64,000 bases of DNA from Ancylobacter koreensis. Its GTDB lineage: Bacteria; Pseudomonadota; Alphaproteobacteria; Rhizobiales; Xanthobacteraceae. Below the pieces are notes generated by a model, which was given only the letters and a program-made list of their open reading frames with translations, had not been told where the DNA came from and searched no databases. The stretch lies in contig NZ_JALKCG010000008.1 in the NCBI RefSeq assembly GCF_023016525.1, positions 124,001-188,000 on the forward strand. The letters are read 5' to 3'. This document shows positions 1-64,000 of this stretch, in pieces. Each line of letters begins with the position of its first letter. Position 1 is the stretch's first letter. The position numbers were made by a program, and so were the translations under genes.

Positions 1-382
1 CCAGCAGCACGTCGAGCGGCCCGCGCTGGAAGGGCGAGAAGCGGGCGGCATCCGCGACATGGCGCCAATAGGCGTCGAGCGCGGCGCGCGCGCCCTCCGC
101 GCCGCCGGCGGCATAGCCGTCGGCCATCACCGCCGCGTTCATCGCTCCCGCCGAGGTGCCGGAGACGCCGTCGATGCGGAGCCATTCCTCCTCCAGCAGC
201 CGGTCGATCACCCCCCAGGTGAAGGCGCCGTGCGAGCCGCCCCCCTGCAAGGCGAGGTCGACCAGCACGGGCGCGCGGCCAGCGGGCGGCGCTTCGGCGC
301 CGGGACCAGCCGCAGGGGCGGGAGCGGGCGGGAGAGATTTCGCGGGAGAGGTTTTTGCGCGGGGCGTCGTCGCTCGGGCCAT
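1..382 (-). CDS. Patatin-like phospholipase, N-terminal part (runs off the window)
   Basis: Only the first 127 codons are in the window; the rest lies beyond base 1. After a proline/alanine-rich leader of about 40 residues, the protein shows the two hallmarks of the patatin fold: the glycine-rich oxyanion loop (LQGGGSHGAF) and the nucleophile elbow GTSAGAMNA, a G-x-S-x-G motif. Patatin-family enzymes are lipid acyl hydrolases with a Ser-Asp dyad; the Asp would lie in the missing part. The ATG at 382 is the only start I could place in this frame. No operon link to the downstream genes can be inferred. The family call is firm and the substrate is unknown. Confidence 0.85.
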   Translation of the reverse strand, partial: MARATTPRAKTSPAKSLPPAPAPAAGPGAEAPPAGRAPVLVDLALQGGGSHGAFTWGVIDRLLEEEWLRIDGVSGTSAGAMNAAVMADGYAAGGAEGARAALDAYWRHVADAARFSPFQRGPLDVLL

Positions 383-574
383 GGGGCACGCCTGTGCAGG
401 AGGAACGGCGTACCCTATTCCGCTCCATGCTGCACCACAACATGAAAGCGGCGGCCCGGATTCCCCGCGAAAGACGGAATCGTCAGCCGGCGAAATTACT
501 TAAGGAAATTCCGGCTTTTCATCACCCCGTCTCCACGCGACGGTATGCTGCATTGCAGCATCGCACGGGCACTG

Positions 575-787
575 TCAGGCGGCGGCGTCGAACTCCTCGA
601 CATCCACCACGACCGCCCGCCCCGCATCCTCCATCTCGACCTGCCAGTCGACATTGAGCGCCGCCGCGTGCTGGACGCGGTCCCGCGCGATGCGCTCCGC
701 CTCGCCGAGATCGGTGGCCTCCACGGTGACGTGGCCGACCTCACGCATGGTGACGGTGCGCTCAAGGGTGATGGTAAACTGGCTCAT
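575..787 (-). CDS. Small conserved hypothetical protein (70 aa)
   Basis: A 70-residue acidic protein starting MSQFTITLERTVTM. It reads like a small beta-alpha-beta fold: a strand, a central helix rich in E and A (around residues 25-40), then an acidic C-terminal strand. The alternating pattern resembles short DpnD/PcfM-like proteins, but I do not assign it to that family. The start is supported by a GGAGG box 8 nt upstream of the ATG. It stands alone between the patatin gene and opgH. The 192-nt gap to the patatin gene shows nothing recognisable. No function is proposed. Confidence 0.6.
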   Translation of the reverse strand: MSQFTITLERTVTMREVGHVTVEATDLGEAERIARDRVQHAAALNVDWQVEMEDAGRAVVVDVEEFDAAA

Positions 788-880
788 GGCGAGACCTCCG
801 GCGACGGCCCTTGCTACGCCGCGATACGCCCGCGCTCTTTCGCAAAGGCGCGGCGCTTTCCGGCCCGCACGGCGGGACGC

Positions 881-3061
881 TTAGGTCGCGACCGTTTCAC
901 CGTCGCGAAGCCGCAGCAGCCGGTCGAGCGCCTCGGCATCGCCGAGCGCCGCCGCCGTCTCGCGCGGGGTCAGCGCGGCGAGGGCCTCGTCGAGACAGCC
1001 GGCGTCATCGAGCTTGGCGCGCGCGACGAGGCGTTCGGGCGCGTGGTCGCCCGCAAGGCGCCGGCCGCCATGGGGGAGCATCGCCAGATGGGCCGCAAGC
1101 AGTTCCGGGCGTTTTAACAGCGCATGGACGGCATCGCCCGGGAGCGTAGCGGCTTCGAGTTGATCCGCGATCTCGTTGGCCCGGCGCAGCACCGGCGGGG
1201 GCTCGCGCTCCTCGGGCGTGGCGAGCAGCCCCCAGCGGGCAAAGCGTGCGCCCGCCGCGCTCCGGGCGGTCCAGGCGACGAGCGGAGCGGCAATCGCCAG
1301 CCCGAGGACGACGGGGCTCATCCAGAGGAACAGCGGCAGCGAGATCGCCAGCGCCGCGCCGCCCATTGCGAGGCCGAACAGCGTGTGCGGCGCGAAATGC
1401 CTGAGCGTCGCGCGCAGCGGCACGCTGCCGTCGCCCCGGCGCTGCGGCGACCAGCCGCCGTCCCGGCCGGCGAGAATGCCGACCACCGCTGCCGACTGCG
1501 TGACCATCATCACTGGCGCCGCGAGGCCGGAGATCAGCGTCTCCACCAGGATGCCGGCAAAGGCCCGCAGGGCCCCGCCGAAGCCCCGGCGCGCCGACGC
1601 CTCGCGCATGGTCATCGCATAGGCCATCAGCTTGGGCAGCAGCAGGATCGTCATTGTGCCGACGAACACCCGCGCGGCGCGCGCGGGGTCCTGCGCCGGC
1701 CAGGCGGGAAACAGCGAGAATTGCGAGGGGAAGTAGTCCGGCGGCACGAAACGCGCCTGAAGGGCGATGAGCAGGCCCGCCAGCAGCATGGCGAGCCACA
1801 GCGGCGCGGTGATGTAGGAGCCGATACCGGTGAGCAGATGCAGGCGGCTAAGCGGATGCAGCCCCCGCGCCGGCAGCACGGCGGTGTGCTGGAGGTTGCC
1901 CTGGCACCAGCGCCGGTCGCGTATGGCGAGATCGGTGAGCGAGGGCGGCCCCTCCTCGTAGCTGCCGGCGAGCGCCGGAACCATGTGCACCGCCCAGCCG
2001 CCCCGCCGTATCAGCGCCGCCTCCACGAAGTCATGGCTGAGGATGTGGCCGCCGAACGGCTTGCGACCCTTGAGATGCGGCAGCCCCGCGCATTCCGCAA
2101 AGGCGCGGGTGCGGATGATGGCGTTGTGGCCCCAGTAATTGCTGTCCGGCCCGTGCCACCAGGCGAGGCCGCGCGCGATCAGCGGCCCGTAGAGGCGACC
2201 GGCGAACTGCTGCGCGCGGGCGAAGAGGCTGCGCCCGCCGACAATGACCGGCAGCGTCTGGATGAGCCCGACCTGCCCATTCGCCTCCATGGCGGCGGCA
2301 AGGCGGACGATGCACTCCCCGCTCATCAGGCTGTCGGCGTCGAGCACCAGCATGGATTCGTAGCGGCCGCCGAAACGCGTCACCCATTCCGCGATGTTGC
2401 CGGCCTTGCGGTCGGTATTGCGTGGGCGGCGGCGATAGAAGAGGCGCCCGCCGCCGGTGCGCTCGCGCAGCGCGAGAAAGGCGGCCTCTTCGGCGATCCA
2501 GATATCGGCATCCGTGGTGTCGCTGAGGATGAAGACGTCGAACGCTTCGGCCGCGCCGGTCGCCTCAAGGGATTCGTAGATCGCCTGCAGGCCGGCGAAG
2601 ACGCGGGTGGGGGCCTCGTTATAGGTCGGCATCAGCAATGCCGTGCGGGTGCGCAAAACCGGCAGCGGCGCCTGCGGATCGATGCCGAGCCCGACGGCCG
2701 GCGCCATCATGGCGATCACCCCGCCGACGGCATTGGTGAAGGAAAAGCCGATCCAGGCGAACAGCAGGACGAAAAGGGCCAGCACCACGCCTTCCAGCGC
2801 CGTGAGGCCGCCGACATCGAGCACCCGGTACATCTCGTGCGCCCCGATGACGGTGAGCGCCCCCGCACCGCCGATGACGAAGGCCCGGCGCAGCAGCAGG
2901 CCCGCCGAAGCCGGCAGCCGGCGCGCCGGCGGTACGTCGCGCAGCGACTGCACCGGCATGTCGAGCGGTGCTTCCTCCGGCAGAGCGGGCGCGAAGCCGG
3001 TACTGCCCCCCGCGAGCCGGGCGGCCTCGGGATACGCGGGTGCCGCCGTCACGGCGTCCAT
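881..3061 (-). CDS. opgH: Glucans biosynthesis glucosyltransferase H
   Basis: A 726-residue inner-membrane family 2 glycosyltransferase that builds the beta-1,2-glucan backbone of osmoregulated periplasmic glucans from UDP-glucose. The sequence shows two membrane segments near residues 58-125 and then the cytosolic GT2 domain. Its D-A-D metal site is at 241-243, the catalytic-loop SHDFVEA at 342-348, and the (Q/R)xxRW motif RDRRW at 381-385. Several further membrane helices follow (about 400-570), then a soluble tail. The frame stays open far upstream, but the true start is the ATG at 3061, which overlaps the end of opgG by 13 nt, as expected for a coupled opgG-opgH operon. Confidence 0.95.
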   Translation of the reverse strand: MDAVTAAPAYPEAARLAGGSTGFAPALPEEAPLDMPVQSLRDVPPARRLPASAGLLLRRAFVIGGAGALTVIGAHEMYRVLDVGGLTALEGVVLALFVLLFAWIGFSFTNAVGGVIAMMAPAVGLGIDPQAPLPVLRTRTALLMPTYNEAPTRVFAGLQAIYESLEATGAAEAFDVFILSDTTDADIWIAEEAAFLALRERTGGGRLFYRRRPRNTDRKAGNIAEWVTRFGGRYESMLVLDADSLMSGECIVRLAAAMEANGQVGLIQTLPVIVGGRSLFARAQQFAGRLYGPLIARGLAWWHGPDSNYWGHNAIIRTRAFAECAGLPHLKGRKPFGGHILSHDFVEAALIRRGGWAVHMVPALAGSYEEGPPSLTDLAIRDRRWCQGNLQHTAVLPARGLHPLSRLHLLTGIGSYITAPLWLAMLLAGLLIALQARFVPPDYFPSQFSLFPAWPAQDPARAARVFVGTMTILLLPKLMAYAMTMREASARRGFGGALRAFAGILVETLISGLAAPVMMVTQSAAVVGILAGRDGGWSPQRRGDGSVPLRATLRHFAPHTLFGLAMGGAALAISLPLFLWMSPVVLGLAIAAPLVAWTARSAAGARFARWGLLATPEEREPPPVLRRANEIADQLEAATLPGDAVHALLKRPELLAAHLAMLPHGGRRLAGDHAPERLVARAKLDDAGCLDEALAALTPRETAAALGDAEALDRLLRLRDGETVAT

Positions 3062-4593
3062 CGGTAGATCCAGGTCTCGCTCAGGCGCTCCTCGCCCTGC
3101 GCGATCTGCGCCCGCAACTCCGCCAGCTCGGCGCCGCGCGGCTCGAAGGCGAAGGAAAGACGCAGGCCACCGATCTCCGGATTGGACTGGAGCACCACAT
3201 TCGACACCGCGCCGGCACTGGCCGAAACGGTCGGGGAAACGGCGTCCAGTGCGAGGCCCTTCAGCCGCTCGCCGACGAGGTCGAGCACGAACAGCCGGTG
3301 ATCGGTGCTGCCGCCGGCGCGCGTGGCGGCGAACCGTCCGAGCGGGGAAACGTCCGGCGTGTCCCAGGTCCAGTGCAAGCGGTAGGTGTGGAAATACTCC
3401 CCACCCTTGCGCAGCACCTCCTTCGGCCGCCAGAAGGCGACGATGTTGTCGTGCACCTCCTCCTTGGTCGGGATTTCGACAAGGTGGACCGCCCCCTCGC
3501 CCCAGTCGCCGATCGGCTCGACCCAGACGCTCGGCCGTCTCTCGTAACGGGCCTCCAGATCCTGATAGTCGAAGAAGGAGCGCTGGCGCTGCATGAGCCC
3601 GAAGCCGCGCATATTGGTGTCGGAGAACGAGCTGATCTGCAGGCGGTTCGGGTTGACGAGGGGGCGCCAGACGCGCTCGCCATTGCCGTTGATGAGGGCA
3701 AGCCCCTGCGCGTCGCACACCGCCGGGCGGAAATCGTCGATCCCGTCGCGGTCGTTCGGGGCGAACAGGAACATGCTGGTCAGCGAGGCGAGGCCCGCCT
3801 GGTCCATGTCGGTGCGCGGGTAGAGCGCCATCTCCACCGTGAACACGGTCGAGTCGCCCGGACGGATGGTGAAGCGGTGCGCGGCGGCGGCGCTCGGGCT
3901 GTCGAGCAGGGCATGCACGACGATGGAATTCACCCCCGGACGTGGCCGCTCGATCCAGAAGGCGCGGAAGACCGGGAACTCTTCGCCGCCGGGATCGCCG
4001 GTCTTCACCGACAGCCCGCGCGCCGAGGAGCCATAGACATGCCCCTTGCCGATCGCGCGGAAGTAGCTCGCGCCCTGAAAGACGGCGAACTCGTCGAAAT
4101 AATCCGGGCGGTTGATCGGGCCGTGCAGCCGGAAGCCGGAAAAGCCGAGATCGAGCTTCGGATCGGGCCGCGCGACGCCATGGTCGAAGCGGAACAGGTC
4201 GGCGTTGTAGGGGATCGCCTGCGCTTTGCCTTCCGCTACGACGAACAGGTCCACGCGGTCGCGGAACAGGAAGCCCCGGTGCATGAGCTGCGCCTCGAAG
4301 GGCAGGCCCTGCCCCCGCCAGAGCGCGCGGTCGGTGTTGAAGCGGATATTGCGGTAGTCGTCGTAGCTGAGCTGATCGAGCGACTTGGGCAGGCTCTGGT
4401 CGCGCTTCGCGAAGGGCTTGGCGGCGAGGTCGCGCGCCATCTTGCGCACCGTCGCCGGATCGAACGGCAGGGCTTCGCCAGACGCCTCGCCCTGGGCCTC
4501 GGCGACGTCGAAGAAGCGTGAGGACAGCGGAAAACCCGCCGCCAGCAGCGGCGGCAGCAGGGCAGCACCAAGCAGCAGCTGTCGTCGATGCAT
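3049..4593 (-). CDS. opgG: Periplasmic glucan biosynthesis protein OpgG (OpgG/OpgD family)
   Basis: A 514-residue periplasmic protein of the MdoG family, which shapes or branches the nascent osmoregulated glucan as OpgH extrudes it. The N-terminus MHRRQLLLGAALL is a signal sequence with a twin-arginine-like start, more like E. coli OpgD than OpgG. The overall length and the coupling to opgH fit OpgG. Family sequences such as LSYDDYRNIRFNTDRALW (around residue 75) and the C-terminal Ig-like part are present. It is the first gene of the opgGH pair, and its promoter should lie in the 152-nt gap 4594-4745. The family is certain; the exact OpgG or OpgD role is less so. Confidence 0.92.
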   Translation of the reverse strand: MHRRQLLLGAALLPPLLAAGFPLSSRFFDVAEAQGEASGEALPFDPATVRKMARDLAAKPFAKRDQSLPKSLDQLSYDDYRNIRFNTDRALWRGQGLPFEAQLMHRGFLFRDRVDLFVVAEGKAQAIPYNADLFRFDHGVARPDPKLDLGFSGFRLHGPINRPDYFDEFAVFQGASYFRAIGKGHVYGSSARGLSVKTGDPGGEEFPVFRAFWIERPRPGVNSIVVHALLDSPSAAAAHRFTIRPGDSTVFTVEMALYPRTDMDQAGLASLTSMFLFAPNDRDGIDDFRPAVCDAQGLALINGNGERVWRPLVNPNRLQISSFSDTNMRGFGLMQRQRSFFDYQDLEARYERRPSVWVEPIGDWGEGAVHLVEIPTKEEVHDNIVAFWRPKEVLRKGGEYFHTYRLHWTWDTPDVSPLGRFAATRAGGSTDHRLFVLDLVGERLKGLALDAVSPTVSASAGAVSNVVLQSNPEIGGLRLSFAFEPRGAELAELRAQIAQGEERLSETWIYRWTP

Positions 4594-4745
4594 CCGGGCT
4601 CCATCCTGTGCGGTTCGCGGGGCGTCTGGCGCCGCAGGATAAAGCCGGCAGGAAGGGCAGAAGTTCCGCCTCGCGCGTCAATCTTTCGCAACGCAGCAAT
4701 ACCGCCGCCGCGCCGCCGGGACCGAAACCGTACGGGTCCGGTGGC

Positions 4746-5591
4746 CTATGTCACGGACACCGCCGAACGCTGGGCATTGCCGGAGCGCTGCAGCCGGTGC
4801 TCGAAGCGGAAGCGGTCGGCGCGGTAATAGGCGCGCGAGCATTCGACGGCGGCGCCCGATTCCAGATAGGTGATGCGCTCGACGAGGATGAGCGGATGGC
4901 CGACCGGCACGCTCAGCATGGAGGAGCGGAAGTCGTCAGCGAGGATGAACTCGATGATCTCGTCGGCGCTGACGATGCTCATGCCGAAGTCGCGTTCGAG
5001 CACGGCATACATCGGAACGGACAGGTTGAGGCGCAACAGGTTCGGGGCGAGCGCCGAGGCGATGAAGGTGGTGCGGAAAGCCACCGGCGGCGCGGCGGGA
5101 AGCGCCAGCACCTTGCGTATCTTGAAGACGTCGCTCCCCGCCGCGATGCCGAGCTTGTGGGCGAGCCAGTCCGGCGCGGGCGCCGTCTCAGCGCTGAAGA
5201 GCTGCACATGTTCGGCCGGCTCGGCGTCGAAGCCGCTGTTGAGGAAATGGTCGGCATCGCCCAGATGTTGCGCCAGCCGCGCCGCCAGCACGAAGGTACC
5301 CCGCCCCTGCTGGCGCTTCAGCAGCCCCTCGTCGACCAGCGAGGTGACGGCCTGCCTGACGGTGATGCGCGACAGCCCGTAGTGGCGGCACAGGTCCGGC
5401 TCGGTGGGGATGCGGTCGCCGGGCTTGAGCTCGAAGGTCACGAGGTCGCGCAGCGCGTGCTTGAGCTGCAGCCACAGGGGCGAGCCAACCGCAGCGCGAA
5501 GCGGGGGAAGAACGAGTTCCTTGTCTGGGCCCATATCGTTCGAACGCTTCACGGCCTCCCGGAAGAGTGCGGGGAGAAGGCCTCCCGGCAT
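4746..5591 (-). CDS. GntR-family (HutC/UTRA) transcriptional regulator
   Basis: A 281-residue regulator. The N-terminal winged helix-turn-helix (about residues 35-100) carries the GntR signature TVRQAV and the wing GRGTFV. It is followed by a UTRA effector domain (about 115-270) with the typical end ECSRAYYRADR. UTRA domains bind small metabolites and release the repressor from DNA. The gene is the last of TTT operon 1 and is the obvious candidate regulator. An operator-like box lies 62-76 nt upstream of the ATG at 5591. An alternative start is the ATG at 5534, which would remove 19 residues. The ligand is unknown; the substrate of TTT system 1 is the natural guess. Confidence 0.9.
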   Translation of the reverse strand: MPGGLLPALFREAVKRSNDMGPDKELVLPPLRAAVGSPLWLQLKHALRDLVTFELKPGDRIPTEPDLCRHYGLSRITVRQAVTSLVDEGLLKRQQGRGTFVLAARLAQHLGDADHFLNSGFDAEPAEHVQLFSAETAPAPDWLAHKLGIAAGSDVFKIRKVLALPAAPPVAFRTTFIASALAPNLLRLNLSVPMYAVLERDFGMSIVSADEIIEFILADDFRSSMLSVPVGHPLILVERITYLESGAAVECSRAYYRADRFRFEHRLQRSGNAQRSAVSVT

Positions 5592-5652
5592 GCGGCAGAC
5601 CTTCGGAATGTCGGCTCTACTGACGACAGGCGGCAGGCAACATCAACCGGGC

Positions 5653-5667
5653 AGAACGTCTTAGAAG
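5653..5667. promoter_or_regulatory. Candidate operator, degenerate copy of the TTT-operon-1 box
   Basis: The sequence AGAACGTCTTAGAAG matches 12 of the first 14 bases of the box seen before tctC and the aldehyde dehydrogenase gene (ATAACGTCTTATAA). It lies 62-76 nt upstream of the GntR regulator gene, where an autoregulatory site would be expected. The match is visible in the sequence; binding by the neighbouring GntR protein is inference. Confidence 0.4.
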
Positions 5668-5691
5668 GACCTGTCCACGCCAAACTGGCCC

Positions 5692-6786
5692 TCACGCCAC
5701 CGCCGCCGGGAGGGAAAGCGGCGCGATGGCAAGCTCCCGCGCCACGCCGTCCAGCCGGGCGAGCAGCGGCGCGGGGACCGGCACGCCGGCTCCGCTGCGC
5801 TCGCGATAACGGCGCACACGGTCGGCGCCCGGCAGGCGGATGGCCTCGACCCCCGGCAGGCGGGCGGTGTCGCGCAGGCTGCGGAGCTGGGCGTCGACGG
5901 CGGCCCTGAAGGCGGGGAGCGGCAGGAAGCGGGCAACATCCAGCGCCATGATGAAATGGCCGGTGTTGGTCTCGGTCGAGGAATCGGCGTTGAAGTCGAC
6001 CACCTCGCGCCCGAAGGCGGCACCGTTGAGCGTGCCGGCCAGAAGCCCCAGCACGAGGGCAAGGCCGCTGCCCTTGTAGCCGCCGATCGGCTCCAGCACG
6101 CCCTCGTCGCTGCGCGCGGGATCGGTGAGCGGAAGCCCCGTCGCCCGCTCGATCATCCAGCCCTCCGGCAGTTGGCGACCGTTGAGGGCGTAGGACTTTA
6201 TGGTACCGTAGGAGACCGCCGTCGTGGCGATGTCGAGCACCACCGGCGGCTCCTCCCCGGCGGGGATGGCGATGGCCAGCGGGTTGGTGCCGAGCAGCGG
6301 CTCGGAGCCGCCCCACACCGCCATGTGGTTGGCGCTCGCCACCGCGCTGTACATGCCGATCATGCCGTGGGCGAGCGGGATGGAGGCATAGAGCGAGGCC
6401 GGGCCGGCATGGTTGGAGCGGCGCACGCCGACCCAGCCGATGCCCGCCTCGCGGGCGAGTTCCACCGCCATCGTCGCCGCCCGGTGCATCACCAGATGGC
6501 CCATCCCATTGTCGCCGTCGACCCGCGCCGTACCGGGCCCGGTCCGCTCGACGACGATGTTCGGGCGGGTCGTCACCGCCCCGCCGCGCAGCCGGCGCAC
6601 ATATTGCGGGATGCGGAAGATGCCGTGCGCATCCGCGCCGTTGAGGTCGGATTCGACGATCAGGTCGGCGACCTGCGCGGCGTCGGCCTGCGGCAGGCCG
6701 CAGGCGCGCATCGCCTCGGTGGCGAACCGCGTGAGGGTATCGGCCGAAAAGCGCCGCGCCTCGGTGCCCGCACCCTTGTCGGCCAT
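5692..6786 (-). CDS. Ldh-family NAD(P)-dependent 2-hydroxyacid dehydrogenase (malate/L-sulfolactate/ureidoglycolate type)
   Basis: A 364-residue member of the type-2 malate/L-lactate dehydrogenase family, which oxidises 2-hydroxyacids without a Rossmann fold. Family blocks are GADAHGIFRIPQY (about 50-62), RSNHAGPASLY with the conserved histidine (about 122-132), SANHMAVWGG, GTNPLAIAIP and GGYKGSGLAL. It starts 18 nt after the amidohydrolase in the direction of transcription and precedes the GntR gene. A close paralogue sits in operon 2 (12997-14082). The likely role is oxidation of a hydroxyacid imported by the TTT system; the exact substrate cannot be read from the sequence. Confidence 0.9.
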   Translation of the reverse strand: MADKGAGTEARRFSADTLTRFATEAMRACGLPQADAAQVADLIVESDLNGADAHGIFRIPQYVRRLRGGAVTTRPNIVVERTGPGTARVDGDNGMGHLVMHRAATMAVELAREAGIGWVGVRRSNHAGPASLYASIPLAHGMIGMYSAVASANHMAVWGGSEPLLGTNPLAIAIPAGEEPPVVLDIATTAVSYGTIKSYALNGRQLPEGWMIERATGLPLTDPARSDEGVLEPIGGYKGSGLALVLGLLAGTLNGAAFGREVVDFNADSSTETNTGHFIMALDVARFLPLPAFRAAVDAQLRSLRDTARLPGVEAIRLPGADRVRRYRERSGAGVPVPAPLLARLDGVARELAIAPLSLPAAVA

Positions 6787-6803
6787 CTCGCGCCCCTCCC
6801 CGC

Positions 6804-7835
6804 TCAGGCCAGCGCCGCGACCGGCGATTTCGCCAGCAGCCGCTCGGCCGTGCCGCGCAGAAGGGCGCCCTTGGCCTCCTCGCCGATGGGGAGGCGCCGC
6901 ACCTGCCGCACACCTTCCAGCGTGCCCATGTCGAACGGGTAGTCGCTGCCGAGCATCACGCGCGCCGGCCCGGCCTGATCGACCAGGAACTGAAGATTGG
7001 CTTCGTCGTGCAGGATGGTGTCGTAGAGCAGCCGGCCGAGGCCGGCGTCGAGACCGCCCGTCGCCCGGCCGCGATCCTGCGGGCGCACGTTCCAGCCATG
7101 GCGGAAGCGGCCCGACTGGTAGGGAAGGAAGCCGCCGCCATGCGACAGACAGACCTTGAGCGCGGGATAGCGGTCGAGCACGCCGCTGTAGAGCAGGCAG
7201 CCGGCGGCGATGGTCGTCTCCAGCGGATTGCCGATGACGTTCTTGAGATAATAGGAGGTCATCCGGTCGCCGCCGGCGATCTTATGCGGGTGCACCAGGA
7301 TGAAGGCGCCAAGCGCGGCGGCAGCCTCCCAGAACGGCTCCAGCCCCGGGCTGTCGAGATTGGCGCCGTGGATGTTGGTGCCGACGATGACGCCGCGCAC
7401 GCAGTCCTGCCGCATGATGCGCTCCAGTTCGGCGACAGCGGCGGCGGGATCCTGCAGCGGCACCGTGCCGAGGACGAGGAAGCGGTCGGGATGCGCGCGG
7501 GCCAGCGCCACCAGCTCGTCATTGACGATGGCCGAGGTGGCGGCGGTCACGGCGGCGGGCTCGTCATAGAGGAAGAAGTGCGGCGAGGGCGAGATGACCT
7601 GAAGGTCGATGCCCGCCAGCGCGAGATCGGCGAAGCGCAGGTCGAGATCCATGGCCGAGCGCGGGAACGGGTTCTGCACCACGCCGCCGATCGCCAGGAT
7701 GAGCGAACGGTCGTCGATGTCGGTCAGCCGCAGGCCGATCGAAGGCGTCTCGCGGGCGAGAGCTCGGAAGGCGTCGGCCGTGATCGCATGGGCGTGCACG
7801 TCGATGACCGGGGGACTCACGGGGGACGCTGTCAT
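6804..7835 (-). CDS. Amidohydrolase-2 / ACMSD-type metal-dependent hydrolase or decarboxylase
   Basis: A 343-residue TIM-barrel amidohydrolase. The metal-binding HxH is in VIDVHAHAI (H14, H16). Further ligands are in LVHPHK, CLSHGGGF and GSDYPFDMG, the last giving the conserved aspartate. This pattern belongs to the aminocarboxymuconate-semialdehyde decarboxylase clade, whose members hydrolyse or decarboxylate ring-derived or lactone acids. The frame is open upstream, but the ATG at 7835 is the sensible start because the HxH then falls close to the N-terminus. It follows tctA in the same operon, suggesting that the imported compound is processed here. Substrate unknown. Confidence 0.85.
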   Translation of the reverse strand: MTASPVSPPVIDVHAHAITADAFRALARETPSIGLRLTDIDDRSLILAIGGVVQNPFPRSAMDLDLRFADLALAGIDLQVISPSPHFFLYDEPAAVTAATSAIVNDELVALARAHPDRFLVLGTVPLQDPAAAVAELERIMRQDCVRGVIVGTNIHGANLDSPGLEPFWEAAAALGAFILVHPHKIAGGDRMTSYYLKNVIGNPLETTIAAGCLLYSGVLDRYPALKVCLSHGGGFLPYQSGRFRHGWNVRPQDRGRATGGLDAGLGRLLYDTILHDEANLQFLVDQAGPARVMLGSDYPFDMGTLEGVRQVRRLPIGEEAKGALLRGTAERLLAKSPVAALA

Positions 7836-7906
7836 GGAAGACCTGTCTCGGTTGGATTCGGATCGGGAAGGCACGGGGCGGAAGGCGTCCGCTCCGTGCC
7901 GGGTGT

Positions 7907-9412
7907 TCATGCCCCGGCGATGCCGGGGCGGCGGCGGGCGAGAAGCATGCGGATCACCGGAAGCAGCAGCATGCCGACCACCGCGACCGTGAGGACGGCC
8001 GAGAGCGGGCGCTCGATGAAGATGCTCATGCTGCCCTGCGAGAGCATGAGCGACTGGCGCAGCGAGGTTTCCATCAGCGGCGCCAGCACCAGCGCCAGCA
8101 CGAGAGGCGGACGCGGCAGGTCGAGCTTGATCATGGCGTAGCCGATCATGCCGAAGACCAGCGTGGTGCCGACCGTGAACAGGCTGAGCGTCGCGCCATA
8201 GGCGCCGATCAGCGACAGCACGAGGATGCCCGGTGCCAGATAGGCGTAGCGGATGCGCAGCAGCGAGGCGAAGACCGGCGCCAGCGGCAGGTTGATGACC
8301 AGCAGCATCACATTGCCGATGAACATGCTCGCCATCAGGCCCCAGACGAGGTCGGGCTGTTCGTTCATCAGCATCGGGCCGGGACGGATGCCCAGCAGGA
8401 TGAGGCCGGCGAGCAGCACGGCGGTGGAGGCCGAGCCGGGAATGCCCAGCGCCAGCATCGGGACGAGCGCGCCGTGCACCGCCGAGTTGTTGGCCGATTC
8501 CGAGGCGGTCAGCCCGTCGAGGGCGCCGCGGCCGAAGCGTTCGGGGTTCTTGCTCCAGCGCTTCTCGATCACATAGGCGAGCAGCGAGGCCACCGTGGGC
8601 CCGGCGCCCGGCATCACGCCGGTGGCGAAGCCGATCAGCCCGCCGCGCAGAATCGCCATGCGGCAGGACAGCCACTCGGTCTTGGTCACCCACAGGTCGC
8701 GCAGCCGGGTCTTCATCGGCTCCATCTCCTCGCGGCTTTCGATGGAGACGAGCACCTCCGCGATGCCGAACAGGCCGATGGCGACGGGCAGGAAGTCGAT
8801 GCCCTCCAGCAGGTCGAGGCTGCCGAAGGTCAGGCGCGAGGTGCCCAGCAACGGATCGGTGCCGACCAGCGCGATGCCGAGGCCGAACACCGCCACCAGC
8901 AGCGCCTTCACGGCCGAGCTGGTGCCCATGCTGGCGGTGGCGATGATGCCGAAGGCGGCGATGAGGAAGTATTCCGGCGCGTTGAAGCTCAGCGCCATCG
9001 AGGAGAGCACCGGCGTCAGGAAGACCACCGCGATCACCGCGCCGATGCCGGCGAGGAAGGAGCCGATGGCCGCCATGCTGAGCGCCGCGCCGGCCCGGCC
9101 CTGCCGGGCGAGTTGGTGGCCGTCGACCGCCGTCATGACGCTGGCGGCCTCGCCCGGCACGTTGATGAGCACCGAGGTGAGCGTGCCGCCATACATGCCG
9201 CCATACATGATGCCGGCGAGCATGATGATCGCGCTGGTCGGCTCCAGGCCGAAGGTGATCGGCAGCAGCAGCGCCATGCCGGCCGCCGGCCCGATGCCGG
9301 GCAGCAGGCCGATGACCTGGCCGAGGAAGACGCCGACCAGCACGAAGAGCAGGTTGGTCGGGGTGGAGGCGATGCTGAAGCCGTGGGCCAGCAGGGAGAG
9401 CGTATCCATCAT
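7907..9412 (-). CDS. tctA: TTT transporter large membrane subunit TctA (system 1)
   Basis: A 501-residue polytopic inner-membrane protein of the TctA family, the transport subunit of tripartite tricarboxylate transporters. These are secondary, ion-driven importers that need a periplasmic receptor. It shows the glycine-rich family motif GLLPGIGPAAGMALLLP near residue 40 and a second copy-like block GVMPGAGPTVASLLAY near residue 260, reflecting the internal repeat of the fold. The later family block PGSASTAVLLAG is also visible. It starts 28 nt after tctB ends. It is one of four TctA proteins in this window. Confidence 0.94.
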   Translation of the reverse strand: MMDTLSLLAHGFSIASTPTNLLFVLVGVFLGQVIGLLPGIGPAAGMALLLPITFGLEPTSAIIMLAGIMYGGMYGGTLTSVLINVPGEAASVMTAVDGHQLARQGRAGAALSMAAIGSFLAGIGAVIAVVFLTPVLSSMALSFNAPEYFLIAAFGIIATASMGTSSAVKALLVAVFGLGIALVGTDPLLGTSRLTFGSLDLLEGIDFLPVAIGLFGIAEVLVSIESREEMEPMKTRLRDLWVTKTEWLSCRMAILRGGLIGFATGVMPGAGPTVASLLAYVIEKRWSKNPERFGRGALDGLTASESANNSAVHGALVPMLALGIPGSASTAVLLAGLILLGIRPGPMLMNEQPDLVWGLMASMFIGNVMLLVINLPLAPVFASLLRIRYAYLAPGILVLSLIGAYGATLSLFTVGTTLVFGMIGYAMIKLDLPRPPLVLALVLAPLMETSLRQSLMLSQGSMSIFIERPLSAVLTVAVVGMLLLPVIRMLLARRRPGIAGA

Positions 9413-9440
9413 GTGATCGTCCAGACTGCTCGAATTGACC

Positions 9441-9905
9441 TCAGATACCGAAGATTCCGCGCGGGAGCTGGACGTTCAGCCAGTGGATGAAGATGAGGTA
9501 GATCAGGCCGTCGGTGACGAAGGCCGTCAGGAGGCTGGGCAGCAGCGGGCGCCCGAGCACGACAAGCAGCAGGAACAGCATCAGCGCGAGCGCCGCCGGG
9601 ATCATGCCGAGAAAGGGCGCGGCCACGACGAAGAGCCAGAGCGCCGCCAGCGCCAGCACCACGCGGCGGAACTCCTCCCGGCTCGGCAGGATCGGACCGT
9701 CCTCCAGCACGGGCTCGGCGCCGATGTCGAAGAGCATCAGCGTGGCGAGTATCAGGCCGGAAATGGCGACCCAGACCGGCGCGAAGCCGGAGGCGGGCGC
9801 ATAGCCGTCCCAGTAGACGAGGTCGATGCCGGCGAACAGCAGCCCGGCGTAGATCAGCAGCATGGCGAGCGCGATGTAGCGCGGCATTCCCGTTGCCAGT
9901 CGCAT
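9441..9905 (-). CDS. tctB: TTT transporter small membrane subunit TctB (system 1)
   Basis: A 154-residue protein with four predicted membrane helices (about residues 8-28, 40-57, 75-110 and 120-140), the usual TctB size and topology. TctB is the poorly conserved small subunit that pairs with TctA. The identity rests on topology and on its place between tctC and tctA. The start ATG at 9905 is close to a second possible start six codons in (MPRYIAL). Confidence 0.85.
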   Translation of the reverse strand: MRLATGMPRYIALAMLLIYAGLLFAGIDLVYWDGYAPASGFAPVWVAISGLILATLMLFDIGAEPVLEDGPILPSREEFRRVVLALAALWLFVVAAPFLGMIPAALALMLFLLLVVLGRPLLPSLLTAFVTDGLIYLIFIHWLNVQLPRGIFGI

Positions 9906-10020
9906 GGACGGTCTTCCTCTTTGCCAATGGGGCGCGCCGCCGCCGGCCGCGTGCCTTTTCTTAGGAGGTCAGGCAGGTCTTATGGTCACTAAGGTCTTGG
10001 GGTCAGGCAGGGCTTGATCC

Positions 10021-10044
10021 GACCGCCCGCCGGGGCGGACGGTC
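10021..10044 (-). terminator. Hairpin between tctC and tctB (system 1)
   Basis: A GC-rich inverted repeat: GACCGCCCGC, loop CGGG, GCGGACGGTC, 9 of 10 pairs matched. It begins 20 nt after the tctC stop codon. No U-tract follows, so full Rho-independent termination is unlikely. A role in partial termination or protection of the tctC message is inferred from the same arrangement in the other three TTT operons. Confidence 0.5.
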
Positions 10045-10063
10045 GGCAAGCTTCCCGGCCGGG

Positions 10064-11065
10064 CTACTGCTTGGACAGGCCCAGGGTGCGCAGAAGGGCG
10101 AGGTGGTCCTCGTAGATCTTCTTGAGCAGAACCTTGGTCTGCGCGCTGTCGGTGTATTCGCTGCGCAGATAGTTGTCGGCGATCATCTTCTTCCACTCGG
10201 GCGTCTGGACCATCTTGCCGAGCTTGTCGTCCCACCAGGCGACCACGGCGGGGTCGAGATTGGCGGCGCCCATCAGGCCCCAGGCCTGCCCCCACACCAC
10301 GTCGAAGCCCTGTTCGCGCGCGGTCGGAATGTCCTTCAGCTCGGCATCGGTGCGGCGCTTCTCGTTGAGCACGCCGAGGATGCGGGCCTTGCCGGCCTTC
10401 TGCAGCGGCAGCGCCTCGTCGATGGTGAGCACGATCATGTCGACATTGCCGCCCAGGAAGGCGGTCTGCGCCGAGCCGCCGCCGTCGAAGGGAATGTAGT
10501 TGATCTCGACGCCGCCGGCCTTCTGGATCAGGCCCGTCACCATGTAGTCGGTGGAGCCGACCTGCGCGCCGGCCTGCCGCACGCTGCGCGGCTTCTTCTT
10601 GGCGATCTCGACCAGCTCCTTGAAGCTCTTGGCCTCGAACTCCGGACGCACCGCGACCACGAGGTCGGCCTGCACGAACAGGGCGAGCGGGGTCAGCTTT
10701 TCGAAGGTGTTGGGCAGGCCCTGCGTGATCGGCGTGGTCAGCATGGGCTGGGCGATGGCGAGATAGGTGTTCTCGTCGCCGGCCTTGCCGAGCACGTAGT
10801 TGCTGGCCACCATCCACGAGCCGCCGGTGCGGTTCACGACGACGATCGGCGGTTCCTTGACGATGCCGGTCTGCTGCAGGACCTGCGCCATGCGGCGCAT
10901 CATGACGTCCGGCGTGCCGCCGGCGCTGGTGCCGACCGTGACCTCGATGGGTCCGGTCGGGGCGCGCGGCTCAACCGCGCCCGCCGGCAGAATACCGGAT
11001 GCGAGGCCGGCCGCCGCCGCGACACCGGCGAGAAGCAATCGACGCGAGAGATGGGTGGCAATCAT
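10064..11065 (-). CDS. tctC: TTT periplasmic receptor TctC (BUG family, system 1)
   Basis: A 333-residue extracytoplasmic binding protein of the Bordetella uptake gene family. The N-terminus HLSRRLLLAGVAAAAG is a signal sequence with twin arginines. The mature part has the family ligand-loop blocks SAGGTPDVMMRRM (about 45-57) and a VVNRTGGS loop. The start is firm, with an AGGAGG box 8 nt upstream of the ATG. It is the first transporter gene of operon 1 and has its own upstream box at 11091-11114. BUG proteins bind small carboxylates through water-mediated contacts; which one cannot be told. Confidence 0.92.
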   Translation of the reverse strand: MIATHLSRRLLLAGVAAAAGLASGILPAGAVEPRAPTGPIEVTVGTSAGGTPDVMMRRMAQVLQQTGIVKEPPIVVVNRTGGSWMVASNYVLGKAGDENTYLAIAQPMLTTPITQGLPNTFEKLTPLALFVQADLVVAVRPEFEAKSFKELVEIAKKKPRSVRQAGAQVGSTDYMVTGLIQKAGGVEINYIPFDGGGSAQTAFLGGNVDMIVLTIDEALPLQKAGKARILGVLNEKRRTDAELKDIPTAREQGFDVVWGQAWGLMGAANLDPAVVAWWDDKLGKMVQTPEWKKMIADNYLRSEYTDSAQTKVLLKKIYEDHLALLRTLGLSKQ

Positions 11066-11090
11066 TGGCGTCTCCTCCTTGGTTTTATCT

Positions 11091-11114
11091 TATAACGTCT
11101 TATGACGTTTTAAT
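11091..11114. promoter_or_regulatory. Candidate operator box before tctC (system 1)
   Basis: TATAACGTCTTATGACGTTT plus TAAT, AT-rich against a GC-rich background. It is identical at 22 of 24 positions to the box at 12577-12600. It contains two ACGT cores spaced 11 nt apart and lies 26-49 nt upstream of the tctC start codon, just before the ribosome-binding site. A CGTCAA (TTGACG on the coding strand) at 11139-11144 could be the -35 element. Binding by the operon's GntR/UTRA protein is inferred. Confidence 0.6.
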
Positions 11115-11179
11115 CTTGGTATCGGCTCCTGCGGCGCCCGTCAATCGGCGAAGCGGGTTCTCGCTCCGGTGCGGCGCGG

Positions 11180-12559
11180 TCAGGCGGCGGGGCGTGCCGG
11201 GCCGATCCAGACGGTCTTGATGTTGGTGAATTCGCGCAGCCCGTAGACGCTGAGCTCGCGGCCATAGCCCGAGCGCTTGATACCGCCGAAGGGCAGGCGC
11301 GGATCGGAAGCCACCTGCCCGTTTATGAACACGGCGCCGGCCTCGATCTCGCGGGCCAGCGCACGGGCGCGGGGAACATCGGCGGTCCACAGGGCGGCGC
11401 CGAGGCCGAATTCGGTCGCGTTGGCCAGTTCGATGGCCTCGTCGGCGTCGCGCGCCCGGATGATGGCGGCGACCGGGCCGAAGGTCTCCTCGCGGAACAC
11501 CGCCATGTCGGGGGTCACGTGGTCGAGCAGCGTCGGCGCGAAGAAGAAGCCCTCCCCGTCCACCGGCGCCCCGCCCCGGCGCAGCACGGCGCCGGCCGCC
11601 ATGGAGCGTTCGACCTGCCCGGCCAGATCGCGACGCAGATTGTCCCGCGCCATCGGCCCGACATGGACGGTGCGCTCGGACGGATCGCCCATCGTCAGGG
11701 CGTCCATCTCGGCCGTCATCGCCGCGACGAAGGCGTCCGCCACCGCCTCCTCCACGATGAAGCGCTTGGCGCAGACACAGCTCTGACCTGCATTATGGAA
11801 ACGCGCCTTCACCGCGAACGCCGCCGCTGTGGGAATGTCGGCATCGGCCAGCACGATGAAAGGGTCTGAACCGCCCAGCTCAAGAACCTGCTTCTTGAGC
11901 GCGCGGCCGGCCTGCGCGGCGACGAGGCTGCCCACCTCGGTGGAGCCGGTCAGCGTCAGCGCCGCGACGCGGGAATCCTCGATGAGCGCCGCGATCTTCG
12001 AATGATGGACGAGCAGGTTCGCCATCAGCCCTGCCGGGGCGCCCGCCTCGGCGAAGACCTGCTCGATGGCCTCGGCGCATTGCGGCACGTTGGAGGCGTG
12101 CTTCAGCAGCATGCCGTTGCCGGCCGCCAGCGCCGGCGCAGCGAAGCGAAAGAACTGCCAGAACGGGAAGTTCCACGGCATGATCGCCAGCAGCACGCCG
12201 AGCGGCTCGAACACGACGTAGCTGTCGCTGGCGAAGCTAGGGGCGCTTTCGGGCGCGAGGAACTCCTCGGCCTTGCCGGCATAGAACTCGCAGCACCAGG
12301 CGCATTTCAGGATTTCCGCCTCGGCCTCGCCGATGGGCTTGCCCATTTCCTGCGTGATCAGCGGCGCCCAGCGGGAGACGCCCTCGCGCAGCACGCTCGC
12401 GAGGCGCAGCAGCAGAGCCGCGCGCTCGGAGATGGGCGTGCGCTTCCAGCCCCGCTGCGCGGCGACCGCATCGCCCACACGCCGTTCAAGATCGGCCGGG
12501 GAAAGCTCGGCATAGCTGCGCAGCACGGCGCCGGTGGCGGGATTGACGGAATCGAACAT
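11180..12559 (-). CDS. NAD(P)-dependent aldehyde dehydrogenase (succinate-semialdehyde dehydrogenase-like)
   Basis: A 459-residue aldehyde dehydrogenase. Catalytic Glu227 sits in VLELGGSDPF and nucleophile Cys261 in AGQSCVCAKRF, with the cofactor block PWNFPFWQ near 128-135. Its length, the N-terminus SVNPATG and the C-terminal GIKRSGYGREL are those of the Sad/GabD-like succinate-semialdehyde group, shorter than most aldehyde dehydrogenases. It is the first gene of TTT operon 1, separated from tctC by 114 nt containing an operator-like box, so it may form its own transcript under the same control. The substrate could be any short semialdehyde. Confidence 0.88.
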   Translation of the reverse strand: MFDSVNPATGAVLRSYAELSPADLERRVGDAVAAQRGWKRTPISERAALLLRLASVLREGVSRWAPLITQEMGKPIGEAEAEILKCAWCCEFYAGKAEEFLAPESAPSFASDSYVVFEPLGVLLAIMPWNFPFWQFFRFAAPALAAGNGMLLKHASNVPQCAEAIEQVFAEAGAPAGLMANLLVHHSKIAALIEDSRVAALTLTGSTEVGSLVAAQAGRALKKQVLELGGSDPFIVLADADIPTAAAFAVKARFHNAGQSCVCAKRFIVEEAVADAFVAAMTAEMDALTMGDPSERTVHVGPMARDNLRRDLAGQVERSMAAGAVLRRGGAPVDGEGFFFAPTLLDHVTPDMAVFREETFGPVAAIIRARDADEAIELANATEFGLGAALWTADVPRARALAREIEAGAVFINGQVASDPRLPFGGIKRSGYGRELSVYGLREFTNIKTVWIGPARPAA

Positions 12560-12576
12560 GGAACGCCCCAGAAGAC

Positions 12577-12600
12577 TATAACGTCTTATAACGTTCTAAT
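12577..12600. promoter_or_regulatory. Candidate operator box before the aldehyde dehydrogenase gene
   Basis: TATAACGTCTTATAACGTTC plus TAAT, 22 of 24 bases identical to 11091-11114. It ends 17 nt before the start codon and overlaps where a -10 element would fall: TTGACT on the coding strand (12619-12614) with TAGAAC 15 nt downstream. The location suggests repression. The repeat is seen directly; the regulator is inferred. Confidence 0.6.
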
Positions 12601-12645
12601 ACGACCGCGACAAAGTCAACCCTCGGCAGCGAGGATCGAGGCCAT

Positions 12646-12675
12646 GGCAGGCGGGCGCCGGAACGCCCGCCTGCC
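12646..12675 (-). terminator. Perfect 12-bp hairpin at the end of TTT operon 2
   Basis: GGCAGGCGGGCG, loop CCGGAA, CGCCCGCCTGCC form a perfect 12-bp stem 3 nt after the stop of the ABM protein. No clear U-run follows. It marks the boundary between operon 2 and the promoter of operon 1. Confidence 0.65.
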
Positions 12676-12678
12676 GGG

Positions 12679-12975
12679 TCAGAAACGGCTGACCTCGGTT
12701 TCGTGCGTCACGGAGGGCGGCGCGGCGAAGAAGCCGCCGACGAGGCCGCGCCAGCCCTGGAAATCCTCCGACGAGCGGAAGTCGACCATGTGGTTTTCCA
12801 CCGTCTCCCACACGACGCGGAGCCGGTAGATGTTCGGCGTCTCGATGACCTTCTGCAGCGAGAGGCCGTGGCAGCCGCGCGCCCGCAGGAACAGCGGCGC
12901 CGCCTTGGCGACGGCGGCCTCGAATTCCGCCTCCGTGCCGGGCTGGATGGTGAGTTCGGCAACTTCCATGATCAT
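12679..12975 (-). CDS. Antibiotic-biosynthesis-monooxygenase (ABM) domain protein
   Basis: A 98-residue single-domain protein of the dimeric alpha-beta barrel (ferredoxin-like) superfamily. It follows the ABM pattern: N-terminal strand EVAELTIQPG, helix FEAAVAKAAPLF, the strand RARGCHGLSLQK, then VVWETVENHMVDFRSS and the WRGLVGGFF helix. Such proteins are small monooxygenases, or stress-type or accessory proteins, and the sequence does not decide. It is the last gene of operon 2, 21 nt after the Ldh dehydrogenase. A GGAGAG box lies before the ATG at 12975; an in-frame ATG two codons later is an equally possible start. Confidence 0.8.
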   Translation of the reverse strand: MIMEVAELTIQPGTEAEFEAAVAKAAPLFLRARGCHGLSLQKVIETPNIYRLRVVWETVENHMVDFRSSEDFQGWRGLVGGFFAAPPSVTHETEVSRF

Positions 12976-12996
12976 GATGGTTCTCTCCGTGACGGG

Positions 12997-14082
12997 TCAG
13001 GCGCCGAGCGGGGCGATGGCGAGCTGGCGGGCGAGGTCGTCGAGCTTTGCCAGCAATTCGTCGGGCAGCGGAATTCCTTCCTCCGCGCGGCGGCGGCGGC
13101 GTTCGGCGCGCTGTTCGCCGGGCAGGCGGATCGTGCCGAAGCCCGGCAGCGTCTCGCCGTCCTTCAGATCGGCGACGTGCCGCTCGACCTCGCGCTGGAA
13201 GAGCTCCAACGGCACGAAGCGGGAGATGTCGAGCGCGAGGATGAAGTGACCGGTATTGGTCACGCTGGCATTGTCGGCATTGAAGTCGATCACGTCCTTG
13301 CCGATGGCCGCCCCGTTCAGCGTGCCGGCCAGAAGGCTCAGCATCAAAGCGAGGCCGCTGCCCTTGTAGCCGCCGACCGGCAGCAGGATGCCCTGCTTGC
13401 TCTCGGCGGGATCGGTGATCGGCGCGCCCGTGTCGCGGTTGACCATCCAGCCTTCCGGCATCGGCTTGTCGAGCAGCACGTGCTTCTTGACCGTGCCGTA
13501 GGAGACCACCGTCGTCGCCATGTCGAGGATGAGCGGGCCCGAGGCGCCGCCGGGCACGCCGATGGCGAGCGGATTGGTGCCGAGCAGCATTTCCTTGCTG
13601 CCCCAGATCGCCATGTGATTGGCGCTGGCGACCGCGGAGTAGATGCCGATCATGCCGTGCGGAATCGGCATGGCGGCATAGATCGCGGCCGGGCCGGCAT
13701 GGTTCGAGTGATGCGCCCCGACCCAGCCGATGCCGTTCTCGCGCGCGATCTCGATGGCGGTCTCGGCCGCCCGGCTCATCACCAGATGGCCCATGGCGTT
13801 GTCGCCGTCGACCAGCGCCGTCGAAGCCGCCGAACGGTTGACCTTGATCGACGGCCGCACATTGGTGCCACCGGCCTTGATGCGCGCGATGTATTGCGGC
13901 AGGCGGAAGATGCCGTGCGCGTCGGCGCCGGTGAGGTCGGCTTCGACCATCAGCTTCGCGACGGTGGCCGCGTCTTCGGGCGGCAACCCGACCGCGACGA
14001 GCGCGCGGACGATGAAGTCGACCAGCACCGGGGCCGGCTGCGGGCCGTCCGCGCGGGCGGCCGGAAGGGGCGTCGCGCTCAT
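12997..14082 (-). CDS. Ldh-family 2-hydroxyacid dehydrogenase (second paralogue)
   Basis: A 361-residue paralogue of the protein at 5692-6786, with the same blocks: GADAHGIFRLPQYI, HHSNHAGPAAIY, SANHMAIWGS, GTNPLAIGVP and GGYKGSGLAL. The C-terminal segment is arginine-rich (RAERRRRRAEEG). The ATG at 14082 overlaps the cupin stop by one base (TGATG), which fixes the start and shows translational coupling. Two such dehydrogenases in neighbouring TTT operons suggest a duplicated transport-plus-dehydrogenase module with divergent substrates. Confidence 0.9.
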   Translation of the reverse strand: MSATPLPAARADGPQPAPVLVDFIVRALVAVGLPPEDAATVAKLMVEADLTGADAHGIFRLPQYIARIKAGGTNVRPSIKVNRSAASTALVDGDNAMGHLVMSRAAETAIEIARENGIGWVGAHHSNHAGPAAIYAAMPIPHGMIGIYSAVASANHMAIWGSKEMLLGTNPLAIGVPGGASGPLILDMATTVVSYGTVKKHVLLDKPMPEGWMVNRDTGAPITDPAESKQGILLPVGGYKGSGLALMLSLLAGTLNGAAIGKDVIDFNADNASVTNTGHFILALDISRFVPLELFQREVERHVADLKDGETLPGFGTIRLPGEQRAERRRRRAEEGIPLPDELLAKLDDLARQLAIAPLGA

Positions 14083-14498
14083 CACATCCTCTTCGCGTGC
14101 TCGGAGGCCACCGGGCGCGTCTCGCCGGTCTCCAGATTGGTGCGCGTCGCCTCGACGTCGGCATAGGTCCAGAAGATGCTCATCTCCTCGGTTTCCGAGG
14201 CGTTGATGAAGCGGTGCGGCGCGTTGGCGGGGATCCAGGTCGTGTCCATCGCCTTCAGCCGGTGCTCGGCGCCGTCGATGACGGCGATGGCGTCGCCCGA
14301 GAGCACCATCACGCTCTCCTCGCAATTATGGCTGTGCAGTGCGATCTTCGCGCCGGGCGAGAAGATGGTGATGCCGTTGATGAGGCTCTTCGCCCCGAGC
14401 CCGGGATGCACCAGCGGAATGGTGCGGGCGCCGTTGCCGCGGTCGGCGGGGCGGATCTCGTCGGGGCGCAGTATGGCTCCCTTGGGGTTGTCGGACAT
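14082..14498 (-). CDS. Cupin-domain protein
   Basis: A 138-residue single cupin. The metal-binding first motif is in ALHSHNCEESVMVLSG (about residues 53-68) and the second in NAPHRFINAS (about 91-100). Small cupins in catabolic operons act as isomerases, lyases, dioxygenases or sensors, and the sequence does not say which. It lies between the MFS gene and the Ldh dehydrogenase and is coupled to the latter by a one-base overlap. It starts 10 nt after the MFS stop. Confidence 0.85.
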   Translation of the reverse strand: MSDNPKGAILRPDEIRPADRGNGARTIPLVHPGLGAKSLINGITIFSPGAKIALHSHNCEESVMVLSGDAIAVIDGAEHRLKAMDTTWIPANAPHRFINASETEEMSIFWTYADVEATRTNLETGETRPVASEHAKRM

Positions 14499-14508
14499 GT
14501 CGTTCTCC

Positions 14509-15771
14509 CTATGAATCGGAAATGCGCACCGGCACCTCGGTGTGGGCGGAGCGGCGGCGCTCCTCGGCGATAAGCGGCGTCAGCAGCAGCGCCCCGGCAA
14601 GCGGAAACAGCGCGAGCAGGACGAACGCGACCGGCCAGGAAAAGGCCGTCACCGCAAGCCCGAATCCGACGCCGGCCCCGGCGCTGACGATGCGCATGAT
14701 GGTACCCTGAAGCCCCAACGCCTGCCCTGAGCGGGCATAACCCGCCATCTCCGCCGTGGCGGTGAAGGCGAGGCCGTTCCAGGACAGGGTGAAGATGCCG
14801 GCCAGCAGCAGCGCCGCGACCAGCGGCATGGTCGGGCCGTTGGCAAGCAGCGCCGTCGAGCCGAGCAGCAGGACCAGCACGAAGCCGTGCAGGCGCATCT
14901 GCGGCACACGTTCGCCGGTGCGGTCGGACAGCCGGCCGGCGATGACGCGCGCCGCGCCGCCGCCGATCTGGATCAAGGCGAAAGCGGTCGCCGCCGCCGC
15001 CAGCGAGAAGCCGCGATATTCGGTGAGGAAGATCGCCGTGAACGAGCCGACGGCCGTCTGCGCGCAGGAGAACAGGCCGGCGCACAGCGCCAGCCTCCAC
15101 AGCGGCCGGTCGCGCAGCGGCGACGGCAGGCCCGCCGCGCGCGGCGCCTCGACCCGGTGCGGCGGCGGCAGCAGGCCGATGGCGGCGACGATGGCTCCGA
15201 ACATGAAGAAGACACCGAGGGTGACGAAGGCCCCTCGCACCCCCCATTGGGTGGCGGCGAAGGGAAGCGCCATGGCCGCCAGCGCGCCACCGAGCGTGAC
15301 CGACATCTGCCGTATGCCCAGCGCCAGCCCGCGCTCGCGGCGGGAGAACCACGCCATCACCGAACGGCCCGACGCGGAGATGGTGACGGCGCTGAGCCCG
15401 CCGGCCAGGAACAGCAGCGCGCCGACCGCGAGAACGGAATCGGCGAAGCCCGCGAGCACCATCAGCAGCCCGGCCGTGCCGAGCCCGACGCCGCTGACCA
15501 GACGCTCGCCGAAGCGGTCGGTCGCCAGCCCGCACAGGATCATCATCGACATGGTGCCGATATTGGCGGCGGCGAGCACCAGCCCGGTCTGCGCCAGCGA
15601 CAGCTCGAAGCCCGAGCGCAGCAGCGGCCCGATGGAGGGAAGCCCGTGATGCAGCGAGGACATCGACGCCTGCGAGAGGACGCCGGCGCCGAGGACGACC
15701 CATTTCAGATTGGACGCCGGCCCGGAAGAAGATCCGGCCGGCGGCTCCGGGCGGGCGGCACGCATGTTCAC
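14509..15771 (-). CDS. MFS transporter
   Basis: A 420-residue major facilitator with about twelve membrane helices. The cytosolic loop 2-3 motif GLATDRFGERL (about residues 81-91) and its repeat in the second half, GRLSDRTGERV (about 275-285), are clear. The first 25 residues are a proline-rich soluble tail. The family exchanges or co-transports small solutes, and this member is closest in style to monocarboxylate/oxalate-type carriers. A second transporter inside a TTT operon is unusual: it could export a product or import a related acid. Confidence 0.9.
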   Translation of the reverse strand: MNMRAARPEPPAGSSSGPASNLKWVVLGAGVLSQASMSSLHHGLPSIGPLLRSGFELSLAQTGLVLAAANIGTMSMMILCGLATDRFGERLVSGVGLGTAGLLMVLAGFADSVLAVGALLFLAGGLSAVTISASGRSVMAWFSRRERGLALGIRQMSVTLGGALAAMALPFAATQWGVRGAFVTLGVFFMFGAIVAAIGLLPPPHRVEAPRAAGLPSPLRDRPLWRLALCAGLFSCAQTAVGSFTAIFLTEYRGFSLAAAATAFALIQIGGGAARVIAGRLSDRTGERVPQMRLHGFVLVLLLGSTALLANGPTMPLVAALLLAGIFTLSWNGLAFTATAEMAGYARSGQALGLQGTIMRIVSAGAGVGFGLAVTAFSWPVAFVLLALFPLAGALLLTPLIAEERRRSAHTEVPVRISDS

Positions 15772-15775
15772 GGCC

Positions 15776-16633
15776 TCACGACCTCCGCCTGGAACGGCCG
15801 CCCGGCGTGCCGGCCTTGCGCGGCGGAGCCGCCGTGTCCGCAGGCACCGCCCCCTTCGCCCTGCCCTCCTCTGGCCGGGGATCGAGCGTTTCGAGCCGCA
15901 GCGGATTCTCCAGCAGGCGGAATTTCGTGTTCACCACGAGTTCGAAGGAGCGCTTGTAGTGCTCGACCAGCAGGCGGCAGGCCTCGTCGGCGTTGCGGGC
16001 GAGGCAGGCGTCGAGAATGTCCTTGTGCTCCTGTACCAGCGTGGTGCGCAACGGCGAGCTCATCGCGGAAATCGAGCGGCGGCGCGCGCGGTAGCGGGTG
16101 AGCTGCTCGTAGAGCTTGCGGCAGAAGCCGATCAGCCAGTCGTTGCGGCAGGCCTCCAGCAGGGCGAAATGGAATTCCTGATGGGCGCTCGACCAGGCCG
16201 GCGTCAGCAGATAGTCGCCCGCATCCGTCGAGGCGGCCTTGGAGAGCCGGTAGAAGGCAATGACGATCCGCTCCTCCCACGCCGTATCGCCATGGAGGAT
16301 GGACAGGCGTAGCGCCGTCTCCTCCAGCACCAGCCGCACATTGGTGATCTCCAGCAACTCGGCCTCGTCGAGGTCGGCGACGAAGAAGCCCTTCTGCTCG
16401 TGCTTGCGGACGAGGCCGTCGGCGCAGAGACGATTGAGCGCGTCGCGCAGCGGGCTGAGACCGATGCCGTAGGCGGCGTGCAGGTCGGCGACCAGCAGCT
16501 TGCGGCCCGGCTCCAGGCTGCCGTTCATGATGTCGGTATAGACCTGATCATAGGCCAGCGCGGCCAGCGAAGCCGGCTTGACCGCCTTCAGGGGGACGAT
16601 GTTTTCCGCACCGGTGTCGGGTTTGCGCGCCAT
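15776..16633 (-). CDS. GntR-family regulator with FCD effector domain
   Basis: A 285-residue FadR-subgroup regulator. The winged helix (about residues 25-90) carries LSPLRDALNRLCADGLV and the wing KGFFVADL. The all-helical FCD domain (about 95-230) shows the metal-binding residues of the subgroup, including a histidine in AHQEFHFALLEAC and one in LVQEHKDIL. The basic tail is low complexity. It sits inside TTT operon 2 between the MFS and GTPase genes, so it is the candidate regulator of that operon. A palindrome at 20814-20825 is its most likely site in view. Confidence 0.9.
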   Translation of the reverse strand: MARKPDTGAENIVPLKAVKPASLAALAYDQVYTDIMNGSLEPGRKLLVADLHAAYGIGLSPLRDALNRLCADGLVRKHEQKGFFVADLDEAELLEITNVRLVLEETALRLSILHGDTAWEERIVIAFYRLSKAASTDAGDYLLTPAWSSAHQEFHFALLEACRNDWLIGFCRKLYEQLTRYRARRRSISAMSSPLRTTLVQEHKDILDACLARNADEACRLLVEHYKRSFELVVNTKFRLLENPLRLETLDPRPEEGRAKGAVPADTAAPPRKAGTPGGRSRRRS

Positions 16634-16635
16634 GT

Positions 16636-17643
16636 CTATCTGCCGTTCTCGACCCCTGCGGGGTGTCCCGTCACGATGGCTTCGAACGACCGCCCCACGA
16701 CGTCAACCGGCATGTTGCGGGTGATCACCACGAGGCGCGACAGGGGGCGGGCCGTGGGCCACGAATCGAGAGGCTCCGGCCACCCGAAGAGCGGGCCGAC
16801 GCCGTGGATCACCACAGGCCCGGCCGCGCCTTCGAGGTTCAGCAGCGCCTTCATCCGGATGAGATTCGGCGCCCGCAGCGAATAGAGCAGATCCAGCCAG
16901 TCGCGCAGCTTCGCCCAGCCCAGCGGCTCCTCGACCTCCCGCGACCAGGTGGCGACCCCGCGATGGCGCGCGGCGGCTCCCCCCTGCCGCAGCCGGTAGG
17001 CGCGCGGCGGCGCCGGCGGCACGGGTTCGGGCGCCAGCAGCGAGGCGATGTCGAGCGCGCCCGGATCGAGGATCGCGACCCGGGCGGCCGGGTTCATGCC
17101 GCGCAGGCTGTCGGCCAGCGCGTTCACGATGTTGGCGTCGACGATGTCCGCCTTGGTGATCAGGCAGAGATCCGCCTGGGCGATCTGCGCCACCGCTTCG
17201 TCGCAGGTGCGGATATGCTCGGGACCCAGCACGCCGTCGACGGTGACGATGACCTTGGCCAGCCGCACCGGGCGGGGCGTGCCGGAAAGCCGCCGAAGCT
17301 CCGCGACCACGGGAGCGGGATCGGCGAGCCCCGTCGTCTCGACGATGATGCGCGAAAAGGCCGGTATCTCCCCGTTCCCCGCGCGGACGAAGAGTTCGCC
17401 TATGGTGTCCGTGAGGTCGCCGCGTATCGAGCAGCACACGCAGCCATTCTCCAGCAGCAGCGTGTTCTCCACGGCGCTGCGGACGAAGAGCTGGTCGAGC
17501 CCGATCTCGCCGAACTCGTTGATGATGAGCGCGGTGTCGGCAAGGGCGGGCTCGTTCAGCAGCCGGCGGATCAGGCTCGTCTTGCCGCTGCCGAGGAAGC
17601 CCGACAGCAGGAAGACCTCCACCGTGTCGTCGCCGGCCGCCAT
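16636..17643 (-). CDS. CobW/G3E-family GTP-dependent metallochaperone
   Basis: A 335-residue G3E GTPase. The P-loop is GFLGSGKT (15-22), the metal-binding CxCC motif is GCVCC (C68, C70, C71), and the guanine-specificity motif is TKAD (162-165). A C-terminal CobW domain covers about 235-330. These proteins load Zn, Co or other metals into client enzymes. It lies only 4 nt from tctA and 2 nt from the GntR gene, so it belongs to the operon. A client is not obvious: the metal-dependent cupin and amidohydrolase nearby are possible, but this is inference. Confidence 0.9.
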   Translation of the reverse strand: MAAGDDTVEVFLLSGFLGSGKTSLIRRLLNEPALADTALIINEFGEIGLDQLFVRSAVENTLLLENGCVCCSIRGDLTDTIGELFVRAGNGEIPAFSRIIVETTGLADPAPVVAELRRLSGTPRPVRLAKVIVTVDGVLGPEHIRTCDEAVAQIAQADLCLITKADIVDANIVNALADSLRGMNPAARVAILDPGALDIASLLAPEPVPPAPPRAYRLRQGGAAARHRGVATWSREVEEPLGWAKLRDWLDLLYSLRAPNLIRMKALLNLEGAAGPVVIHGVGPLFGWPEPLDSWPTARPLSRLVVITRNMPVDVVGRSFEAIVTGHPAGVENGR

Positions 17644-17647
17644 CGCC

Positions 17648-19156
17648 TCAAGCCTTCTTGCGGCTGAGGGAGAAGAATGAGGCGACCGCGATGATCGCCG
17701 CCAGCGCCAGCAGGCCGAGCGCGATGGGATGGCTCATCGCCGCCACGAAGTCCCCGCGGTTGATGATGAGCGCGCGGCCGAGATTGGTTTCGATGATCGG
17801 CCCCATCACGAAGCCGAGGATCACCGGCAGCGGCGAGAAGCCCACCTTGTCGAGCGCGATGGCGACCCCGCCGAGCACGAGGAACATCACCACCTGCACG
17901 ATGGAGTTGTCATAGGCATAGGCGCCGACGATCAGCAGCGTCAGCACGAAGGGCGCCAATATGCGGGCCGGCACATAGGCGATCGGCACGAAGAAGCGGA
18001 TGCCGAACCAGCCGACCAGCAACAGCGCGATGTTGCAGAGCACGAGGCCGATGAAGATCGCCATGGCCAGCGGGCCGCCCTGGCTGAACAGGGTCGGGCC
18101 GGGCACGATGCCCTTGCTCACCAGCACGCCGAGCAGGATGGCGATGGCCCCGGTGCCGGGCACGCCCAGCGCGAGCGCGGGCACGAGGGCGCCGGCGACC
18201 ACCGCGTTGTTCGAGGATTCCGGGGAGGCGATGGCATCGTCGACGCCGGTGCCGAACAGGTCGCGGTCCCTAGACCAGCGCTTCTCCTCATTATAGGCCA
18301 GCACTGCGGCCACCGTCGGCCCCGGTCCCGGCAACGCGCCGACCGCGGTGCCGATGAGACCGCCACGGATGGAGGCCGGCAGAATCTTCACGAAGTCGCG
18401 CAGCCCGAAGCCGTCATCGGCGCCGGACCTGATGAGGTCGTCGGCCGAGGGCGTATGGCTGCCCGCGCCCTCCCGCCGCGCCTCGAAGGCCGCCAGCATC
18501 AGGCGCAGCCCTTCCGGCGCGGCGAGGAACGCCATGATCATGACGATCAGCGGGATGCCGTCATAGAGGAAGGGCTGGTCGAAGGTCAGCCGCGTGCCGC
18601 CGAAGGAGGAATCGCCGACGGTGGAGAGCAGCAGGCCGAGCGCGCAGCCGATGAAGGCCTTGATGGGTTCCTTGCCGACGAAGCCGCCGACGATGGTCAG
18701 GCCCAGTATGCCCACCGCGAACAGCTCGGAAGGGCCGAACTGCAGGCCCACCCAGGCGAGGCCGCTGGCGGTGAAGATGAAGATGACGCTGGAGAGCAGC
18801 CCGCCCACGACGCCCGACACGTTCGAGATCTGCAGCGCGCGGCGCGGCCGGCCCTTCATCGCCATGGGCGAGCCGTCGAGCATCGTCATGATGGCGGCGC
18901 TGGTGCCCGGCGTCTTGATCAGGATGGCCGGTATCGAGCCGCCATACTCGGCACCGGAATAGATGCTGAGCATGAACATCACGGCGCCGGCCGGCTCCAT
19001 GAAATAGGTGAAGGGGAACATCAGTGCGAGCGCCTGCGAGCCGCCGAAGCCCGGCAGGATGCCGAAGGCGGTGCCGATGAATACGCCCAGCACGATCAGC
19101 GCGATGTTGACCGGGTCGACCGCCAGCCAGAAGGCCGGAATGAATTGCTCGATCAT
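17648..19156 (-). CDS. tctA: TTT transporter large membrane subunit TctA (system 2)
   Basis: A 502-residue TctA-family membrane protein with the motif GILPGFGGSQALALMFP near residue 32 and the second-half counterpart GALPGPGPTVAAVLAY near 278. The family block PGTSAAIMTMLDG and a TGAIAILLGVL stretch are present. It follows tctB by 6 nt and precedes the GTPase by 4 nt. Transport mechanism as for system 1; the substrate is set by its own receptor at 19737. Confidence 0.93.
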   Translation of the reverse strand: MIEQFIPAFWLAVDPVNIALIVLGVFIGTAFGILPGFGGSQALALMFPFTYFMEPAGAVMFMLSIYSGAEYGGSIPAILIKTPGTSAAIMTMLDGSPMAMKGRPRRALQISNVSGVVGGLLSSVIFIFTASGLAWVGLQFGPSELFAVGILGLTIVGGFVGKEPIKAFIGCALGLLLSTVGDSSFGGTRLTFDQPFLYDGIPLIVMIMAFLAAPEGLRLMLAAFEARREGAGSHTPSADDLIRSGADDGFGLRDFVKILPASIRGGLIGTAVGALPGPGPTVAAVLAYNEEKRWSRDRDLFGTGVDDAIASPESSNNAVVAGALVPALALGVPGTGAIAILLGVLVSKGIVPGPTLFSQGGPLAMAIFIGLVLCNIALLLVGWFGIRFFVPIAYVPARILAPFVLTLLIVGAYAYDNSIVQVVMFLVLGGVAIALDKVGFSPLPVILGFVMGPIIETNLGRALIINRGDFVAAMSHPIALGLLALAAIIAVASFFSLSRKKA

Positions 19157-19162
19157 CCGTCG

Positions 19163-19669
19163 TCACCAGGCGATGTGGCGGGGAAGGAAGGTCAGCGGCA
19201 GGAAGACCGACAGCCCCTGTACGAAGACGATGTAGACCACCGCGACCGAGCCGACGCCGGAGACCAGCGAGGCGACGACATGGCGGGTCGCCACATAGGT
19301 CATCGCGGCGCAGAAGCCGAACACCGCGACCTCCATGCCGAGATATTCCAGCGCGACCGCGAAGGCGGCGAGCGCGAGGCAGCTCAGCACCACGTCCCGC
19401 ACGTTCAACGACGCGTCCGGCTCGCCCTCGGCCGGGACCGGCACCGCGCCGGCCCGCGCAGAGAAAAGGCGCAGCACTTCGCGCGCGATCCCGATGAGGC
19501 TCAGCACGCCCATGAGGACCACCGCGAAGCGCGGGAACATCGCCGAACCGGGGTAGCCCGGCAGCAGCGGCTGGGGAAAGTCGGCGGTCAGCGAGAAGAC
19601 CCACGCCGCGAACAGGGCGAACAGCCCGTAGAGGATGAGGTTCTGGACGGAGGCTTTCTGGGCGGACAT
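19163..19669 (-). CDS. tctB: TTT transporter small membrane subunit TctB (system 2)
   Basis: A 168-residue protein with four membrane segments (about 10-30, 45-65, 90-125 and 130-160), the TctB topology. A negatively charged loop VPAEGEPDASLN lies between segments 2 and 3. Identity rests on size, topology and its place directly upstream of tctA. Confidence 0.85.
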   Translation of the reverse strand: MSAQKASVQNLILYGLFALFAAWVFSLTADFPQPLLPGYPGSAMFPRFAVVLMGVLSLIGIAREVLRLFSARAGAVPVPAEGEPDASLNVRDVVLSCLALAAFAVALEYLGMEVAVFGFCAAMTYVATRHVVASLVSGVGSVAVVYIVFVQGLSVFLPLTFLPRHIAW

Positions 19670-19702
19670 GGGACGGCGGCGCCTTTGCGGAAAGCGGGAT
19701 CG

Positions 19703-19728
19703 TCGGGAGCGCCCGTCGGCGCTCCCGA
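19703..19728 (-). terminator. Hairpin between tctC and tctB (system 2)
   Basis: A perfect 10-bp stem, TCGGGAGCGC / GCGCTCCCGA with loop CCGTCG, starting 8 nt after the tctC stop. No U-tract is visible. It occupies the same place as the hairpins of the other TTT operons. Confidence 0.6.
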
Positions 19729-19736
19729 GGCGTGCG

Positions 19737-20717
19737 TCACTTGAGCAGGCCGGCGGCCCTGAGCGTGTCGCCCATGGTCTTGCGCTCGTCCTGGAACGCT
19801 TTGGTGGCGGCCGCAGCGTCCGTGTTCAGCGCCGGAACGACGTGGCTGTTCTTTTCGAGATAGTCCTTGTAGCGCGGGCTCCCGATCGCCTTGGTCACGG
19901 CGGCGGCGATCTTGGCCTCGATGGCCGGCGGCGTGCCCTTCTTGACGAAGATGCCCTGCACCTGATGGGTGATGGGATAGACGAGGCCCAGATCGGCCGG
20001 GATGGGAACGTCCTTCAGGCCCGGCTGCTGCACGTGCTCCTCGTTGATCAGTATGAGGTAGCGGGCATTGCCGGAATCGACATGCGGCTGCCAGATGCCG
20101 GGCGGGCCGATGGCGGCGTCCACATGGCCGCCCAGCGCGTCCTTCATGGCGTCGCCGGCACCGTCATAAGGCACGTAGCTCCAGGTCACGCCGGCGGCGC
20201 GGAACAGCTTGTCGAGGTGCAGGTGATGGGCGGAGCCGGGCTTGTTGGCGGCGACCGTAACCTGGCCGGGACGCGCCTTCATGTCGGCGATCAGGTCCTG
20301 GAAGGTCTTGTACTTGCTGCTGGCCGGCACGGCGACGACGAAGAGGAACTTCTCGACATCCGCCACCACTTCGAAATCATCGGGGTTCGGCCGGAAGGTC
20401 GGCAGGTTCATGTAACCGGCATAGGAGGTGTTGCGCTGGAGCCAGGTGTAGCCGTCGGCCGGGCGGCTATCGACATAGCTCGCCCCCTCATTGCCCGCCC
20501 CGCCGGGCTTGAACAGCACGGAGATCGGCTTGCCGAGCTCGGCGCCGACGATTTCCGAGATCAGCAGGCACCAGTTTGCGGCACCGGAACCCGCATTGGT
20601 GGCGCAAACGAATTCGATCGGACCTTCAGGCCAACGAGAGGCATCTTCGGCGGAAGCCAGACTCAGGGTCGTCAGCAGCGCGCAGGCGCCTGCTGCGAGC
20701 TTGATCGCGCGCATCAT
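19737..20717 (-). CDS. tctC: TTT periplasmic receptor TctC (BUG family, system 2)
   Basis: A 326-residue BUG-type binding protein. The signal peptide MMRAIKLAAGACALLTTLSLASA is clear and lacks twin arginines, unlike system 1. Family blocks are ATNAGSGAANW (about 39-49) and LFKPGGAGNEGAS (about 67-79). The frame is open further upstream, but GGAG 7 nt before the ATG at 20717 fixes the start. It opens operon 2, divergent from the LVIVD gene. Confidence 0.91.
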   Translation of the reverse strand: MMRAIKLAAGACALLTTLSLASAEDASRWPEGPIEFVCATNAGSGAANWCLLISEIVGAELGKPISVLFKPGGAGNEGASYVDSRPADGYTWLQRNTSYAGYMNLPTFRPNPDDFEVVADVEKFLFVVAVPASSKYKTFQDLIADMKARPGQVTVAANKPGSAHHLHLDKLFRAAGVTWSYVPYDGAGDAMKDALGGHVDAAIGPPGIWQPHVDSGNARYLILINEEHVQQPGLKDVPIPADLGLVYPITHQVQGIFVKKGTPPAIEAKIAAAVTKAIGSPRYKDYLEKNSHVVPALNTDAAAATKAFQDERKTMGDTLRAAGLLK

Positions 20718-20813
20718 CGTTTTTCTCCGAGCGTTTCCCTTTCGCTGCCGCGCCTTTGTCAGCACGTTCCAGCGTCCTTCAGTTAAGCGGGCGGCCCTGC
20801 GGCAAGTCAAGTT

Positions 20814-20825
20814 AATTTATAAATT
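20814..20825. promoter_or_regulatory. 12-bp perfect palindrome in the divergent promoter region
   Basis: AATTTATAAATT in an AT-rich island between the divergent tctC (start 20717) and LVIVD (start 20877) genes. It is suitably placed to control both. FCD-type GntR proteins often bind short AT-rich palindromes, so the operon 2 regulator is a candidate; this is inference. Confidence 0.4.
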
Positions 20826-20876
20826 GCTGCATCCTTTGCGATTATTTATATGGACTGCATCAGCCGGGAGGACGCG

Positions 20877-22109
20877 ATGCAGGGCGCAGTACAGAAGAAC
20901 ATCAAGCTGCTGTCACAGGATACGCTGCGGGGGTTCGGCGGTGTCGGCGAGGGTATGAGCCTGCAGATCGCACCCGACGGGCGCCGCATCCTCTGGATCG
21001 CCCATGAAGGGGCGCCGAAGAATTTCAGCGGGGTCGACGTGTCAGATCCGCGCGCGCCGCGCGTCGTCTGCCAGCTCGACCTGCCGCATCCCCGGATGCG
21101 GTCCAACTCCCTGGAAGTGTGCGGCAATCTGCTCGCGGTCGCCTATCAGGTGAACAAGCCGGGCGACAAGCCGGCCGGCATCGAGCTGTTCGACGTCTCG
21201 GTGCCCGAGGAACCGCGCTCGATCTCGTTCTTCGACACGTCGGGCCCGCATTCGCGCGGCGTCCACTGCCTGTGGTTCGTCGACGGCGAATATATCCACG
21301 CCTCCAGCGGCTCGGCCGATTTCGTGCCGACCCACCCGCGCGACGACCAGTTCTACCAGATCATCGACGTGCGCGATCCCGCCCGCCCGCGCGAATGCGG
21401 GCGCTGGTGGTATCCCGGCACGCGACAGGGCGATGCGGCGCCGCCACCGGCCCGCGTGCGCGCCCGGCCGCTCGATTCGCTGCGCGGGCCGGACGCCTTC
21501 CGCCTGCACAATGCCAACGTCTATCCCGACCATCCCGACCGGGCCTATATCGGCTATATCGACGGCGGCGCCTTCATCCTCGATATCGCCGACAAGGCGA
21601 GCCCCAAGGTGGTGGGTTCGTGGAACCCGCACCCGCCCTACCCCGGCTTCACCCACACGGTGATGCCGCTGTTCGAGCGCGGGCTGCTCGTGGTGACGGA
21701 CGAGTGCGTGCTGGACGATGCCGAGGACTGGCCGAAGCTGACCTGGATGGTCGATGCGCGGCTGGAATCGAACCTCGTGCCGATCGCCACCTTCCCCATG
21801 CCGCCGGTCGAGGAGTTCGGCCACAAGGGCGGGCGGTTCGGCTCGCACAACATTCACGAGAACCGGCCCGGTCCCTCCTTCCGCAGCGAGGAGATCATTT
21901 TCGGCTGCTTCTTCAATGCGGGCGTGCGCATCTTCGACATCCGCAACCCGTACCGGCCGGAGGAGATCGCCTGCTTCATCCCGCCCGGCCCGGCCGGCTC
22001 GCCCGTGCCGACCGCGCAGATGAACGAGATCTATGTCGACGAGCGGGGCGTCATCTATTCCGGCGACCGCTGGTCGGGCGGCCTCTACATATTGGAGGCC
22101 GATATCTGA
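20877..22109 (+). CDS. LVIVD-repeat beta-propeller protein
   Basis: A 410-residue protein built from repeats of the form strand-DVSDPxxPxxV-strand, for example GVDVSDPRAPRVV, LFDVSVPEEPRSI, IIDVRDPARPREC, ILDIADKASPKVV and IFDIRNPYRPEEI. This is the LVIVD pattern of beta-propeller proteins. Histidine- and glycine-rich joins such as GSHNIHENR and GVHCLWF could hold a metal or an active site. No signal peptide is visible, so it is probably cytosolic. I chose the ATG at 20877 because GGGAGG lies 5 nt before it; an upstream ATG at 20850 has no such box. It is divergent from TTT operon 2 and precedes an unrecognised gene. Function unknown. Confidence 0.75.
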   Translation: MQGAVQKNIKLLSQDTLRGFGGVGEGMSLQIAPDGRRILWIAHEGAPKNFSGVDVSDPRAPRVVCQLDLPHPRMRSNSLEVCGNLLAVAYQVNKPGDKPAGIELFDVSVPEEPRSISFFDTSGPHSRGVHCLWFVDGEYIHASSGSADFVPTHPRDDQFYQIIDVRDPARPRECGRWWYPGTRQGDAAPPPARVRARPLDSLRGPDAFRLHNANVYPDHPDRAYIGYIDGGAFILDIADKASPKVVGSWNPHPPYPGFTHTVMPLFERGLLVVTDECVLDDAEDWPKLTWMVDARLESNLVPIATFPMPPVEEFGHKGGRFGSHNIHENRPGPSFRSEEIIFGCFFNAGVRIFDIRNPYRPEEIACFIPPGPAGSPVPTAQMNEIYVDERGVIYSGDRWSGGLYILEADI

Positions 22110-22132
22110 GGCGGTAAGGGCGCGAAGGCGGG

Positions 22133-22846
22133 ATGCCGATGATCAGCCTTGTCTACGGAATCATCGAATCCCCCTCGGCCGCACTTGCGCGCGAGGCGGC
22201 GAGGCCGGCGGGGAATGGCGGCCTCGGCCCGATGGCGGCGACCATCGCCGGGGGCACGCCGGCCTTCCGGCTCAACAGTCCCGGCTGGATCAATGCCGGG
22301 CCGGACATCGTGCAGGGCGTGGCGGGAACGCAGGCGCTGACGGAGTATTGCCGCGCGCGCCTGCTCAACCGCGTGTCGGTCTTCGCGCTGGCGCTGCGCT
22401 CCTTCCTCTCCGCCTATGTCGATTTCGCGGTCGCCGAAGTGGAGCGCCGACGCGACGAGCTGGAGGCGCGGCTGCGCGCCCTCGGCCTGCCGGCCGATGA
22501 CGGATTCCCCACCTATCGCGACTGGGTGTTCTCGGCGCTCCTGCCGGTGCCGCAGGTCCATGTCGCGATGCCCGGCGATGCCGACCCGGTAGCGGTCGAC
22601 GTGCTGTTCTGGACCGGCCGCTCCGCGCTGGCGCTGACCCTCGAAGGACGCACCATGCCGACGCCGCGCCAGCGTCGCGCGCAGGAGGCGATGCTGGCGG
22701 CGCATCCCGCGATGAAGGCGGCCACGCTGGCGGTGCCCGCGGACGGGCATTCCTGGGCCTTGTGCGAGCTCGCCGGACATTTCGACGGCGCACTGCTGCC
22801 CGACACGGGCCTGCCCTTCGGTCCCTACCGTATCCTCGCGGGCTAG
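22133..22846 (+). CDS. Unrecognised protein (237 aa)
   Basis: A 237-residue soluble-looking protein that I cannot place. Visible features are a glycine-rich N-terminal part with IIESPSAALAREAARP, a helical middle with a charged coil (VEVERRRDELEARLRALG-like, about 100-118), and a second half with alternating hydrophobic strands (LLPVPQVHVAMPG, VDVLFWTG, ALALTLEG). No signal peptide or membrane segment. It begins 23 nt after the LVIVD gene and ends just before a strong hairpin, so the two genes probably form one transcript. Codon use looks like that of its neighbours. Confidence 0.65.
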   Translation: MPMISLVYGIIESPSAALAREAARPAGNGGLGPMAATIAGGTPAFRLNSPGWINAGPDIVQGVAGTQALTEYCRARLLNRVSVFALALRSFLSAYVDFAVAEVERRRDELEARLRALGLPADDGFPTYRDWVFSALLPVPQVHVAMPGDADPVAVDVLFWTGRSALALTLEGRTMPTPRQRRAQEAMLAAHPAMKAATLAVPADGHSWALCELAGHFDGALLPDTGLPFGPYRILAG

Positions 22847-22849
22847 CGC

Positions 22850-22880
22850 GGTTCTGGCGCGGCGAGAACGCGCCGGAACC
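22850..22880 (+). terminator. Hairpin after the LVIVD/unknown gene pair
   Basis: GGTTCTGGCGCG, loop GCGAGAA, CGCGCCGGAACC: a 12-bp stem with one G-U pair, beginning 4 nt after the stop codon at 22844-22846. No long U-tract, but position and stability fit a terminator. Confidence 0.55.
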
Positions 22881-22893
22881 CGCGCGTGCCCCC

Positions 22894-23121
22894 GGCAAGT
22901 TCGGCATCGATCCTATCGGCCATGGCGGAATATCCCTCTCCGCCTCGCCCGATCTGCAACTCGCGAGCGCTCTGCCGCGATGCGGGTTGGTGGAGTTCAT
23001 CGGCGGCAGCCTCTATGTCGATGGCATCGTCGCCGATCCCTACGTCGTCGGTGCGGAGGCCGAATTGCGCATTCCCGACCGGCCGGGCCTCGGTGTTATC
23101 CTCGATCCCGACGCCCTCGCC
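22894..23121 (+). pseudogene. Relic of a mandelate racemase/muconate lactonizing (enolase superfamily) dehydratase, C-terminus only
   Basis: The 378-nt gap 22847-23224 holds no intact gene. In the frame starting near 22894 the translation reads like the last 75 residues of an MR/MLE-family sugar-acid dehydratase. It has HGGISLSASPDLQLASALP (the barrel end that holds the catalytic histidine region), GLVEF, and the typical closing segment RIPDRPGLGVILDPDALA. No start codon or N-terminal two thirds precede it. The remnant directly precedes an intact FAH gene, and such dehydratases act two steps before FAH hydrolases in non-phosphorylative sugar-acid pathways. I read it as a deletion relic. Confidence 0.65.
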
Positions 23122-23224
23122 CCTTCAACAATGCCCCCGCGACTCCCTTCGCGCCCCGCCCAGGGCCCATTCGTGCCGAGGAGCCCGACACGTGGCTCCC
23201 GCGACAGACCAGGAGGAAACCTCA

Positions 23225-24070
23225 ATGAAACTCGTCCGCTACGGGGAAGCCGGCCATGAGCGGCCCGGCCTGATCGACGCCTCGGGCGTGCTGCGCGATC
23301 TCTCCGGCCTCGTGCCGGACATCGCCGGCGGCGCTCTGCTGCCCGACAGCCTCGCGCGGCTGCGCGCGCTCGATCACGCCGGCCTGCCGGCGGTCGACGG
23401 TCAGCCGCGCCTGGGCGCCTGCGTCGGCCAGGTCGGCAAGTTCGTCTGCGTCGGGCTCAACTACACCGACCACGCTGCGGAGGCCGGCATGCCGATCCCC
23501 GAGGAGCCGGTGCTGTTCATGAAGCCTACGAGCTGCATCGTCGGCCCGAATGACGACGTCGAGATCCCGCGCGGCTCGACCAAGACCGACTGGGAGATCG
23601 AACTCGGCATCGTCATCGGCAAGCCGGCGAAATACGTGTCGGTCGAGGACGCCTACGACCATGTCGCCGGCTACTGCATCGTCAACGACGTCTCCGAACG
23701 CGCCTTCCAGCTCGAACGCGGCGGCACCTGGGACAAGGGCAAGGGCTGCGACACCTTCGGCCCCGTCGGCCCCTGGCTCGTGACCACCGACGAGATTGCC
23801 GACCCGCACGCGCTCGACATGTGGCTGGAGGTCGACGGCGTGCGCCGGCAGACCGGCTCGACGCGCACCATGATCTTCGACGTGCCGACCATCGTCTCCT
23901 ACATCAGCCGGTTCATGAGCCTTCAGCCGGGCGACCTGATCACCACCGGCACGCCGCCGGGCGTCGGGCTTGGCCTCAAGCCGCCCGCCTATCTCACGCC
24001 CGGCCAGACCATGCACCTCGCCATCTCCGGCCTCGGCGAACAGAGGCAGAAGACCGTCGCGGCGGGCTGA
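23225..24070 (+). CDS. FAH-family 2,4-diketo-3-deoxy-sugar-acid hydrolase (copy 1)
   Basis: A 281-residue fumarylacetoacetate hydrolase-family enzyme, which cleaves a C-C bond in 2,4-dioxo acids. The metal and active-site blocks are present: GLNYTDHAAE (about 79-88), TDWEIELGIVIG with the acidic ligands (about 120-131), NDVSERAFQ and TTGTPPGVG. It is the same length as, and closely similar to, the copy at 52446. The start is fixed by AGGAGG 8 nt upstream. It stands between two relics (enolase-type dehydratase and SDR), so the pathway it served is broken here. In L-fucose or L-rhamnose type pathways it would yield pyruvate plus lactate. Confidence 0.9.
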   Translation: MKLVRYGEAGHERPGLIDASGVLRDLSGLVPDIAGGALLPDSLARLRALDHAGLPAVDGQPRLGACVGQVGKFVCVGLNYTDHAAEAGMPIPEEPVLFMKPTSCIVGPNDDVEIPRGSTKTDWEIELGIVIGKPAKYVSVEDAYDHVAGYCIVNDVSERAFQLERGGTWDKGKGCDTFGPVGPWLVTTDEIADPHALDMWLEVDGVRRQTGSTRTMIFDVPTIVSYISRFMSLQPGDLITTGTPPGVGLGLKPPAYLTPGQTMHLAISGLGEQRQKTVAAG

Positions 24071-24159
24071 GTGAGGGCGGGCATCGTCAACGTCGCCTCC
24101 ATCGCCGGCACGGAGGGCGATCCGAACGCCTCGCATATTCGGCGTCCGAGGCCGGCGTC
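24071..24159 (+). pseudogene. Frameshifted fragment of a short-chain dehydrogenase (SDR)
   Basis: Immediately after the FAH stop codon the sequence reads GIVNVASIAGTEGDPNAS, the SDR strand-serine block (NxxS). One base is then missing near 24133, and the adjacent frame continues LAYSASEAGV, the SDR catalytic YxxxK block with E in place of K. An intact SDR would read through both. The 5' half and the 3' end are gone. In non-phosphorylative deoxy-sugar pathways an SDR oxidises the keto-deoxy acid just before the FAH hydrolase, which fits this location. Confidence 0.65.
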
Positions 24160-24187
24160 CCGCGCCGTCTACTGACGCGCCGTGCAT

Positions 24188-24271
24188 CCCGGGACAGCGC
24201 CGCACCGCTCGTCGTCCCGGGAGCGAGACGGCCCTGTCGGGCGGCCGCAGTGGGGGCGAACGGCCGCCCGA
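24188..24271. terminator. Two tandem hairpins between convergent genes
   Basis: The first stem is CCCGGGAC / GTCCCGGG (24188-24195 with 24214-24221). The second is an 11-bp perfect stem TCGGGCGGCCG / CGGCCGCCCGA (24237-24247 with 24261-24271, loop 13 nt). They lie between the plus-strand FAH/SDR relic and the 3' end of the minus-strand tctA at 24288, so they may act as a two-way terminator. No U-run. Confidence 0.5.
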
Positions 24272-24287
24272 GCGCCAATCGCCGCCC

Positions 24288-25811
24288 TCAGACCTCGGAG
24301 GCCTTTCTGCGCCGGAGCGGACCGAAGACCGCGCCGAAAGCCTGGCGCACGATCCGGCTGCGACCGAACAGCGAGTAGAGGATCAGCGCCATGAAGACGA
24401 GCGCCAGGGGCCGCTCGAAGAACGAGAAGACATCGCCGTGCGCGGAGAGCAGGGCCCGGCGCAGGCCGATATCCGCCATCTGTCCGAGGATCAGCCCGAT
24501 TACCAGCGGCGCGACCGGGTACTCCATCTCCTCCAGCACGAAGGCCAGCAGGCCGAAGCCGAACATCAGATAGACGTTGAAGACGTTCAGGCCCAGCGAA
24601 TAGGAGCCGAGGATCGAAATCATCGCCACCATCGGCAGGACGATGAAGGGCGGCAGGCGCAGGACGAGAACGGACAGACGCGCCATCGCCAGTCCGCAAA
24701 TCGCCATGGCGATGGCCGACCAGAACAGGAAGGCCGCGATCTGCGGGATCACCTCGGGAGATTCGATTGCCAGCATCGGCCCCGGCCGCAGCCCGTGCAG
24801 CCACATCGCGCCCAGCAGCATGGCGGCGGGCGGCGAACCCGGCACGGCAAGGGTGAGTACCGGCACGATGGCGCCGCCGATGCAGGCATTGGCCGCGACC
24901 TCCGGAGCGACGACGCCGCGCATATTGCCCCGCCCATAGGTCTCGGGATCCTTGGCCGCGCGCTTGGTCGCGTCATAGGCGCTCCAGGCGGCAACGTCCT
25001 CGCCGACGCCGGGAATGGCACCGACGCCGACGCCGATGAGGCCCGAGCGGGCGATCAGCATCTTGCATTTGCCCAAAAACTTGAAGTCGGGCCAGACCTT
25101 CGACAGCAGGGTGCTGCGCTCGAGGCGACCGTCGGAATCGCGCAAGCCCCGGATGATCTGCGGAATGGCGAAAGCGCCGAGAATGACCGGAACGAACTCG
25201 ATGCCGCCGGCAAGTTCGGGAACGCCGAAGGTGAAGCGGCTGTAGCCCTGTATGGTCTCGATGCCGACGGTTGAAATCGCAAGGCCGAGAATGCCGGCGA
25301 TCCATCCCTTGGCAGGCAGATCGTCGGAGGTCAGCGAGCCGCAGATCAGCACGCCGAAGACGGCGAGCAGGAAGAACTCGATCGAGGTGAACTGAAGCGC
25401 CAGCGCCACCATGAGCGGCATGACGAGCAGCATCATGGTCAGCCCGAAGATCGTCCCGAGGGCCGAGCCGAGCGTGGCGTTGGCGATCGTCTCGCCGGCC
25501 CGGCCCTGCTTGGCCAGCTGGTGTCCGTCACGAACGCTCGCAGCGCCCGCCGAGGTGCCGGGAATGCCGATCAGAATGGCCGACTGGCACCCGCCATAGA
25601 CCGCGCCGACATAGGCGCCGATCAGCGCGATGATCGCCACGTCGGTCGGCAGGTTGAAGGTGACGGTGCTCAGCAGCGCGACGGCGAGCGTCGCCGTCAG
25701 ACCCGGAAGAGCACCGAAGATGATGCCGAGCATCACGCCGCCGAACAGGATGCCCATCTTGATGGGCGTGACGGTGGCGACGACCTGATGGAGGAATTCG
25801 ATGAAGTACAT
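24288..25811 (-). CDS. tctA: TTT transporter large membrane subunit TctA (system 3)
   Basis: A 507-residue TctA-family membrane protein with GALPGLTATLAVALLSTVTF near residue 32, an internal counterpart GAIPGVGEDVAAWSAY near 257, and the block PGTSAGAASVRDG. The glycine-rich loop GLTATL differs from the PGIG/PGFG of systems 1 and 2, marking a different subgroup. The frame is open upstream, but the ATG at 25811 lies 30 nt after tctB. It is last in its operon and convergent with the FAH/SDR relics. Confidence 0.92.
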   Translation of the reverse strand: MYFIEFLHQVVATVTPIKMGILFGGVMLGIIFGALPGLTATLAVALLSTVTFNLPTDVAIIALIGAYVGAVYGGCQSAILIGIPGTSAGAASVRDGHQLAKQGRAGETIANATLGSALGTIFGLTMMLLVMPLMVALALQFTSIEFFLLAVFGVLICGSLTSDDLPAKGWIAGILGLAISTVGIETIQGYSRFTFGVPELAGGIEFVPVILGAFAIPQIIRGLRDSDGRLERSTLLSKVWPDFKFLGKCKMLIARSGLIGVGVGAIPGVGEDVAAWSAYDATKRAAKDPETYGRGNMRGVVAPEVAANACIGGAIVPVLTLAVPGSPPAAMLLGAMWLHGLRPGPMLAIESPEVIPQIAAFLFWSAIAMAICGLAMARLSVLVLRLPPFIVLPMVAMISILGSYSLGLNVFNVYLMFGFGLLAFVLEEMEYPVAPLVIGLILGQMADIGLRRALLSAHGDVFSFFERPLALVFMALILYSLFGRSRIVRQAFGAVFGPLRRRKASEV

Positions 25812-25840
25812 GCTGGGTCTCCCTCGACGGGCCGTCGGGC

Positions 25841-26368
25841 TCAGGGCATCGGGACCTGGAAGAATTCGGTGAAGATGTACCCGATCACGGCCGGCGCGAT
25901 CAGCGCGATCAGCGCGATCTTGAGCACGGCCCACACGGTGAATGGCCTATCGGGTGCGCGGTGAAAGGCCAGCATGGTGACGAACAGGAAGGTGGTCGAG
26001 GCCACGTGGTATTCGAACCTGCCGATACCGACGAAGACGTAGAGGCCCACCAGCGCCGCCGCCGCCGCCATGCGGTGGAGGTCGCGGTTGCTCCCGATCG
26101 CCCGAAGTCCCTGCGCCGCGACCTGGCCGAGCCCGCGATGGCCTCCGGCCCGGACGGCGTGCATCAGTACGTTGGCGCTGAAGAGGATGAGGAGAACGCC
26201 GAGGACAGCGGGGAACAGCCCGGGGGAAAGGTACCAGTCCTGCTGCAACCCGCCCGACTGGACGATCCAGGGCATGCGGCTCGCCGCGACGATCATCACG
26301 GTGCCAAGCAGCATGAAGGCGATCGATGTGACGAAATCGGCCTTTCTGAGCGGCCTCTCGGAAGACAT
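25841..26368 (-). CDS. tctB: TTT transporter small membrane subunit TctB (system 3)
   Basis: A 175-residue protein with four membrane helices (about 10-30, 45-68, 98-135 and 145-168), the TctB topology. It begins with a short charged N-terminus MSSERPLRKADF. It lies between tctC and tctA and has a hairpin just upstream of its start. Confidence 0.85.
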   Translation of the reverse strand: MSSERPLRKADFVTSIAFMLLGTVMIVAASRMPWIVQSGGLQQDWYLSPGLFPAVLGVLLILFSANVLMHAVRAGGHRGLGQVAAQGLRAIGSNRDLHRMAAAAALVGLYVFVGIGRFEYHVASTTFLFVTMLAFHRAPDRPFTVWAVLKIALIALIAPAVIGYIFTEFFQVPMP

Positions 26369-26399
26369 GTGTTCGGCTCCGTGATCGCACGAAGGGGGA

Positions 26400-26423
26400 G
26401 AGCCGGGACGCGAGCCCCGGCTC
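26400..26423 (-). terminator. Hairpin between tctC and tctB (system 3)
   Basis: An 8-bp perfect stem GAGCCGGG / CCCGGCTC with loop ACGCGAGC, 11 nt after the tctC stop. It has the same relative position as in the other TTT operons. Confidence 0.5.
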
Positions 26424-26434
26424 GGCTGGCGCCG

Positions 26435-27445
26435 TCAGGGCCGCGCGATGTCGAGGGTGGTCGGGTCGACCTTGCCGACCTTCAGGTCCCACAGGGTCCA
26501 GCTCAGCGCGCTTTCCATCTCCTGCAGCTCCTTCTGCGAGGCGTCGCCGCGCGTGCCGAAGATGGTGAGGAGCTTGTCGTCGGCGATCTTCTTGAGTTCA
26601 GGATCCTTGACGGCAAGGTCGAAGGCGGCATCGACCTTTTTCACGACCTCCGCGGGCACATCCCCCGGCAACGCAAAGCCCACCCACTGACGGGCCGGAA
26701 TATCCTTCAATTTCGGATATGCTTTGCCAATGCCAGATATCTTGCCCAGGCCCGGAAACTCCTGATCGGTCATCTCGACCAGCCCGAGCGAGCGCAGGCG
26801 CCCGCCCTTGATGTATTCCGCCTGCTCGGAGACGCTGGAGATGACCGCCGCCGTCTCACCGGACATCGCCGCCACCATGGCGGGCGCGCTACCCTCATAC
26901 GGGATGAGATTGAGCTGCGTGCCGGTCGCGTTGGCGAGGGCGACGCCCTTCAGGTGCCACACCGAACCGAGCGCGCTGTGCGAGACGTTGACCTTGCCGG
27001 GGTCCGCCTTCGCCGCAGCAAGAAAATCATCGACCGTCTTGAACGGCGAATTCACCGGCACCGCCAGGCTGCCCGGCGCGCCGGCGACCATGTACCAGCG
27101 CCAGTCCTTGGTCTTGGTCGGGTGGAAGCCCATGACGGCCGTGGTCTGCATCGCCTCCGAGGCACCCAGCCAGTAATTTCCGTTATGTGGCTGTGACCAC
27201 ACATAATTCATCGCCACCGCGCCGCCGCCGCCGGTGCGGTTGACCACGTTCACCTTGACGCCGAGATGCGGCTCCAGCGCCTTCGCCATGAGGCGGTTGA
27301 CAAGATCGGTCGCGCCGCCGGCCGACGACCAGACAGAATCCTCGATCGGACGGTTCGGCCAGTTCTGCGCATGGGCGGGGACGGCAAGTGCGAGGGTGAC
27401 GACGGCACCCGCGAGCGCCTGAACCCAGCTAGGACGTATAATCAT
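26435..27445 (-). CDS. tctC: TTT periplasmic receptor TctC (BUG family, system 3)
   Basis: A 336-residue BUG-type binding protein. It has a Sec signal MIIRPSWVQALAGAVVTLALAVPAHA ending in the cleavage-like AHA. Family blocks are SAGGATDLVNRLM (about 41-53) and VVNRTGGGGAVAMNYV (about 67-82). It is the first gene of operon 3. The 221-nt gap upstream (27446-27666) holds an AT-rich patch with a perfect TATAAT on the coding strand (27588-27583) inside a partial palindrome. The 3' end of the IclR gene lies beyond it. Confidence 0.92.
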   Translation of the reverse strand: MIIRPSWVQALAGAVVTLALAVPAHAQNWPNRPIEDSVWSSAGGATDLVNRLMAKALEPHLGVKVNVVNRTGGGGAVAMNYVWSQPHNGNYWLGASEAMQTTAVMGFHPTKTKDWRWYMVAGAPGSLAVPVNSPFKTVDDFLAAAKADPGKVNVSHSALGSVWHLKGVALANATGTQLNLIPYEGSAPAMVAAMSGETAAVISSVSEQAEYIKGGRLRSLGLVEMTDQEFPGLGKISGIGKAYPKLKDIPARQWVGFALPGDVPAEVVKKVDAAFDLAVKDPELKKIADDKLLTIFGTRGDASQKELQEMESALSWTLWDLKVGKVDPTTLDIARP

Positions 27446-27575
27446 GGCGTTTCCTCCTCTCCGCTCTGCAGACGGCTTCGGCGCCCGAGATGCGGATTTC
27501 CCAGATGTCCGGCTCTACGGCCGCTTCCGGCGGGCGGGTCTCTGCGGACTCGTCTCACCCTAAAGTCGAAGGCTA

Positions 27576-27591
27576 TTCTGATATTATAGAA
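27576..27591. promoter_or_regulatory. Candidate IclR operator over a TATAAT element
   Basis: TTCTGATATTATAGAA, an imperfect palindrome (TTCT ... AGAA). Read on the minus strand it contains a consensus -10 TATAAT at 27588-27583. Similar 16-mers occur at 36933-36948 (12 of 16 matches) and 28515-28530 (10 of 16). The placement over a -10 element suggests repression of tctC; the regulator would be the adjacent IclR protein (inference). Confidence 0.4.
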
Positions 27592-27666
27592 AGTCAATTC
27601 ATAAGAAGAAATAGACATCGAAAATTCCTGCCTTTCGCCGGCCGGCGAAGGCAGCGCGGCGATCTC

Positions 27667-28503
27667 TCACCCCGCGGTCATTTTGGTCGGATCGGACACA
27701 TGGCCGAGCTGGACCGACAGATCGCGCCCGGCCTGCTGGACCAGCGCGGAAATCTCGCCGATGCGGTTCAGGCCCAGCCGCCAGACAGGCGCCGAAATGC
27801 CGATCGCCGCGATCATCCGGTTCCGGAAGTCGAACACGGGCGCCGCCAGGCAGCGCACGTCCGGGTCGAACTCGCCGTCGTCGAACGCGATGGCATTGCG
27901 CCCCGCCTCGCGGATCGCCGCCTTCAGCAGATCGGCGTCGACGATCGTCTTGGCGGTGATCGCGGTCAGCGAGATCGAGGCCAGAAAGGCGTCGAGTTGC
28001 GGATCGGAAAGGGCGGAAAGCAGGATCTTCCCGATCGCCGTGGCATGGGGCGGGCGGGCCGAGCCGATGCGTTCGGCCAGGCGTATGGAGGCCGTGCCGT
28101 CGCATTTGCCGATGATCACCACCTCCCGGCCGGCGCGCACCGCGATGTGGCTGTTCTCTCCCGTCTCATCCGCCAGCGCGGTGAGGAAGGGCGTCGCCGC
28201 ATTCAGCAGTTCCAGCTCGTCCAGCGCACCGGAGGCCAGGCTGAAGAGCCGTGGGCCGACCCGGTAGCGTTTGCTCTCCGGCTCCTGCCGCATGAGGCCG
28301 AGCGTCACCAGCGTCTTGGCGAGGTGGAAGGTCGTGCTGCTGTGCAGGCCCACCTCCTTGCTCAGCTCCGCCAGCCCGATGCCCTGCCGGGCCCGCGCCA
28401 CGGACTGAAGGATCGCCATCGCCCGGTGAAGCGACTGCACCCCCCCGGTAACGCCGACGATGGCGGCGTCGAGCTCGGCGTCGGCAGATTTGACCTTGGG
28501 CAT
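27667..28503 (-). CDS. IclR-family transcriptional regulator
   Basis: A 278-residue IclR regulator. The N-terminal winged helix (about residues 15-80) includes QSLHRAMAILQSVA and the recognition stretch GLHSSTTFHLAKTL. The C-terminal effector-binding GAF-like domain (about 90-265) has the signature end FRNRMIAAIGISAPV. Family members sense aromatic or sugar acids. It lies between TTT operon 3 and the catabolic cluster 28.6-36.9 kb, both on the same strand, so it is the likely regulator of one or both. A partial operator-like box and a 5-3-5 palindrome lie just upstream of its own start. Confidence 0.92.
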   Translation of the reverse strand: MPKVKSADAELDAAIVGVTGGVQSLHRAMAILQSVARARQGIGLAELSKEVGLHSSTTFHLAKTLVTLGLMRQEPESKRYRVGPRLFSLASGALDELELLNAATPFLTALADETGENSHIAVRAGREVVIIGKCDGTASIRLAERIGSARPPHATAIGKILLSALSDPQLDAFLASISLTAITAKTIVDADLLKAAIREAGRNAIAFDDGEFDPDVRCLAAPVFDFRNRMIAAIGISAPVWRLGLNRIGEISALVQQAGRDLSVQLGHVSDPTKMTAG

Positions 28504-28514
28504 CGAGCACCTCT

Positions 28515-28544
28515 TTACGACAATATGGGAAGACCTCTCAGGTC
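28515..28544. promoter_or_regulatory. Candidate promoter/operator region of the IclR gene
   Basis: The region contains TTACGACAATATGGGA (28515-28530), related to the boxes at 27576 and 36933. It also holds the perfect palindrome GACCT-CTC-AGGTC (28532-28544). On the coding strand TTGACC (28546-28541) is followed after 15 nt by TATTGT (28525-28520), a plausible -35/-10 pair. It lies 12-41 nt upstream of the IclR start codon. Confidence 0.35.
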
Positions 28545-28580
28545 AACATACAGGGTGCGGTCGCCGACGCAAAGGAGCCC

Positions 28581-28970
28581 TCATTCGGGCGCGGTGTCGT
28601 CCGGAGGCGTGGTCACCACCACGAATTTGAGATCCACCATGCCGGTGTTGTAGATGGCGTGCTCGACGCCCGGCGGCAGAAAGATCACCGTCCAGGGCTG
28701 GACGACGGTGCGTTCGCCGTCGATCTCCATCAGGCCCTCGCCTTCCAGAATGTAATAGATCTGCTCCTGGACGGCGTGTTTGTGGGGCCCGACATAGCCC
28801 TTGGGCTGGTAGCTCGATATGCGGAAGTCCATCAGCCTTGTGTCGGCGTTCTCGGGCCGCACCAGCATCTTGGAATAGGCGCCGAAATGCGCGGGCGGCT
28901 CCTCCCAGAAGACCTCCGCACCCCGCCTGATCGTCGCCTTGCGCTGTTCCTTGCGCTGTTCCGTGCTCAT
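28581..28970 (-). CDS. Cupin-domain protein
   Basis: A 129-residue cupin. Metal-binding motif 1 is in GPHKHAVQEQIYYILEGEG (about 62-80) and motif 2 is LPPGVEHAIYNTG (about 100-112). The N-terminus is unusually basic and glutamate-rich (STEQRKEQRKATIRRG). The ATG at 28970 overlaps the stop of the upstream epimerase by four bases (ATGA), fixing the start. It is the last gene of the catabolic operon that reads from about 36.2 kb. Enzyme or sensor role unknown. Confidence 0.85.
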   Translation of the reverse strand: MSTEQRKEQRKATIRRGAEVFWEEPPAHFGAYSKMLVRPENADTRLMDFRISSYQPKGYVGPHKHAVQEQIYYILEGEGLMEIDGERTVVQPWTVIFLPPGVEHAIYNTGMVDLKFVVVTTPPDDTAPE

Positions 28971-29923
28971 GCTGCCGCGTCCTGGCTGGAGAAAGCTTGG
29001 GCGCGCAGCGCCGCCACATAGGCGGCGAGCCCGCGCGCGATGTCGAAACGGGGAGAATAGCCGAGGCATCTGCGCGCCCGGTCGGTGGCGAGCGCGCCCT
29101 TGCGCACCACGGGAATGTCGTCGCGATGGTGCAGCCGGCCCGGCCCGATGGAAAGGTCGGCGCCCGGCACCAGTTCGCGCACGATCTCCACGATGCGCCC
29201 GACGGTGGGCGCGCTGTCGCTGGCGATGTTGTAGGTGTCAAATGCGTGCCGGGGCTGGTCGAGAGCGGCGAGAACGCCGTCCACGAGGTCGTCGACATAG
29301 GTGTGGTCTATGGCCGAATCCGCCCCGCGGGGAAGATGCAGGCCTCGCCCGGCGAGGGCCGCATCGATGAAGTTCTTCGGCACGCGCGAGCGCGGCAGCC
29401 CCGGCCCGTAGACCCACGACGTCCGCAGGTTGATGCACTCGATCCCGTGGGTGGCGCGACAGGTGCGCCCCAGCCCCTCGACCGCCAGCTTGCTCACGCC
29501 ATAGGCCATCACCGGCCGCGTCGGGTGGTCCTCGTCGGCCCGGTCCACGAGGAAATCCCCGAGCACCTCCTCCGAACTCAGATGCACTACGCGGCGAATG
29601 CCGCGACGGGCCATCGCCTCGAACAGGTTGACGCTGCCGCCGATGTTCACGCGCAGCATCTCGGCCGGCGACAGCGAGGCGAGCACGCCGACCATAGCGG
29701 CGCAGTGGATCACGGCGTCCGGCTGGTGCTGCTCGACGGCCGACAGGATGCTGAAGGCATCGGTAATATCGCCGCCGACGATGATGATCCGCCCGTCCGC
29801 GCCCTTTTCGAGATCGGGCGCGAAGCCGCGGTCGAAGGCGATTGCGGTATCGCCGCGCGCCGCCAGCCGGCGGACCAGCGCCGCCCCGACGAAACCGCCC
29901 CCTCCGGTCACCAGAACCCGCAT
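28967..29923 (-). CDS. NAD-dependent epimerase/dehydratase-family protein (1 of 3 in the cluster)
   Basis: A 318-residue extended SDR. The cofactor loop GGGGFVG is at 7-13 and the catalytic YGVSK at 141-145, with the upstream serine in HLSSEEV. It is coupled by ATGA to the cupin and starts 7 nt after the aldehyde dehydrogenase stop. The family oxidises or epimerises sugar and sugar-acid derivatives, many of them nucleotide-activated. In a catabolic cluster with a ThDP enzyme and Gfo/Idh/MocA oxidoreductase, a free sugar-acid substrate is more likely (inference). Confidence 0.88.
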   Translation of the reverse strand: MRVLVTGGGGFVGAALVRRLAARGDTAIAFDRGFAPDLEKGADGRIIIVGGDITDAFSILSAVEQHQPDAVIHCAAMVGVLASLSPAEMLRVNIGGSVNLFEAMARRGIRRVVHLSSEEVLGDFLVDRADEDHPTRPVMAYGVSKLAVEGLGRTCRATHGIECINLRTSWVYGPGLPRSRVPKNFIDAALAGRGLHLPRGADSAIDHTYVDDLVDGVLAALDQPRHAFDTYNIASDSAPTVGRIVEIVRELVPGADLSIGPGRLHHRDDIPVVRKGALATDRARRCLGYSPRFDIARGLAAYVAALRAQAFSSQDAAA

Positions 29924-29930
29924 CGCTGCC

Positions 29931-31400
29931 TCACATGTTGAACAGGACGAGACGCTCGTCCGTCATGTCGCGGATGGCATAGCGGGGGCCTTCACGGCCG
30001 ATGCCGCTGTTCTTGACGCCGCCATAGGCGAGTTGGTCGGTCCGCCAGGTCGACGAGCCGTTGATGATGACGCCGCCCGTGCGCAGGCCGCGCACGGCCC
30101 GCATCGTTACCTCGTTCGAGCGGGTGAAGATGCCGGTCTGGAGGCCGAACGCGCCGGCATTCACCAGCGCAAAGGCCGCGTCCAGATCGTCATAGGCGAG
30201 GATGCTGACGGCCGGGCCGAAGACCTCGTCGCAGAACATCTTCATGTCCGGGCGCACCTCGGTGAGTACCGCCGGGGTCAGTTGCGCGCCCTCGCGCGCA
30301 CCGCCGGCGTGGAGCGTGGCACCGCCGCGCACCGCCTCCCCGATCCAGCTCTCGACGCGCCGCGCGGCGGCCTCGTCGATCATCGTGCCGACATCGGTGG
30401 TCGGGTCGAGCGGATCGCCGCATTTGAGCTGGCGCACTTCCGCGACCACCGCCGCGACGAAGGCCTCGTAGCGCGAGCGATGGACGAGGACCGACTGCAC
30501 CGAGATGCAGCTCTGCCCGGCCAGCCGCATGGCATTGCGGGCGCAGACCTTCGCGGCGGCGTCGATGTCGGCATCCTCGTGCACGATGGTCTGGCCGTTG
30601 CCGCCGAGTTCGAGCGCCACCCGGCGAAGGCCGGTCGCCGCCTTGATCTCCGCCCCCGCCGGCGTCGAGCCGGTGAAGGTGACGAAATCGACCCGGGAAT
30701 CGCGCACCAGCGCCTGCCCGGCCTCGCGCCCGCCGTGAACGACGTTGAGGGCGCCCGCCGGCATGCCGGCGTCCACGAGGATTTCGGCGAGAAGATGCAC
30801 CACCCCGGCCGCCTGCGGCGGCGCCTTCAGCACCGTCGCATTTCCCGCCGCGAAGGATGGTCCGACCTTGTGACAGGCGAGGTTGAACGGCGCGTTGAAA
30901 GGGGTGATCGCGCCGACGACGCCGACCGGAAAGCGCAGCATGAAGGCGATCTTGCCCGCGCCCATCTCGCTGCCGTCCAGCGGGATGTGGGCCCCTTCGA
31001 TGCGGATCGCCTCCTGCGCGGACAGCGTCATCGTGTCCTGCGAGCGGCGTACCTCGCCGATGGCGTCCTTCACCGCCTTGCCGGTCTCGCGCGCCATCAG
31101 GCGCCCGATCCGGTCGGCCCGCTCGACGATCAGCTCGGCGGCGCGCTGGAGAATGGCGGCGCGCTTGTAGGCCGCCAGCGCCGCCACCTGCGGCGCCGCG
31201 GCGACGGCGCAGCCCACCGCCTCGTCGACGAGAGCGGCGGTGCCTTGCGGCACTCGGGTGACGACTTCGCCGCGATACGGATCCCGGCCCTCGGCATGGG
31301 TGTCGGAATCGCGCCATTCGCCGCCGACGAGGTGGCGGACGGCCAGAACCGGCTCGCCGGTGGGGGCGGCGGCAGGTTCGCGAGACGGGGCATTTGTCAT
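29931..31400 (-). CDS. Aldehyde dehydrogenase
   Basis: A 489-residue NAD(P)-dependent aldehyde dehydrogenase. Catalytic Glu264 is in ALELGGNGQ and nucleophile Cys298 in AGQSCISVQ, with the cofactor block TPFNAPFNLACHKVGP at 166-181. The QSCISVQ context is typical of the lactaldehyde/glyceraldehyde/phosphonoacetaldehyde group. The frame is open upstream; the ATG at 31400 lies 18 nt after the ThDP gene. It probably oxidises an aldehyde released by the ThDP enzyme or another lyase in this operon. Confidence 0.9.
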   Translation of the reverse strand: MTNAPSREPAAAPTGEPVLAVRHLVGGEWRDSDTHAEGRDPYRGEVVTRVPQGTAALVDEAVGCAVAAAPQVAALAAYKRAAILQRAAELIVERADRIGRLMARETGKAVKDAIGEVRRSQDTMTLSAQEAIRIEGAHIPLDGSEMGAGKIAFMLRFPVGVVGAITPFNAPFNLACHKVGPSFAAGNATVLKAPPQAAGVVHLLAEILVDAGMPAGALNVVHGGREAGQALVRDSRVDFVTFTGSTPAGAEIKAATGLRRVALELGGNGQTIVHEDADIDAAAKVCARNAMRLAGQSCISVQSVLVHRSRYEAFVAAVVAEVRQLKCGDPLDPTTDVGTMIDEAAARRVESWIGEAVRGGATLHAGGAREGAQLTPAVLTEVRPDMKMFCDEVFGPAVSILAYDDLDAAFALVNAGAFGLQTGIFTRSNEVTMRAVRGLRTGGVIINGSSTWRTDQLAYGGVKNSGIGREGPRYAIRDMTDERLVLFNM

Positions 31401-31417
31401 GTACGGCTCCCTTCCGG

Positions 31418-33202
31418 CTACGGACGCCAGGGCTGGCCGAAGGCCGGCTCGGGGTGGGGCAGCGGCGGCAGCTGCCAGGTGCCGACCGAGGTCGGCTTCA
31501 CATCGGCGTCGACTTCCGCGTCGATGACGAAGGGCCGGTTGGCCGCGATGGCGTGCTTCAGCGCGTCGGCGAAGTCGTCGGAGCGGCCGACCTTCACCCC
31601 TTCCACGCCGCAACTGCGGGCCATGGCGGCGAAATCGGGATTGTAGGCGGCCCCGTTCGGTCCGTGCCGGAAACTCGTGCCGATCTCGCGCCCGCCGAAG
31701 GCGCCGAGCTGAAGGTCGCGGATGGCGCCCCAGGCATAGTTGTTCCAGATCACCCAGACCACGGGGATGTCGTATTCGACGGCGGTGCACAGCACATGCG
31801 GCGTCATGGTGAAGCCGCCGTCGCCGACCACCGCGACGCAGGGGCTCTGCGGCGCGGCGAGCTTGGCGCCGAGCACGCCGGAGACGCCGAAGCCCATGGC
31901 CGAGAAGCCCCAGGAATTCAGCATCCGCTGCGGCCGGCGGGCGCACCAGTACTGCATGAACCAGTTGTGGTGAACGCCGGAGTCGCAGACCAGGATGGTG
32001 TCGTCCGGCACCACCTTCTGCACATCCGCCACCACGCGCTCGGGACGCATCGGGCTGGTGTCGAGGGCGAATTGCGGCGCGGTGTGGCGCTCCCATTCCC
32101 GCTTCCATCCCGCGATGCGCTCGCCCCAGGCACGGGTGCGTGCGCGGGCTCCCTCTACCCCCCCGCGCCGGCCGAGTTCTGCCAGCACCTGCCGCAGGAA
32201 GGTGCGCGCATCGGCGGCGATGCCGAGCTCCGGCTCATAGTTGCGGCCGATCTCCGCGACATCGATGTCGACATGGATGAGGCGCGTGGGCGGGATGTTC
32301 CAGGAGTAGCCGGGCACCCAGGAACTCGACGAGCGGTCATCGAAGCGCGCCCCGATCGTCAGCAGCACGTCGCAGCGCCGGCCGGCCTCGTTGGCGGCCC
32401 AGGTGCCGTTGCGGCCGATGAAGCCGAGACTGAGGGGATGGGCCATGTCCAGCGTGCCCATGGCGTTCGGCGACATAGCGACCGGGATATTGAGCGCGTC
32501 GACAAGAGCCGTCAGCTCCGTGCCGCTCTCCGAGAGGGTGACGCCGTGGCCGACGAAGAGGAGCGGCCGCTCGGCCCCGAGGAGCAGGTCGACGGTACGC
32601 GCCACGCCCTCCTCGCTTGCCCCCGTGCGGCTGGCGCCGGTGAGCGCGCGGCGCGCCGGCAGCTCGACGTCGTCCTCTTCCTGAAAGACGTTGTAGGGCA
32701 CGTCGAGATTGACCGGGCCGGGGCGGCCCGACGTCATCAGATGCATGGCCTGGCGCATCGCCGTCGGCAGCATGTCGACCCGGCTCGGCTGGAAGCTGCG
32801 CTTCACATAGGGCCGCACCACGGACGGGAAATCCGCCTGATGGTGGTGATAGGATTCCTGGAATGGTGCGCGGTTGAACTGCGAGGTCGGCACATTGGCG
32901 GTGATCGCCAGAAAGGCGGACGAATCCGCCTGCGCGCAGGCCAGCGACATCGGCATGTTCGCCGAACCGGGGCCGCAGGAGGTGAGCGTCGCCACCGGAC
33001 GGTGGGCGACGCGGAAATAGGCATCGGCCATGTGCCCCGCCGTCTGCTCGTGCCGCGGCGAGATCAGCTTGATCCGGTCCTGACGGTCGTAGAGCGCGTC
33101 GAGCATGCCGACATTGCCGTGGCCGCAAATGCCGAAGACATAGGGGACCTGCTCCTGGATGAGCGTGTCCGCGATGATTTCGGCTCCCTTCATGCGAGGC
33201 AT
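31418..33202 (-). CDS. Thiamine-diphosphate-dependent enzyme, acetolactate synthase-like
   Basis: A 594-residue three-domain ThDP enzyme. The activating glutamate is E52 (SPRHEQTAGHMADAY), and the Mg-ThDP motif runs from GDGGF (460-464) to WNNYA (486-490). The domain order Pyr, central Rossmann-like, PP is that of the acetolactate synthase/oxalyl-CoA decarboxylase/sulfoacetaldehyde acetyltransferase superfamily. I chose the ATG at 33202 because AGGAGGG lies just upstream; a start at 33241 has no such box. Classical acetolactate synthase is unlikely because no small regulatory subunit is present. It probably acts on a 2-oxo acid of the unassigned pathway. Confidence 0.85.
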   Translation of the reverse strand: MPRMKGAEIIADTLIQEQVPYVFGICGHGNVGMLDALYDRQDRIKLISPRHEQTAGHMADAYFRVAHRPVATLTSCGPGSANMPMSLACAQADSSAFLAITANVPTSQFNRAPFQESYHHHQADFPSVVRPYVKRSFQPSRVDMLPTAMRQAMHLMTSGRPGPVNLDVPYNVFQEEDDVELPARRALTGASRTGASEEGVARTVDLLLGAERPLLFVGHGVTLSESGTELTALVDALNIPVAMSPNAMGTLDMAHPLSLGFIGRNGTWAANEAGRRCDVLLTIGARFDDRSSSSWVPGYSWNIPPTRLIHVDIDVAEIGRNYEPELGIAADARTFLRQVLAELGRRGGVEGARARTRAWGERIAGWKREWERHTAPQFALDTSPMRPERVVADVQKVVPDDTILVCDSGVHHNWFMQYWCARRPQRMLNSWGFSAMGFGVSGVLGAKLAAPQSPCVAVVGDGGFTMTPHVLCTAVEYDIPVVWVIWNNYAWGAIRDLQLGAFGGREIGTSFRHGPNGAAYNPDFAAMARSCGVEGVKVGRSDDFADALKHAIAANRPFVIDAEVDADVKPTSVGTWQLPPLPHPEPAFGQPWRP

Positions 33203-33283
33203 GAACTTCCCTCCTGCCCGTCGCCGTTCACGGCGGGACATCAGATGATCGTCAATGGGCGTGGGGCGCTGGCCCGGCGCGGC

Positions 33284-34120
33284 TCAGGCCGCGAAGCGGT
33301 TCGCCCAGCCGACTTCTTCGAGACGGCGGATGCTGTCGAGGATTTCGGCGCTCGGCTGTTCGGAGATGCCTATGATCTCGAGCACCGGGCGCTCGGTCCA
33401 GCCGATGGCCGCGAGATCCTCGATCAGCGCGCCGAAATCCATCGTGCCGTGACCGATCGGGTCGTGCTTGTAGACCTGCGTCCCGGTGTCGGAGAGATGG
33501 ACCAGCTTGAGCCGGTCGCCGCAGCGCGTCAGCGCGGCGCGGATATCCTCCTTGATGAAGGCGCCGTTGGCGAGGTCGTAGAGGATGCCGACCTCGTCCG
33601 ACCCGTAATCCTCGACGGCGGCGAGCAGGCCCTCGACGTCGGGCAGGAAGGCGAAGGGCATGTTCTCGACCAGAACCTGCGTGCCGGCCTTGCGGGCGAG
33701 CGGCACCAGCGCGTCGAGCGCGCGGTGGAAATGGCCGATCAGCGCCTCGCGCGCCATGGGCATGAGGGGGTTCACCTTGCCGGGACCGATGATGACCTGG
33801 CGTGCCCCGAACGCGCCGGCGCACTCGATCATGCGGGCCATCATCGCGATCGAATGATCACGCATCTCGGGCGCGGCCGCCGCGATGTTGATGTCGATGT
33901 TCGGCTGGTTGACCGACTGTATGTGGAGATTACGGCCCTCGATGAAGCGGCGCAGCCCGTCACGGGCCGCGGCGTCCATGTCCGGCATCCAGAGATGACC
34001 GGGATACATCATGAATTCGAAGGCATTGAAGCCGAGATCGGCAAGCTCGGTCATCGCCTGCTGCGCCGTGCGGTTCAGCGTGTAGGAATAGAGATTGATT
34101 ACGTAGTCGGAGCGGGCCAT
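33284..34120 (-). CDS. Sugar phosphate isomerase/epimerase (xylose isomerase-like TIM barrel)
   Basis: A 278-residue AP-endonuclease-2/xylose isomerase-like TIM barrel. Metal-ligand blocks are VLVENMPFAF with Glu (about 158-167), GILYDLANGAF with Asp (about 183-193), VHLSDTGTQV with His and Asp (about 213-222), and the late EIIGISE with Glu. GGAG lies before the ATG at 34120. Relatives include IolE/IolI, hydroxypyruvate isomerase and tagatose epimerases. It sits between an epimerase-like gene and the ThDP gene, as in inositol- and apionate-like pathways, but no diagnostic partner enzymes for those routes are present. Confidence 0.85.
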   Translation of the reverse strand: MARSDYVINLYSYTLNRTAQQAMTELADLGFNAFEFMMYPGHLWMPDMDAAARDGLRRFIEGRNLHIQSVNQPNIDINIAAAAPEMRDHSIAMMARMIECAGAFGARQVIIGPGKVNPLMPMAREALIGHFHRALDALVPLARKAGTQVLVENMPFAFLPDVEGLLAAVEDYGSDEVGILYDLANGAFIKEDIRAALTRCGDRLKLVHLSDTGTQVYKHDPIGHGTMDFGALIEDLAAIGWTERPVLEIIGISEQPSAEILDSIRRLEEVGWANRFAA

Positions 34121-34158
34121 CGGTTTTCTCCGGGCGTCATGGCGGGCGGGGAAAGGCG

Positions 34159-35061
34159 TCAGGCGGCAGGCGCCTTCGGCCCCCAGCGCCGGGCTTCCGG
34201 CACCTTTGCGTAAAGCTTGCGCCAGTCGCTTTTCGGCGCGTAACCCAGCACCTCGCGGGCGTGGCTGATGTCGAAGATCGAGGCGTAGGGGTCCTTCTCG
34301 AACACCGCAGCGTTCTTGACCGGAAGATCGCGCCCGATGCGCTCGCGCATCATGTCGAGGGTCGGCTTTGCCGCGAGCGAATCCGCGGCGGCGATGAAGA
34401 AGGTGTCGTGGCGGGCGCTGGAGGGCAGCTCCAGGCTGCGGCGGAAGGCCTGGGCGACGTCCTCCGGCTCGACATAGGCCCAGAAGTGGTAGTTCTGGGG
34501 GTCCGCGCCGCGCGCTTCCAGCTCGGGCCATTCCGGCTCGAACACGATATGGGTGGGGCGGATCACCATCACCGACATCTTGCCGCGCACCGCATAGCAG
34601 CGGCACATGACCTCGGTGACTTCCTTGCTGAGCGAATAGAACTCGATCGGGCGCAGGACATGCGCCTCGTCGACCGGCAGGTACTGGGGATCCCAGTCCG
34701 GCGGGTTGTAATGAAGCCCGGTCGCCGCATCGCTCGACGCCACCGCCACACGCTTGACGCCGGCATCCTCCGCCGCCTGCAGGACGTTCCAGGTGCCCTG
34801 CACATTGGTGTTGAAGGTGATGTCCGCGGGCGCCGTGCGCGGGTTGGGGATGGCCGCGAGATGGATCACCGCGTCGTGGCCGGCGAAGGCGCGCTTCAGC
34901 CCCTCGAAATCGAGCACGGTCGATTCGATGAAGGCGACGTCCTTCTGAACCGGCGGCCGGATGTCGATGACGGTGACGTCGGCGCGGCCGGCGAGTTCAT
35001 CGACGACGAAGCGGCCGAGGCGACCGCTGCCGCCGGTGACGGCGACTTTTCCCAGATGCAT
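34159..35061 (-). CDS. NAD-dependent epimerase/dehydratase-family protein (2 of 3 in the cluster)
   Basis: A 300-residue extended SDR with cofactor loop GGSGRLG at 10-16 and catalytic YSLSK at 142-146. It resembles the plus-strand protein at 37010: both share VIHLAA, NVQGTWN/NTVGTWN, ASSDAATGL/SSDSVTGL and a C-terminal FDI/FDM-type block. They look like an old duplication now on opposite strands of the same cluster. It lies between the Gfo/Idh/MocA and TIM-barrel genes. Uronate dehydrogenase-like activity is possible, given the length and sugar-acid context, but not proven. Confidence 0.87.
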   Translation of the reverse strand: MHLGKVAVTGGSGRLGRFVVDELAGRADVTVIDIRPPVQKDVAFIESTVLDFEGLKRAFAGHDAVIHLAAIPNPRTAPADITFNTNVQGTWNVLQAAEDAGVKRVAVASSDAATGLHYNPPDWDPQYLPVDEAHVLRPIEFYSLSKEVTEVMCRCYAVRGKMSVMVIRPTHIVFEPEWPELEARGADPQNYHFWAYVEPEDVAQAFRRSLELPSSARHDTFFIAAADSLAAKPTLDMMRERIGRDLPVKNAAVFEKDPYASIFDISHAREVLGYAPKSDWRKLYAKVPEARRWGPKAPAA

Positions 35062-35118
35062 GTCCTTGGGTCCCGTTTCCTGTTCTTTTTCGTTCCGGCA
35101 GACGTGCGAGGCGTTGCC

Positions 35119-36171
35119 TCAGGCGGCCTGCCGGCGTTCGATCTCGTCCATGGCGATGTGGCGCCGTTCGCTCGCCGAGCGGTAGACCTCCTCCTCCACC
35201 ATCACATTGCGGATGTAGTCTTCGACACGGTTCTCCAGCGGCGCGCCCCGCGTGAGATGGTCGATCACGTGGCGCTGCAGCGCGTAGACCGCGTCGCCCG
35301 CATAGCCGCGGTCGTGCCATTCATAGGGATGCTGGCGCTCTTCCTCGCCGCGCCGGCGCACGAAGATGCGGCCCTCGCCGTCGAGGCGCACCGCCCCGTG
35401 CTCTGCGTCGAGCGCGAATTCGCCCATGGTGAGGCGCGGATTGCGCGCGCCGCAGTCGGCCAGCCGGTTGCCGTCGAGCAGGCCGGCCGTCGGACCGGCG
35501 AAATCGAAGATGACATAGCCCGCATCCTCCCCGGCGATGGCCGGATTCAGCCGGCGCAGGCGAGCCGAGACGCCGGTGATCTCGCCGACGAGGAAACGGA
35601 ACACGTCGATCATGTGAATGCCGGTCTCATGGATGAGGAAGCGCGGCATCTGCTGGAAATAGGGCTGGCGATCGAGATAGGCCGCCGGCCCCTGCCCGTC
35701 TCCGGGACGCATGCGGAAGGCGATATTGTAGACGGCGCCGAGCGAGCCCCCCTCGATCAGGCGGCGGATCTCGCGGAACCACGGCTTGAAGCGCCAGTTC
35801 TCGTGCACCACCACCGGAACCGGGCCGGCACGCGCGATCTCCACCATGCGCAGCGCGTCCGGCAGGGTCGGCGCCAAAGGCTTCTGGGTAATGGCGGGAA
35901 TGCCGCGCCGCAGCGCCGCCTCCACCAGAGGCAGGTGCGTCTCGGGCGGTGAGATGATGTCGACGAGGTCGGGCTTCAGCGCGTCCATCATGGCTTCGGC
36001 GTCGCCGAAGGTGGCGGCGACCCCGTATTCGGCCGCGAAGGTTTCGGCCCGCTCGCGGTTCCGCGCATAGGCGAGCCCCACCAGCTCGACCTCCGGGATC
36101 CGATTCCAGGCCTCGTAGTGATACCGGCCGAAGAAGCCTGTGCCGATGGTTGCCAGCCGGATGCGTCGCAT
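35119..36171 (-). CDS. Gfo/Idh/MocA-family oxidoreductase
   Basis: A 350-residue sugar oxidoreductase. The Rossmann loop IGTGFFGRYHYEAW is at 9-22. The signature EKP-like motif reads TQKPLAPT (about 95-102), with Q replacing E and the conserved lysine kept. The catalytic DxxxH-like block is FLIHETGIHMIDVF with the histidine. The C-terminal beta-sheet domain follows. It has a good promoter directly upstream (36195-36222) and a GGAAGGAG box, so a transcript of seven genes may begin here. It oxidises a sugar, inositol or sugar acid with NAD(P); the exact one is unknown. Confidence 0.9.
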   Translation of the reverse strand: MRRIRLATIGTGFFGRYHYEAWNRIPEVELVGLAYARNRERAETFAAEYGVAATFGDAEAMMDALKPDLVDIISPPETHLPLVEAALRRGIPAITQKPLAPTLPDALRMVEIARAGPVPVVVHENWRFKPWFREIRRLIEGGSLGAVYNIAFRMRPGDGQGPAAYLDRQPYFQQMPRFLIHETGIHMIDVFRFLVGEITGVSARLRRLNPAIAGEDAGYVIFDFAGPTAGLLDGNRLADCGARNPRLTMGEFALDAEHGAVRLDGEGRIFVRRRGEEERQHPYEWHDRGYAGDAVYALQRHVIDHLTRGAPLENRVEDYIRNVMVEEEVYRSASERRHIAMDEIERRQAA

Positions 36172-36194
36172 GTCCGTCTCCTTCCGATGAGGGA

Positions 36195-36222
36195 AGTCTA
36201 TTTTCTTATTTTAGCATGTCAA
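36195..36222 (-). promoter_or_regulatory. Sigma-70-type promoter before the Gfo/Idh/MocA gene
   Basis: On the coding strand, consensus TTGACA (36222-36217), spacer 16 nt, TAGACT (36200-36195), in an AT-rich 50-nt gap. It lies 24 nt upstream of the start codon, giving a leader of under 20 nt. It makes the operon 36171 to 28581 independent of the preceding gene. Confidence 0.6.
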
Positions 36223-36225
36223 CTC

Positions 36226-36912
36226 TCATTGTGGGATAAACTCCCGCTCCAGTGCGAGATCGAGCCGATATTGGCCGCACTGCATCTCCGGGCTGGCACC
36301 GGCCGCCTTAAGCTCCTGCGCATCGGCGAGCCGGGCGGCGATCCGCGCGATCGTGAGGGGGTCGGAAGCCCAGACCACCAGCGTCCAGGCTTCGGTGCGG
36401 TCCTCGGCCCCACGGATGACGCGCTCCGTCGAGCGGATGGTCGTGATGTCGTCCACCGCCTCCCACAGCTCGGCCCTGAGAAAGAGCGGCTCCTCCCGCA
36501 GACGGGGGAACAGTTCCTCGCCCACATGGCGCCTCAGATCCTCTTCGCGACCGGCCTCCGGCCGCAGCCGCAGGGTGAGCACGCAGCCGCCCTCCGGCCC
36601 TTGCAGGACAAGGCTTGCGCGGCACACGGTGCGGGAGTTGGCGCGGAAATGCGGCATGCAGAGCCGTGTCCACTCGGTCGGCGCGTTCACGCGGGCGAGA
36701 TAGGGCGCGCTGCCCAGAACCTGCGGCGAGACGGTCTCGTAATAGATGAAAAGCGCGGGCGCGCCGGCCAGCGCGCTGTGCCGGCGCGCCCGCACGAATC
36801 CGGGGATCGACACACGCTCGATGTGATGCTCGCGATTGTACCATTCGAGCACCGCCGTCTCGTAAGCCGGCTCGATATCGTGCCAGATCGCCAGAACGCC
36901 TTTCGACTGCAA
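36226..36912 (-). CDS. Hypothetical protein with two ferredoxin-fold-like halves
   Basis: A protein of about 228 residues that I do not recognise by name. Each half begins with a strand and a helix reminiscent of EthD/Dabb-type dimeric alpha-beta barrels (EWYNREHHIERVSIPGFVRA in the first half; VLTLRLRP and AWTLVVWAS in the second). I favour a TTG start at 36912, preceded by GGGAGG at 5 nt. An ATG at 36954 in the same frame would add 14 residues lying over the probable promoter box. It is divergent from the epimerase gene at 37010 and upstream of the Gfo/Idh/MocA operon. Small proteins of this fold often accompany catabolic enzymes. Confidence 0.55.
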   Translation of the reverse strand: MQSKGVLAIWHDIEPAYETAVLEWYNREHHIERVSIPGFVRARRHSALAGAPALFIYYETVSPQVLGSAPYLARVNAPTEWTRLCMPHFRANSRTVCRASLVLQGPEGGCVLTLRLRPEAGREEDLRRHVGEELFPRLREEPLFLRAELWEAVDDITTIRSTERVIRGAEDRTEAWTLVVWASDPLTIARIAARLADAQELKAAGASPEMQCGQYRLDLALEREFIPQ

Positions 36913-36932
36913 CGCCACCTCCCATCGAATGC

Positions 36933-36948
36933 TTCCGACAATATAGAT
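36933..36948. promoter_or_regulatory. Candidate IclR operator in the divergent promoter region
   Basis: TTCCGACAATATAGAT, 12 of 16 matches to the box at 27576-27591, and sharing CGACAATAT with 28515-28530. It lies between the divergent genes starting at 36912 and 37010. It may link this region to the IclR regulator at 27667; this is inference from similarity. Confidence 0.35.
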
Positions 36949-37009
36949 TGACATCCGAGTTTTTGAAAAGATAGCGTCGCGCCGTCACAGGATGGGGCAC
37001 GGAGCGATC

Positions 37010-37942
37010 ATGAGCCGGAATATCCTTGTCACCGGGGCGTTCGGCCATCTGGGCCGGCATGTGGTGCGCGAGGCTTGCGCGCTCGGCACCGTTTCCGCGC
37101 TGGACCTTGCGGGGGAAGACACGCCGGCGCCGCCCGGCGCGGCGCGCGTATGGCGCGCAAGTGTGCTCGACACCGACAGCCTCGGCCGAGCCTGCGAGGG
37201 GGTCGATGCGGTCATCCATCTCGCCGCCATGGCGAACATCTTCGCCGGCTCCCCCTCGGAGATCGTGCGCGTCAATACGGTCGGCACCTGGAACGTCCTC
37301 GAAGCCGCCGAAGCCGCGGGCGTCCGGCGCGTCGTGCTGTGCTCGAGCGATTCCGTGACCGGCCTTACCGTGCGGCCGGATTGCATGAAGCCGCCGCGCT
37401 ATCTGCCGATCGACATCGACCATCCCTGCCATCCGACCGAGGCCTACGGTCTCAGCAAGAAGCTGGGTGAAGAGGCGGGACGCTGCATGGCCGACCGCGG
37501 CAATATGGAAGTTATGGCGCTGCGGCCCGTCTATGTCCTCTATCCGCGCGTCGTCGACGAAGTGCTCCGCCGTGCCCGCGATCCGGCCAGCTATGTCCCG
37601 CCGCCCGACCCGGTGTCGCCCAAGGCGGGTGGCGGCCCGTTCTGGCATTATGTAACGCCCGAGGACGCCGCCCGCGCCTTCCGCCAGGCGGTGGACGCGC
37701 CGATGACGCAGCCCTTCGAACAGGCGTTCGTGATGGCCGGCGAGACCCTGCATCCCCAGCCGACGCTCGAACGCGCCCGCGCCCTGTTCGGCGACCTGCC
37801 CGAGATCCGGGATCCGCGCCTCTACGAGGAAAATCCCCACGCGCCGATCTTCGACATGACGGGGGCGGCGCGGCTACTCGGTTTCACCGCGCCGACGGGG
37901 ATGCGCGCGGCGCTCGCCGAGCGGCTGCGCGAAACGGCCTGA
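37010..37942 (+). CDS. NAD-dependent epimerase/dehydratase-family protein (3 of 3 in the cluster)
   Basis: A 310-residue extended SDR with cofactor loop GAFGHLG at 9-15 and catalytic YGLSK at 146-150. I took the ATG at 37010, which has GGAG 5 nt upstream, over the in-frame ATG at 36992. It is similar to the minus-strand paralogue at 34159 (see the shared blocks there). It is followed after 7 nt by the FAD oxidoreductase, so the two form a plus-strand operon divergent from the rest of the cluster. Confidence 0.87.
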   Translation: MSRNILVTGAFGHLGRHVVREACALGTVSALDLAGEDTPAPPGAARVWRASVLDTDSLGRACEGVDAVIHLAAMANIFAGSPSEIVRVNTVGTWNVLEAAEAAGVRRVVLCSSDSVTGLTVRPDCMKPPRYLPIDIDHPCHPTEAYGLSKKLGEEAGRCMADRGNMEVMALRPVYVLYPRVVDEVLRRARDPASYVPPPDPVSPKAGGGPFWHYVTPEDAARAFRQAVDAPMTQPFEQAFVMAGETLHPQPTLERARALFGDLPEIRDPRLYEENPHAPIFDMTGAARLLGFTAPTGMRAALAERLRETA

Positions 37943-37949
37943 GCCGACG

Positions 37950-39692
37950 ATGGACAATAGCGGGGACTGGGACGAAAGCGCCGACATCGTCGTGCTCGGC
38001 AGCGGTGGCGCTGGCCTAACGGCCGCCGTCGTCGCCGCGGTCGAAGGGCGGCGGGTGCTGGTGCTGGAGCGCACCGAGCGCATCGGCGGCACCACCGCCT
38101 ATTCCTCCGGCACGCTGTGGGTGCCCGGCTTCAGCAGCTTCGCCGCGCCGGAAGAGCAGGAGCGCGCCTCCGTCGACGCGCTGAATTACCTCGACGCTCT
38201 CGTGGGCGCCAAGGCGCCGCGCGAGATGCGGCTGGCCTTCCTGCGCGAGGGGCCGCGGATGATGCGCTATCTCGCCGCGCGCACGCAGGCAGCGTTCCGC
38301 ACCTACCCGACCAGCCCCGACTATTATCAGGAGCTGGCCGGCGCCAGCGCCGGGGGGCAGGCTCATGAACCCCTGCCCTTCGACGGCCGCACCCTGGGCC
38401 CCGACTTCGCCCGGCTGCGCGACCCGATTCCGGAACTGATGCTGTTCGGCGGCATGATGGTCACCCGCGGCGAGGCGGCGCGGCTGCTGAAGGCGTGGCG
38501 CTCGCTCGACGGTCTGGCGCTCGCCGCCCGGCTCATCGCCCGCTACGGCCGCGACCGGCTGCGCCGCCGGCGCGGCACGCGGCTCGTTCTCGGCAACGCG
38601 CTGGTGGCCCGGCTGCTGGCCTCGCTGCTGGAGCGCGGCGGGGAGGTGCGGTGCGGACAGGAGACGGCCGCCCTGCTCGTGAACGAGGGGCGGGTATGTG
38701 GCGTGAGCGTGCGGACCGGCTCCGGCCTGCGCCGCATCGCGGCGCGCGACGGGGTGATCCTCGCCGGCGGCGGCTTTCCCGCCAATGCCGACTGGCGGCG
38801 GCGCTACATTCCGCCCCCGGTGCCCACGCACAGCCCGGCCTGCCCGTCCTGCCTCGGCGAGACCCTGCAGCTGGCGCTCGACGCCGGCGCCGCGCTGCGC
38901 GCCCCGGGCGGCGGCAACGCAGTGTGGTTCCCGAGTTCCATCGCCCCGCGCGGCGACGGCTCGACCGCCGTCTATCCTCATATCGTGCTCGACCGCGCCA
39001 AGCCGGGGCTGATCGCGGTCGACCGCGCCGGGCGGCGCTTCGCCGACGAGGCGGCCTCCTATGACCGGTTCTCGCGCGCGATCCGGGAGGCGGAGGCGAG
39101 CCGCCCGACCCTTCCGGCCGCGCTCGTCTGCGATGCCCGCTTCCTCTGGCGCTACGGGCTCGGCATGATCCGCCCGATGAGCCTGCGGCTGCGTCCCCAT
39201 CTCGCCAATGGCTATCTCAAGCGCGGCGACACGCCCGCGCAGCTCGCCGAGGCTCTCGGCGTCGATGCCGGCGGGCTGGCGGCGACCATCGCCCGCTGGA
39301 ACGCGATGTGCGCCGAAGGGCACGACGAGGATTTCGGGAAGGGCGGCAATCTCTATGACCGCTCCAATGGCGATGCCGCCCGCGGCCCGAACCCATGCAT
39401 GGCGCCGCTGGAGAAGCCGCCCCTCTACGGTGTGCTGGTCTATCCGACGCCCGTCGCGACGAGCCTCGGCCTCGCCACCAATACGCAGGCGCAGGTGCTC
39501 GACGCCGAGGACCGGCCGATCCCCGGACTTTATGCCTGCGGCAACGACATGAGCGCCGCGATGGGAGGCGAGTATCAGGGACCCGGCGGGCAACTGGGCC
39601 CCGGCATGACCTTCGCCTACATCGCCGCACGTCATGCCATCGGAGTCGCGTCCGGCGAGATGGAAGGGCCGTCACCTCAAAAGGCGCCATGA
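37950..39692 (+). CDS. FAD-dependent oxidoreductase (fumarate reductase / 3-ketosteroid dehydrogenase-like flavoprotein)
   Basis: A 580-residue flavoprotein. The N-terminal dinucleotide fold is VLGSGGAGLTAA (about 15-26), with ERTERIGGTTAYSSGTLW downstream, the pattern of the FAD_binding_2 group (fumarate reductases, 3-ketosteroid-delta-1-dehydrogenase, urocanate reductase). The C-terminal FAD contact is GNDMSAAMGGEYQGPGGQLG. Without the fumarate reductase cap-domain residues identified, the hydride acceptor is uncertain; a dehydrogenase acting next to a carbonyl is likely. It ends with an ATGA overlap to a tiny ORF. Confidence 0.85.
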   Translation: MDNSGDWDESADIVVLGSGGAGLTAAVVAAVEGRRVLVLERTERIGGTTAYSSGTLWVPGFSSFAAPEEQERASVDALNYLDALVGAKAPREMRLAFLREGPRMMRYLAARTQAAFRTYPTSPDYYQELAGASAGGQAHEPLPFDGRTLGPDFARLRDPIPELMLFGGMMVTRGEAARLLKAWRSLDGLALAARLIARYGRDRLRRRRGTRLVLGNALVARLLASLLERGGEVRCGQETAALLVNEGRVCGVSVRTGSGLRRIAARDGVILAGGGFPANADWRRRYIPPPVPTHSPACPSCLGETLQLALDAGAALRAPGGGNAVWFPSSIAPRGDGSTAVYPHIVLDRAKPGLIAVDRAGRRFADEAASYDRFSRAIREAEASRPTLPAALVCDARFLWRYGLGMIRPMSLRLRPHLANGYLKRGDTPAQLAEALGVDAGGLAATIARWNAMCAEGHDEDFGKGGNLYDRSNGDAARGPNPCMAPLEKPPLYGVLVYPTPVATSLGLATNTQAQVLDAEDRPIPGLYACGNDMSAAMGGEYQGPGGQLGPGMTFAYIAARHAIGVASGEMEGPSPQKAP

Positions 39693-39805
39693 GCTGGTGG
39701 AACGAGGTGGTTGAGATCAACGGCGCCAAACTCCCGGAATGGGAAGTGTGCGTCCCGCTCACCACGCCAGCAGGCGCCTCCCGATCAGCGCGCCTGCGGC
39801 GGTGA
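39689..39805 (+). CDS. Tiny ORF coupled to the flavoprotein gene (38 aa), possibly a truncated gene
   Basis: The ATG overlaps the flavoprotein stop in an ATGA junction, and AAGG lies 5 nt upstream. The ORF begins MSWWNEVVEINGAKLPEWEV and turns into low-complexity basic residues before its stop, overlapping the 3' end of nrsF on the other strand. The sensible N-terminus followed by a nonsense-like tail suggests the start of a gene whose body was lost when the flanking block was joined. It could also be chance. Confidence 0.3.
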   Translation: MSWWNEVVEINGAKLPEWEVCVPLTTPAGASRSARLRR

Positions 39806-40394
39806 CGATGGCGATGGCGATACCGTACCAGGCCAGCACGAAGAGCGGCGAATCGTCGATGCAGTGCAGGGCATAAAGCGCCGCGCCGAGCCCGCCGGCC
39901 AGAAGTCCGGCGGCGGCGCCGGCGAGCGCAGGATGGGAGGGCGCGCCCCGCCGCAGCGCCAGCAGCACCGCCCCGAGCAGCGGCGCCGACAGCAGCGGCA
40001 CCAGCGTCGCGCAGTAGAGCGCATAATGGCCCATAAGCCCCGGCATCCAGCTCTCGGGCGGTGTGACGAGGAGTTGCGCCACGACGCCCGCCGCAAGCAC
40101 CGCCAGCGGCAGCAGAAGCAGCCAGGCTCCCTCCCCCACTCGGGCGCCCGGCCGCACCAGACGCAGCGCGGTCAGTCCGGCGGCAGCGGCAAGCGAGAGC
40201 GTGACCGCGAATTTGAGGAGAATGCGCGGCTCGACGAGGAGGCCCGGCATGCCGGCGCGCGGCGCCAATATGAGCGCGAACAGGGCCAACGCCCCGGCGA
40301 GGCCGACGGCCAGCCCCAGGGCAAGCCCCGTCCCCAGCCCCCGCGTGGGGCGGGCATCGGCCGCAAGGCCGCGTATCAGATCGTCCGTCTTCAC
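39759..40394 (-). CDS. nrsF: NrsF-type membrane anti-sigma factor (DUF1109)
   Basis: A 211-residue protein with six membrane helices, the DUF1109/NrsF topology. It keeps sigma F inactive at the inner membrane. Two cysteines, C128 (HYALYCATL) and C178 (YALHCIDD), sit at membrane-periplasm borders. A conserved cysteine pair is known in the family and is needed for signal response. The start is a GTG at 40394, 13 nt after the sigma gene stop. Together with sigF it forms a two-gene operon behind a sigma F-type promoter. Confidence 0.9.
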   Translation of the reverse strand: MKTDDLIRGLAADARPTRGLGTGLALGLAVGLAGALALFALILAPRAGMPGLLVEPRILLKFAVTLSLAAAAGLTALRLVRPGARVGEGAWLLLLPLAVLAAGVVAQLLVTPPESWMPGLMGHYALYCATLVPLLSAPLLGAVLLALRRGAPSHPALAGAAAGLLAGGLGAALYALHCIDDSPLFVLAWYGIAIAIVTAAGALIGRRLLAW

Positions 40395-40407
40395 GCCCGC
40401 TCGTCCC

Positions 40408-40956
40408 TCATCCGTCGTTTCTCAGCCGGGCCGAAAGGCTGGCGAAGGCCCGGTGCAGGGAGACGCGCACGGCGCCCTGCGTCATCTGCATGCGATCTGC
40501 GGTTTCGCCGATGGAGCTCCCCTCCACCGCTACGGCCCGCAGCACATCGCGCTGCTTTTCCGGCAGCAGGGCGAGATGCTTCTCGACCTCCGCCGCCTCG
40601 GTGCCGGGCCGCTCCTCGGGCGCCGCCAGCACCTCGGCGAAATCCTCCACCGACACCTCGACCCGCCGACCGCGCCGCCGCAGATGGTCGATCATCTTGT
40701 TGCGCGCGATGGTCCAGAGCCACGGGCCGAGCGGATCGCCCGACCGCCAGCTCTGGCGCTTGAGGTGAACCGCGAGCAGCGTCTCCTGCACGATGTCCTC
40801 ACACTCCGCCGTCGGCGCGCCAAGGCGCGCCAGACGGCGCTGCACCACGAGACGTAGCGCCGGCGCGATCTCGCGCAGCAGCCGCTCATAGGCAGCGCTG
40901 TCGCCGGCGAGTGCGCCTTGCATCAACTGCGCCCAGCGCCGCTCGCGCTCGTCCAT
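40408..40956 (-). CDS. sigF: ECF sigma factor, SigF type
   Basis: A 182-residue ECF sigma factor. Region 2 carries DIVQETLLAVHLKR and the -10-recognition helix WLWTIARNKMIDHLRRRGR. Region 4 carries LPEKQRDVL and the helix-turn-helix SIGETADRMQMTQGAVRVSLHRA. I chose the ATG at 40956 because the upstream ATG at 40977 overlaps the -10 element of the promoter. The pairing with NrsF and the divergent DUF2282 operon is that of Caulobacter SigF, which controls bufferin-type copper/metal-stress genes. Confidence 0.92.
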   Translation of the reverse strand: MDERERRWAQLMQGALAGDSAAYERLLREIAPALRLVVQRRLARLGAPTAECEDIVQETLLAVHLKRQSWRSGDPLGPWLWTIARNKMIDHLRRRGRRVEVSVEDFAEVLAAPEERPGTEAAEVEKHLALLPEKQRDVLRAVAVEGSSIGETADRMQMTQGAVRVSLHRAFASLSARLRNDG

Positions 40957-40977
40957 CCGCACGTTCCCGAAGGTCAA

Positions 40978-41003
40978 TTCGTCAGCCGGGGGCCCGGTGT
41001 TAC
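40978..41003 (-). promoter_or_regulatory. Sigma F-type promoter of sigF-nrsF (autoregulation)
   Basis: On the coding strand, GTAACA (41003-40998), spacer exactly 16 nt, CGAA (40981-40978). This has the GTAACC-N16-CGAA architecture known for Caulobacter SigF promoters and mirrors the promoter at 41061-41086. Position relative to the ATG at 40956 is correct. Confidence 0.75.
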
Positions 41004-41060
41004 ACCGGGTGAAGCGACCGAAGCGAATTCTTACGGCCGCATATTTCGTCGCTCGCCGCC

Positions 41061-41086
41061 GTAACGCAATGGCGGGTGCCTCCGAA
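41061..41086 (+). promoter_or_regulatory. Sigma F-type promoter of the bufferin operon
   Basis: GTAACG (41061-41066), 16-nt spacer, CGAA (41083-41086), about 70 nt upstream of the bufA start codon. It shares spacing and both core elements with the divergent sigF promoter, so the two are very probably co-regulated by sigma F. Confidence 0.78.
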
Positions 41087-41156
41087 GAAGGAGATGGCGC
41101 CGGTTGGGCTCGAACGCCCCGGCACCGGACAGACCCTTCATAGAGGAAATCCCCCG

Positions 41157-41453
41157 ATGACCACGACCTTCAGCAAGAACACCCTCGCCGCGGCCACCCT
41201 TGCCGGTTCGCTCGCCGCCGCCCTCGGCATGGTCGCCAGCGCCGCCGCCGGCCCCGTGGCGCCGCAGCCGACCATGGACAAGTGCTACGGCATCTCGATG
41301 GCCGGCCAGAACGACTGCGCCGCAGGCGCGGGCACCACCTGCGCCGGCACCTCGAAGGTCAATTACGACGCCAAGGCGTGGAAATACGTCGCCAAGGGCA
41401 CCTGCGAGACCATCAAGACCCCGAAGGGCATGGGCCACCTGCAGCCCATGTGA
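41157..41453 (+). CDS. bufA1: Bufferin precursor (DUF2282 family), copper-binding RiPP-like peptide
   Basis: A 98-residue exported precursor. A Sec signal of about 31 residues ends in ASAAAG. The mature part has four cysteines, C43 (DKCYG), C54 (QNDCA), C62 (TTCAG) and C83 (KGTCE), in the DUF2282 pattern. In bufferins, cysteines are converted by the DUF692/DUF2063 enzyme pair to heterocycles that bind copper in the periplasm. The start ATG at 41157 has GAGGAA upstream. It is the first gene after the sigma F-type promoter and is followed by a strong double hairpin, which would favour high peptide levels. Confidence 0.9.
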   Translation: MTTTFSKNTLAAATLAGSLAAALGMVASAAAGPVAPQPTMDKCYGISMAGQNDCAAGAGTTCAGTSKVNYDAKAWKYVAKGTCETIKTPKGMGHLQPM

Positions 41454-41463
41454 GATCGCGCCA

Positions 41464-41510
41464 CCGGGCTGAGGCCCGGACCAAGGGAGGGCGCCCCTCG
41501 GCGCCCTCCC
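41464..41510 (+). terminator. Double hairpin between the precursor and maturase genes
   Basis: The first stem is CCGGGC-TGAG-GCCCGG (41464-41479). The second is an 11-bp perfect stem GGGAGGGCGCC-CCTC-GGCGCCCTCCC (41485-41510). It is followed by CCCGCCAAGGAGG, which supplies the ribosome-binding site of bufB, not a U-tract. A partial terminator or mRNA-stabilising element is likely, giving more peptide than enzyme. Confidence 0.65.
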
Positions 41511-41528
41511 CCCGCCAAGGAGGTTTCC

Positions 41529-42380
41529 ATGCCCGCCACGCTTCCCGCCGGCCCCGGCGTCGGCTTCAAGCCCGAGCACTTCGACGCCATCCTCGCGGAT
41601 GAGGCGAGCCCCCTCTCCTTCGTCGAGATCCATGCCGAGAACTACATGGGCGACGGCGGAAGGCCGCACGCCCAGCTCGCCATGCTGCGCGAGCGCTTCG
41701 CCCTCTCCGTTCACGGCGTCGGCCTCTCCATCGGTGGCGAGACGCTCGATGCCGCCCATCTCGCCCGCCTGCGCCGGCTGATCGACCGCTACCGGCCGGA
41801 GAGTTTTTCCGAGCATCTCGCCTGGTCGACGCATGAGGGAGCCTTCTTCAACGACCTGCTGCCGCTGCCCTACACCCGGGAAACGCTGGCGCGGGTCGCC
41901 GGCCACATCTCGCGCGTCCAGGACACGCTCGGCCGGCGCATGCTGCTGGAGAACCCGTCGACCTATGTGCGCTTCGCGGAAAGCACGATCCGTGAGGTCG
42001 ACTTCCTTGGCGCGCTGGTCGCCCGCACCGGCTGCGGTCTGCTGCTCGACGTGAACAACGTTTTCGTCTCGGCCGTGAACCACGGGACCGATGCACGGGC
42101 CTACCTCGCCGACTTCCCCTTCGAGGCGGTCGGCGAAATTCACCTCGGCGGCCATGACGAGGACGCCGACGAGACCGGCGCGCCGCTGCTGATCGACGCC
42201 CATGGCAGCCCCGTCGCCGACCCGGTGTGGACTTTGTTCGTCGAGGTGATCGCCCGCACCGGGCCTCTGCCGAGCCTGATCGAATGGGACAATGACGTAC
42301 CGGAATGGCCGATCCTGCGGGCCGAAGCCGCGCGCGCCGGAACGGTACTGGCCCGCCACCTCCGCAGCCGGGCGGCCTGA
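41529..42380 (+). CDS. bufB: DUF692 (MNIO) peptide-modifying oxidase of the bufferin system
   Basis: A 283-residue TIM-barrel multinuclear non-haem iron oxidase. Probable iron ligands are in SVHGVGLS (H62), SEHLAW (H96), LLENPST (E141), LLDVNN (D174), AVNHG (H185), EIHLGGH (H205, H209) and IEWDND (E252). Family members such as MbnB oxidise cysteines of a peptide partner to azole-type rings. It acts with the DUF2063 partner encoded 3 nt downstream. AAGGAGG precedes the ATG at 41529. Confidence 0.93.
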
Positions 42381-42383
42381 GCC

Positions 42384-43133
42384 ATGAGCGGATTCGCCAT
42401 CTTCGCCGCCGGCCTCACCGCGCCGGAACGGCGGCCGCCGGCAGGGCTGGCCGGGCCGTCCGAACGCCGCTTCGCGGTCTACCGCAACAATGTCGCGGTG
42501 GGCCTGATCCGGGCGCTGGAGACGCGGTTTCCCGCCGTGCGCTCGTTGGTCGGCGAGGAATTCTTCGGCGCCATGGCGCGCGACTTCATCCGCAGCCATC
42601 CGCCGGCCTCGCCCGTGCTGGCGGGGTTCGGCGACGAGCTTCCGGGATTCCTCGCCGGCTTCGAGCCCGCCGCCGATCTGCCCTATCTCGCCGACATCGC
42701 CCGCATCGAGGCGGCACGCACGCGGGCCTATCACGCGGCCGATCTGGCGCGTCTCGACGCATCCGTCTTCGCCGCCCTGCCCCCGGACGCGCTGGAGCGG
42801 CTGCGTATCACGCTGCACCCGGCCGCGACGGTCGTCCGCTCGATCCACCCGGTATGGGACATCCTTGCCGCTGCGAGCGGGGCGGGCGACGTGACGGAAT
42901 GGACGCCGCAGGCGGTGCTGATCGACCGGCCGCATCTCGACGTGGTGATGCGCCCGCTCCCGGTCGGCACCGCCGCCTTCCTCGCCGCGCTCGCAGCCGA
43001 CGCCCCGCTTGGCGACGCCGCGACCTCGGCCAGTGCCGCCGATCCGGCCTTCAACCCCACCGCCGCGCTCCTCGACCTCATCGGCGGCGCGCTTGCGATC
43101 CAAATTCACCTCCCGGAGGAGTCTTTGACATGA
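42384..43133 (+). CDS. bufC: DUF2063 partner protein of the bufferin maturase
   Basis: A 249-residue protein with the N-terminal DUF2063 helical domain (about 1-95: ERRFAVYRNNVAVGLIRALETRFP, FFGAMARDFIRSHPP) and a C-terminal alpha-beta domain. It is the MbnC-like partner that forms a heterodimer with the DUF692 oxidase and recruits the precursor peptide. It starts 3 nt after bufB and overlaps the DoxX gene by ATGA, so the order bufA-bufB-bufC-doxX is one tightly coupled operon. Confidence 0.92.
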   Translation: MSGFAIFAAGLTAPERRPPAGLAGPSERRFAVYRNNVAVGLIRALETRFPAVRSLVGEEFFGAMARDFIRSHPPASPVLAGFGDELPGFLAGFEPAADLPYLADIARIEAARTRAYHAADLARLDASVFAALPPDALERLRITLHPAATVVRSIHPVWDILAAASGAGDVTEWTPQAVLIDRPHLDVVMRPLPVGTAAFLAALAADAPLGDAATSASAADPAFNPTAALLDLIGGALAIQIHLPEESLT

Positions 43134-43639
43134 CCCCGCATATGGCCACCCGACCCTCCAACGCCGCCGGACCGGCGGATTTCCCCGGCTCCGGCCTCGT
43201 TGCGTCGCTGCTGCGGCTGCGCGAGCGGCTCGACGCCATCCCGATGTCGGTGCTGACATTCTGCGCCCGCCTCTTCCCGGCCGCCGTCTTCTGGCAGTCC
43301 GGTCAGACCAAGGTGGAGGGCTGGCGGGTCACCGACGGCGCGGTGGCGCTGTTTCAGGAGGAATACCGGCTGCCGCTGGTCGATCCGTGGCTCGCCGCGC
43401 ATCTCGCCGCCTTCGCCGAGCATTTCTTCCCGGTATTGCTGGTGCTCGGCCTCGCCACGCGCCTCTCCGCCGCCGCCTTGCTCGCGATGACGCTGGTGAT
43501 CGAGATTTTCGTCTATCCCGATGCCTGGCCGACCCATGGCGTGTGGGCGACCTGCTTCCTGTTGCTGATCGCGCGCGGGCCGGGCCTTCTGTCCGTCGAT
43601 GCGCTCATCGAGCGACTTTGGTTGCGTCCGGCCCGGTGA
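43130..43639 (+). CDS. DoxX-family membrane protein
   Basis: A 169-residue protein with four membrane helices (about 40-60, 85-110, 112-132 and 140-160), the DoxX topology. The N-terminal third carries an amphipathic stretch LLRLRERLDAIPMSVL and the conserved FWQSGQTKVEGW loop. DoxX proteins are frequent last genes of DUF692/DUF2063 operons; their role is not settled, with redox or quinone-linked activity often proposed. The start overlaps the bufC stop (ATGA). Confidence 0.85.
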   Translation: MTPHMATRPSNAAGPADFPGSGLVASLLRLRERLDAIPMSVLTFCARLFPAAVFWQSGQTKVEGWRVTDGAVALFQEEYRLPLVDPWLAAHLAAFAEHFFPVLLVLGLATRLSAAALLAMTLVIEIFVYPDAWPTHGVWATCFLLLIARGPGLLSVDALIERLWLRPAR

Positions 43640-43701
43640 ACGGTCGGGATGTGAACGGTCGTCGGGCGCAGGAAGCACAATCCCGTTGGTCGCGCTCGGC
43701 G

Positions 43702-44430
43702 TCAGCGCCGGGGCGTCCGGGGCTTCTTCTGGGATTGGCCGGCGGGCTCCGGCAGCGCCGCAGCCTTCCCGCCTTCCGCCAGTATCTTGTCCTTGATGAT
43801 CTCGCGCAGCGTCTGGGCAAGGTTCGGCGTCGCGCTGGAACAGGTGATCATGATCTCGCTGGGCGCATCGGTCAGTGAGACGTAGGCATGCTTCATGGTG
43901 CTGTCGAGATAAACGCTGTCGCCGGCCGCGAGCTCGATGGGTTCATAGTATTCCGTATAGAGCATGATGCCGCCCTTCAGCACGTGAACGAATTCCTCGC
44001 CCACGTGGGAGGTCATCTCACCGGCTTCTTCGAGAGTCTTGGCGCGGATCTCGACGTAAATCGGAATGATGCGCTTGTGGGCGACGTCCGAGCAGAGGTA
44101 GCGGTAGGTGTAATATTTGGTGTCCAGCTGCTGCCCGTCATAGTGCCGGCTGACACTGCGGCGCGCCACGACGAAGGCCGGGGCATTCTTGGCCGTTGCG
44201 GGCGGATCGAACAGGTCGGCGATCTCGACGCCAAGACCCCGGCTCAGTTGCAGGATCTTGTCGAATGTGGGCGACAGCAGGCCGTTCTCGATCTTCGACA
44301 GCGTCGAAGTGGAGATGCCGGTCATCGAACTCACATCCGCAAGCGTCCAGTTGTGATGCGCGCGGCGGTCGCGCAGCAACTTGCCGAGTTCCGGAGCTTC
44401 ACTGGCGGTCGGAGGGTCCTGATCTGCCAC
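43702..44430 (-). CDS. XRE-family regulator with cupin sensor domain
   Basis: A 242-residue regulator. An N-terminal lambda-repressor-like helix-turn-helix (about residues 14-72: WTLADVSSMTGISTSTLSKIEN) is followed by a cupin domain (about 120-205) with HVGEEFVHVLKG. This layout is that of PuuR-like regulators of amine and amino acid use. It is the last gene of the operon that begins with the transaminase at 49311, 39 nt after the ABC permease, so it is its likely regulator. The C-terminus is basic and proline-rich. Confidence 0.9.
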   Translation of the reverse strand: MADQDPPTASEAPELGKLLRDRRAHHNWTLADVSSMTGISTSTLSKIENGLLSPTFDKILQLSRGLGVEIADLFDPPATAKNAPAFVVARRSVSRHYDGQQLDTKYYTYRYLCSDVAHKRIIPIYVEIRAKTLEEAGEMTSHVGEEFVHVLKGGIMLYTEYYEPIELAAGDSVYLDSTMKHAYVSLTDAPSEIMITCSSATPNLAQTLREIIKDKILAEGGKAAALPEPAGQSQKKPRTPRR

Positions 44431-44469
44431 GTCACGTCCTACTGATATGCGGTTGCCTGAGAAGAGCGA

Positions 44470-45264
44470 TCATCTGCGCGCCATCGTCTCCTTAAGCGAC
44501 ATGGCACCGAGAACGGCAAGTGTGATTGTCACAAGGAGAACGATGGAGACGAGGGCGTTCACCTCCGGCGTGAAGCCCACCCGCATCATCGCCCAAAGCC
44601 TGATCGGCAGGGTCGGTTCACCGCCGACCAGAAAGAACGTCACCAGTGTCTCGTCGAACGACAAGGTGAAGGCGAGCAGGCCGCTGGTGACGAGAGCCGA
44701 ACGCAGCTGCGGCAGCACCACGTGCAGGAAGGTCTGCCAGCCATTGGCTCCGAGATCAAGCGAGGCCTCGATCTGGCTGTCCTCAAGGCTTTCCAGCCGG
44801 ATCATCACCATCCGGTAGATGATGGCGAGGATCAGCACGACGTGGCCGATAGTGACGGTGATCAGGCTGCGTTCCAGTCCCAGCTCGCGGAACGCGACGA
44901 GCAGCGAGATGCCGGTGATGATAGCCGGCAGGACGAACGGCAGGAAAATCACGAATTCCAGCAGGGGCCGGCCACGGCGGATCCCGGTCTTCATATAATA
45001 GGCGAGGCCGAGCGCCAGCGCGGTGGCGAGCACCACGGCGCAGGCGCCGACCAGCAGCGTGTTGCCGAGCGCCGCCAGCATTTGCGGATTGTCGCCGAGC
45101 CGGGCGTACCACTGGAAGCCGAAGCTGCCCCAGTCGATGCCGTCGCGGCTGATGTCGAAGAACGACAGCACCACCACCATGAAGGCGGGGCCGTAGAGCA
45201 TCACGAAGACGAGGGCGCCGACCGCCCACAGCAGCGTGATGGTGATGCGCTCGGCGGCTGTCAT
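44470..45264 (-). CDS. ABC importer permease, PotC-like
   Basis: A 264-residue permease with six membrane helices and the cytosolic EAA-type loop, here SQIEASLDLGANGWQTFLHVVLPQLRS with the conserved glycine (about 165-185). It is of the spermidine/putrescine PotC type. It overlaps the other permease gene by four bases (ATGA). Together with genes 45261-48330 it makes a complete binding-protein-dependent importer. Substrate: probably an amine or amino-acid-like compound, judged from the transaminase and XRE-cupin partners. Confidence 0.9.
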   Translation of the reverse strand: MTAAERITITLLWAVGALVFVMLYGPAFMVVVLSFFDISRDGIDWGSFGFQWYARLGDNPQMLAALGNTLLVGACAVVLATALALGLAYYMKTGIRRGRPLLEFVIFLPFVLPAIITGISLLVAFRELGLERSLITVTIGHVVLILAIIYRMVMIRLESLEDSQIEASLDLGANGWQTFLHVVLPQLRSALVTSGLLAFTLSFDETLVTFFLVGGEPTLPIRLWAMMRVGFTPEVNALVSIVLLVTITLAVLGAMSLKETMARR

Positions 45265-46169
45265 TTCACCCTCGCATGGCGGGAGATGGCGGCGGCGACC
45301 AGAATGATGAGCACGACGGAGAGCAGCAGCACCACGGCAAGCGCGGCGCCGAACGGCCAGTTGAAGGCCATGCCGAACTGGCTCCAGATGGCGCGGCCGA
45401 AGGTGAAGCCCTGATTGCCGCCGACCATTTGCGGGGTGAGGTAGTCGCCCAGCGCCAGCACCATGACGAAGAGCGCGCCGACGATCGAGCCGGGAAGGCT
45501 GAGCGGCAGCACCACGTTGCGGAAGGTCTGGCCCGGCCGGCCGCCGAGATCGGCGGAAGCCGCCAGCAAGGATGGCGAGACGCGCTCCAGCGACAGGAAG
45601 ATCGGCAGGATGGCATAGGGCAGATAGATCACCGCCATGGTGATCATCACCGCGGTCTGGTTGAAGATGAACAGCTTGCTCGGCGCCTCGATAAGGCCGG
45701 CATGCACCAGCAGCCAGTTCAGGGAGCCGTTATAGCCGAGGATGTTGCGCATCGCGTAGATCTTGACGATGTAGTTCATCGCCAGCGGGATCACGCTGAG
45801 CAGCAGCAGGAAGTAGCGCAGCCGGCCTTCCAGCCGCCACACGAGATAGGCGATGATATAGCCGAAGATCAGGCTGGTGGTCGCCACGATGCTGGCGAGC
45901 CACAGGGTGCCGGTGAAGACGCCGCGATAGACCGGCTTGGCGAGAAAATCGACGTAGTTCGCCAGGGTGAAACTCTGCACCACCCGGCCGTCGACCGTCG
46001 TCCAGAAGCTGTAGACAAGGAAGGTCGCCAGCGGCACCAGTATCAGCAGCGCCGGCACGCCATAGACCGCCAGCCGGAGCGCGGTCCGGCGCAGCCACCG
46101 TCGATGCGGGGCGCGCGCCCCGGCGATCGCCGGATCGGCGCCGGAGGCGGCGAGCGAGAGATCGGTCAT
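45261..46169 (-). CDS. ABC importer permease, PotB-like
   Basis: A 302-residue permease with six membrane helices and EAA-type loop SLLAASADLGGRPGQTFRNVVLPLSLPG (about 200-225). The N-terminal 35 residues are soluble. I prefer the ATG at 46169, although a GTG at 46181 would overlap the ATPase stop by four bases, the style of the other junctions here, so the start is undecided. It pairs with the PotC-like permease. Confidence 0.88.
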   Translation of the reverse strand: MTDLSLAASGADPAIAGARAPHRRWLRRTALRLAVYGVPALLILVPLATFLVYSFWTTVDGRVVQSFTLANYVDFLAKPVYRGVFTGTLWLASIVATTSLIFGYIIAYLVWRLEGRLRYFLLLLSVIPLAMNYIVKIYAMRNILGYNGSLNWLLVHAGLIEAPSKLFIFNQTAVMITMAVIYLPYAILPIFLSLERVSPSLLAASADLGGRPGQTFRNVVLPLSLPGSIVGALFVMVLALGDYLTPQMVGGNQGFTFGRAIWSQFGMAFNWPFGAALAVVLLLSVVLIILVAAAISRHARVK

Positions 46170-46177
46170 GGAGCGCC

Positions 46178-47290
46178 TCACGCGTTCAGGACGCTGACAT
46201 CGGCGGTCGACCAGCGCAGCGACACCGCCTCGCCGATCCCGACACCCTCGCCCAGATCCGGCGTCGGCAGTCGCACCTTGACGGTGTGCGGCGAGCCGTC
46301 GCCCAGGCGCACCACCAGCTGGGTCGTGGCGCCGAGAAAGGTGAGGCTCTCCAGCCGCCCGACCATCGAACGCTGTCCGGCGGCTGTGTTGGCGGCCTCG
46401 CCGAGGCTGAAGCTCTCCGGCCGGATGGCGACCGAGCAGGTGCCGGCGGGCGCCGCGCCGTGCAGGGCGTGTCCGCCGAGCGGGCTCTCGATAGCCGGAT
46501 CGGCGCCGGCGGTCAGCCGCGCCGGCAATATGTTGTTCTCGCCGAAGAACTTCGCCACGAATTCGCTTTGCGGGCGATAGTAGATGTCCTTCGGCGTGCC
46601 GACCTGCTCGACCTTGCCGTGATCCATGACCACGATGCGATCCGACATGGAGATCGCCTCCTCCTGATCATGGGTGATGAAGACGAAGGTGGTGCGGATG
46701 CGGCGCTGCAGGGCTTTCAGGAAGTCCTGCATCGAACGGCGCAGCTCGGCGTCGAGTGCGCCGAGCGGCTCGTCGAGCAGCACCACCTTGGGCTCGCAGA
46801 CGATGGCGCGGGCAAGGGCGACGCGCTGGCGCTGCCCGCCGCTGAGCTCGGCCGGATAGCGGCCGGCCTTGTCGGACAGTTCGACCATGGCGAGCACATC
46901 GGCGACCTTGGCATCGATTTCCGCGCGCGGACGCCGGCGCATCTTCAGCCCGTAGCCCACGTTCTTCGCCACGCTCATATGGGGGAAGAGCGCGTAGTCC
47001 TGGAACACGGTGTTGAACGGCCGCTCGAAGATCGGCATGTCGGTGATGTCGACGCCATCGAGCAGGATGCGGCCGGTGCTCGGCGGCGTGAAGCCGCCGA
47101 GCATGCGCAGGATGGTGGTCTTGCCGGAGCCCGAGGGCCCGAGGATGGTGAGGAACTCGCCGTCGCCGATCGTCAGGTCGACCGGCTTCAGAACGTTCAC
47201 CGCGCCATAGGATTTGCCGACCCCGGCAAGATGGATGAGATTGCGGAAGCTCATGCCGGCATCTGCTCCGGTGCTGGGGGCGCCGATCAT
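46178..47290 (-). CDS. ABC importer ATPase, PotA-like
   Basis: A 370-residue ATPase. Walker A is GPSGSGKTT, the signature is LSGGQRQRVALARA, and Walker B is VVLLDEPLGALD, followed by the switch histidine in FITHDQEEA. A C-terminal TOBE regulatory domain covers about 285-370. The ATG at 47290 overlaps the binding-protein stop in an ATGA junction, which favours it over the ATG at 47254, which would start MSFRNLI. It energises the PotB/PotC-like pair. Confidence 0.92.
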   Translation of the reverse strand: MIGAPSTGADAGMSFRNLIHLAGVGKSYGAVNVLKPVDLTIGDGEFLTILGPSGSGKTTILRMLGGFTPPSTGRILLDGVDITDMPIFERPFNTVFQDYALFPHMSVAKNVGYGLKMRRRPRAEIDAKVADVLAMVELSDKAGRYPAELSGGQRQRVALARAIVCEPKVVLLDEPLGALDAELRRSMQDFLKALQRRIRTTFVFITHDQEEAISMSDRIVVMDHGKVEQVGTPKDIYYRPQSEFVAKFFGENNILPARLTAGADPAIESPLGGHALHGAAPAGTCSVAIRPESFSLGEAANTAAGQRSMVGRLESLTFLGATTQLVVRLGDGSPHTVKVRLPTPDLGEGVGIGEAVSLRWSTADVSVLNA

Positions 47291-48330
47291 TCGACCGGCG
47301 TCGCCTTGATCTCGTTCCACAGATCGATGCGCCGGGCGAAATTCTCGGGCGCCTGCAGGAACACCAGCTTGTCGGCATAGGTCAGGCCGATGGCCGCGTT
47401 GGCGTCGGCATTGGTGGTGTTGCCGTAGCCGGTCTTCTCGCTGATGTAGGTTCCCACCTGCTTCTCCAGCATGAAATCGATGAACGCCAGGGCAAGGGCA
47501 GGATCGCGCGCCCCGGCGCTGATCGCCCAGCAGTCGATCCAGCCAATGGCGCCCTCCTTCGGAATGGTCAGGCCGACATCGACGCCCTTCTTCTGCAGCA
47601 TCGGCGCCTGCGGTTCGCCCATCGACATCATCAGGTCGACGCCGCCCTGGGCGAAGATGCTGACGCCGTCGTCGAAGCCGGCATAATAGGTCGAGACATA
47701 GCGCTTCTGGTCGAGCAGCTTGGCCTTGATCTCGGCGAACTGCGCGTCCGTCAGGTTGAACGGATCCTTGTAGCCGAGCAGCAGTGCCGTGGTGACGATC
47801 GCGTTGTTGGCGTCGTCCATGGCGATGATGCGGCCCTTGTACTTGTCATCCCACAGCACGCTCCAGCTCGCGGGGGGCTGCGGGAAGGCCTTCTTGTCGT
47901 AGATCAGCGGGATGGACCCCCAGGCGAACGGAACGGCGTAGGGCTTGCCGTCGAACACGATGGCGGAGACCTCGCGGAACGCCGGCAGCAGGTTCTTCGC
48001 GTTCGGCACCTTGGTCAGGTCTACCGGCTGGATCAGCTTTTCCTGCGTGAGGCGCTTGTAGGAGGAGGTCTCGATGGCGATGACGTCGAAATCCTCGCCC
48101 TTCGAGGCGGTCATCTTGGCGAAGATCTCGTCGACGCTGCCGGTATAGGTGATCTTCACCTTCGCCCCGGTCTTGGCCTCGAAGGCTTTGACCCACGGCT
48201 CGTCGGCATAGCCCTCCCAGGTGAGAACACGCAGTTCCTTGGGGGCAGCCGTCGCGGGCAGGGTGGCGCTGGACAAAAGCAGGCCGGCAAGACCGGCGGT
48301 GACGCCGGTCATGAAATCGCGTCTGTGCAT
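47287..48330 (-). CDS. Periplasmic binding protein of the PotD type
   Basis: A 347-residue binding protein. The N-terminus MHRRDFMTGVTAG is a twin-arginine signal. The mature protein opens with LRVLTWEGYADEPWVKAFEAKTG, the PotD/PotF-type start. Polyamine-binding members use aspartates and aromatic residues, here in WEGYAD and TYYAGFDDGVS, but specificity cannot be read with confidence. The gene follows the transaminase by 36 nt and is coupled to the ATPase. Confidence 0.9.
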   Translation of the reverse strand: MHRRDFMTGVTAGLAGLLLSSATLPATAAPKELRVLTWEGYADEPWVKAFEAKTGAKVKITYTGSVDEIFAKMTASKGEDFDVIAIETSSYKRLTQEKLIQPVDLTKVPNAKNLLPAFREVSAIVFDGKPYAVPFAWGSIPLIYDKKAFPQPPASWSVLWDDKYKGRIIAMDDANNAIVTTALLLGYKDPFNLTDAQFAEIKAKLLDQKRYVSTYYAGFDDGVSIFAQGGVDLMMSMGEPQAPMLQKKGVDVGLTIPKEGAIGWIDCWAISAGARDPALALAFIDFMLEKQVGTYISEKTGYGNTTNADANAAIGLTYADKLVFLQAPENFARRIDLWNEIKATPVE

Positions 48331-48366
48331 GGAAGTCGTCCTCTGGATTGTTCTCGGATTGTCCGT

Positions 48367-49311
48367 TCACGCGGCCGGAGACGCAGGCACTGTTTCTGCG
48401 CCGGCATAATTCACGTCGGTGCGGTGCCAGCCCTCGGCATGCTTCTGCCAGTAGAGCTCCTTCAGCCGGAGGCTCAGCGGCCCGGGGGCATCGTTGCTCA
48501 TGATGTGCCCATCGACGCGCGAGACCGGCATCACGCCGCCCGCGGTCGTGGTGCAGAACATCTCGTCCGCCTGCATCAGGTCCTCGCGGCGCAGCGGCGC
48601 GATGCGGGCGGGCACCCCGGTCATCGCGCACAGCTCCAGCACCGAGCGGCGGGTGATGCCCTCCAGCGCGCCGCGATCCGGGGTAAGCACCTCGCCGCCG
48701 CGCACCATGAACACGTTGAAGCCCGGCCCTTCGGTGACGAAGCCCTCGGCGTCGAGCAGCACGGCGGTGTCGGCCCCGGCATCGTGCGCCTCGAACAGGC
48801 CGCGCGTCAGGTCGCCCCAGTGATAGTTCTTCATGGTGGGGTCGACCGAGGCGGCCGGAATGCGCGGCACCGAGGCGATGTGCAGACGCGCGCCGCGCGC
48901 CTGGACGTCCAACGGTATGACGTCGATCCAGGGAATGGCGTAGGCGCTGAAGAGGTTGTCGCAGTCCGCCGGCCGGCGCGACCCGAAGACCCGAGGACGG
49001 CCACGGGTGCAGATCATGGCGACATAGGCGTCGCGCAGGCCGGTGAGCGCCACGCAGCGATCGAGGATCGCCGCGATCTCGGCGCGGTTGTAGGGGGGCG
49101 TCAGACGGAAGCCGGCCAGAGAGCGCTCGAACCGGTCGAGATGGTCGTCCAGCCGGAAGAAGCCGCCCTCGCGGACATGGACGACGTCATAGGTCACGTC
49201 CGAACGGGTGAAGCCCCAGTCGAGGAGCGAGACCCGGGCTTCCCTCGCGGGCACATAGCGGCCTTCGACGAAGGCGGCGCCTAGGGAGAAGTCATCAGCG
49301 TCGGAGGTCAT
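48367..49311 (-). CDS. Fold-type IV PLP transaminase resembling (R)-amine transaminases
   Basis: A 314-residue class IV aminotransferase. The PLP lysine is K161 in DPTMKNYHWGDL, and the phosphate-binding and tail blocks are TEGPGFNVF, GITRRSVLEL and CTTAGGVMP. Several stretches (ARVSLLDWGFTRSDVTY, FFRLDDHLDRF, VPRIPAASVDP, KNYHWGDL) closely follow what I recall of the Arthrobacter (R)-selective amine transaminase. D-amino acid or branched-chain transaminases usually differ in these places. It is the first gene of an operon with a PotDABC-like importer and an XRE-cupin regulator, so the imported solute is probably its amino donor. Confidence 0.85.
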   Translation of the reverse strand: MTSDADDFSLGAAFVEGRYVPAREARVSLLDWGFTRSDVTYDVVHVREGGFFRLDDHLDRFERSLAGFRLTPPYNRAEIAAILDRCVALTGLRDAYVAMICTRGRPRVFGSRRPADCDNLFSAYAIPWIDVIPLDVQARGARLHIASVPRIPAASVDPTMKNYHWGDLTRGLFEAHDAGADTAVLLDAEGFVTEGPGFNVFMVRGGEVLTPDRGALEGITRRSVLELCAMTGVPARIAPLRREDLMQADEMFCTTTAGGVMPVSRVDGHIMSNDAPGPLSLRLKELYWQKHAEGWHRTDVNYAGAETVPASPAA

Positions 49312-49388
49312 GCGTCGAATGTCCTGCGCGGGTTTCAGGCGGCGTTGAGGCGGAGCTTGAGGCGCCTTGCAGGTCAGGATGATGCCAA

Positions 49389-49446
49389 GCCGATATCCGA
49401 TTGGCAACATAAATTTCATATACGAAAAATTGTTTGACATATCGGC
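49389..49446. promoter_or_regulatory. Divergent promoter region with an 8-bp inverted repeat
   Basis: The 188-nt gap 49312-49499 is strongly AT-rich. GCCGATAT (49389-49396) and ATATCGGC (49439-49446) form an inverted repeat with a 42-nt spacer, and TTGACA lies at 49435-49440 on the plus strand. The region serves both the minus-strand transaminase operon and the plus-strand fucose-type operon. A DNA-looping or paired-site operator is possible. Confidence 0.35.
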
Positions 49447-49499
49447 AATAGACGGCGACATCTGCCTCACCATCCGCAACGCGATCCACGGGAACACGC

Positions 49500-50486
49500 A
49501 TGCCCCTCGCCACGGAAACAGCGCCGCTCGGTTCGACCGGGCTCCGCACCACGACACTGGGGCTCGGCACCGCGCCGCTCGGCGGGCTCTACCAGCCGGT
49601 GAGCGACGAGGCCGCCGAGGCGACGATCGCCAAGGCGTGGGACCTCGGCCTGCGCTTCTTCGACACCGCCCCGCAATATGGCAACGGGCTCTCCGAGCGC
49701 CGGCTGGGCAGCTTCCTCTCGGCCAAGCCGCGCGACAGCTACGTGCTCTGCACCAAGGTGGGCCGGCTGCTGCGCCGGCCGGCGGAGGCGGTGGGCGAGG
49801 ATGCCTATTACAAGGCAACGCCGCCGGAGCGGCCGGTGTTCGACTTCAGCTATGACGGCGTGATGCGCTCTTTCGAGGAAAGCCTGGAGCGGCTGGGCAC
49901 CGGCCGCATCGACGTGCTGCACATCCACGATCCCGACGACCATTATGACGAGGCCGTCGCCGGGGCCTACCGGGCGCTCGACCGGCTGCGCAGCGAGGGC
50001 GCCATCGCCGCCGTCGGCGCCGGCATGAACCAGAGCGAGATGCTCGCCGACTTCGCCCGCGCCGGGCGCTTCGACTGCTTCCTGCTGGCCGGCCGCTACA
50101 CGCTTCTGGAGCAGGGCGCGCTGGCCGATTTCCTGCCGCTGTGCGAGCAGCAGGGCATCGGCGTCATCATCGGCGGTGTCTATAATAGCGGGATATTGGC
50201 GAACCCGACCGCCGGGGCCAAGTTCAACTATGCCGATGCCGACCCGGCGCTCATCGCCCGCGCGCTGGAACTCGATGAAGTGTGCCGGCGCCACGACGTA
50301 CCGCTGAAGGCGGCGGCGATCCAGTTCCCCGCCGCGCATCCGGCGGTCGCCTCCATCCTCACCGGCGCCCGCAACGAGGCCGAGATCGTCGAGAACGAGG
50401 CGCTCTTCCGCCATCCGATCCCGCCCGCGCTGTGGCAAGAATTGCGCGAGCGCGCGCTGATCGATCCGGCGGCGCCCACACCATGA
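49500..50486 (+). CDS. Aldo/keto reductase, D-threo-aldose/L-fucose 1-dehydrogenase-like
   Basis: A 328-residue aldo/keto reductase. The catalytic tetrad residues are visible as D55 and Y60 (DTAPQYGNG), K86 (CTKVG), and a histidine in LHIHDPDD. The DTAPQYGNGLSERRLG and HDPDDHYDEA pattern is that of the D-threo-aldose 1-dehydrogenase (L-galactose/L-fucose dehydrogenase) group, which oxidises the free sugar to its lactone. It starts a six-gene operon and overlaps the lactonase gene by ATGA. The neighbouring fucU supports an L-fucose-type substrate. Confidence 0.88.
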   Translation: MPLATETAPLGSTGLRTTTLGLGTAPLGGLYQPVSDEAAEATIAKAWDLGLRFFDTAPQYGNGLSERRLGSFLSAKPRDSYVLCTKVGRLLRRPAEAVGEDAYYKATPPERPVFDFSYDGVMRSFEESLERLGTGRIDVLHIHDPDDHYDEAVAGAYRALDRLRSEGAIAAVGAGMNQSEMLADFARAGRFDCFLLAGRYTLLEQGALADFLPLCEQQGIGVIIGGVYNSGILANPTAGAKFNYADADPALIARALELDEVCRRHDVPLKAAAIQFPAAHPAVASILTGARNEAEIVENEALFRHPIPPALWQELRERALIDPAAPTP

Positions 50487-51376
50487 GCGACACGGACCGG
50501 CCTTTCGTCATCGACGCCCATCAGCACTTCTGGGACCCGTCGCGCGCGGCCTATCCGTGGATGGCCGGCGATTCCATGGCCCCGCTGCGTCGGCCTTACG
50601 GGCCCGGCGATCTCGCACCGCTGCTCGCGGCCTCCGGCGTCGACGCCACCATCCTCGTGCAGTGTCGCCACGATGCGGCAGAGACTGAGGAGTTTCTCCG
50701 CATCGCCGCCGCGACGCCCTTCGTCGCCGGCGTCGTCGGCTGGGTCGACCTCGAAGCGCGCGATGTCGCCCGCGAGATCGCGCGGCTGCGCGACCTGCCC
50801 GGCGGCGAGCATCTGGTCGGCATTCGACACAACGTCCATGACGAGCCCGATCCGGGCTGGCTGAGCCGCCCAGGCGTGCTGGGCGGACTGGAGGCGGTCT
50901 TCGCGGCCGGGCTCACGTTCGACCTCTTGGTGCGCACCCGCGAACTGCCGTCGGCGATCGCTTGCGTGCGCCGTTTCCCCGAAGCGCATTTCATGCTCGA
51001 TCACATGGCCAAGCCGCCCATCGCGCGCGGCTTCGATGCGCAATGGGCGGAGCGTTTCGAGGAGATCGCGGCGTTCGACCGTGTCTGGTGCAAGGTCTCC
51101 GGCCTCGTCACCGAGGCCGATTGGGCCGACCGGTCGCCGGCGACGTTCGACCCTTACATCGCCCTCGCGCGCCGCGCCTTCGGCGACCGGCGGCTGATCT
51201 TCGGCTCCGACTGGCCGGTCGCGACGCTCGCCGCCGACTATGGCGCGGTCAAGGATATCGCCGCACGATGCTTCCCCGACGATCCGGAGGCCGAGAGCCG
51301 CCTGTTCGCCCGCAATGCGATTGACGCCTATCGCCTCGAACCCCTGTTCGGCCTTTGCCACACGGAGACACCATGA
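50483..51376 (+). CDS. Amidohydrolase-family sugar lactonase (L-fuconolactonase-like)
   Basis: A 297-residue amidohydrolase-2 protein. The HxH motif is in VIDAHQHFWDP, with further ligand blocks LDHMAKPP and FGSDWPV. This is the pattern of L-fuconolactonase and L-rhamnonolactonase (COG3618), which open 1,5-lactones made by sugar dehydrogenases. The start ATG overlaps the aldo/keto reductase stop (ATGA), and the gene ends in another ATGA overlap with the DUF1349 gene. This fits the second step of the pathway. Confidence 0.9.
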   Translation: MSDTDRPFVIDAHQHFWDPSRAAYPWMAGDSMAPLRRPYGPGDLAPLLAASGVDATILVQCRHDAAETEEFLRIAAATPFVAGVVGWVDLEARDVAREIARLRDLPGGEHLVGIRHNVHDEPDPGWLSRPGVLGGLEAVFAAGLTFDLLVRTRELPSAIACVRRFPEAHFMLDHMAKPPIARGFDAQWAERFEEIAAFDRVWCKVSGLVTEADWADRSPATFDPYIALARRAFGDRRLIFGSDWPVATLAADYGAVKDIAARCFPDDPEAESRLFARNAIDAYRLEPLFGLCHTETP

Positions 51377-51954
51377 CCGATCTTGCCGCCGGCCAATGGC
51401 TCAACGAGCCTGCGAAATGGTCCTTCGAGGGGGACACGCTTCACCTCACCACGGACGCGTCGACCGACTTCTGGCGGGAGACCCATTACGGCTTCGTCCG
51501 CGACAACGGCCATTTCCTCGGCCTGCCGACCGGCGAGGCCTTCACCGCCGAGGTTCGCGTCCAGGCCGATTACCGCTCGCTGTACGACCAGGCCGGCCTA
51601 ATGCTGCGTCTCGACGAGACGCGCTGGGTCAAGGCCGGGATCGAGTTCAACGACGGTCATCATTGCCTCAGCGTCGTGGTCACTGACGGCCGCTCAGACT
51701 GGTCGGTGACGCGGCTGGACGGGGATGCCGCCGACGTTCGGCTCCGCCTCACCGTGAAGGGCGGCGCGCTGCGGGTGCAGTTCTCGACCGATGGCACGAC
51801 ATGGCCGCTGCTGCGCCTGGCGCCGTTCCCGGTGGCGCCGGCCTATCACGTCGGCCCGATGGCCTGCACGCCGGAGCGCGGCGGGCTCGACGTCGCCTTC
51901 TCGGAGTTCCGCATCCTGCCGCCGACCGAGCGCGACCTGCACGATCTCTCGTGA
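51373..51954 (+). CDS. DUF1349 (concanavalin-like) protein
   Basis: A 193-residue protein of the DUF1349 family, a concanavalin-A-like beta-sandwich. Typical blocks are DFWRETHYGFVRDNGHF, YDQAGLMLRLDETRWVKAGIEF and FLVxPL-type strands ending GPMACTPERGGLDVAFSEFRI. No signal peptide, so cytosolic. The fold often binds or acts on sugars; its role in fucose-type operons is not known to me. It is coupled to the lactonase by an ATGA overlap. Confidence 0.85.
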   Translation: MTDLAAGQWLNEPAKWSFEGDTLHLTTDASTDFWRETHYGFVRDNGHFLGLPTGEAFTAEVRVQADYRSLYDQAGLMLRLDETRWVKAGIEFNDGHHCLSVVVTDGRSDWSVTRLDGDAADVRLRLTVKGGALRVQFSTDGTTWPLLRLAPFPVAPAYHVGPMACTPERGGLDVAFSEFRILPPTERDLHDLS

Positions 51955-51982
51955 AAACAGCCACACAACGAGGGCGGACACC

Positions 51983-52411
51983 ATGCTGATCGGCATCGAC
52001 CCCATACTGAACCCCGACATCCTGCACGCGCTCCGCGCCATGGGGCACGGCGACGAACTCGTCATCGCCGATGGCAGCTTTCCCGCCGAGACGGTGGCGC
52101 GCCGGCTGGTGCGCATGGAGGCGAGCGACATGCCGCGCATGCTGCGCGCCGTGCTGAGCGTGTTGCCGATCGACGAATCCGAGCCCGACCCGGTGCTCGG
52201 CATGGAGGTCATCGGCGAGCCGGACACCCTCATGCCGGCGCACGGCGAGATCGAGGCGATACTCGGCGAGGTGACGGGCGGCGCGGTCCGGCTCAGGCGG
52301 ATCGAACGCTACGCCTTCTACGAGCGCGCCCGGCAGGCTTTCGCCGTGATCGCCACCGGCGAACGGCTGTTCTACGGCAACGTCATCATCCGCAAGGGAA
52401 CGGTCGCCTGA
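51983..52411 (+). CDS. fucU: L-fucose mutarotase FucU (RbsD/FucU family)
   Basis: A 142-residue protein matching FucU rather than RbsD. The N-terminal MLIGIDPILNPDILHALRAM leads into GHGDELVIADGSFPAE with the catalytic histidine. The end reads RYAFYERARQAFAVIATGER then YGNVIIRKG. FucU interconverts alpha- and beta-fucopyranose, feeding the correct anomer to the 1-dehydrogenase. It lies 28 nt after the DUF1349 gene. Its presence is the strongest pointer that the operon handles L-fucose or a close analogue. Confidence 0.92.
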   Translation: MLIGIDPILNPDILHALRAMGHGDELVIADGSFPAETVARRLVRMEASDMPRMLRAVLSVLPIDESEPDPVLGMEVIGEPDTLMPAHGEIEAILGEVTGGAVRLRRIERYAFYERARQAFAVIATGERLFYGNVIIRKGTVA

Positions 52412-52445
52412 GGCGGCCGGCGGCGGGGCATTTGGAGACACCGAC

Positions 52446-53291
52446 GTGAAACTGCTGCGTTACGGCCCGTCCGGAGAAGAGCGCCCCGGCCTGCTCGACG
52501 GCGAGGGCCGCGTGAGAGACCTCTCCGCCATCGTTCCGGACATCTCCGGCAAGGCCCTGTCGCAATCCGGCCTCGAGGCGCTGAGGCGGCTCGATCCCGC
52601 CACGCTGCCGCTTGTGGCGGACCCCGTGCGGCTCGGCCCCTGCGTTGCCGGTGTCGGCAACTTCATCGCGGTCGGGCTTAATTATGCCGACCATGCCCGC
52701 GAAAGCGGTTTGCCGATCCCCGACGAGCCGGTGCTGTTCAACAAGGCGGCATCCTCGATTGCCGGCCCGGACGATCCGATTCCGGTTCCGCCGGGATCGA
52801 CCAAGCTCGACTGGGAAGTGGAGATCGCCATCGTCATCGGCGAGACGGCCTACGACATTCCGGAATCGGCGGCGCCCACCGTAATCGCCGGCTACTGCAT
52901 CTGCCACGACGTCTCGGAACGCGCGTTCCAGAACGAACGCGGCGGGCAGTGGACCAAGGGCAAGAGCGCGCCGGGCTTCGGTCCGCTCGGCCCGTGGCTG
53001 GTGACGCCGGACGAACTCGGCGACGTGCAGAACCTCGCCATGTGGCTCGACGTCAATGGCGCGCGCATGCAGACGGGCTCGACCGCGACCATGATCTTCC
53101 CGCTGCATTTCCTCGTGTCCTATGTCTCGCGCTTCATGCGGCTGCTGCCCGGTGACGTCATAACCACCGGCACGCCGCCGGGCGTCGGCATGGGGCACAG
53201 GCCGCCGCGCTATCTGAAGCCGGGAGATCGCGTCGAACTGGGCATTGACGGGCTCGGCGCCCAGCGCCAGCAGGTCATCGGCCATGGGTGA
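52446..53291 (+). CDS. FAH-family 2,4-diketo-3-deoxy-sugar-acid hydrolase (copy 2)
   Basis: A 281-residue paralogue of the protein at 23225, same length and co-linear. Blocks are GLNYADHARESG, LDWEVEIAIVIG, HDVSERAFQNERGG and TTGTPPGVGMG. It would cleave 2,4-diketo-3-deoxy-L-fuconate to pyruvate and lactate in the non-phosphorylative route. It overlaps the UxaA-type gene by 8 nt. The operon lacks the SDR that should form its substrate from 2-keto-3-deoxyfuconate, so that enzyme must be encoded elsewhere or an alternative route is used. Confidence 0.9.
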   Translation: MKLLRYGPSGEERPGLLDGEGRVRDLSAIVPDISGKALSQSGLEALRRLDPATLPLVADPVRLGPCVAGVGNFIAVGLNYADHARESGLPIPDEPVLFNKAASSIAGPDDPIPVPPGSTKLDWEVEIAIVIGETAYDIPESAAPTVIAGYCICHDVSERAFQNERGGQWTKGKSAPGFGPLGPWLVTPDELGDVQNLAMWLDVNGARMQTGSTATMIFPLHFLVSYVSRFMRLLPGDVITTGTPPGVGMGHRPPRYLKPGDRVELGIDGLGAQRQQVIGHG

Positions 53292-54825
53292 GCAGGGTCT
53301 GGCCGCAAAGGTGGCGCCGCGCAGCGTTCGGCTCGATCCCCACGACAATCTGGCGGTGGCCGTCGATGCGATCGAGCGCGGCGTCGCGGTTCATGGCGTC
53401 GCCGCCGTGGAGCGAATCCCGCGTGGCCACAAAATGGCGCTCGCGCCAATCGACGCTGGCGCGCCGGTGATAAAAATCGGCCAGGTCATCGGCTTCGCCT
53501 TGAGCGCGGTGTCCCCCGGCGAATGGCTGCACGAGCACAATATCGGCCTGAAGGATTTCGAGCGCGACTACCGTTTCGCGGAGGACGCCGGCCGCCTCCC
53601 CTCGCTCCGGGCCGAAGCGCCCGCGACCTTCGAGGGGTTTCGCCGGGCCGACGGGCGGGTGGGTACCCGCAACTATGTCGGCATATTGAGTTCGGTGAAC
53701 TGCTCGGCGACGGCGGCGCGCTTTATGGCCGAGGAGATCATGCGCTCGGGTGTGCTCGCCGACTTCCCGAATATCGACGGGGTGGTGCCGCTGGTCCACG
53801 GCACCGGCTGCGCCATCGACACGGAAGGCGAAGGCTTCGAGGTCTTGAAGCGGACGCAGTGGGGCTATGCCACCAACCCCAACATGGCGGCCGTGATCAT
53901 GGTCGGGCTGGGCTGCGAGGCGTTCCAGATCGACCGCTGGAAGCAAGCTTATGGCATCGCCGAAAGCGAGCGCTTCCGCAGCCTGACGATCCAGCAGACG
54001 GGCGGCACGCGCCGGACCGTCGAGGCCGGCGTCGCCGCGATCCGCAACATGCTGCCTTTCGCCAACGAGGCGCGGCGCGAGACCGTGCCGGCCTCAGAGC
54101 TGGTGCTCGCCCTGCAATGCGGCGGGTCGGACGGCTATTCCGGCATCACCGCCAATCCCGCGCTCGGTGCCGCGGCAGACCTGCTCGTCGCCCATGGCGG
54201 CACGGCGATCCTGTCCGAGACGCCGGAAATCTACGGCGCCGAACACCTGCTCACGCGCCGCGCCGCGAGCCGCGCCGTCGGCGAGCGCCTGGTCGAGCTG
54301 ATCCACTGGTGGGAGGACTACGCCGCGCGCAACCGCGGCGTGATGAACAACAACCCCTCTCCCGGCAACAAGGCGGGCGGGCTGACCACCATTCTCGAGA
54401 AATCGCTGGGTGCCGCCGCCAAGGGGGGCTTCTCTGCCCTCGCGGAGGTGTACCGTTATGCCGAGCCCGTCAGGGCGAAGGGGCTGGTCTTCATGGACAC
54501 GCCGGGTTTCGACCCGGTCGCCGCGACCGGCCAGATCGCCGGCGGGGCCAATGTGCTGGCCTTCACCACCGGACGGGGCTCCGCCTTCGGTTCCAAGCCG
54601 ACGCCGACGATCAAGCTCGCCACCAACACGCCGATGTATGAGCGCATGGTCGAGGACATGGATATCAATTGCGGCGATATTCTCGACGGCGTCCCGATCG
54701 AGGACAAAGGCCGCCAGATCTTCGAGCACATACTGGACGTCGCCTCGGGGCGCCGCACGAAATCCGAACAGCTGGGCTATGGCGACCACGAATTCGTGCC
54801 CTGGCAGATCGGCGCGACGATGTGA
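53284..54825 (+). CDS. UxaA-family (altronate/galactarate dehydratase) enzyme, possibly the sugar-acid dehydratase of the fucose-type operon
   Basis: A 513-residue protein with both parts of the UxaA family. An N-terminal SAF domain (about 12-90) ends in the signature WLHEHNIGL. The main dehydratase domain starts near 118 with GRVGTRNYVGILSSVNCSAT (C140) and continues with GTGCAID, GLGCEAFQ, LQCGGSDGYSG and NNNPSPGNKAGGLTTI. These enzymes use Fe or Mn to dehydrate hexonates. In the known L-fucose route this step is done by an enolase-superfamily FucD, absent here. The ATG at 53284 overlaps the FAH end. Confidence 0.88.
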   Translation: MGEQGLAAKVAPRSVRLDPHDNLAVAVDAIERGVAVHGVAAVERIPRGHKMALAPIDAGAPVIKIGQVIGFALSAVSPGEWLHEHNIGLKDFERDYRFAEDAGRLPSLRAEAPATFEGFRRADGRVGTRNYVGILSSVNCSATAARFMAEEIMRSGVLADFPNIDGVVPLVHGTGCAIDTEGEGFEVLKRTQWGYATNPNMAAVIMVGLGCEAFQIDRWKQAYGIAESERFRSLTIQQTGGTRRTVEAGVAAIRNMLPFANEARRETVPASELVLALQCGGSDGYSGITANPALGAAADLLVAHGGTAILSETPEIYGAEHLLTRRAASRAVGERLVELIHWWEDYAARNRGVMNNNPSPGNKAGGLTTILEKSLGAAAKGGFSALAEVYRYAEPVRAKGLVFMDTPGFDPVAATGQIAGGANVLAFTTGRGSAFGSKPTPTIKLATNTPMYERMVEDMDINCGDILDGVPIEDKGRQIFEHILDVASGRRTKSEQLGYGDHEFVPWQIGATM

Positions 54826-54867
54826 GCGCGGAGGGCGCGGCGGCCTCCACCGCCCTCATCCCCCGTC

Positions 54868-55950
54868 CTAAGGGGTGTTCTGGATCATCGATTTCGACCA
54901 GTCTTCAAGAAACCGCTTGCGGCGGGCCGCGTCCTGCACCGCCAGCAACGTAGGACCGACCGCGATGGGGCGTGCGATGCCCGATGTCACCACGTCGGGC
55001 CCCTCGATGCCCGGAGGCGCGGAACCGTCCAGCCCGAAGAAGAAGGACTGGCTCCGGCCCACCGACTGGCCGCGCTCCGACAGCAGATAGTTCACGAAGC
55101 GGGCCGCCAGTTTCGGGTTGGGCGCGCGGATGGGCACCATGGCGCCCCGGCTCAGCACGAGCGTGTAGTCCGACGGCATGACGATGCCGATCGGCTGGCC
55201 GCGCCGCACGCGCTCATAGGCGTAGGAGCCCAGCATGTTGTAGCCGATCAGCAGCCGGCCCGTCGCCACCTCGTCCAGTATCTGCGATGTGCAGCACCGA
55301 ACGACCACCTGCGCACGGCCGAGGCTTTCCAGCAGGCGCCCATAAGTGGTGGTCGTCTGCCGGGCATCGTTGAACGCCAGCAGGTAGCCGATGCCGGAGA
55401 GCCGCACATCGTAGGTGCCCACTCGCCCGCGATAGCGGTCGGCGTCGCGCCGCAGCAGTTCCGCCAGTTCCAGATGCGTACGCGGAACCTCGGCTGCAGA
55501 TACGCTGTCGCGATTATAGACCATGACGATGGGCTCGAAGGTGAAGCCAAACACCTCGTCGCGCCAGTTCGCCCAGCGCGGGGCGCGGGCAAGGTCCTGC
55601 CCCTCGATGCGCTGGGCGCAGCCGTCATTGGCGAGCTTCACCAGCTGGTCCACCGACGAGGACAGGAAGACGTCGCCGAGCGCGCCGCCCTCGTGACAGA
55701 CCCGCGCCGCAGCCGAGAACAGATCGTTGGTCACATATTCCACGATCTCGACCATGGTACCGGGGGACAGCTGCTGAAAGTCCCGGATAAGCGGCTCCAG
55801 CGCATAAAGATCGGTCGCGGCGTGGATCGACAGAGTGTCGACCTGACTTGCGAGCGCGGGAAAGCGCGTCGTGGTCTGGGCCTGCGCGACGGCGCTGGCG
55901 AACAGCAGGACAGCAAGCGCGGAGCCGAGACGAAGGACGAAACCTTTCAT
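54868..55950 (-). CDS. Periplasmic binding protein linked to the TctDE two-component system
   Basis: A 360-residue binding protein with Sec signal MKGFVLRLGSALAVLLFASAVAQA. The mature part resembles Fe3+/2-phosphonate-type type-2 binding proteins: SIHAATDLYALEPLIRDFQ, MVYNRDSV, VGTYDVRLSGIGY, and a late FVNYLLSERGQ. Two adjacent cysteines (VVRCCTSQ) and two others are unusual for a periplasmic receptor. No permease or ATPase gene follows. The ATG at 55950 overlaps the kinase stop (ATGA), so it is translated with the sensor and may present the ligand to it. Confidence 0.85.
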   Translation of the reverse strand: MKGFVLRLGSALAVLLFASAVAQAQTTTRFPALASQVDTLSIHAATDLYALEPLIRDFQQLSPGTMVEIVEYVTNDLFSAAARVCHEGGALGDVFLSSSVDQLVKLANDGCAQRIEGQDLARAPRWANWRDEVFGFTFEPIVMVYNRDSVSAAEVPRTHLELAELLRRDADRYRGRVGTYDVRLSGIGYLLAFNDARQTTTTYGRLLESLGRAQVVVRCCTSQILDEVATGRLLIGYNMLGSYAYERVRRGQPIGIVMPSDYTLVLSRGAMVPIRAPNPKLAARFVNYLLSERGQSVGRSQSFFFGLDGSAPPGIEGPDVVTSGIARPIAVGPTLLAVQDAARRKRFLEDWSKSMIQNTP

Positions 55951-57335
55951 GCGACCTCCCGCTCATGCTGTGCCAGCGACATCACCACGACGAAGCCGAA
56001 GCTGCCCTTCTCGACGAAGGACAGCGTACCGCCATGGGCGGCCAGCACTTCGGCCGTGATCGAAAGACCCAGCCCCGACCCCTTGCCATCGGACGACGGG
56101 GCGCCAAACCGTTGAACGACCCGCGGCCATTGTCCGGAGGGAATGCCGGGGCCGTCATCCTCGACCTCGATCACCGCCCGGTCCGACCGTCTCAGCAAGC
56201 GCACAGTGATCCGCGCCGGGGCACCGTGGCGAACGGCATTGTCCAGGATGTTCTTGATCGCTTCCGCGAGATTGACCGGATCACCGCTGACGATCAGCGG
56301 TTCGGGCGGCGCGTGCAAGGTGACCAGAATGTCCCGCTCCAGCGTGTCCGGGATCGCCTCGTCGAGCGCCCGCCGCGTCAGCTCGGTGAGATCGACCGGG
56401 GAATTGGCCACCGCACGTTCGCGGTGCGCCACCATGGCGTGACTCAGCAACTGATTGGCGAGGCGCGACAATTGCCGCGTGCGGTCGCGGATGCGATCGA
56501 GGTGCTTGCGCGCGGGTGGCGCCACCTCGTCGTTGGCGAGCAGGTCGACCTGTCCCTCAAGGGCCGCCAGCGGCGTGCGCAGCTGATGCGCGGCATCGGC
56601 GATGAACTGCTGCATCAGCTCCACGCGGCCCCGCAACCGTTCGATGAACCCGTTGATCTCGGCGACGAAGGGGGCGAGTTCGCGCGGCGTGGAGACGTCG
56701 ACGAGCGTCAGGTCGAGGGGATCGCGCTGGCGGATTGCGGTCTCAAGCCGGCCGATCGGCGCCAGCGCGCGGCGCACCGCGAAAATCGTCCCGCCGATGG
56801 CGATGGCCCCCATGGCGCCGACAAGGATGAAGGAACGCAGGGTGAGTTCGCGGGCGAGCGCGCGGCGCGCCTCGACGGTCTGGGCGACGATGACGACCGC
56901 GTCGCCGCGCATCTGGGCATCGTCGAAGCGGCGCGCCACCCGCGTCACCCGCACGATCTCGCCGTCGAACTCCGCATTCTCAACGACCGCGCGGTCCGGC
57001 GTCTCGCTCTCCGCCGCCGGATCGTCGAGGCCCTCATAGCCGGTCATCGTGTGCCCGGCGGGGTCCAGCACGCGGTAGAAGATGCGGTCGCGGTCCGACA
57101 GGGCCAGCAGTTCAAAGGCGGAGACCGGCAGTTCGATCTCGGCTCGTCCGTCCTGTATCTGGATGGCGTCGGCGATCTGATAGGCGGCACCGAGCAGCAG
57201 CCGGTCATAGGCCTCGTCCGCCGCCTGGCGGGCCGAGTACCACGCGGCGGTCATCAGAACCGCCGCACCGAACACCAGCACCAGCGACATAAGCGCGAAC
57301 AGGCGGATGAAGAGCGAAGGCTCACGCCGGGCCAT
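55947..57335 (-). CDS. tctE: Sensor histidine kinase, TctE/QseC type
   Basis: A 462-residue kinase. Two membrane helices (about 10-32 and 165-190) flank a periplasmic domain of about 130 residues of the 2CSK-N type seen in TctE. HAMP follows (about 185-240), then the H-box FIADAAHQLRTPLAAL, N-box NILDNAVRHG, DDGPGIP and GKGSGLGLSI. It overlaps the response regulator by 14 nt and the binding protein by 4 nt. By analogy with Salmonella TctDE it controls the divergent tctCBA operon at 58224. Confidence 0.92.
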   Translation of the reverse strand: MARREPSLFIRLFALMSLVLVFGAAVLMTAAWYSARQAADEAYDRLLLGAAYQIADAIQIQDGRAEIELPVSAFELLALSDRDRIFYRVLDPAGHTMTGYEGLDDPAAESETPDRAVVENAEFDGEIVRVTRVARRFDDAQMRGDAVVIVAQTVEARRALARELTLRSFILVGAMGAIAIGGTIFAVRRALAPIGRLETAIRQRDPLDLTLVDVSTPRELAPFVAEINGFIERLRGRVELMQQFIADAAHQLRTPLAALEGQVDLLANDEVAPPARKHLDRIRDRTRQLSRLANQLLSHAMVAHRERAVANSPVDLTELTRRALDEAIPDTLERDILVTLHAPPEPLIVSGDPVNLAEAIKNILDNAVRHGAPARITVRLLRRSDRAVIEVEDDGPGIPSGQWPRVVQRFGAPSSDGKGSGLGLSITAEVLAAHGGTLSFVEKGSFGFVVVMSLAQHEREVA

Positions 57336-57996
57336 CGATCACCATCTGATAGCCGAATCCACGCACGGTCACGATCTGGGCCCGCGCACCGTCGATCTTG
57401 CGGCGCAGGCGGCCGATATAGAGTTCGACAGCGTTCGGCGCCGGCGCTTCGTCATGACCGAACATGCGGTCGAGCAGTTCGTCCTTGCCGAAGACGCGCC
57501 CGGGCCGGGAAGACAGGATTTCGAGCAGCGTAAGCTCGCGCCGCTTCAGATGCACCTCGCAGTCGCCGACCCGCACCATCCGCGTCAGGCGGTCTATGCT
57601 GATGTCGCCGCAGCGCAGCACGTTGGTCGCCTCGCCGCTGTTGCGGCGCATGAGCGCCCGGACACGGGCTTCGAGTTCGCGAAAATCGAACGGCTTCACC
57701 AGATAGTCGTCGGCGCCGATGTCGAGCGCGTCCACGCGATCTTCCACGCGCGACCGGGCGGTGAGGATCAGCACCGGCGTGGTCGATCCCCGTGCGCGCA
57801 ACTGCGAGAGGATGCTGAAGCCGTCCATGCCGGGCAGCATGACGTCGAGGATCACGAGGTCATAAGCCGTGGCGCCCAGCACCTCCATGCCGGCGGTGCC
57901 ATCCAGCTCCCAGTCGACGGCATGGCCGATCCGGCTGAGGCGCCCGACAATCGCTTCGCCGACGTCCCTCGTGTCTTCGACCAGCAGGATGCGCAT
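57322..57996 (-). CDS. tctD: OmpR-family response regulator, TctD type
   Basis: A 224-residue regulator. The receiver has the acidic pocket in LLVEDTRD, phospho-acceptor D51 in VILDVMLPGMDG, the threonine in ILTARS and the lysine in DYLVKPFDF. The C-terminal OmpR winged helix carries LKRRELTLLEIL and VELYIGRLRRKI. The frame is open upstream; the ATG at 57996 is right because it places the receiver at the N-terminus. The 227-nt gap to tctC (58224) should hold both promoters; I saw no clear repeats in it. Confidence 0.93.
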   Translation of the reverse strand: MRILLVEDTRDVGEAIVGRLSRIGHAVDWELDGTAGMEVLGATAYDLVILDVMLPGMDGFSILSQLRARGSTTPVLILTARSRVEDRVDALDIGADDYLVKPFDFRELEARVRALMRRNSGEATNVLRCGDISIDRLTRMVRVGDCEVHLKRRELTLLEILSSRPGRVFGKDELLDRMFGHDEAPAPNAVELYIGRLRRKIDGARAQIVTVRGFGYQMVIDGPA

Positions 57997-58223
57997 CTCG
58001 TTCCCAAGGCTCGGCGCCTGTCGCAAAGACAGCTGTATGACAGGAAAGCCCTCTAGCAAAGCATCCTCAAGCACTGCGCAGACGGTGCGCAAACAGATGG
58101 AGAAACGTCCGGCAAAAGCCCGCCTTTGTCCGCCGGCTGCCGCTCAGCTTCGCACGTCTATCCATCTGCGCCGAACCGTGACGCAGGCACGATGCTGCAA
58201 AGAGTCCTCGGAGGGACGAGCCC

Positions 58224-59195
58224 ATGAACGCCATTTTCACGAAATTCGCCTTGGTCGGCGTGGTCAGCGCCATGCTCACCGGGGGCGCGCTTGCGCTCCC
58301 GCAGAAGACCGAATGCCTCGCGGGCGCCAAGCCCGGCGGCGGCTTCGACGTGACCTGCCGCCTCGCCGCCAACTCGCTGCTGGCCGCCAAGCTGATCGAA
58401 ACCCCGATGGCCGTCACCTATATGGAAGGCGGCGTCGGCGCCATCGCCTATAACCACGTCGTCGGCAAGCGCGCTGCCGACCCCAGCTTGATCGTCGCCG
58501 CTTCGACGGGTTCGGCGCTCCTTCTCGCGCAGGGCAAGTTCGGCAACCACGACGAAAACGCCGTGCGCTGGATCGGCGCTCTGGGCGCGGATTACGGCGT
58601 CATCGTCGTCGGCGCCGACTCGCCCTACAAGACGCTGAAGGAACTCTCGGACGCCTATGCCGCCAATCCCGGCCAGTTTCCCATCGGCGGCGGCGGCGCC
58701 GTCGGCAGCCAGGACTGGATGAAGGCCGCGCTCATCGCCAAGGGCGCGGGGCAGGACCCGAAGAAGATGCGCTATGTGGCGCTCGAAGGCGGCGGCGCGG
58801 TGCTGACCTCGCTGGAAGGCGGGCACATCAAGATCGGCGCCGGCGACGCCTCCGAAATGGTCAAGCACCATCAGGCCGGCAAGGTCCGCATCCTCGCCGT
58901 CATGTCGCCCGAGCGTCTCGCGGGCGACCTCGCCGACATCCCGACCGCCCGCGAGCAGGGCTACGATTTCGACTGGGTGATCTGGCGCGGCTACTACACG
59001 GGCGGCAAGGTGAGCGACGCCGACTACACGGCCTGGGCGGACACGTTCAGGAAGCTCGTCGCGACGCCCGAGTTCAAGGCGGAACTCGCCGCCCGCGGCC
59101 TGTTCCCCTACACGCTCATCGGCCCCGATTTCGACGCCAAGGTGAAGAGCGACGTGCAGCGCTTCAAGGCGCTCGCGAAGGAAGCCGGCCTCTGA
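58224..59195 (+). CDS. tctC: TTT periplasmic receptor TctC (BUG family, system 4)
   Basis: A 323-residue BUG-type receptor with Sec signal MNAIFTKFALVGVVSAMLTGGALA. The mature part begins LPQKTECLAGAKPGGGFDVTCRL, the start typical of the tricarboxylate/citrate-type TctC group, with a possible disulfide between the two cysteines. The loop VTYMEGGVGAIAYNHVV is the second ligand block. Next to TctDE it is the closest of the four systems to the classical citrate/tricarballylate TctCBA. GGAGGG precedes the ATG. Confidence 0.93.
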   Translation: MNAIFTKFALVGVVSAMLTGGALALPQKTECLAGAKPGGGFDVTCRLAANSLLAAKLIETPMAVTYMEGGVGAIAYNHVVGKRAADPSLIVAASTGSALLLAQGKFGNHDENAVRWIGALGADYGVIVVGADSPYKTLKELSDAYAANPGQFPIGGGGAVGSQDWMKAALIAKGAGQDPKKMRYVALEGGGAVLTSLEGGHIKIGAGDASEMVKHHQAGKVRILAVMSPERLAGDLADIPTAREQGYDFDWVIWRGYYTGGKVSDADYTAWADTFRKLVATPEFKAELAARGLFPYTLIGPDFDAKVKSDVQRFKALAKEAGL

Positions 59196-59210
59196 TTCCG
59201 AAAGACACGG

Positions 59211-59241
59211 CCAGCGGCCTCGCGCACGGCGGGGCCGCTGG
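59211..59241 (+). terminator. Hairpin between tctC and tctB (system 4)
   Basis: CCAGCGGCC (59211-59219) pairs perfectly with GGCCGCTGG (59233-59241) across a 13-nt loop, 16 nt after the tctC stop. No U-run. It has the same position as the hairpins at 10021, 19703 and 26400. Confidence 0.55.
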
Positions 59242-59265
59242 ACTTCGCTTGCCAGGAAACGCCCC

Positions 59266-59745
59266 ATGGACGCCCATCGAAATCCCGCTCAGGACAGGCT
59301 GAGCAACAGGATCGCCGCCATCGTCCTGCTGCTGTTCAGCCTCCTGTATGGCTACGCCGGCAGCGTGATCGAATTCTCCTTCTCCTCGGATCCGCTTGGG
59401 CCACGGGTGTTCCCGCTTCTGCTGGCGGCGGTCCTCGGCCTGCTGTCGCTGATCTACCTCTTCGCGCCGGGCCAGGGCGAGGCATGGCCGCAGGGCACGG
59501 TGCTGATGCGCTGCATCGCGCTGCCCGCGCTGGTGCTCATCGCCGCCCTGCTGTTCGAACCGATCGGCTTCGCCGGCTCGATGTTCGTCATGACGACGGG
59601 GATCGCCCGCATCTTCGGGGCCTCGTGGAAGGCCTCCCTCATTGGCGGGTTCCTCCAGGCCGCGCTCTGGTACGTCGTCTTCGGCTACCTGCTGGAGGTC
59701 TATCTGCCGGTTGGCGAGCTCTTCGCCGCATCGCGTCGGGGCTAG
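59266..59745 (+). CDS. tctB: TTT transporter small membrane subunit TctB (system 4)
   Basis: A 159-residue protein with four membrane helices (about 18-38, 48-66, 80-115 and 122-145), the TctB topology, including the conserved-style loop SSDPLGPRVFPLLLA after helix 1. It starts 25 nt after the hairpin and ends 7 nt before tctA. Confidence 0.88.
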   Translation: MDAHRNPAQDRLSNRIAAIVLLLFSLLYGYAGSVIEFSFSSDPLGPRVFPLLLAAVLGLLSLIYLFAPGQGEAWPQGTVLMRCIALPALVLIAALLFEPIGFAGSMFVMTTGIARIFGASWKASLIGGFLQAALWYVVFGYLLEVYLPVGELFAASRRG

Positions 59746-59752
59746 GACAGTC

Positions 59753-61261
59753 ATGAGTTTCGATTATCTCTGGACCGGCTTTGCCGTCGCCCTCAGCTGG
59801 CAGAACCTGCTCATCGGCCTTATCGGCTGCTTCCTCGGTACGATCATCGGCGCGCTTCCGGCCATCGGTCCGATCAACGGCATCGCATTGCTGCTGCCGA
59901 TCGCCTACACGCTCGGCCTGCCGCCGGAGAGCACGATGATCCTGCTCGCCGCCATCTATTCCGGCTCGGAATATGGCGGGCGCATCTCCTCGATCCTGCT
60001 CAACGTGCCCGGCGACGCCGGCGCGGTGATGACCGCGCTCGACGGCAACCCGCTGGCACGCCAGGGCCGCGCGGGCGAGGCGCTGATGATCAGCGGCATT
60101 TCCTCCTTCGTGGGCGGCATCATCGGCGTCGTGGGGTTGACCCTGTTCGCCCCCTTCCTCGCCAGCCTCGCCATCGGCTTCGGCCCGGCGGAATATTTCG
60201 TGCTGATGGTCTTCGCCTTCGCCACGCTCGGCTCCATGGTCGGCAGCCAGCCGGTGAAGACGCTGATCGGCTGCGTGCTCGGCCTGATGCTGGCGACCGT
60301 CGGCCTCGACCCGACGTCGGGCGCCTACCGCTTCACCTTCGACAGCCCGGAACTGGGCGACGGCATCGACTTTGTCGTGCTGGTGATCGGCCTGTTCTCG
60401 ATCTCCGAGGCCATGCTGATGCTGGAGAGCCACGCCATGGGCGCTTCGGTCATCGGCAAGGTCGGCCGCACCTTCGTGCGCTTCAAGGACATCGTCTTCA
60501 CGATCGGCGCGACCCTGCGCGGCTCGATCATCGGCTTCGTCGTCGGCGTCCTGCCCGGCACCGGCGCCTCGGTGGCGAGCGCCGTGTCCTACACGCTTGA
60601 GAAGCGCGTCTCCGACCGCGACGGCACCTTCGGCAAGGGCGACATGCGCGGCCTGGCGTCACCGGAGGCGGCCAACAATTCCTGCGCGGCCGGCGCTTTC
60701 GTGCCGATGCTGACGCTGGGCGTGCCAGGCAGCGGCACCACCGCCGTCATGCTTGGCGCGCTGATGCTCTACAATATCCAGCCCGGCCCTCAGCTCTTCG
60801 CCGAGCGCCCGGAGATCGTCGGCGGCCTGATCGCCTCGCTCTATATCGGCAACGTGCTGCTGCTGCTGCTCAACATCCCGTTCGTCGGCATCTTCTCGCG
60901 CCTGTTGCTGCTGCCGAACTGGATTCTGGTTCCCGGCATTCTCGTCCTGTCGGTGGTCGGCGTGTATTCGACACATGCCAGCGTCGAATCCATCGTGCTG
61001 ATGCTCGCCATCGGCTGCCTTGGCTGGGTGCTCCGCAAGCTCGGCTTCGACATGGCACCCATCATCCTCGGCTTCGTGCTCGGCAAGGTGATGGAAGTGA
61101 ACCTGCGCAACGCGCTCGCCATCAGCGGCGGCGAACTCGGCATCCTGTTCCAGAGCCACATCTCGCTCATTCTGTGGGCGCTGGCCCTCTTCGTCGCGGT
61201 GGGGCCGTGGGCGTTGCAGCGGTGGTCCCGCCGCAGCAGGTCGCCGGGCATGACCGAGTGA
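59753..61261 (+). CDS. tctA: TTT transporter large membrane subunit TctA (system 4)
   Basis: A 502-residue TctA-family membrane protein. The first-half motif is GALPAIGPINGIALLLPIAY near residue 32 and the second-half motif GVLPGTGASVASAVSY near 265, with VPGDAGAVMTALDGNPLA and NVPGSGTTAVML-like blocks. The first motif has PAIG where the others have PG, the form I associate with citrate-type TctA. The frame is open upstream; the ATG at 59753 lies 7 nt after tctB. It is the last gene of the operon. Confidence 0.93.
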   Translation: MSFDYLWTGFAVALSWQNLLIGLIGCFLGTIIGALPAIGPINGIALLLPIAYTLGLPPESTMILLAAIYSGSEYGGRISSILLNVPGDAGAVMTALDGNPLARQGRAGEALMISGISSFVGGIIGVVGLTLFAPFLASLAIGFGPAEYFVLMVFAFATLGSMVGSQPVKTLIGCVLGLMLATVGLDPTSGAYRFTFDSPELGDGIDFVVLVIGLFSISEAMLMLESHAMGASVIGKVGRTFVRFKDIVFTIGATLRGSIIGFVVGVLPGTGASVASAVSYTLEKRVSDRDGTFGKGDMRGLASPEAANNSCAAGAFVPMLTLGVPGSGTTAVMLGALMLYNIQPGPQLFAERPEIVGGLIASLYIGNVLLLLLNIPFVGIFSRLLLLPNWILVPGILVLSVVGVYSTHASVESIVLMLAIGCLGWVLRKLGFDMAPIILGFVLGKVMEVNLRNALAISGGELGILFQSHISLILWALALFVAVGPWALQRWSRRSRSPGMTE

Positions 61262-61473
61262 CAGGCTTGGCGTCGGCTGAAGACCACGCAGCTGCGATCT
61301 CCTGTCGACCGACCGCGCCCGGGACAAGTTCGACCAATCTTCCGCGTCGCACGCGCCGTTCCGCCGTTGCGCGCCCTAACAGAGTGCGCGCCGCGACAGA
61401 GAAGCGAGCGATCCCGCCGCCAATGCCACGGGAAGCACCCAAGAAATGTCGTCGCTATCGCCTCGGGCGACCG

Positions 61474-61507
61474 ATAGGTTGCCAGGCAGCATAGGTTGCC
61501 AGGCAGC
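61474..61507. repeat. Perfect 17-bp tandem duplication
   Basis: ATAGGTTGCCAGGCAGC occurs twice head to tail (61474-61490 and 61491-61507), ending 27 nt before the autotransporter start codon. The rest of the 272-nt gap 61262-61533 shows nothing I recognise. It could be slippage or a doubled binding site. Confidence 0.7.
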
Positions 61508-61533
61508 CATGATTTTGGGGCACGAGGCATTTC

Positions 61534-64000
61534 ATGAAATTCAGGTCGGCTTTCGGCGGCGCGTCCAGGGCGCGCACGCACGGGCTCGTTGCGCTCGGTA
61601 TTGGTGTCGGCGGGTTCGCCCAGGCCGTGCAGGCGGGTCCCTTGCCCCCAACGGAGCCGACCACCTATCAGACGCTGGATTTCGGCGAGAACGACACGTT
61701 CCTGACCGGCATTCGCGGCGAGAACATCGTCGGCAATTACAAGATCCCCGGGGTCGGTGAAACCGGCGGCCTCTACTACAACATGACCACCCAGACCTGG
61801 TCGCCGATGCCGGTGACGACGCCGAACGGCGCGAATTATCCCGGCGCCGTAGGCTCGTCTCCCTACGGGCCGAACTTCGGCAATCCGGGCGGCGTCATCC
61901 GCGTGGTCGGCAGCTACAAGGTTGAGGGCTCGGACTACGACACCGGCTACCTCTACGATGCCGCCGCCGCGCCCGGCGAGCAGCTCGTCGAGCTGAAATT
62001 TCCGGACCCGAGCCCGGAAACGCCGACGCTGTTCACCATTGCCCACTCGACCTTCGGCAACCAGGCAGTCGGCAATTACGACACCCAGCTCGATACCGGG
62101 CACGGCTTCATCTACAACATCAAGGAAGGCACCTACGACACGTACAAGGCTCCCGGTGCGGTCAGCACCACGATCTACGGCGTCTATGGCGACAAGATCG
62201 CGGGCGGCTATTACGAGGCCGAGATGGGCGGCGGCATCGGCCCCGAACACGGCTATGTCTACGACCAGCTGACGGAAACTTTCTGGAACTACGACCATCC
62301 CGGCGCGGTCGCCACGCATTTCGAGGGCATCACCGGCGCCGGCAGGGGCGGCCAATACAATCTCGTCGTGAACTGGATCGACGCCGATGGCAATGTGCAT
62401 CCCGCCGTCCTTCACATCAACGAGTTAGGGCACGGGACCTGGTATGAGATCGACATACCCCAGGAAAACGTGTCGGCCAATTCCATGTATGGCGACAAGG
62501 TGGTCGGCGTGTACACCGACGCCGAGGGCGTGCATGGCTACCTCGCCACGATGCCGGGCCTCTACAACCCGATCACCAACACCACCACGCTGAACTTCGC
62601 CGACGCGAACGCCGCCGCCCTCGACGGCGGCAAGGGCGACGACATCGTCAACAGCGGTACGATCAACGTCACCGGTAATCTCGGCATCGCCATCCGCGGC
62701 GAAACCTATGGCGTGCTCACCAATTCCGGCACCGTCAACGCCAGCGGCATCGCCGGCGCGGCGGTCGAGATGCACGGCCTCTACGGCACGCTGCTGAACG
62801 CCGGCACGCTGTACGCAACCGCCGAGTCCGATGCCCTGCGCACTGGGGTCGACACCGAAGGCAGCATCATCGTCAACACCGGCGTCATAGACGGGCGCCT
62901 TGCCGCAAATCTGGGAGCTGACAAGCGCTTCGAGAACAGCGGCTGGCTCGGCGCCACCGGCACCGGATTCAAGATCGTCAGCTATTTCGGCGGCACCTTC
63001 GTGCAGACCGCCGCCGGCACCTTCGCCCCGCGGGTAATGGCCGACGGCAATGACGAACTCACCGTGACCGACACGCTTCGGCTGGCCGGCACACTCGACG
63101 TCGACTTCCAGGGCACAAGCTTCGCCAAGGCCTCGACGATACTGCGCGCGACGGACGGGATCGCCGACCGATTCCGGACCTTCACCACCGATCTTCCGGC
63201 CCTGTTCGACGCTACCCTCGACTATGCGCCGACGACGGTGACGGTAAACGTCGCCGCCGATCTGGCAGGCCTTGCGGGCAACACGCGCAACCAGCGCGCG
63301 GTCGGCGCCGCTATCGACGGCATCGTCAACAACACGTCTGCCGACGTGCTGACCAGCCTGCCGGAAGCGCTGAGCCCCCTCTACGGGCTCAGCGAGAGCC
63401 AGCTGCCCGGCGCGCTCGATGCGCTGTCCGGCGAAGCCTATGCCAGCGAGCAGTCCGTGCTGGTGGGCGACAGCCTCTACAGCCGGCAGGCCGTGCTGGC
63501 CCGTCTGCGCCAGGGCGGCCATTCCAGCGACAGCGGCCCGACGGCGGGGTTGGCGTTCGGCGGCCCCGCGCTCGCCTATGCGCCGCCGGCCAAATCCCCG
63601 GCGCCCTTCCCCACCAAGGCGGCGCCCGCGCCCGAGCCGAGCTTTGCCGGCACGGTATGGGCACAGGGCTTCGGCGGCTGGAGCAACTATGACGATGGCG
63701 CCGGCACGGCGAGCGTCGATGCCACCCTGGGCGGCATCATCTCCGGCGTGGACGTGAAGGTGGCCGACTGGCTGGTCGGCGCGGCGCTCGGCTATTCCCG
63801 TTCCAACACGGATGCCGACGCGCTGGACAGCTCGTCCGAGGTGAACAGCCTGATCCTGGGGCTTTATGCCGGCACCAGTGCCGGGCCGTGGGGCCTGCGT
63901 CTCGGCGCGACCTACGCCTTCAACCAGATCGAGACGGACCGCACCATCGCCTATCCCGGCTACGCGGAGAAGGCGAGCGCGGACTATGACGGCGGCACCG
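61534..64000 (+). CDS. Autotransporter (type V secretion), C-terminus beyond the window
   Basis: 822 codons are in the window and the frame is open at the end. An extended signal (FRSAFGGASRARTHGLVALGIGVGGFAQAVQA, about 1-34) leads to a passenger. Residues about 45-345 hold imperfect repeats of the form YGDKIxGxYxD...HGYxY...W..YxxPGAVxT, suggesting a propeller- or HAF-like structure. From about 365 to 480 come short NSGTxNxxG-type beta-helix rungs. A proline/alanine-rich linker lies near 680-710. From about 712 (GTVWAQGFGGWSNYDDG) the autotransporter beta-barrel begins; its last strands are missing. The passenger's role is not evident; adhesion is common in the family. Confidence 0.88.
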   Translation, partial: MKFRSAFGGASRARTHGLVALGIGVGGFAQAVQAGPLPPTEPTTYQTLDFGENDTFLTGIRGENIVGNYKIPGVGETGGLYYNMTTQTWSPMPVTTPNGANYPGAVGSSPYGPNFGNPGGVIRVVGSYKVEGSDYDTGYLYDAAAAPGEQLVELKFPDPSPETPTLFTIAHSTFGNQAVGNYDTQLDTGHGFIYNIKEGTYDTYKAPGAVSTTIYGVYGDKIAGGYYEAEMGGGIGPEHGYVYDQLTETFWNYDHPGAVATHFEGITGAGRGGQYNLVVNWIDADGNVHPAVLHINELGHGTWYEIDIPQENVSANSMYGDKVVGVYTDAEGVHGYLATMPGLYNPITNTTTLNFADANAAALDGGKGDDIVNSGTINVTGNLGIAIRGETYGVLTNSGTVNASGIAGAAVEMHGLYGTLLNAGTLYATAESDALRTGVDTEGSIIVNTGVIDGRLAANLGADKRFENSGWLGATGTGFKIVSYFGGTFVQTAAGTFAPRVMADGNDELTVTDTLRLAGTLDVDFQGTSFAKASTILRATDGIADRFRTFTTDLPALFDATLDYAPTTVTVNVAADLAGLAGNTRNQRAVGAAIDGIVNNTSADVLTSLPEALSPLYGLSESQLPGALDALSGEAYASEQSVLVGDSLYSRQAVLARLRQGGHSSDSGPTAGLAFGGPALAYAPPAKSPAPFPTKAAPAPEPSFAGTVWAQGFGGWSNYDDGAGTASVDATLGGIISGVDVKVADWLVGAALGYSRSNTDADALDSSSEVNSLILGLYAGTSAGPWGLRLGATYAFNQIETDRTIAYPGYAEKASADYDGGT

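Follow-up and report, generated by a model that had tools for sequence, protein, structure and literature searches.

The question raised by this locus is how two divergent transcription units of Ancylobacter koreensis, the sigF-nrsF pair coding for a sigma factor and its anti-sigma factor and an operon coding for a bufferin, are controlled from the 200-nt gap lying between them (40957-41156). The window, by which we mean the whole 64-kb stretch of DNA that was analysed, corresponds to positions 124001-188000 of contig C18 of a 4.06-Mb genome represented by 19 contigs, and all coordinates are given within it. It is very likely that the gap contains two back-to-back promoters of the SigF (ECF16) type, from which SigF released by NrsF would drive both its own operon and that of the bufferin. 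Published systems are cited from excerpts of the papers named.

The features of the gap and the genes flanking it are listed in Table 1. The sigF product contains both region 2 (PF04542) and region 4 (PF08281) domains scoring above the cut-off within its 182 aa, as is characteristic of ECF sigma factors, and matches the NF009165 model with 252.4 bits (cut-off 198). The nrsF gene follows directly downstream in the same operon after 13 nt, an arrangement typical of the ECF16 group, and its product matches PF06532 with 182.9 bits over 204 of 204 profile positions. It possesses exactly two cysteines, Cys128 and Cys178, as expected for NrsF (Kohler 2012, PMC3511200), which correspond to C131 and C181 of the Caulobacter protein, the pair being matched by spacing and not by residue alignment. 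Against NF042994, the AntiSigF_NrsF equivalog model, the protein scores 92.8 bits with a cut-off of 300, with positions 1-214 of 214 covered; this model was presumably built narrowly around close Caulobacter orthologues. Membership is therefore claimed for the PF06532 family and the ECF16 group and not for the equivalog.

Table 1 Features of the sigF/DUF2282 gap and neighbouring genes (window coordinates).
Feature	Positions	Strand	Remarks
-35 GTAACA, sigF-ward promoter	40998..41003	-	exact match; conserved in relatives
-10 CGAA, sigF-ward promoter	40978..40981	-	exact match; spacer 16 nt
-35 GTAACG, bufferin-operon promoter	41061..41066	+	exact match; conserved in relatives
-10 CGAA, bufferin promoter	41083..41086	+	exact match; spacer 16 nt
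A+T-richer block CATATTTCGTCGC	41040..41052		between both -35 boxes, a short way upstream of the bufferin one
sigF, ECF16-type ECF sigma factor	40408..40956	-	182 aa; ATG start 40956; Sigma70_r2 and Sigma70_r4_2 above cut-off
nrsF, anti-sigma factor NrsF/DUF1109	39759..40394	-	211 aa; GTG start; PF06532
bufA-like bufferin-1 precursor (DUF2282)	41157..41453	+	98 aa; PF10048, 85 bits
bufB, MNIO bufferin maturase (DUF692)	41529..42380	+	NF050167 MNIO_BufB and PF05114
bufC-like partner (DUF2063)	42384..43133	+	PF09836 above cut-off
DoxX-family membrane protein	43130..43639	+	last in operon; PF07681 above cut-off

The operon adjoining sigF-nrsF is a complete bufferin-1 operon with the gene order DUF2282-DUF692-DUF2063-DoxX. 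The precursor has the four cysteines (Cys 43, 54, 62 and 83) expected for bufferin-1 (PMC12452194), and no NCBIfam model matched it. BufB matches NF050167 with 368.8 bits (cut-off 310), as a bufferin-1 maturase should, and the DUF2063 and DoxX genes complete the bufferin-1 set, with related NCBIfam Hvf models matching below their cut-offs. Bufferin-1 clusters are recorded as including sigma factor and NrsF genes (PMC12452194).

A sequence-only reading of this DNA had placed two elements with 16-nt spacers in the gap, GTAACA-N16-CGAA toward sigF and GTAACG-N16-CGAA toward the DUF2282 gene, and both are indeed exact matches, found at 41003-40978 on the minus strand and at 41061-41086 on the plus strand, respectively. 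Compared with the form tGTAACc-N16-CGAA characteristic of the ECF16 group, the GTAAC and CGAA cores are exact and the spacers are 16 nt long on both sides, and the base standing in place of the consensus flanking c, i.e. the sixth base of the -35 box, is A or G. The likeness to the Caulobacter SigF promoter form proposed at the same time holds as well, and the published promoters of relatives agree with it.

The same reading had set the sigF start at 40956 on the ground that an upstream ATG would overlap the -10 box. The position is right and the reason is not, as the only in-frame candidates upstream are TTG at 40977, directly abutting the -10 box, and GTG at 40962, with no ATG among them. 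What supports the start is an in-frame TAG located immediately before the equivalent ATG in two Xanthobacter loci (L202 and L203), which leaves no room for a translation start further upstream there. The distance from the -10 box to the sigF ATG is 21 nt in the window, in both Xanthobacter loci and in Aquabacter spiritensis (L201), and 20 nt in Mesorhizobium sp. BR1-1-16 (L204).

The conservation of the two sites was assessed at NrsF loci of the order and of the genus. NrsF was found in 120 of the 297 sampled genomes of the order (over the cut-off in 116) and in 29 of the 30 genomes of the genus (over the cut-off in 28). The order sample contains 125 over-cut-off NrsF places, and DNA was taken around 120 of the 124 besides the window's own, leaving out four (in G042, G117, G209 and G249) together with the sub-cut-off ones of the order sample. 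Altogether, the order and genus sets comprise 166 NrsF hits in 160 loci. The hits fall into 51 with the divergent layout, 91 with no bufA nearby (some of these loci being examined over only 1.5 kb on each side), 17 with no recognised sigF and seven with other layouts. Four of those classed were then dropped, as their sigF match started past profile position 10.

Among the 51 divergent loci, many of which are close relatives and hence not independent, 18 have the exact form toward sigF, 28 toward DUF2282 and 14 on both sides, compared with four of 10200 shuffled segments. In both directions it peaks at a gap of 17 nt after GTAAC, other lengths being rare beside it. A profile scan gave scores above the 99% point of the shuffles for 44 of the 51 loci on each side (38 on both) and revealed that CGTA replaces CGAA in many relatives. 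With the form relaxed to GTAAY-N16-18-CGWA, the site was found toward sigF in 47 divergent loci, toward the bufferin operon in 49 and on both sides in 46, as opposed to 12 of 2040 shuffled segments and two of 1869 segments taken at random from these loci, the latter being in our judgement mostly coding DNA and not matched gaps. The shuffles used for the exact, profile and relaxed tests in the loci were single-base ones, those of the window itself preserving dinucleotides. The relaxed form is also present upstream of sigF in 76 of 89 loci with no nearby bufferin gene. It was missed sigF-ward in L059, L098, L115 and L195 and DUF2282-ward in L059 and L061; L059 encodes the SigF nearest to that of the window (85% identity), yet its -35 boxes read ATAAC and CTAAC, with CGAA and the spacing being normal.

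As DUF2282 and DUF692 are each represented by one gene in this genome, the question whether other genes of the family carry the site was transferred to other genomes of the order, of which at least 154 out of 297 contain DUF2282. The relaxed site precedes 49 of the 51 DUF2282 copies adjacent to sigF-nrsF, 11 of the 21 copies that are unlinked but share a genome with NrsF, and none of the 41 copies in genomes with no NrsF match at E 0.001, the latter two sets being our own pick among the matches listed. The upstream segments of adjacent copies were 140-772 nt long (most of them 240-330 nt) and were trimmed to the last 330 nt, and those of the other copies were up to 330 nt. Three of the 11 unlinked copies (L272-L274) are near-duplicates belonging to a single genus, in which the site is found some 157 nt ahead of the gene.

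Relatives found in one scan (L201-L206) were compared locus by locus. A. spiritensis, the SigF of which is 81% identical to that of the window, possesses bufA and bufB and keeps both sites. The two Xanthobacter loci (81% and 80%) contain nrsF and retain the sigF-side site only, the aligned bufferin-side element having become GCAAG with CGAA lost; no match to bufA or bufB was found within the 8.5 kb examined. The Mesorhizobium locus (64%) likewise carries only the sigF-side site, and neither bufA nor bufB was matched there. In the distant L205 (40%) and L206 (43%) no nrsF was matched, and a GTAAT site is found toward the sigma gene only in the former and once in each direction in the latter. 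The sites, the genes, their conservation and the link of the site with NrsF across genomes are thereby established, and the notion of back-to-back SigF promoters serving sigF-nrsF and the bufferin operon gains strong comparative support from the 47 and 49 of 51 divergent loci, the absence of the site from all 41 copies without NrsF among the matches listed, and Xanthobacter.

The scan of the whole genome that the earlier reading had suggested produced five exact matches of GTAAC-N17-CGAA, two of which are those of the gap, the other three being located inside Pfam-supported genes coding for XdhC-like, sarcosine-oxidase-alpha-like and UvrD helicase proteins. The window pair thus represents the only exact sites in an intergenic gap of this genome, and one bidirectional gap may carry its whole strict SigF regulon. 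Location in a long ORF is insufficient alone to dismiss a site, since the window pair itself falls in ORFs of 253 and 517 aa. The relaxed GTAAY-N17-CGWA gave ten matches compared with 30 for the reversed control, and the five beyond the exact ones are not all clearly intragenic. One (L227) lies within a frame carrying a FAD-binding family; another (L225) is antisense and close to the start of an aminotransferase frame; L226 and L228 are within frames, the one of them that was checked having no family; and a GTAAT-N17-CGAA site (L224, about 1501-1526; C11:417107-417132) overlies what is probably the start of a gene for a response regulator reading in the same direction. After checking the exact and relaxed sites no further SigF targets in the genome are claimed, and weak additional ones are possible.

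In some of the divergent loci the two sides of the gap differ in their -10 boxes. Taking the letters from the best-scoring site on each side, the sigF-side/bufferin-side pairs are CGAA/CGAA in 24 of the 51 loci, CGTA/CGTA in 13, CGTA/CGAA in 11 (L046, L049, L064, L065, L066, L080, L097, L106, L110, L129 and L132), CGAA/CGTA in none and other combinations in three; the sigF-side score of L110 is 10.0, below the 99% shuffle point of 10.4. There is no overall bias of profile scores between the sides, the bufferin side scoring higher in 26 of the 51 loci and the sigF side in 25, and the profile disfavours CGTA, being seeded from exact CGAA sites. On the SigF tree the CGTA/CGAA label needs eight changes, at least six of them on starred branches, so that the 11-to-0 pattern, uncorrected for kinship, shows scatter and not selection. 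We consider it possible, if rather doubtful, that selection tunes the paired promoters differently, with CGTA for the sigma gene and CGAA for the bufferin operon. If this were true, the self-amplifying arm would be kept less strong than that of the output, and the window, having CGAA in both promoters, would represent an untuned, high-gain version. The asymmetry was not met in the excerpts of open-licence PMC literature covered by our searches, which were not aimed at the asymmetry alone, and is possibly new. The motif of Bradyrhizobium EcfF already permitted T or A in the -10 box (PMC3420878). The survey supplies loci for asking how an ECF circuit balances self-amplification against output.

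Several of the features described have counterparts in known systems. Caulobacter crescentus has, like the window, a SigF-NrsF pair (CC3253-CC3252) beside a DUF2282-DUF692-DUF2063-DoxX operon (CC3254-CC3257), and SigF-dependent transcription of the latter from the motif was demonstrated by 5'-RACE, lacZ fusions and a sigF mutant (PMC3511200). Its promoter reads GTAACC-N16-CGAA, the sixth -35 base being C in contrast to A or G in the window. Copper raises the expression of sigF, nrsF and the operon, and a mutant lacking sigF is sensitive to copper (PMC8224329); autoregulation of sigF in metal stress is described as not strong (PMC3511200). Caulobacter SigF has further targets, CC2907-2905 and the YedY/MsrP-like CC2748, whereas the other three exact sites of the window's genome are intragenic.

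In Sinorhizobium meliloti, the ECF16 pair RpoE7-EcfR7 and SMb20530-SMb20527 have the same divergent layout, with GTAACA-N16-CGAA before SMb20530 and GTAACA...CGAA before rpoE7 (PMC6180224), the latter having a spacer of 15 nt by our own count from the printed sequence compared with 16 nt in the window. Promoters were mapped in this system, and overexpressed RpoE7 increases the expression of its anti-sigma gene as well as of the four genes of the divergent unit (PMC6180224). Neither rpoE7 nor its target responded to H2O2, Cd or chromate, and no inducer was found among those tried (PMC6180224), so the signal may differ by species. With the motif, layout and co-regulation published for two alphaproteobacteria, the arrangement itself is already known. 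EcfF-OsrA of Bradyrhizobium japonicum and BcrS-AbcS of Brucella are also autoregulated pairs of the ECF16/DUF1109 type, in which the promoters read GTAAC...CG(A/T) and two cysteines are conserved (PMC3420878, PMC8315932). Their targets include methionine-sulphoxide-reductase genes, a bufferin operon not being mentioned in the excerpts, and they respond to peroxide and singlet oxygen or to hypochlorous acid. Autoregulation of sigF in A. koreensis is plausible.

Three other explanations of the gap have to be weighed. A nine-base pattern may occur by chance, and single matches are indeed uninformative here, the reversed control having 14 matches in the genome to the five real ones; with the pattern rarer than its reversed controls there is no genome-wide enrichment, and it is the placement that carries the weight. 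The two sites of the gap lie back to back within 200 nt and are the only exact matches in the 64-kb window, whereas 100 dinucleotide-preserving shuffles of it contained 0.16 on average and none of them reached two. With one mismatch allowed, the window contains eight matches compared with 4.27 expected, and seven of 100 shuffles reach eight, so the excess fades and the signal resides in the exact form. Conservation across the divergent loci and co-occurrence with NrsF contradict chance too, which makes it scarcely credible that both matches are accidental. It is very improbable that an additional DNA-binding regulator acts in the gap at CCCGGTGTTACACCGGG, a 17-bp palindrome at 40993-41009: it is perfect and covers the sigF -35 box, yet it is lost in L059, L179, L184, L191 and L201, where only the GTTA or ATTA core belonging to the promoter recurs. 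As an operator, it is ruled out by this absence of conservation in five aligned relatives and is probably a chance occurrence.

The remaining alternative, which we regard as unlikely though the least so of the three, is that SigF truly uses the bufferin-side element alone and that sigF-nrsF is transcribed from the same gap mainly by another sigma factor at a constant low level, making the module a feed-forward and not a self-amplifying one. The Caulobacter sigF promoter, which is used, remains partly active in a sigF mutant (PMC3511200), and CGTA on the sigF side accompanies CGAA on the bufferin side in 11 of 51 loci, the reverse occurring in none, both of which agree with such a module. It is at odds with the sigF-side site, which is exact in the window, has its relaxed form in most loci with and without a nearby bufferin gene (47/51 and 76/89) and survives in Xanthobacter in the absence of the operon. 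Moreover, no sigma-70-type (housekeeping) promoter was found by a consensus scan of 40380-41560, which spans part of the promoter types, and copper raises Caulobacter sigF about 4.5- to 26-fold (log2 2.17-4.70; PMC8224329).

With two SigF promoters in the gap, the circuit would operate as follows. Periplasmic metal or oxidative stress would inactivate the membrane anti-sigma factor NrsF and set SigF free, and free SigF would start two transcripts, sigF-nrsF with a leader of about 14 nt, if transcription begins some 7 nt beyond the -10 box, and the bufferin-1 operon with a leader of about 64 nt. In Caulobacter, the bufferin-side start was mapped 61 nt before the ATG (PMC3511200). The four-Cys peptide made from the operon would be modified by the MNIO enzyme and bind excess copper in the periplasm. 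For A. koreensis, we infer the start sites, the autoregulation, the metal signal and the copper binding. GTAAY-N16-18-CGWA provides a usable promoter definition that tells bufferin genes under SigF control apart from those of genomes lacking SigF-NrsF.

In the alignment, L179, L184 and L191 share the A+T-richer block CATATTTCGTCGC of the window letter for letter, L059 and L201 have a similar sequence there, and the Xanthobacter loci, though without the operon, retain part of it. The block may be an upstream (UP-like) element for one or both promoters. A weak match to a housekeeping promoter was seen by eye on the minus strand of the gap.

Some loci of the survey have layouts of their own. In L054, L055, L056, L067 and L156 the bufferin operon is located upstream of sigF-nrsF on the same strand, and a search of these five for the CGAA form only (GTAAC-N10-25-CGAA) detected none directly before sigF. 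A tandem NrsF pair with no recognised SigF directly upstream is present in L188, L189, L190, L199 and L200, all from genomes of the genus, and a tandem pair of DUF2282 precursors lies across the gap from sigF in L042, L044, L046, L097, L167, L168 and L174.
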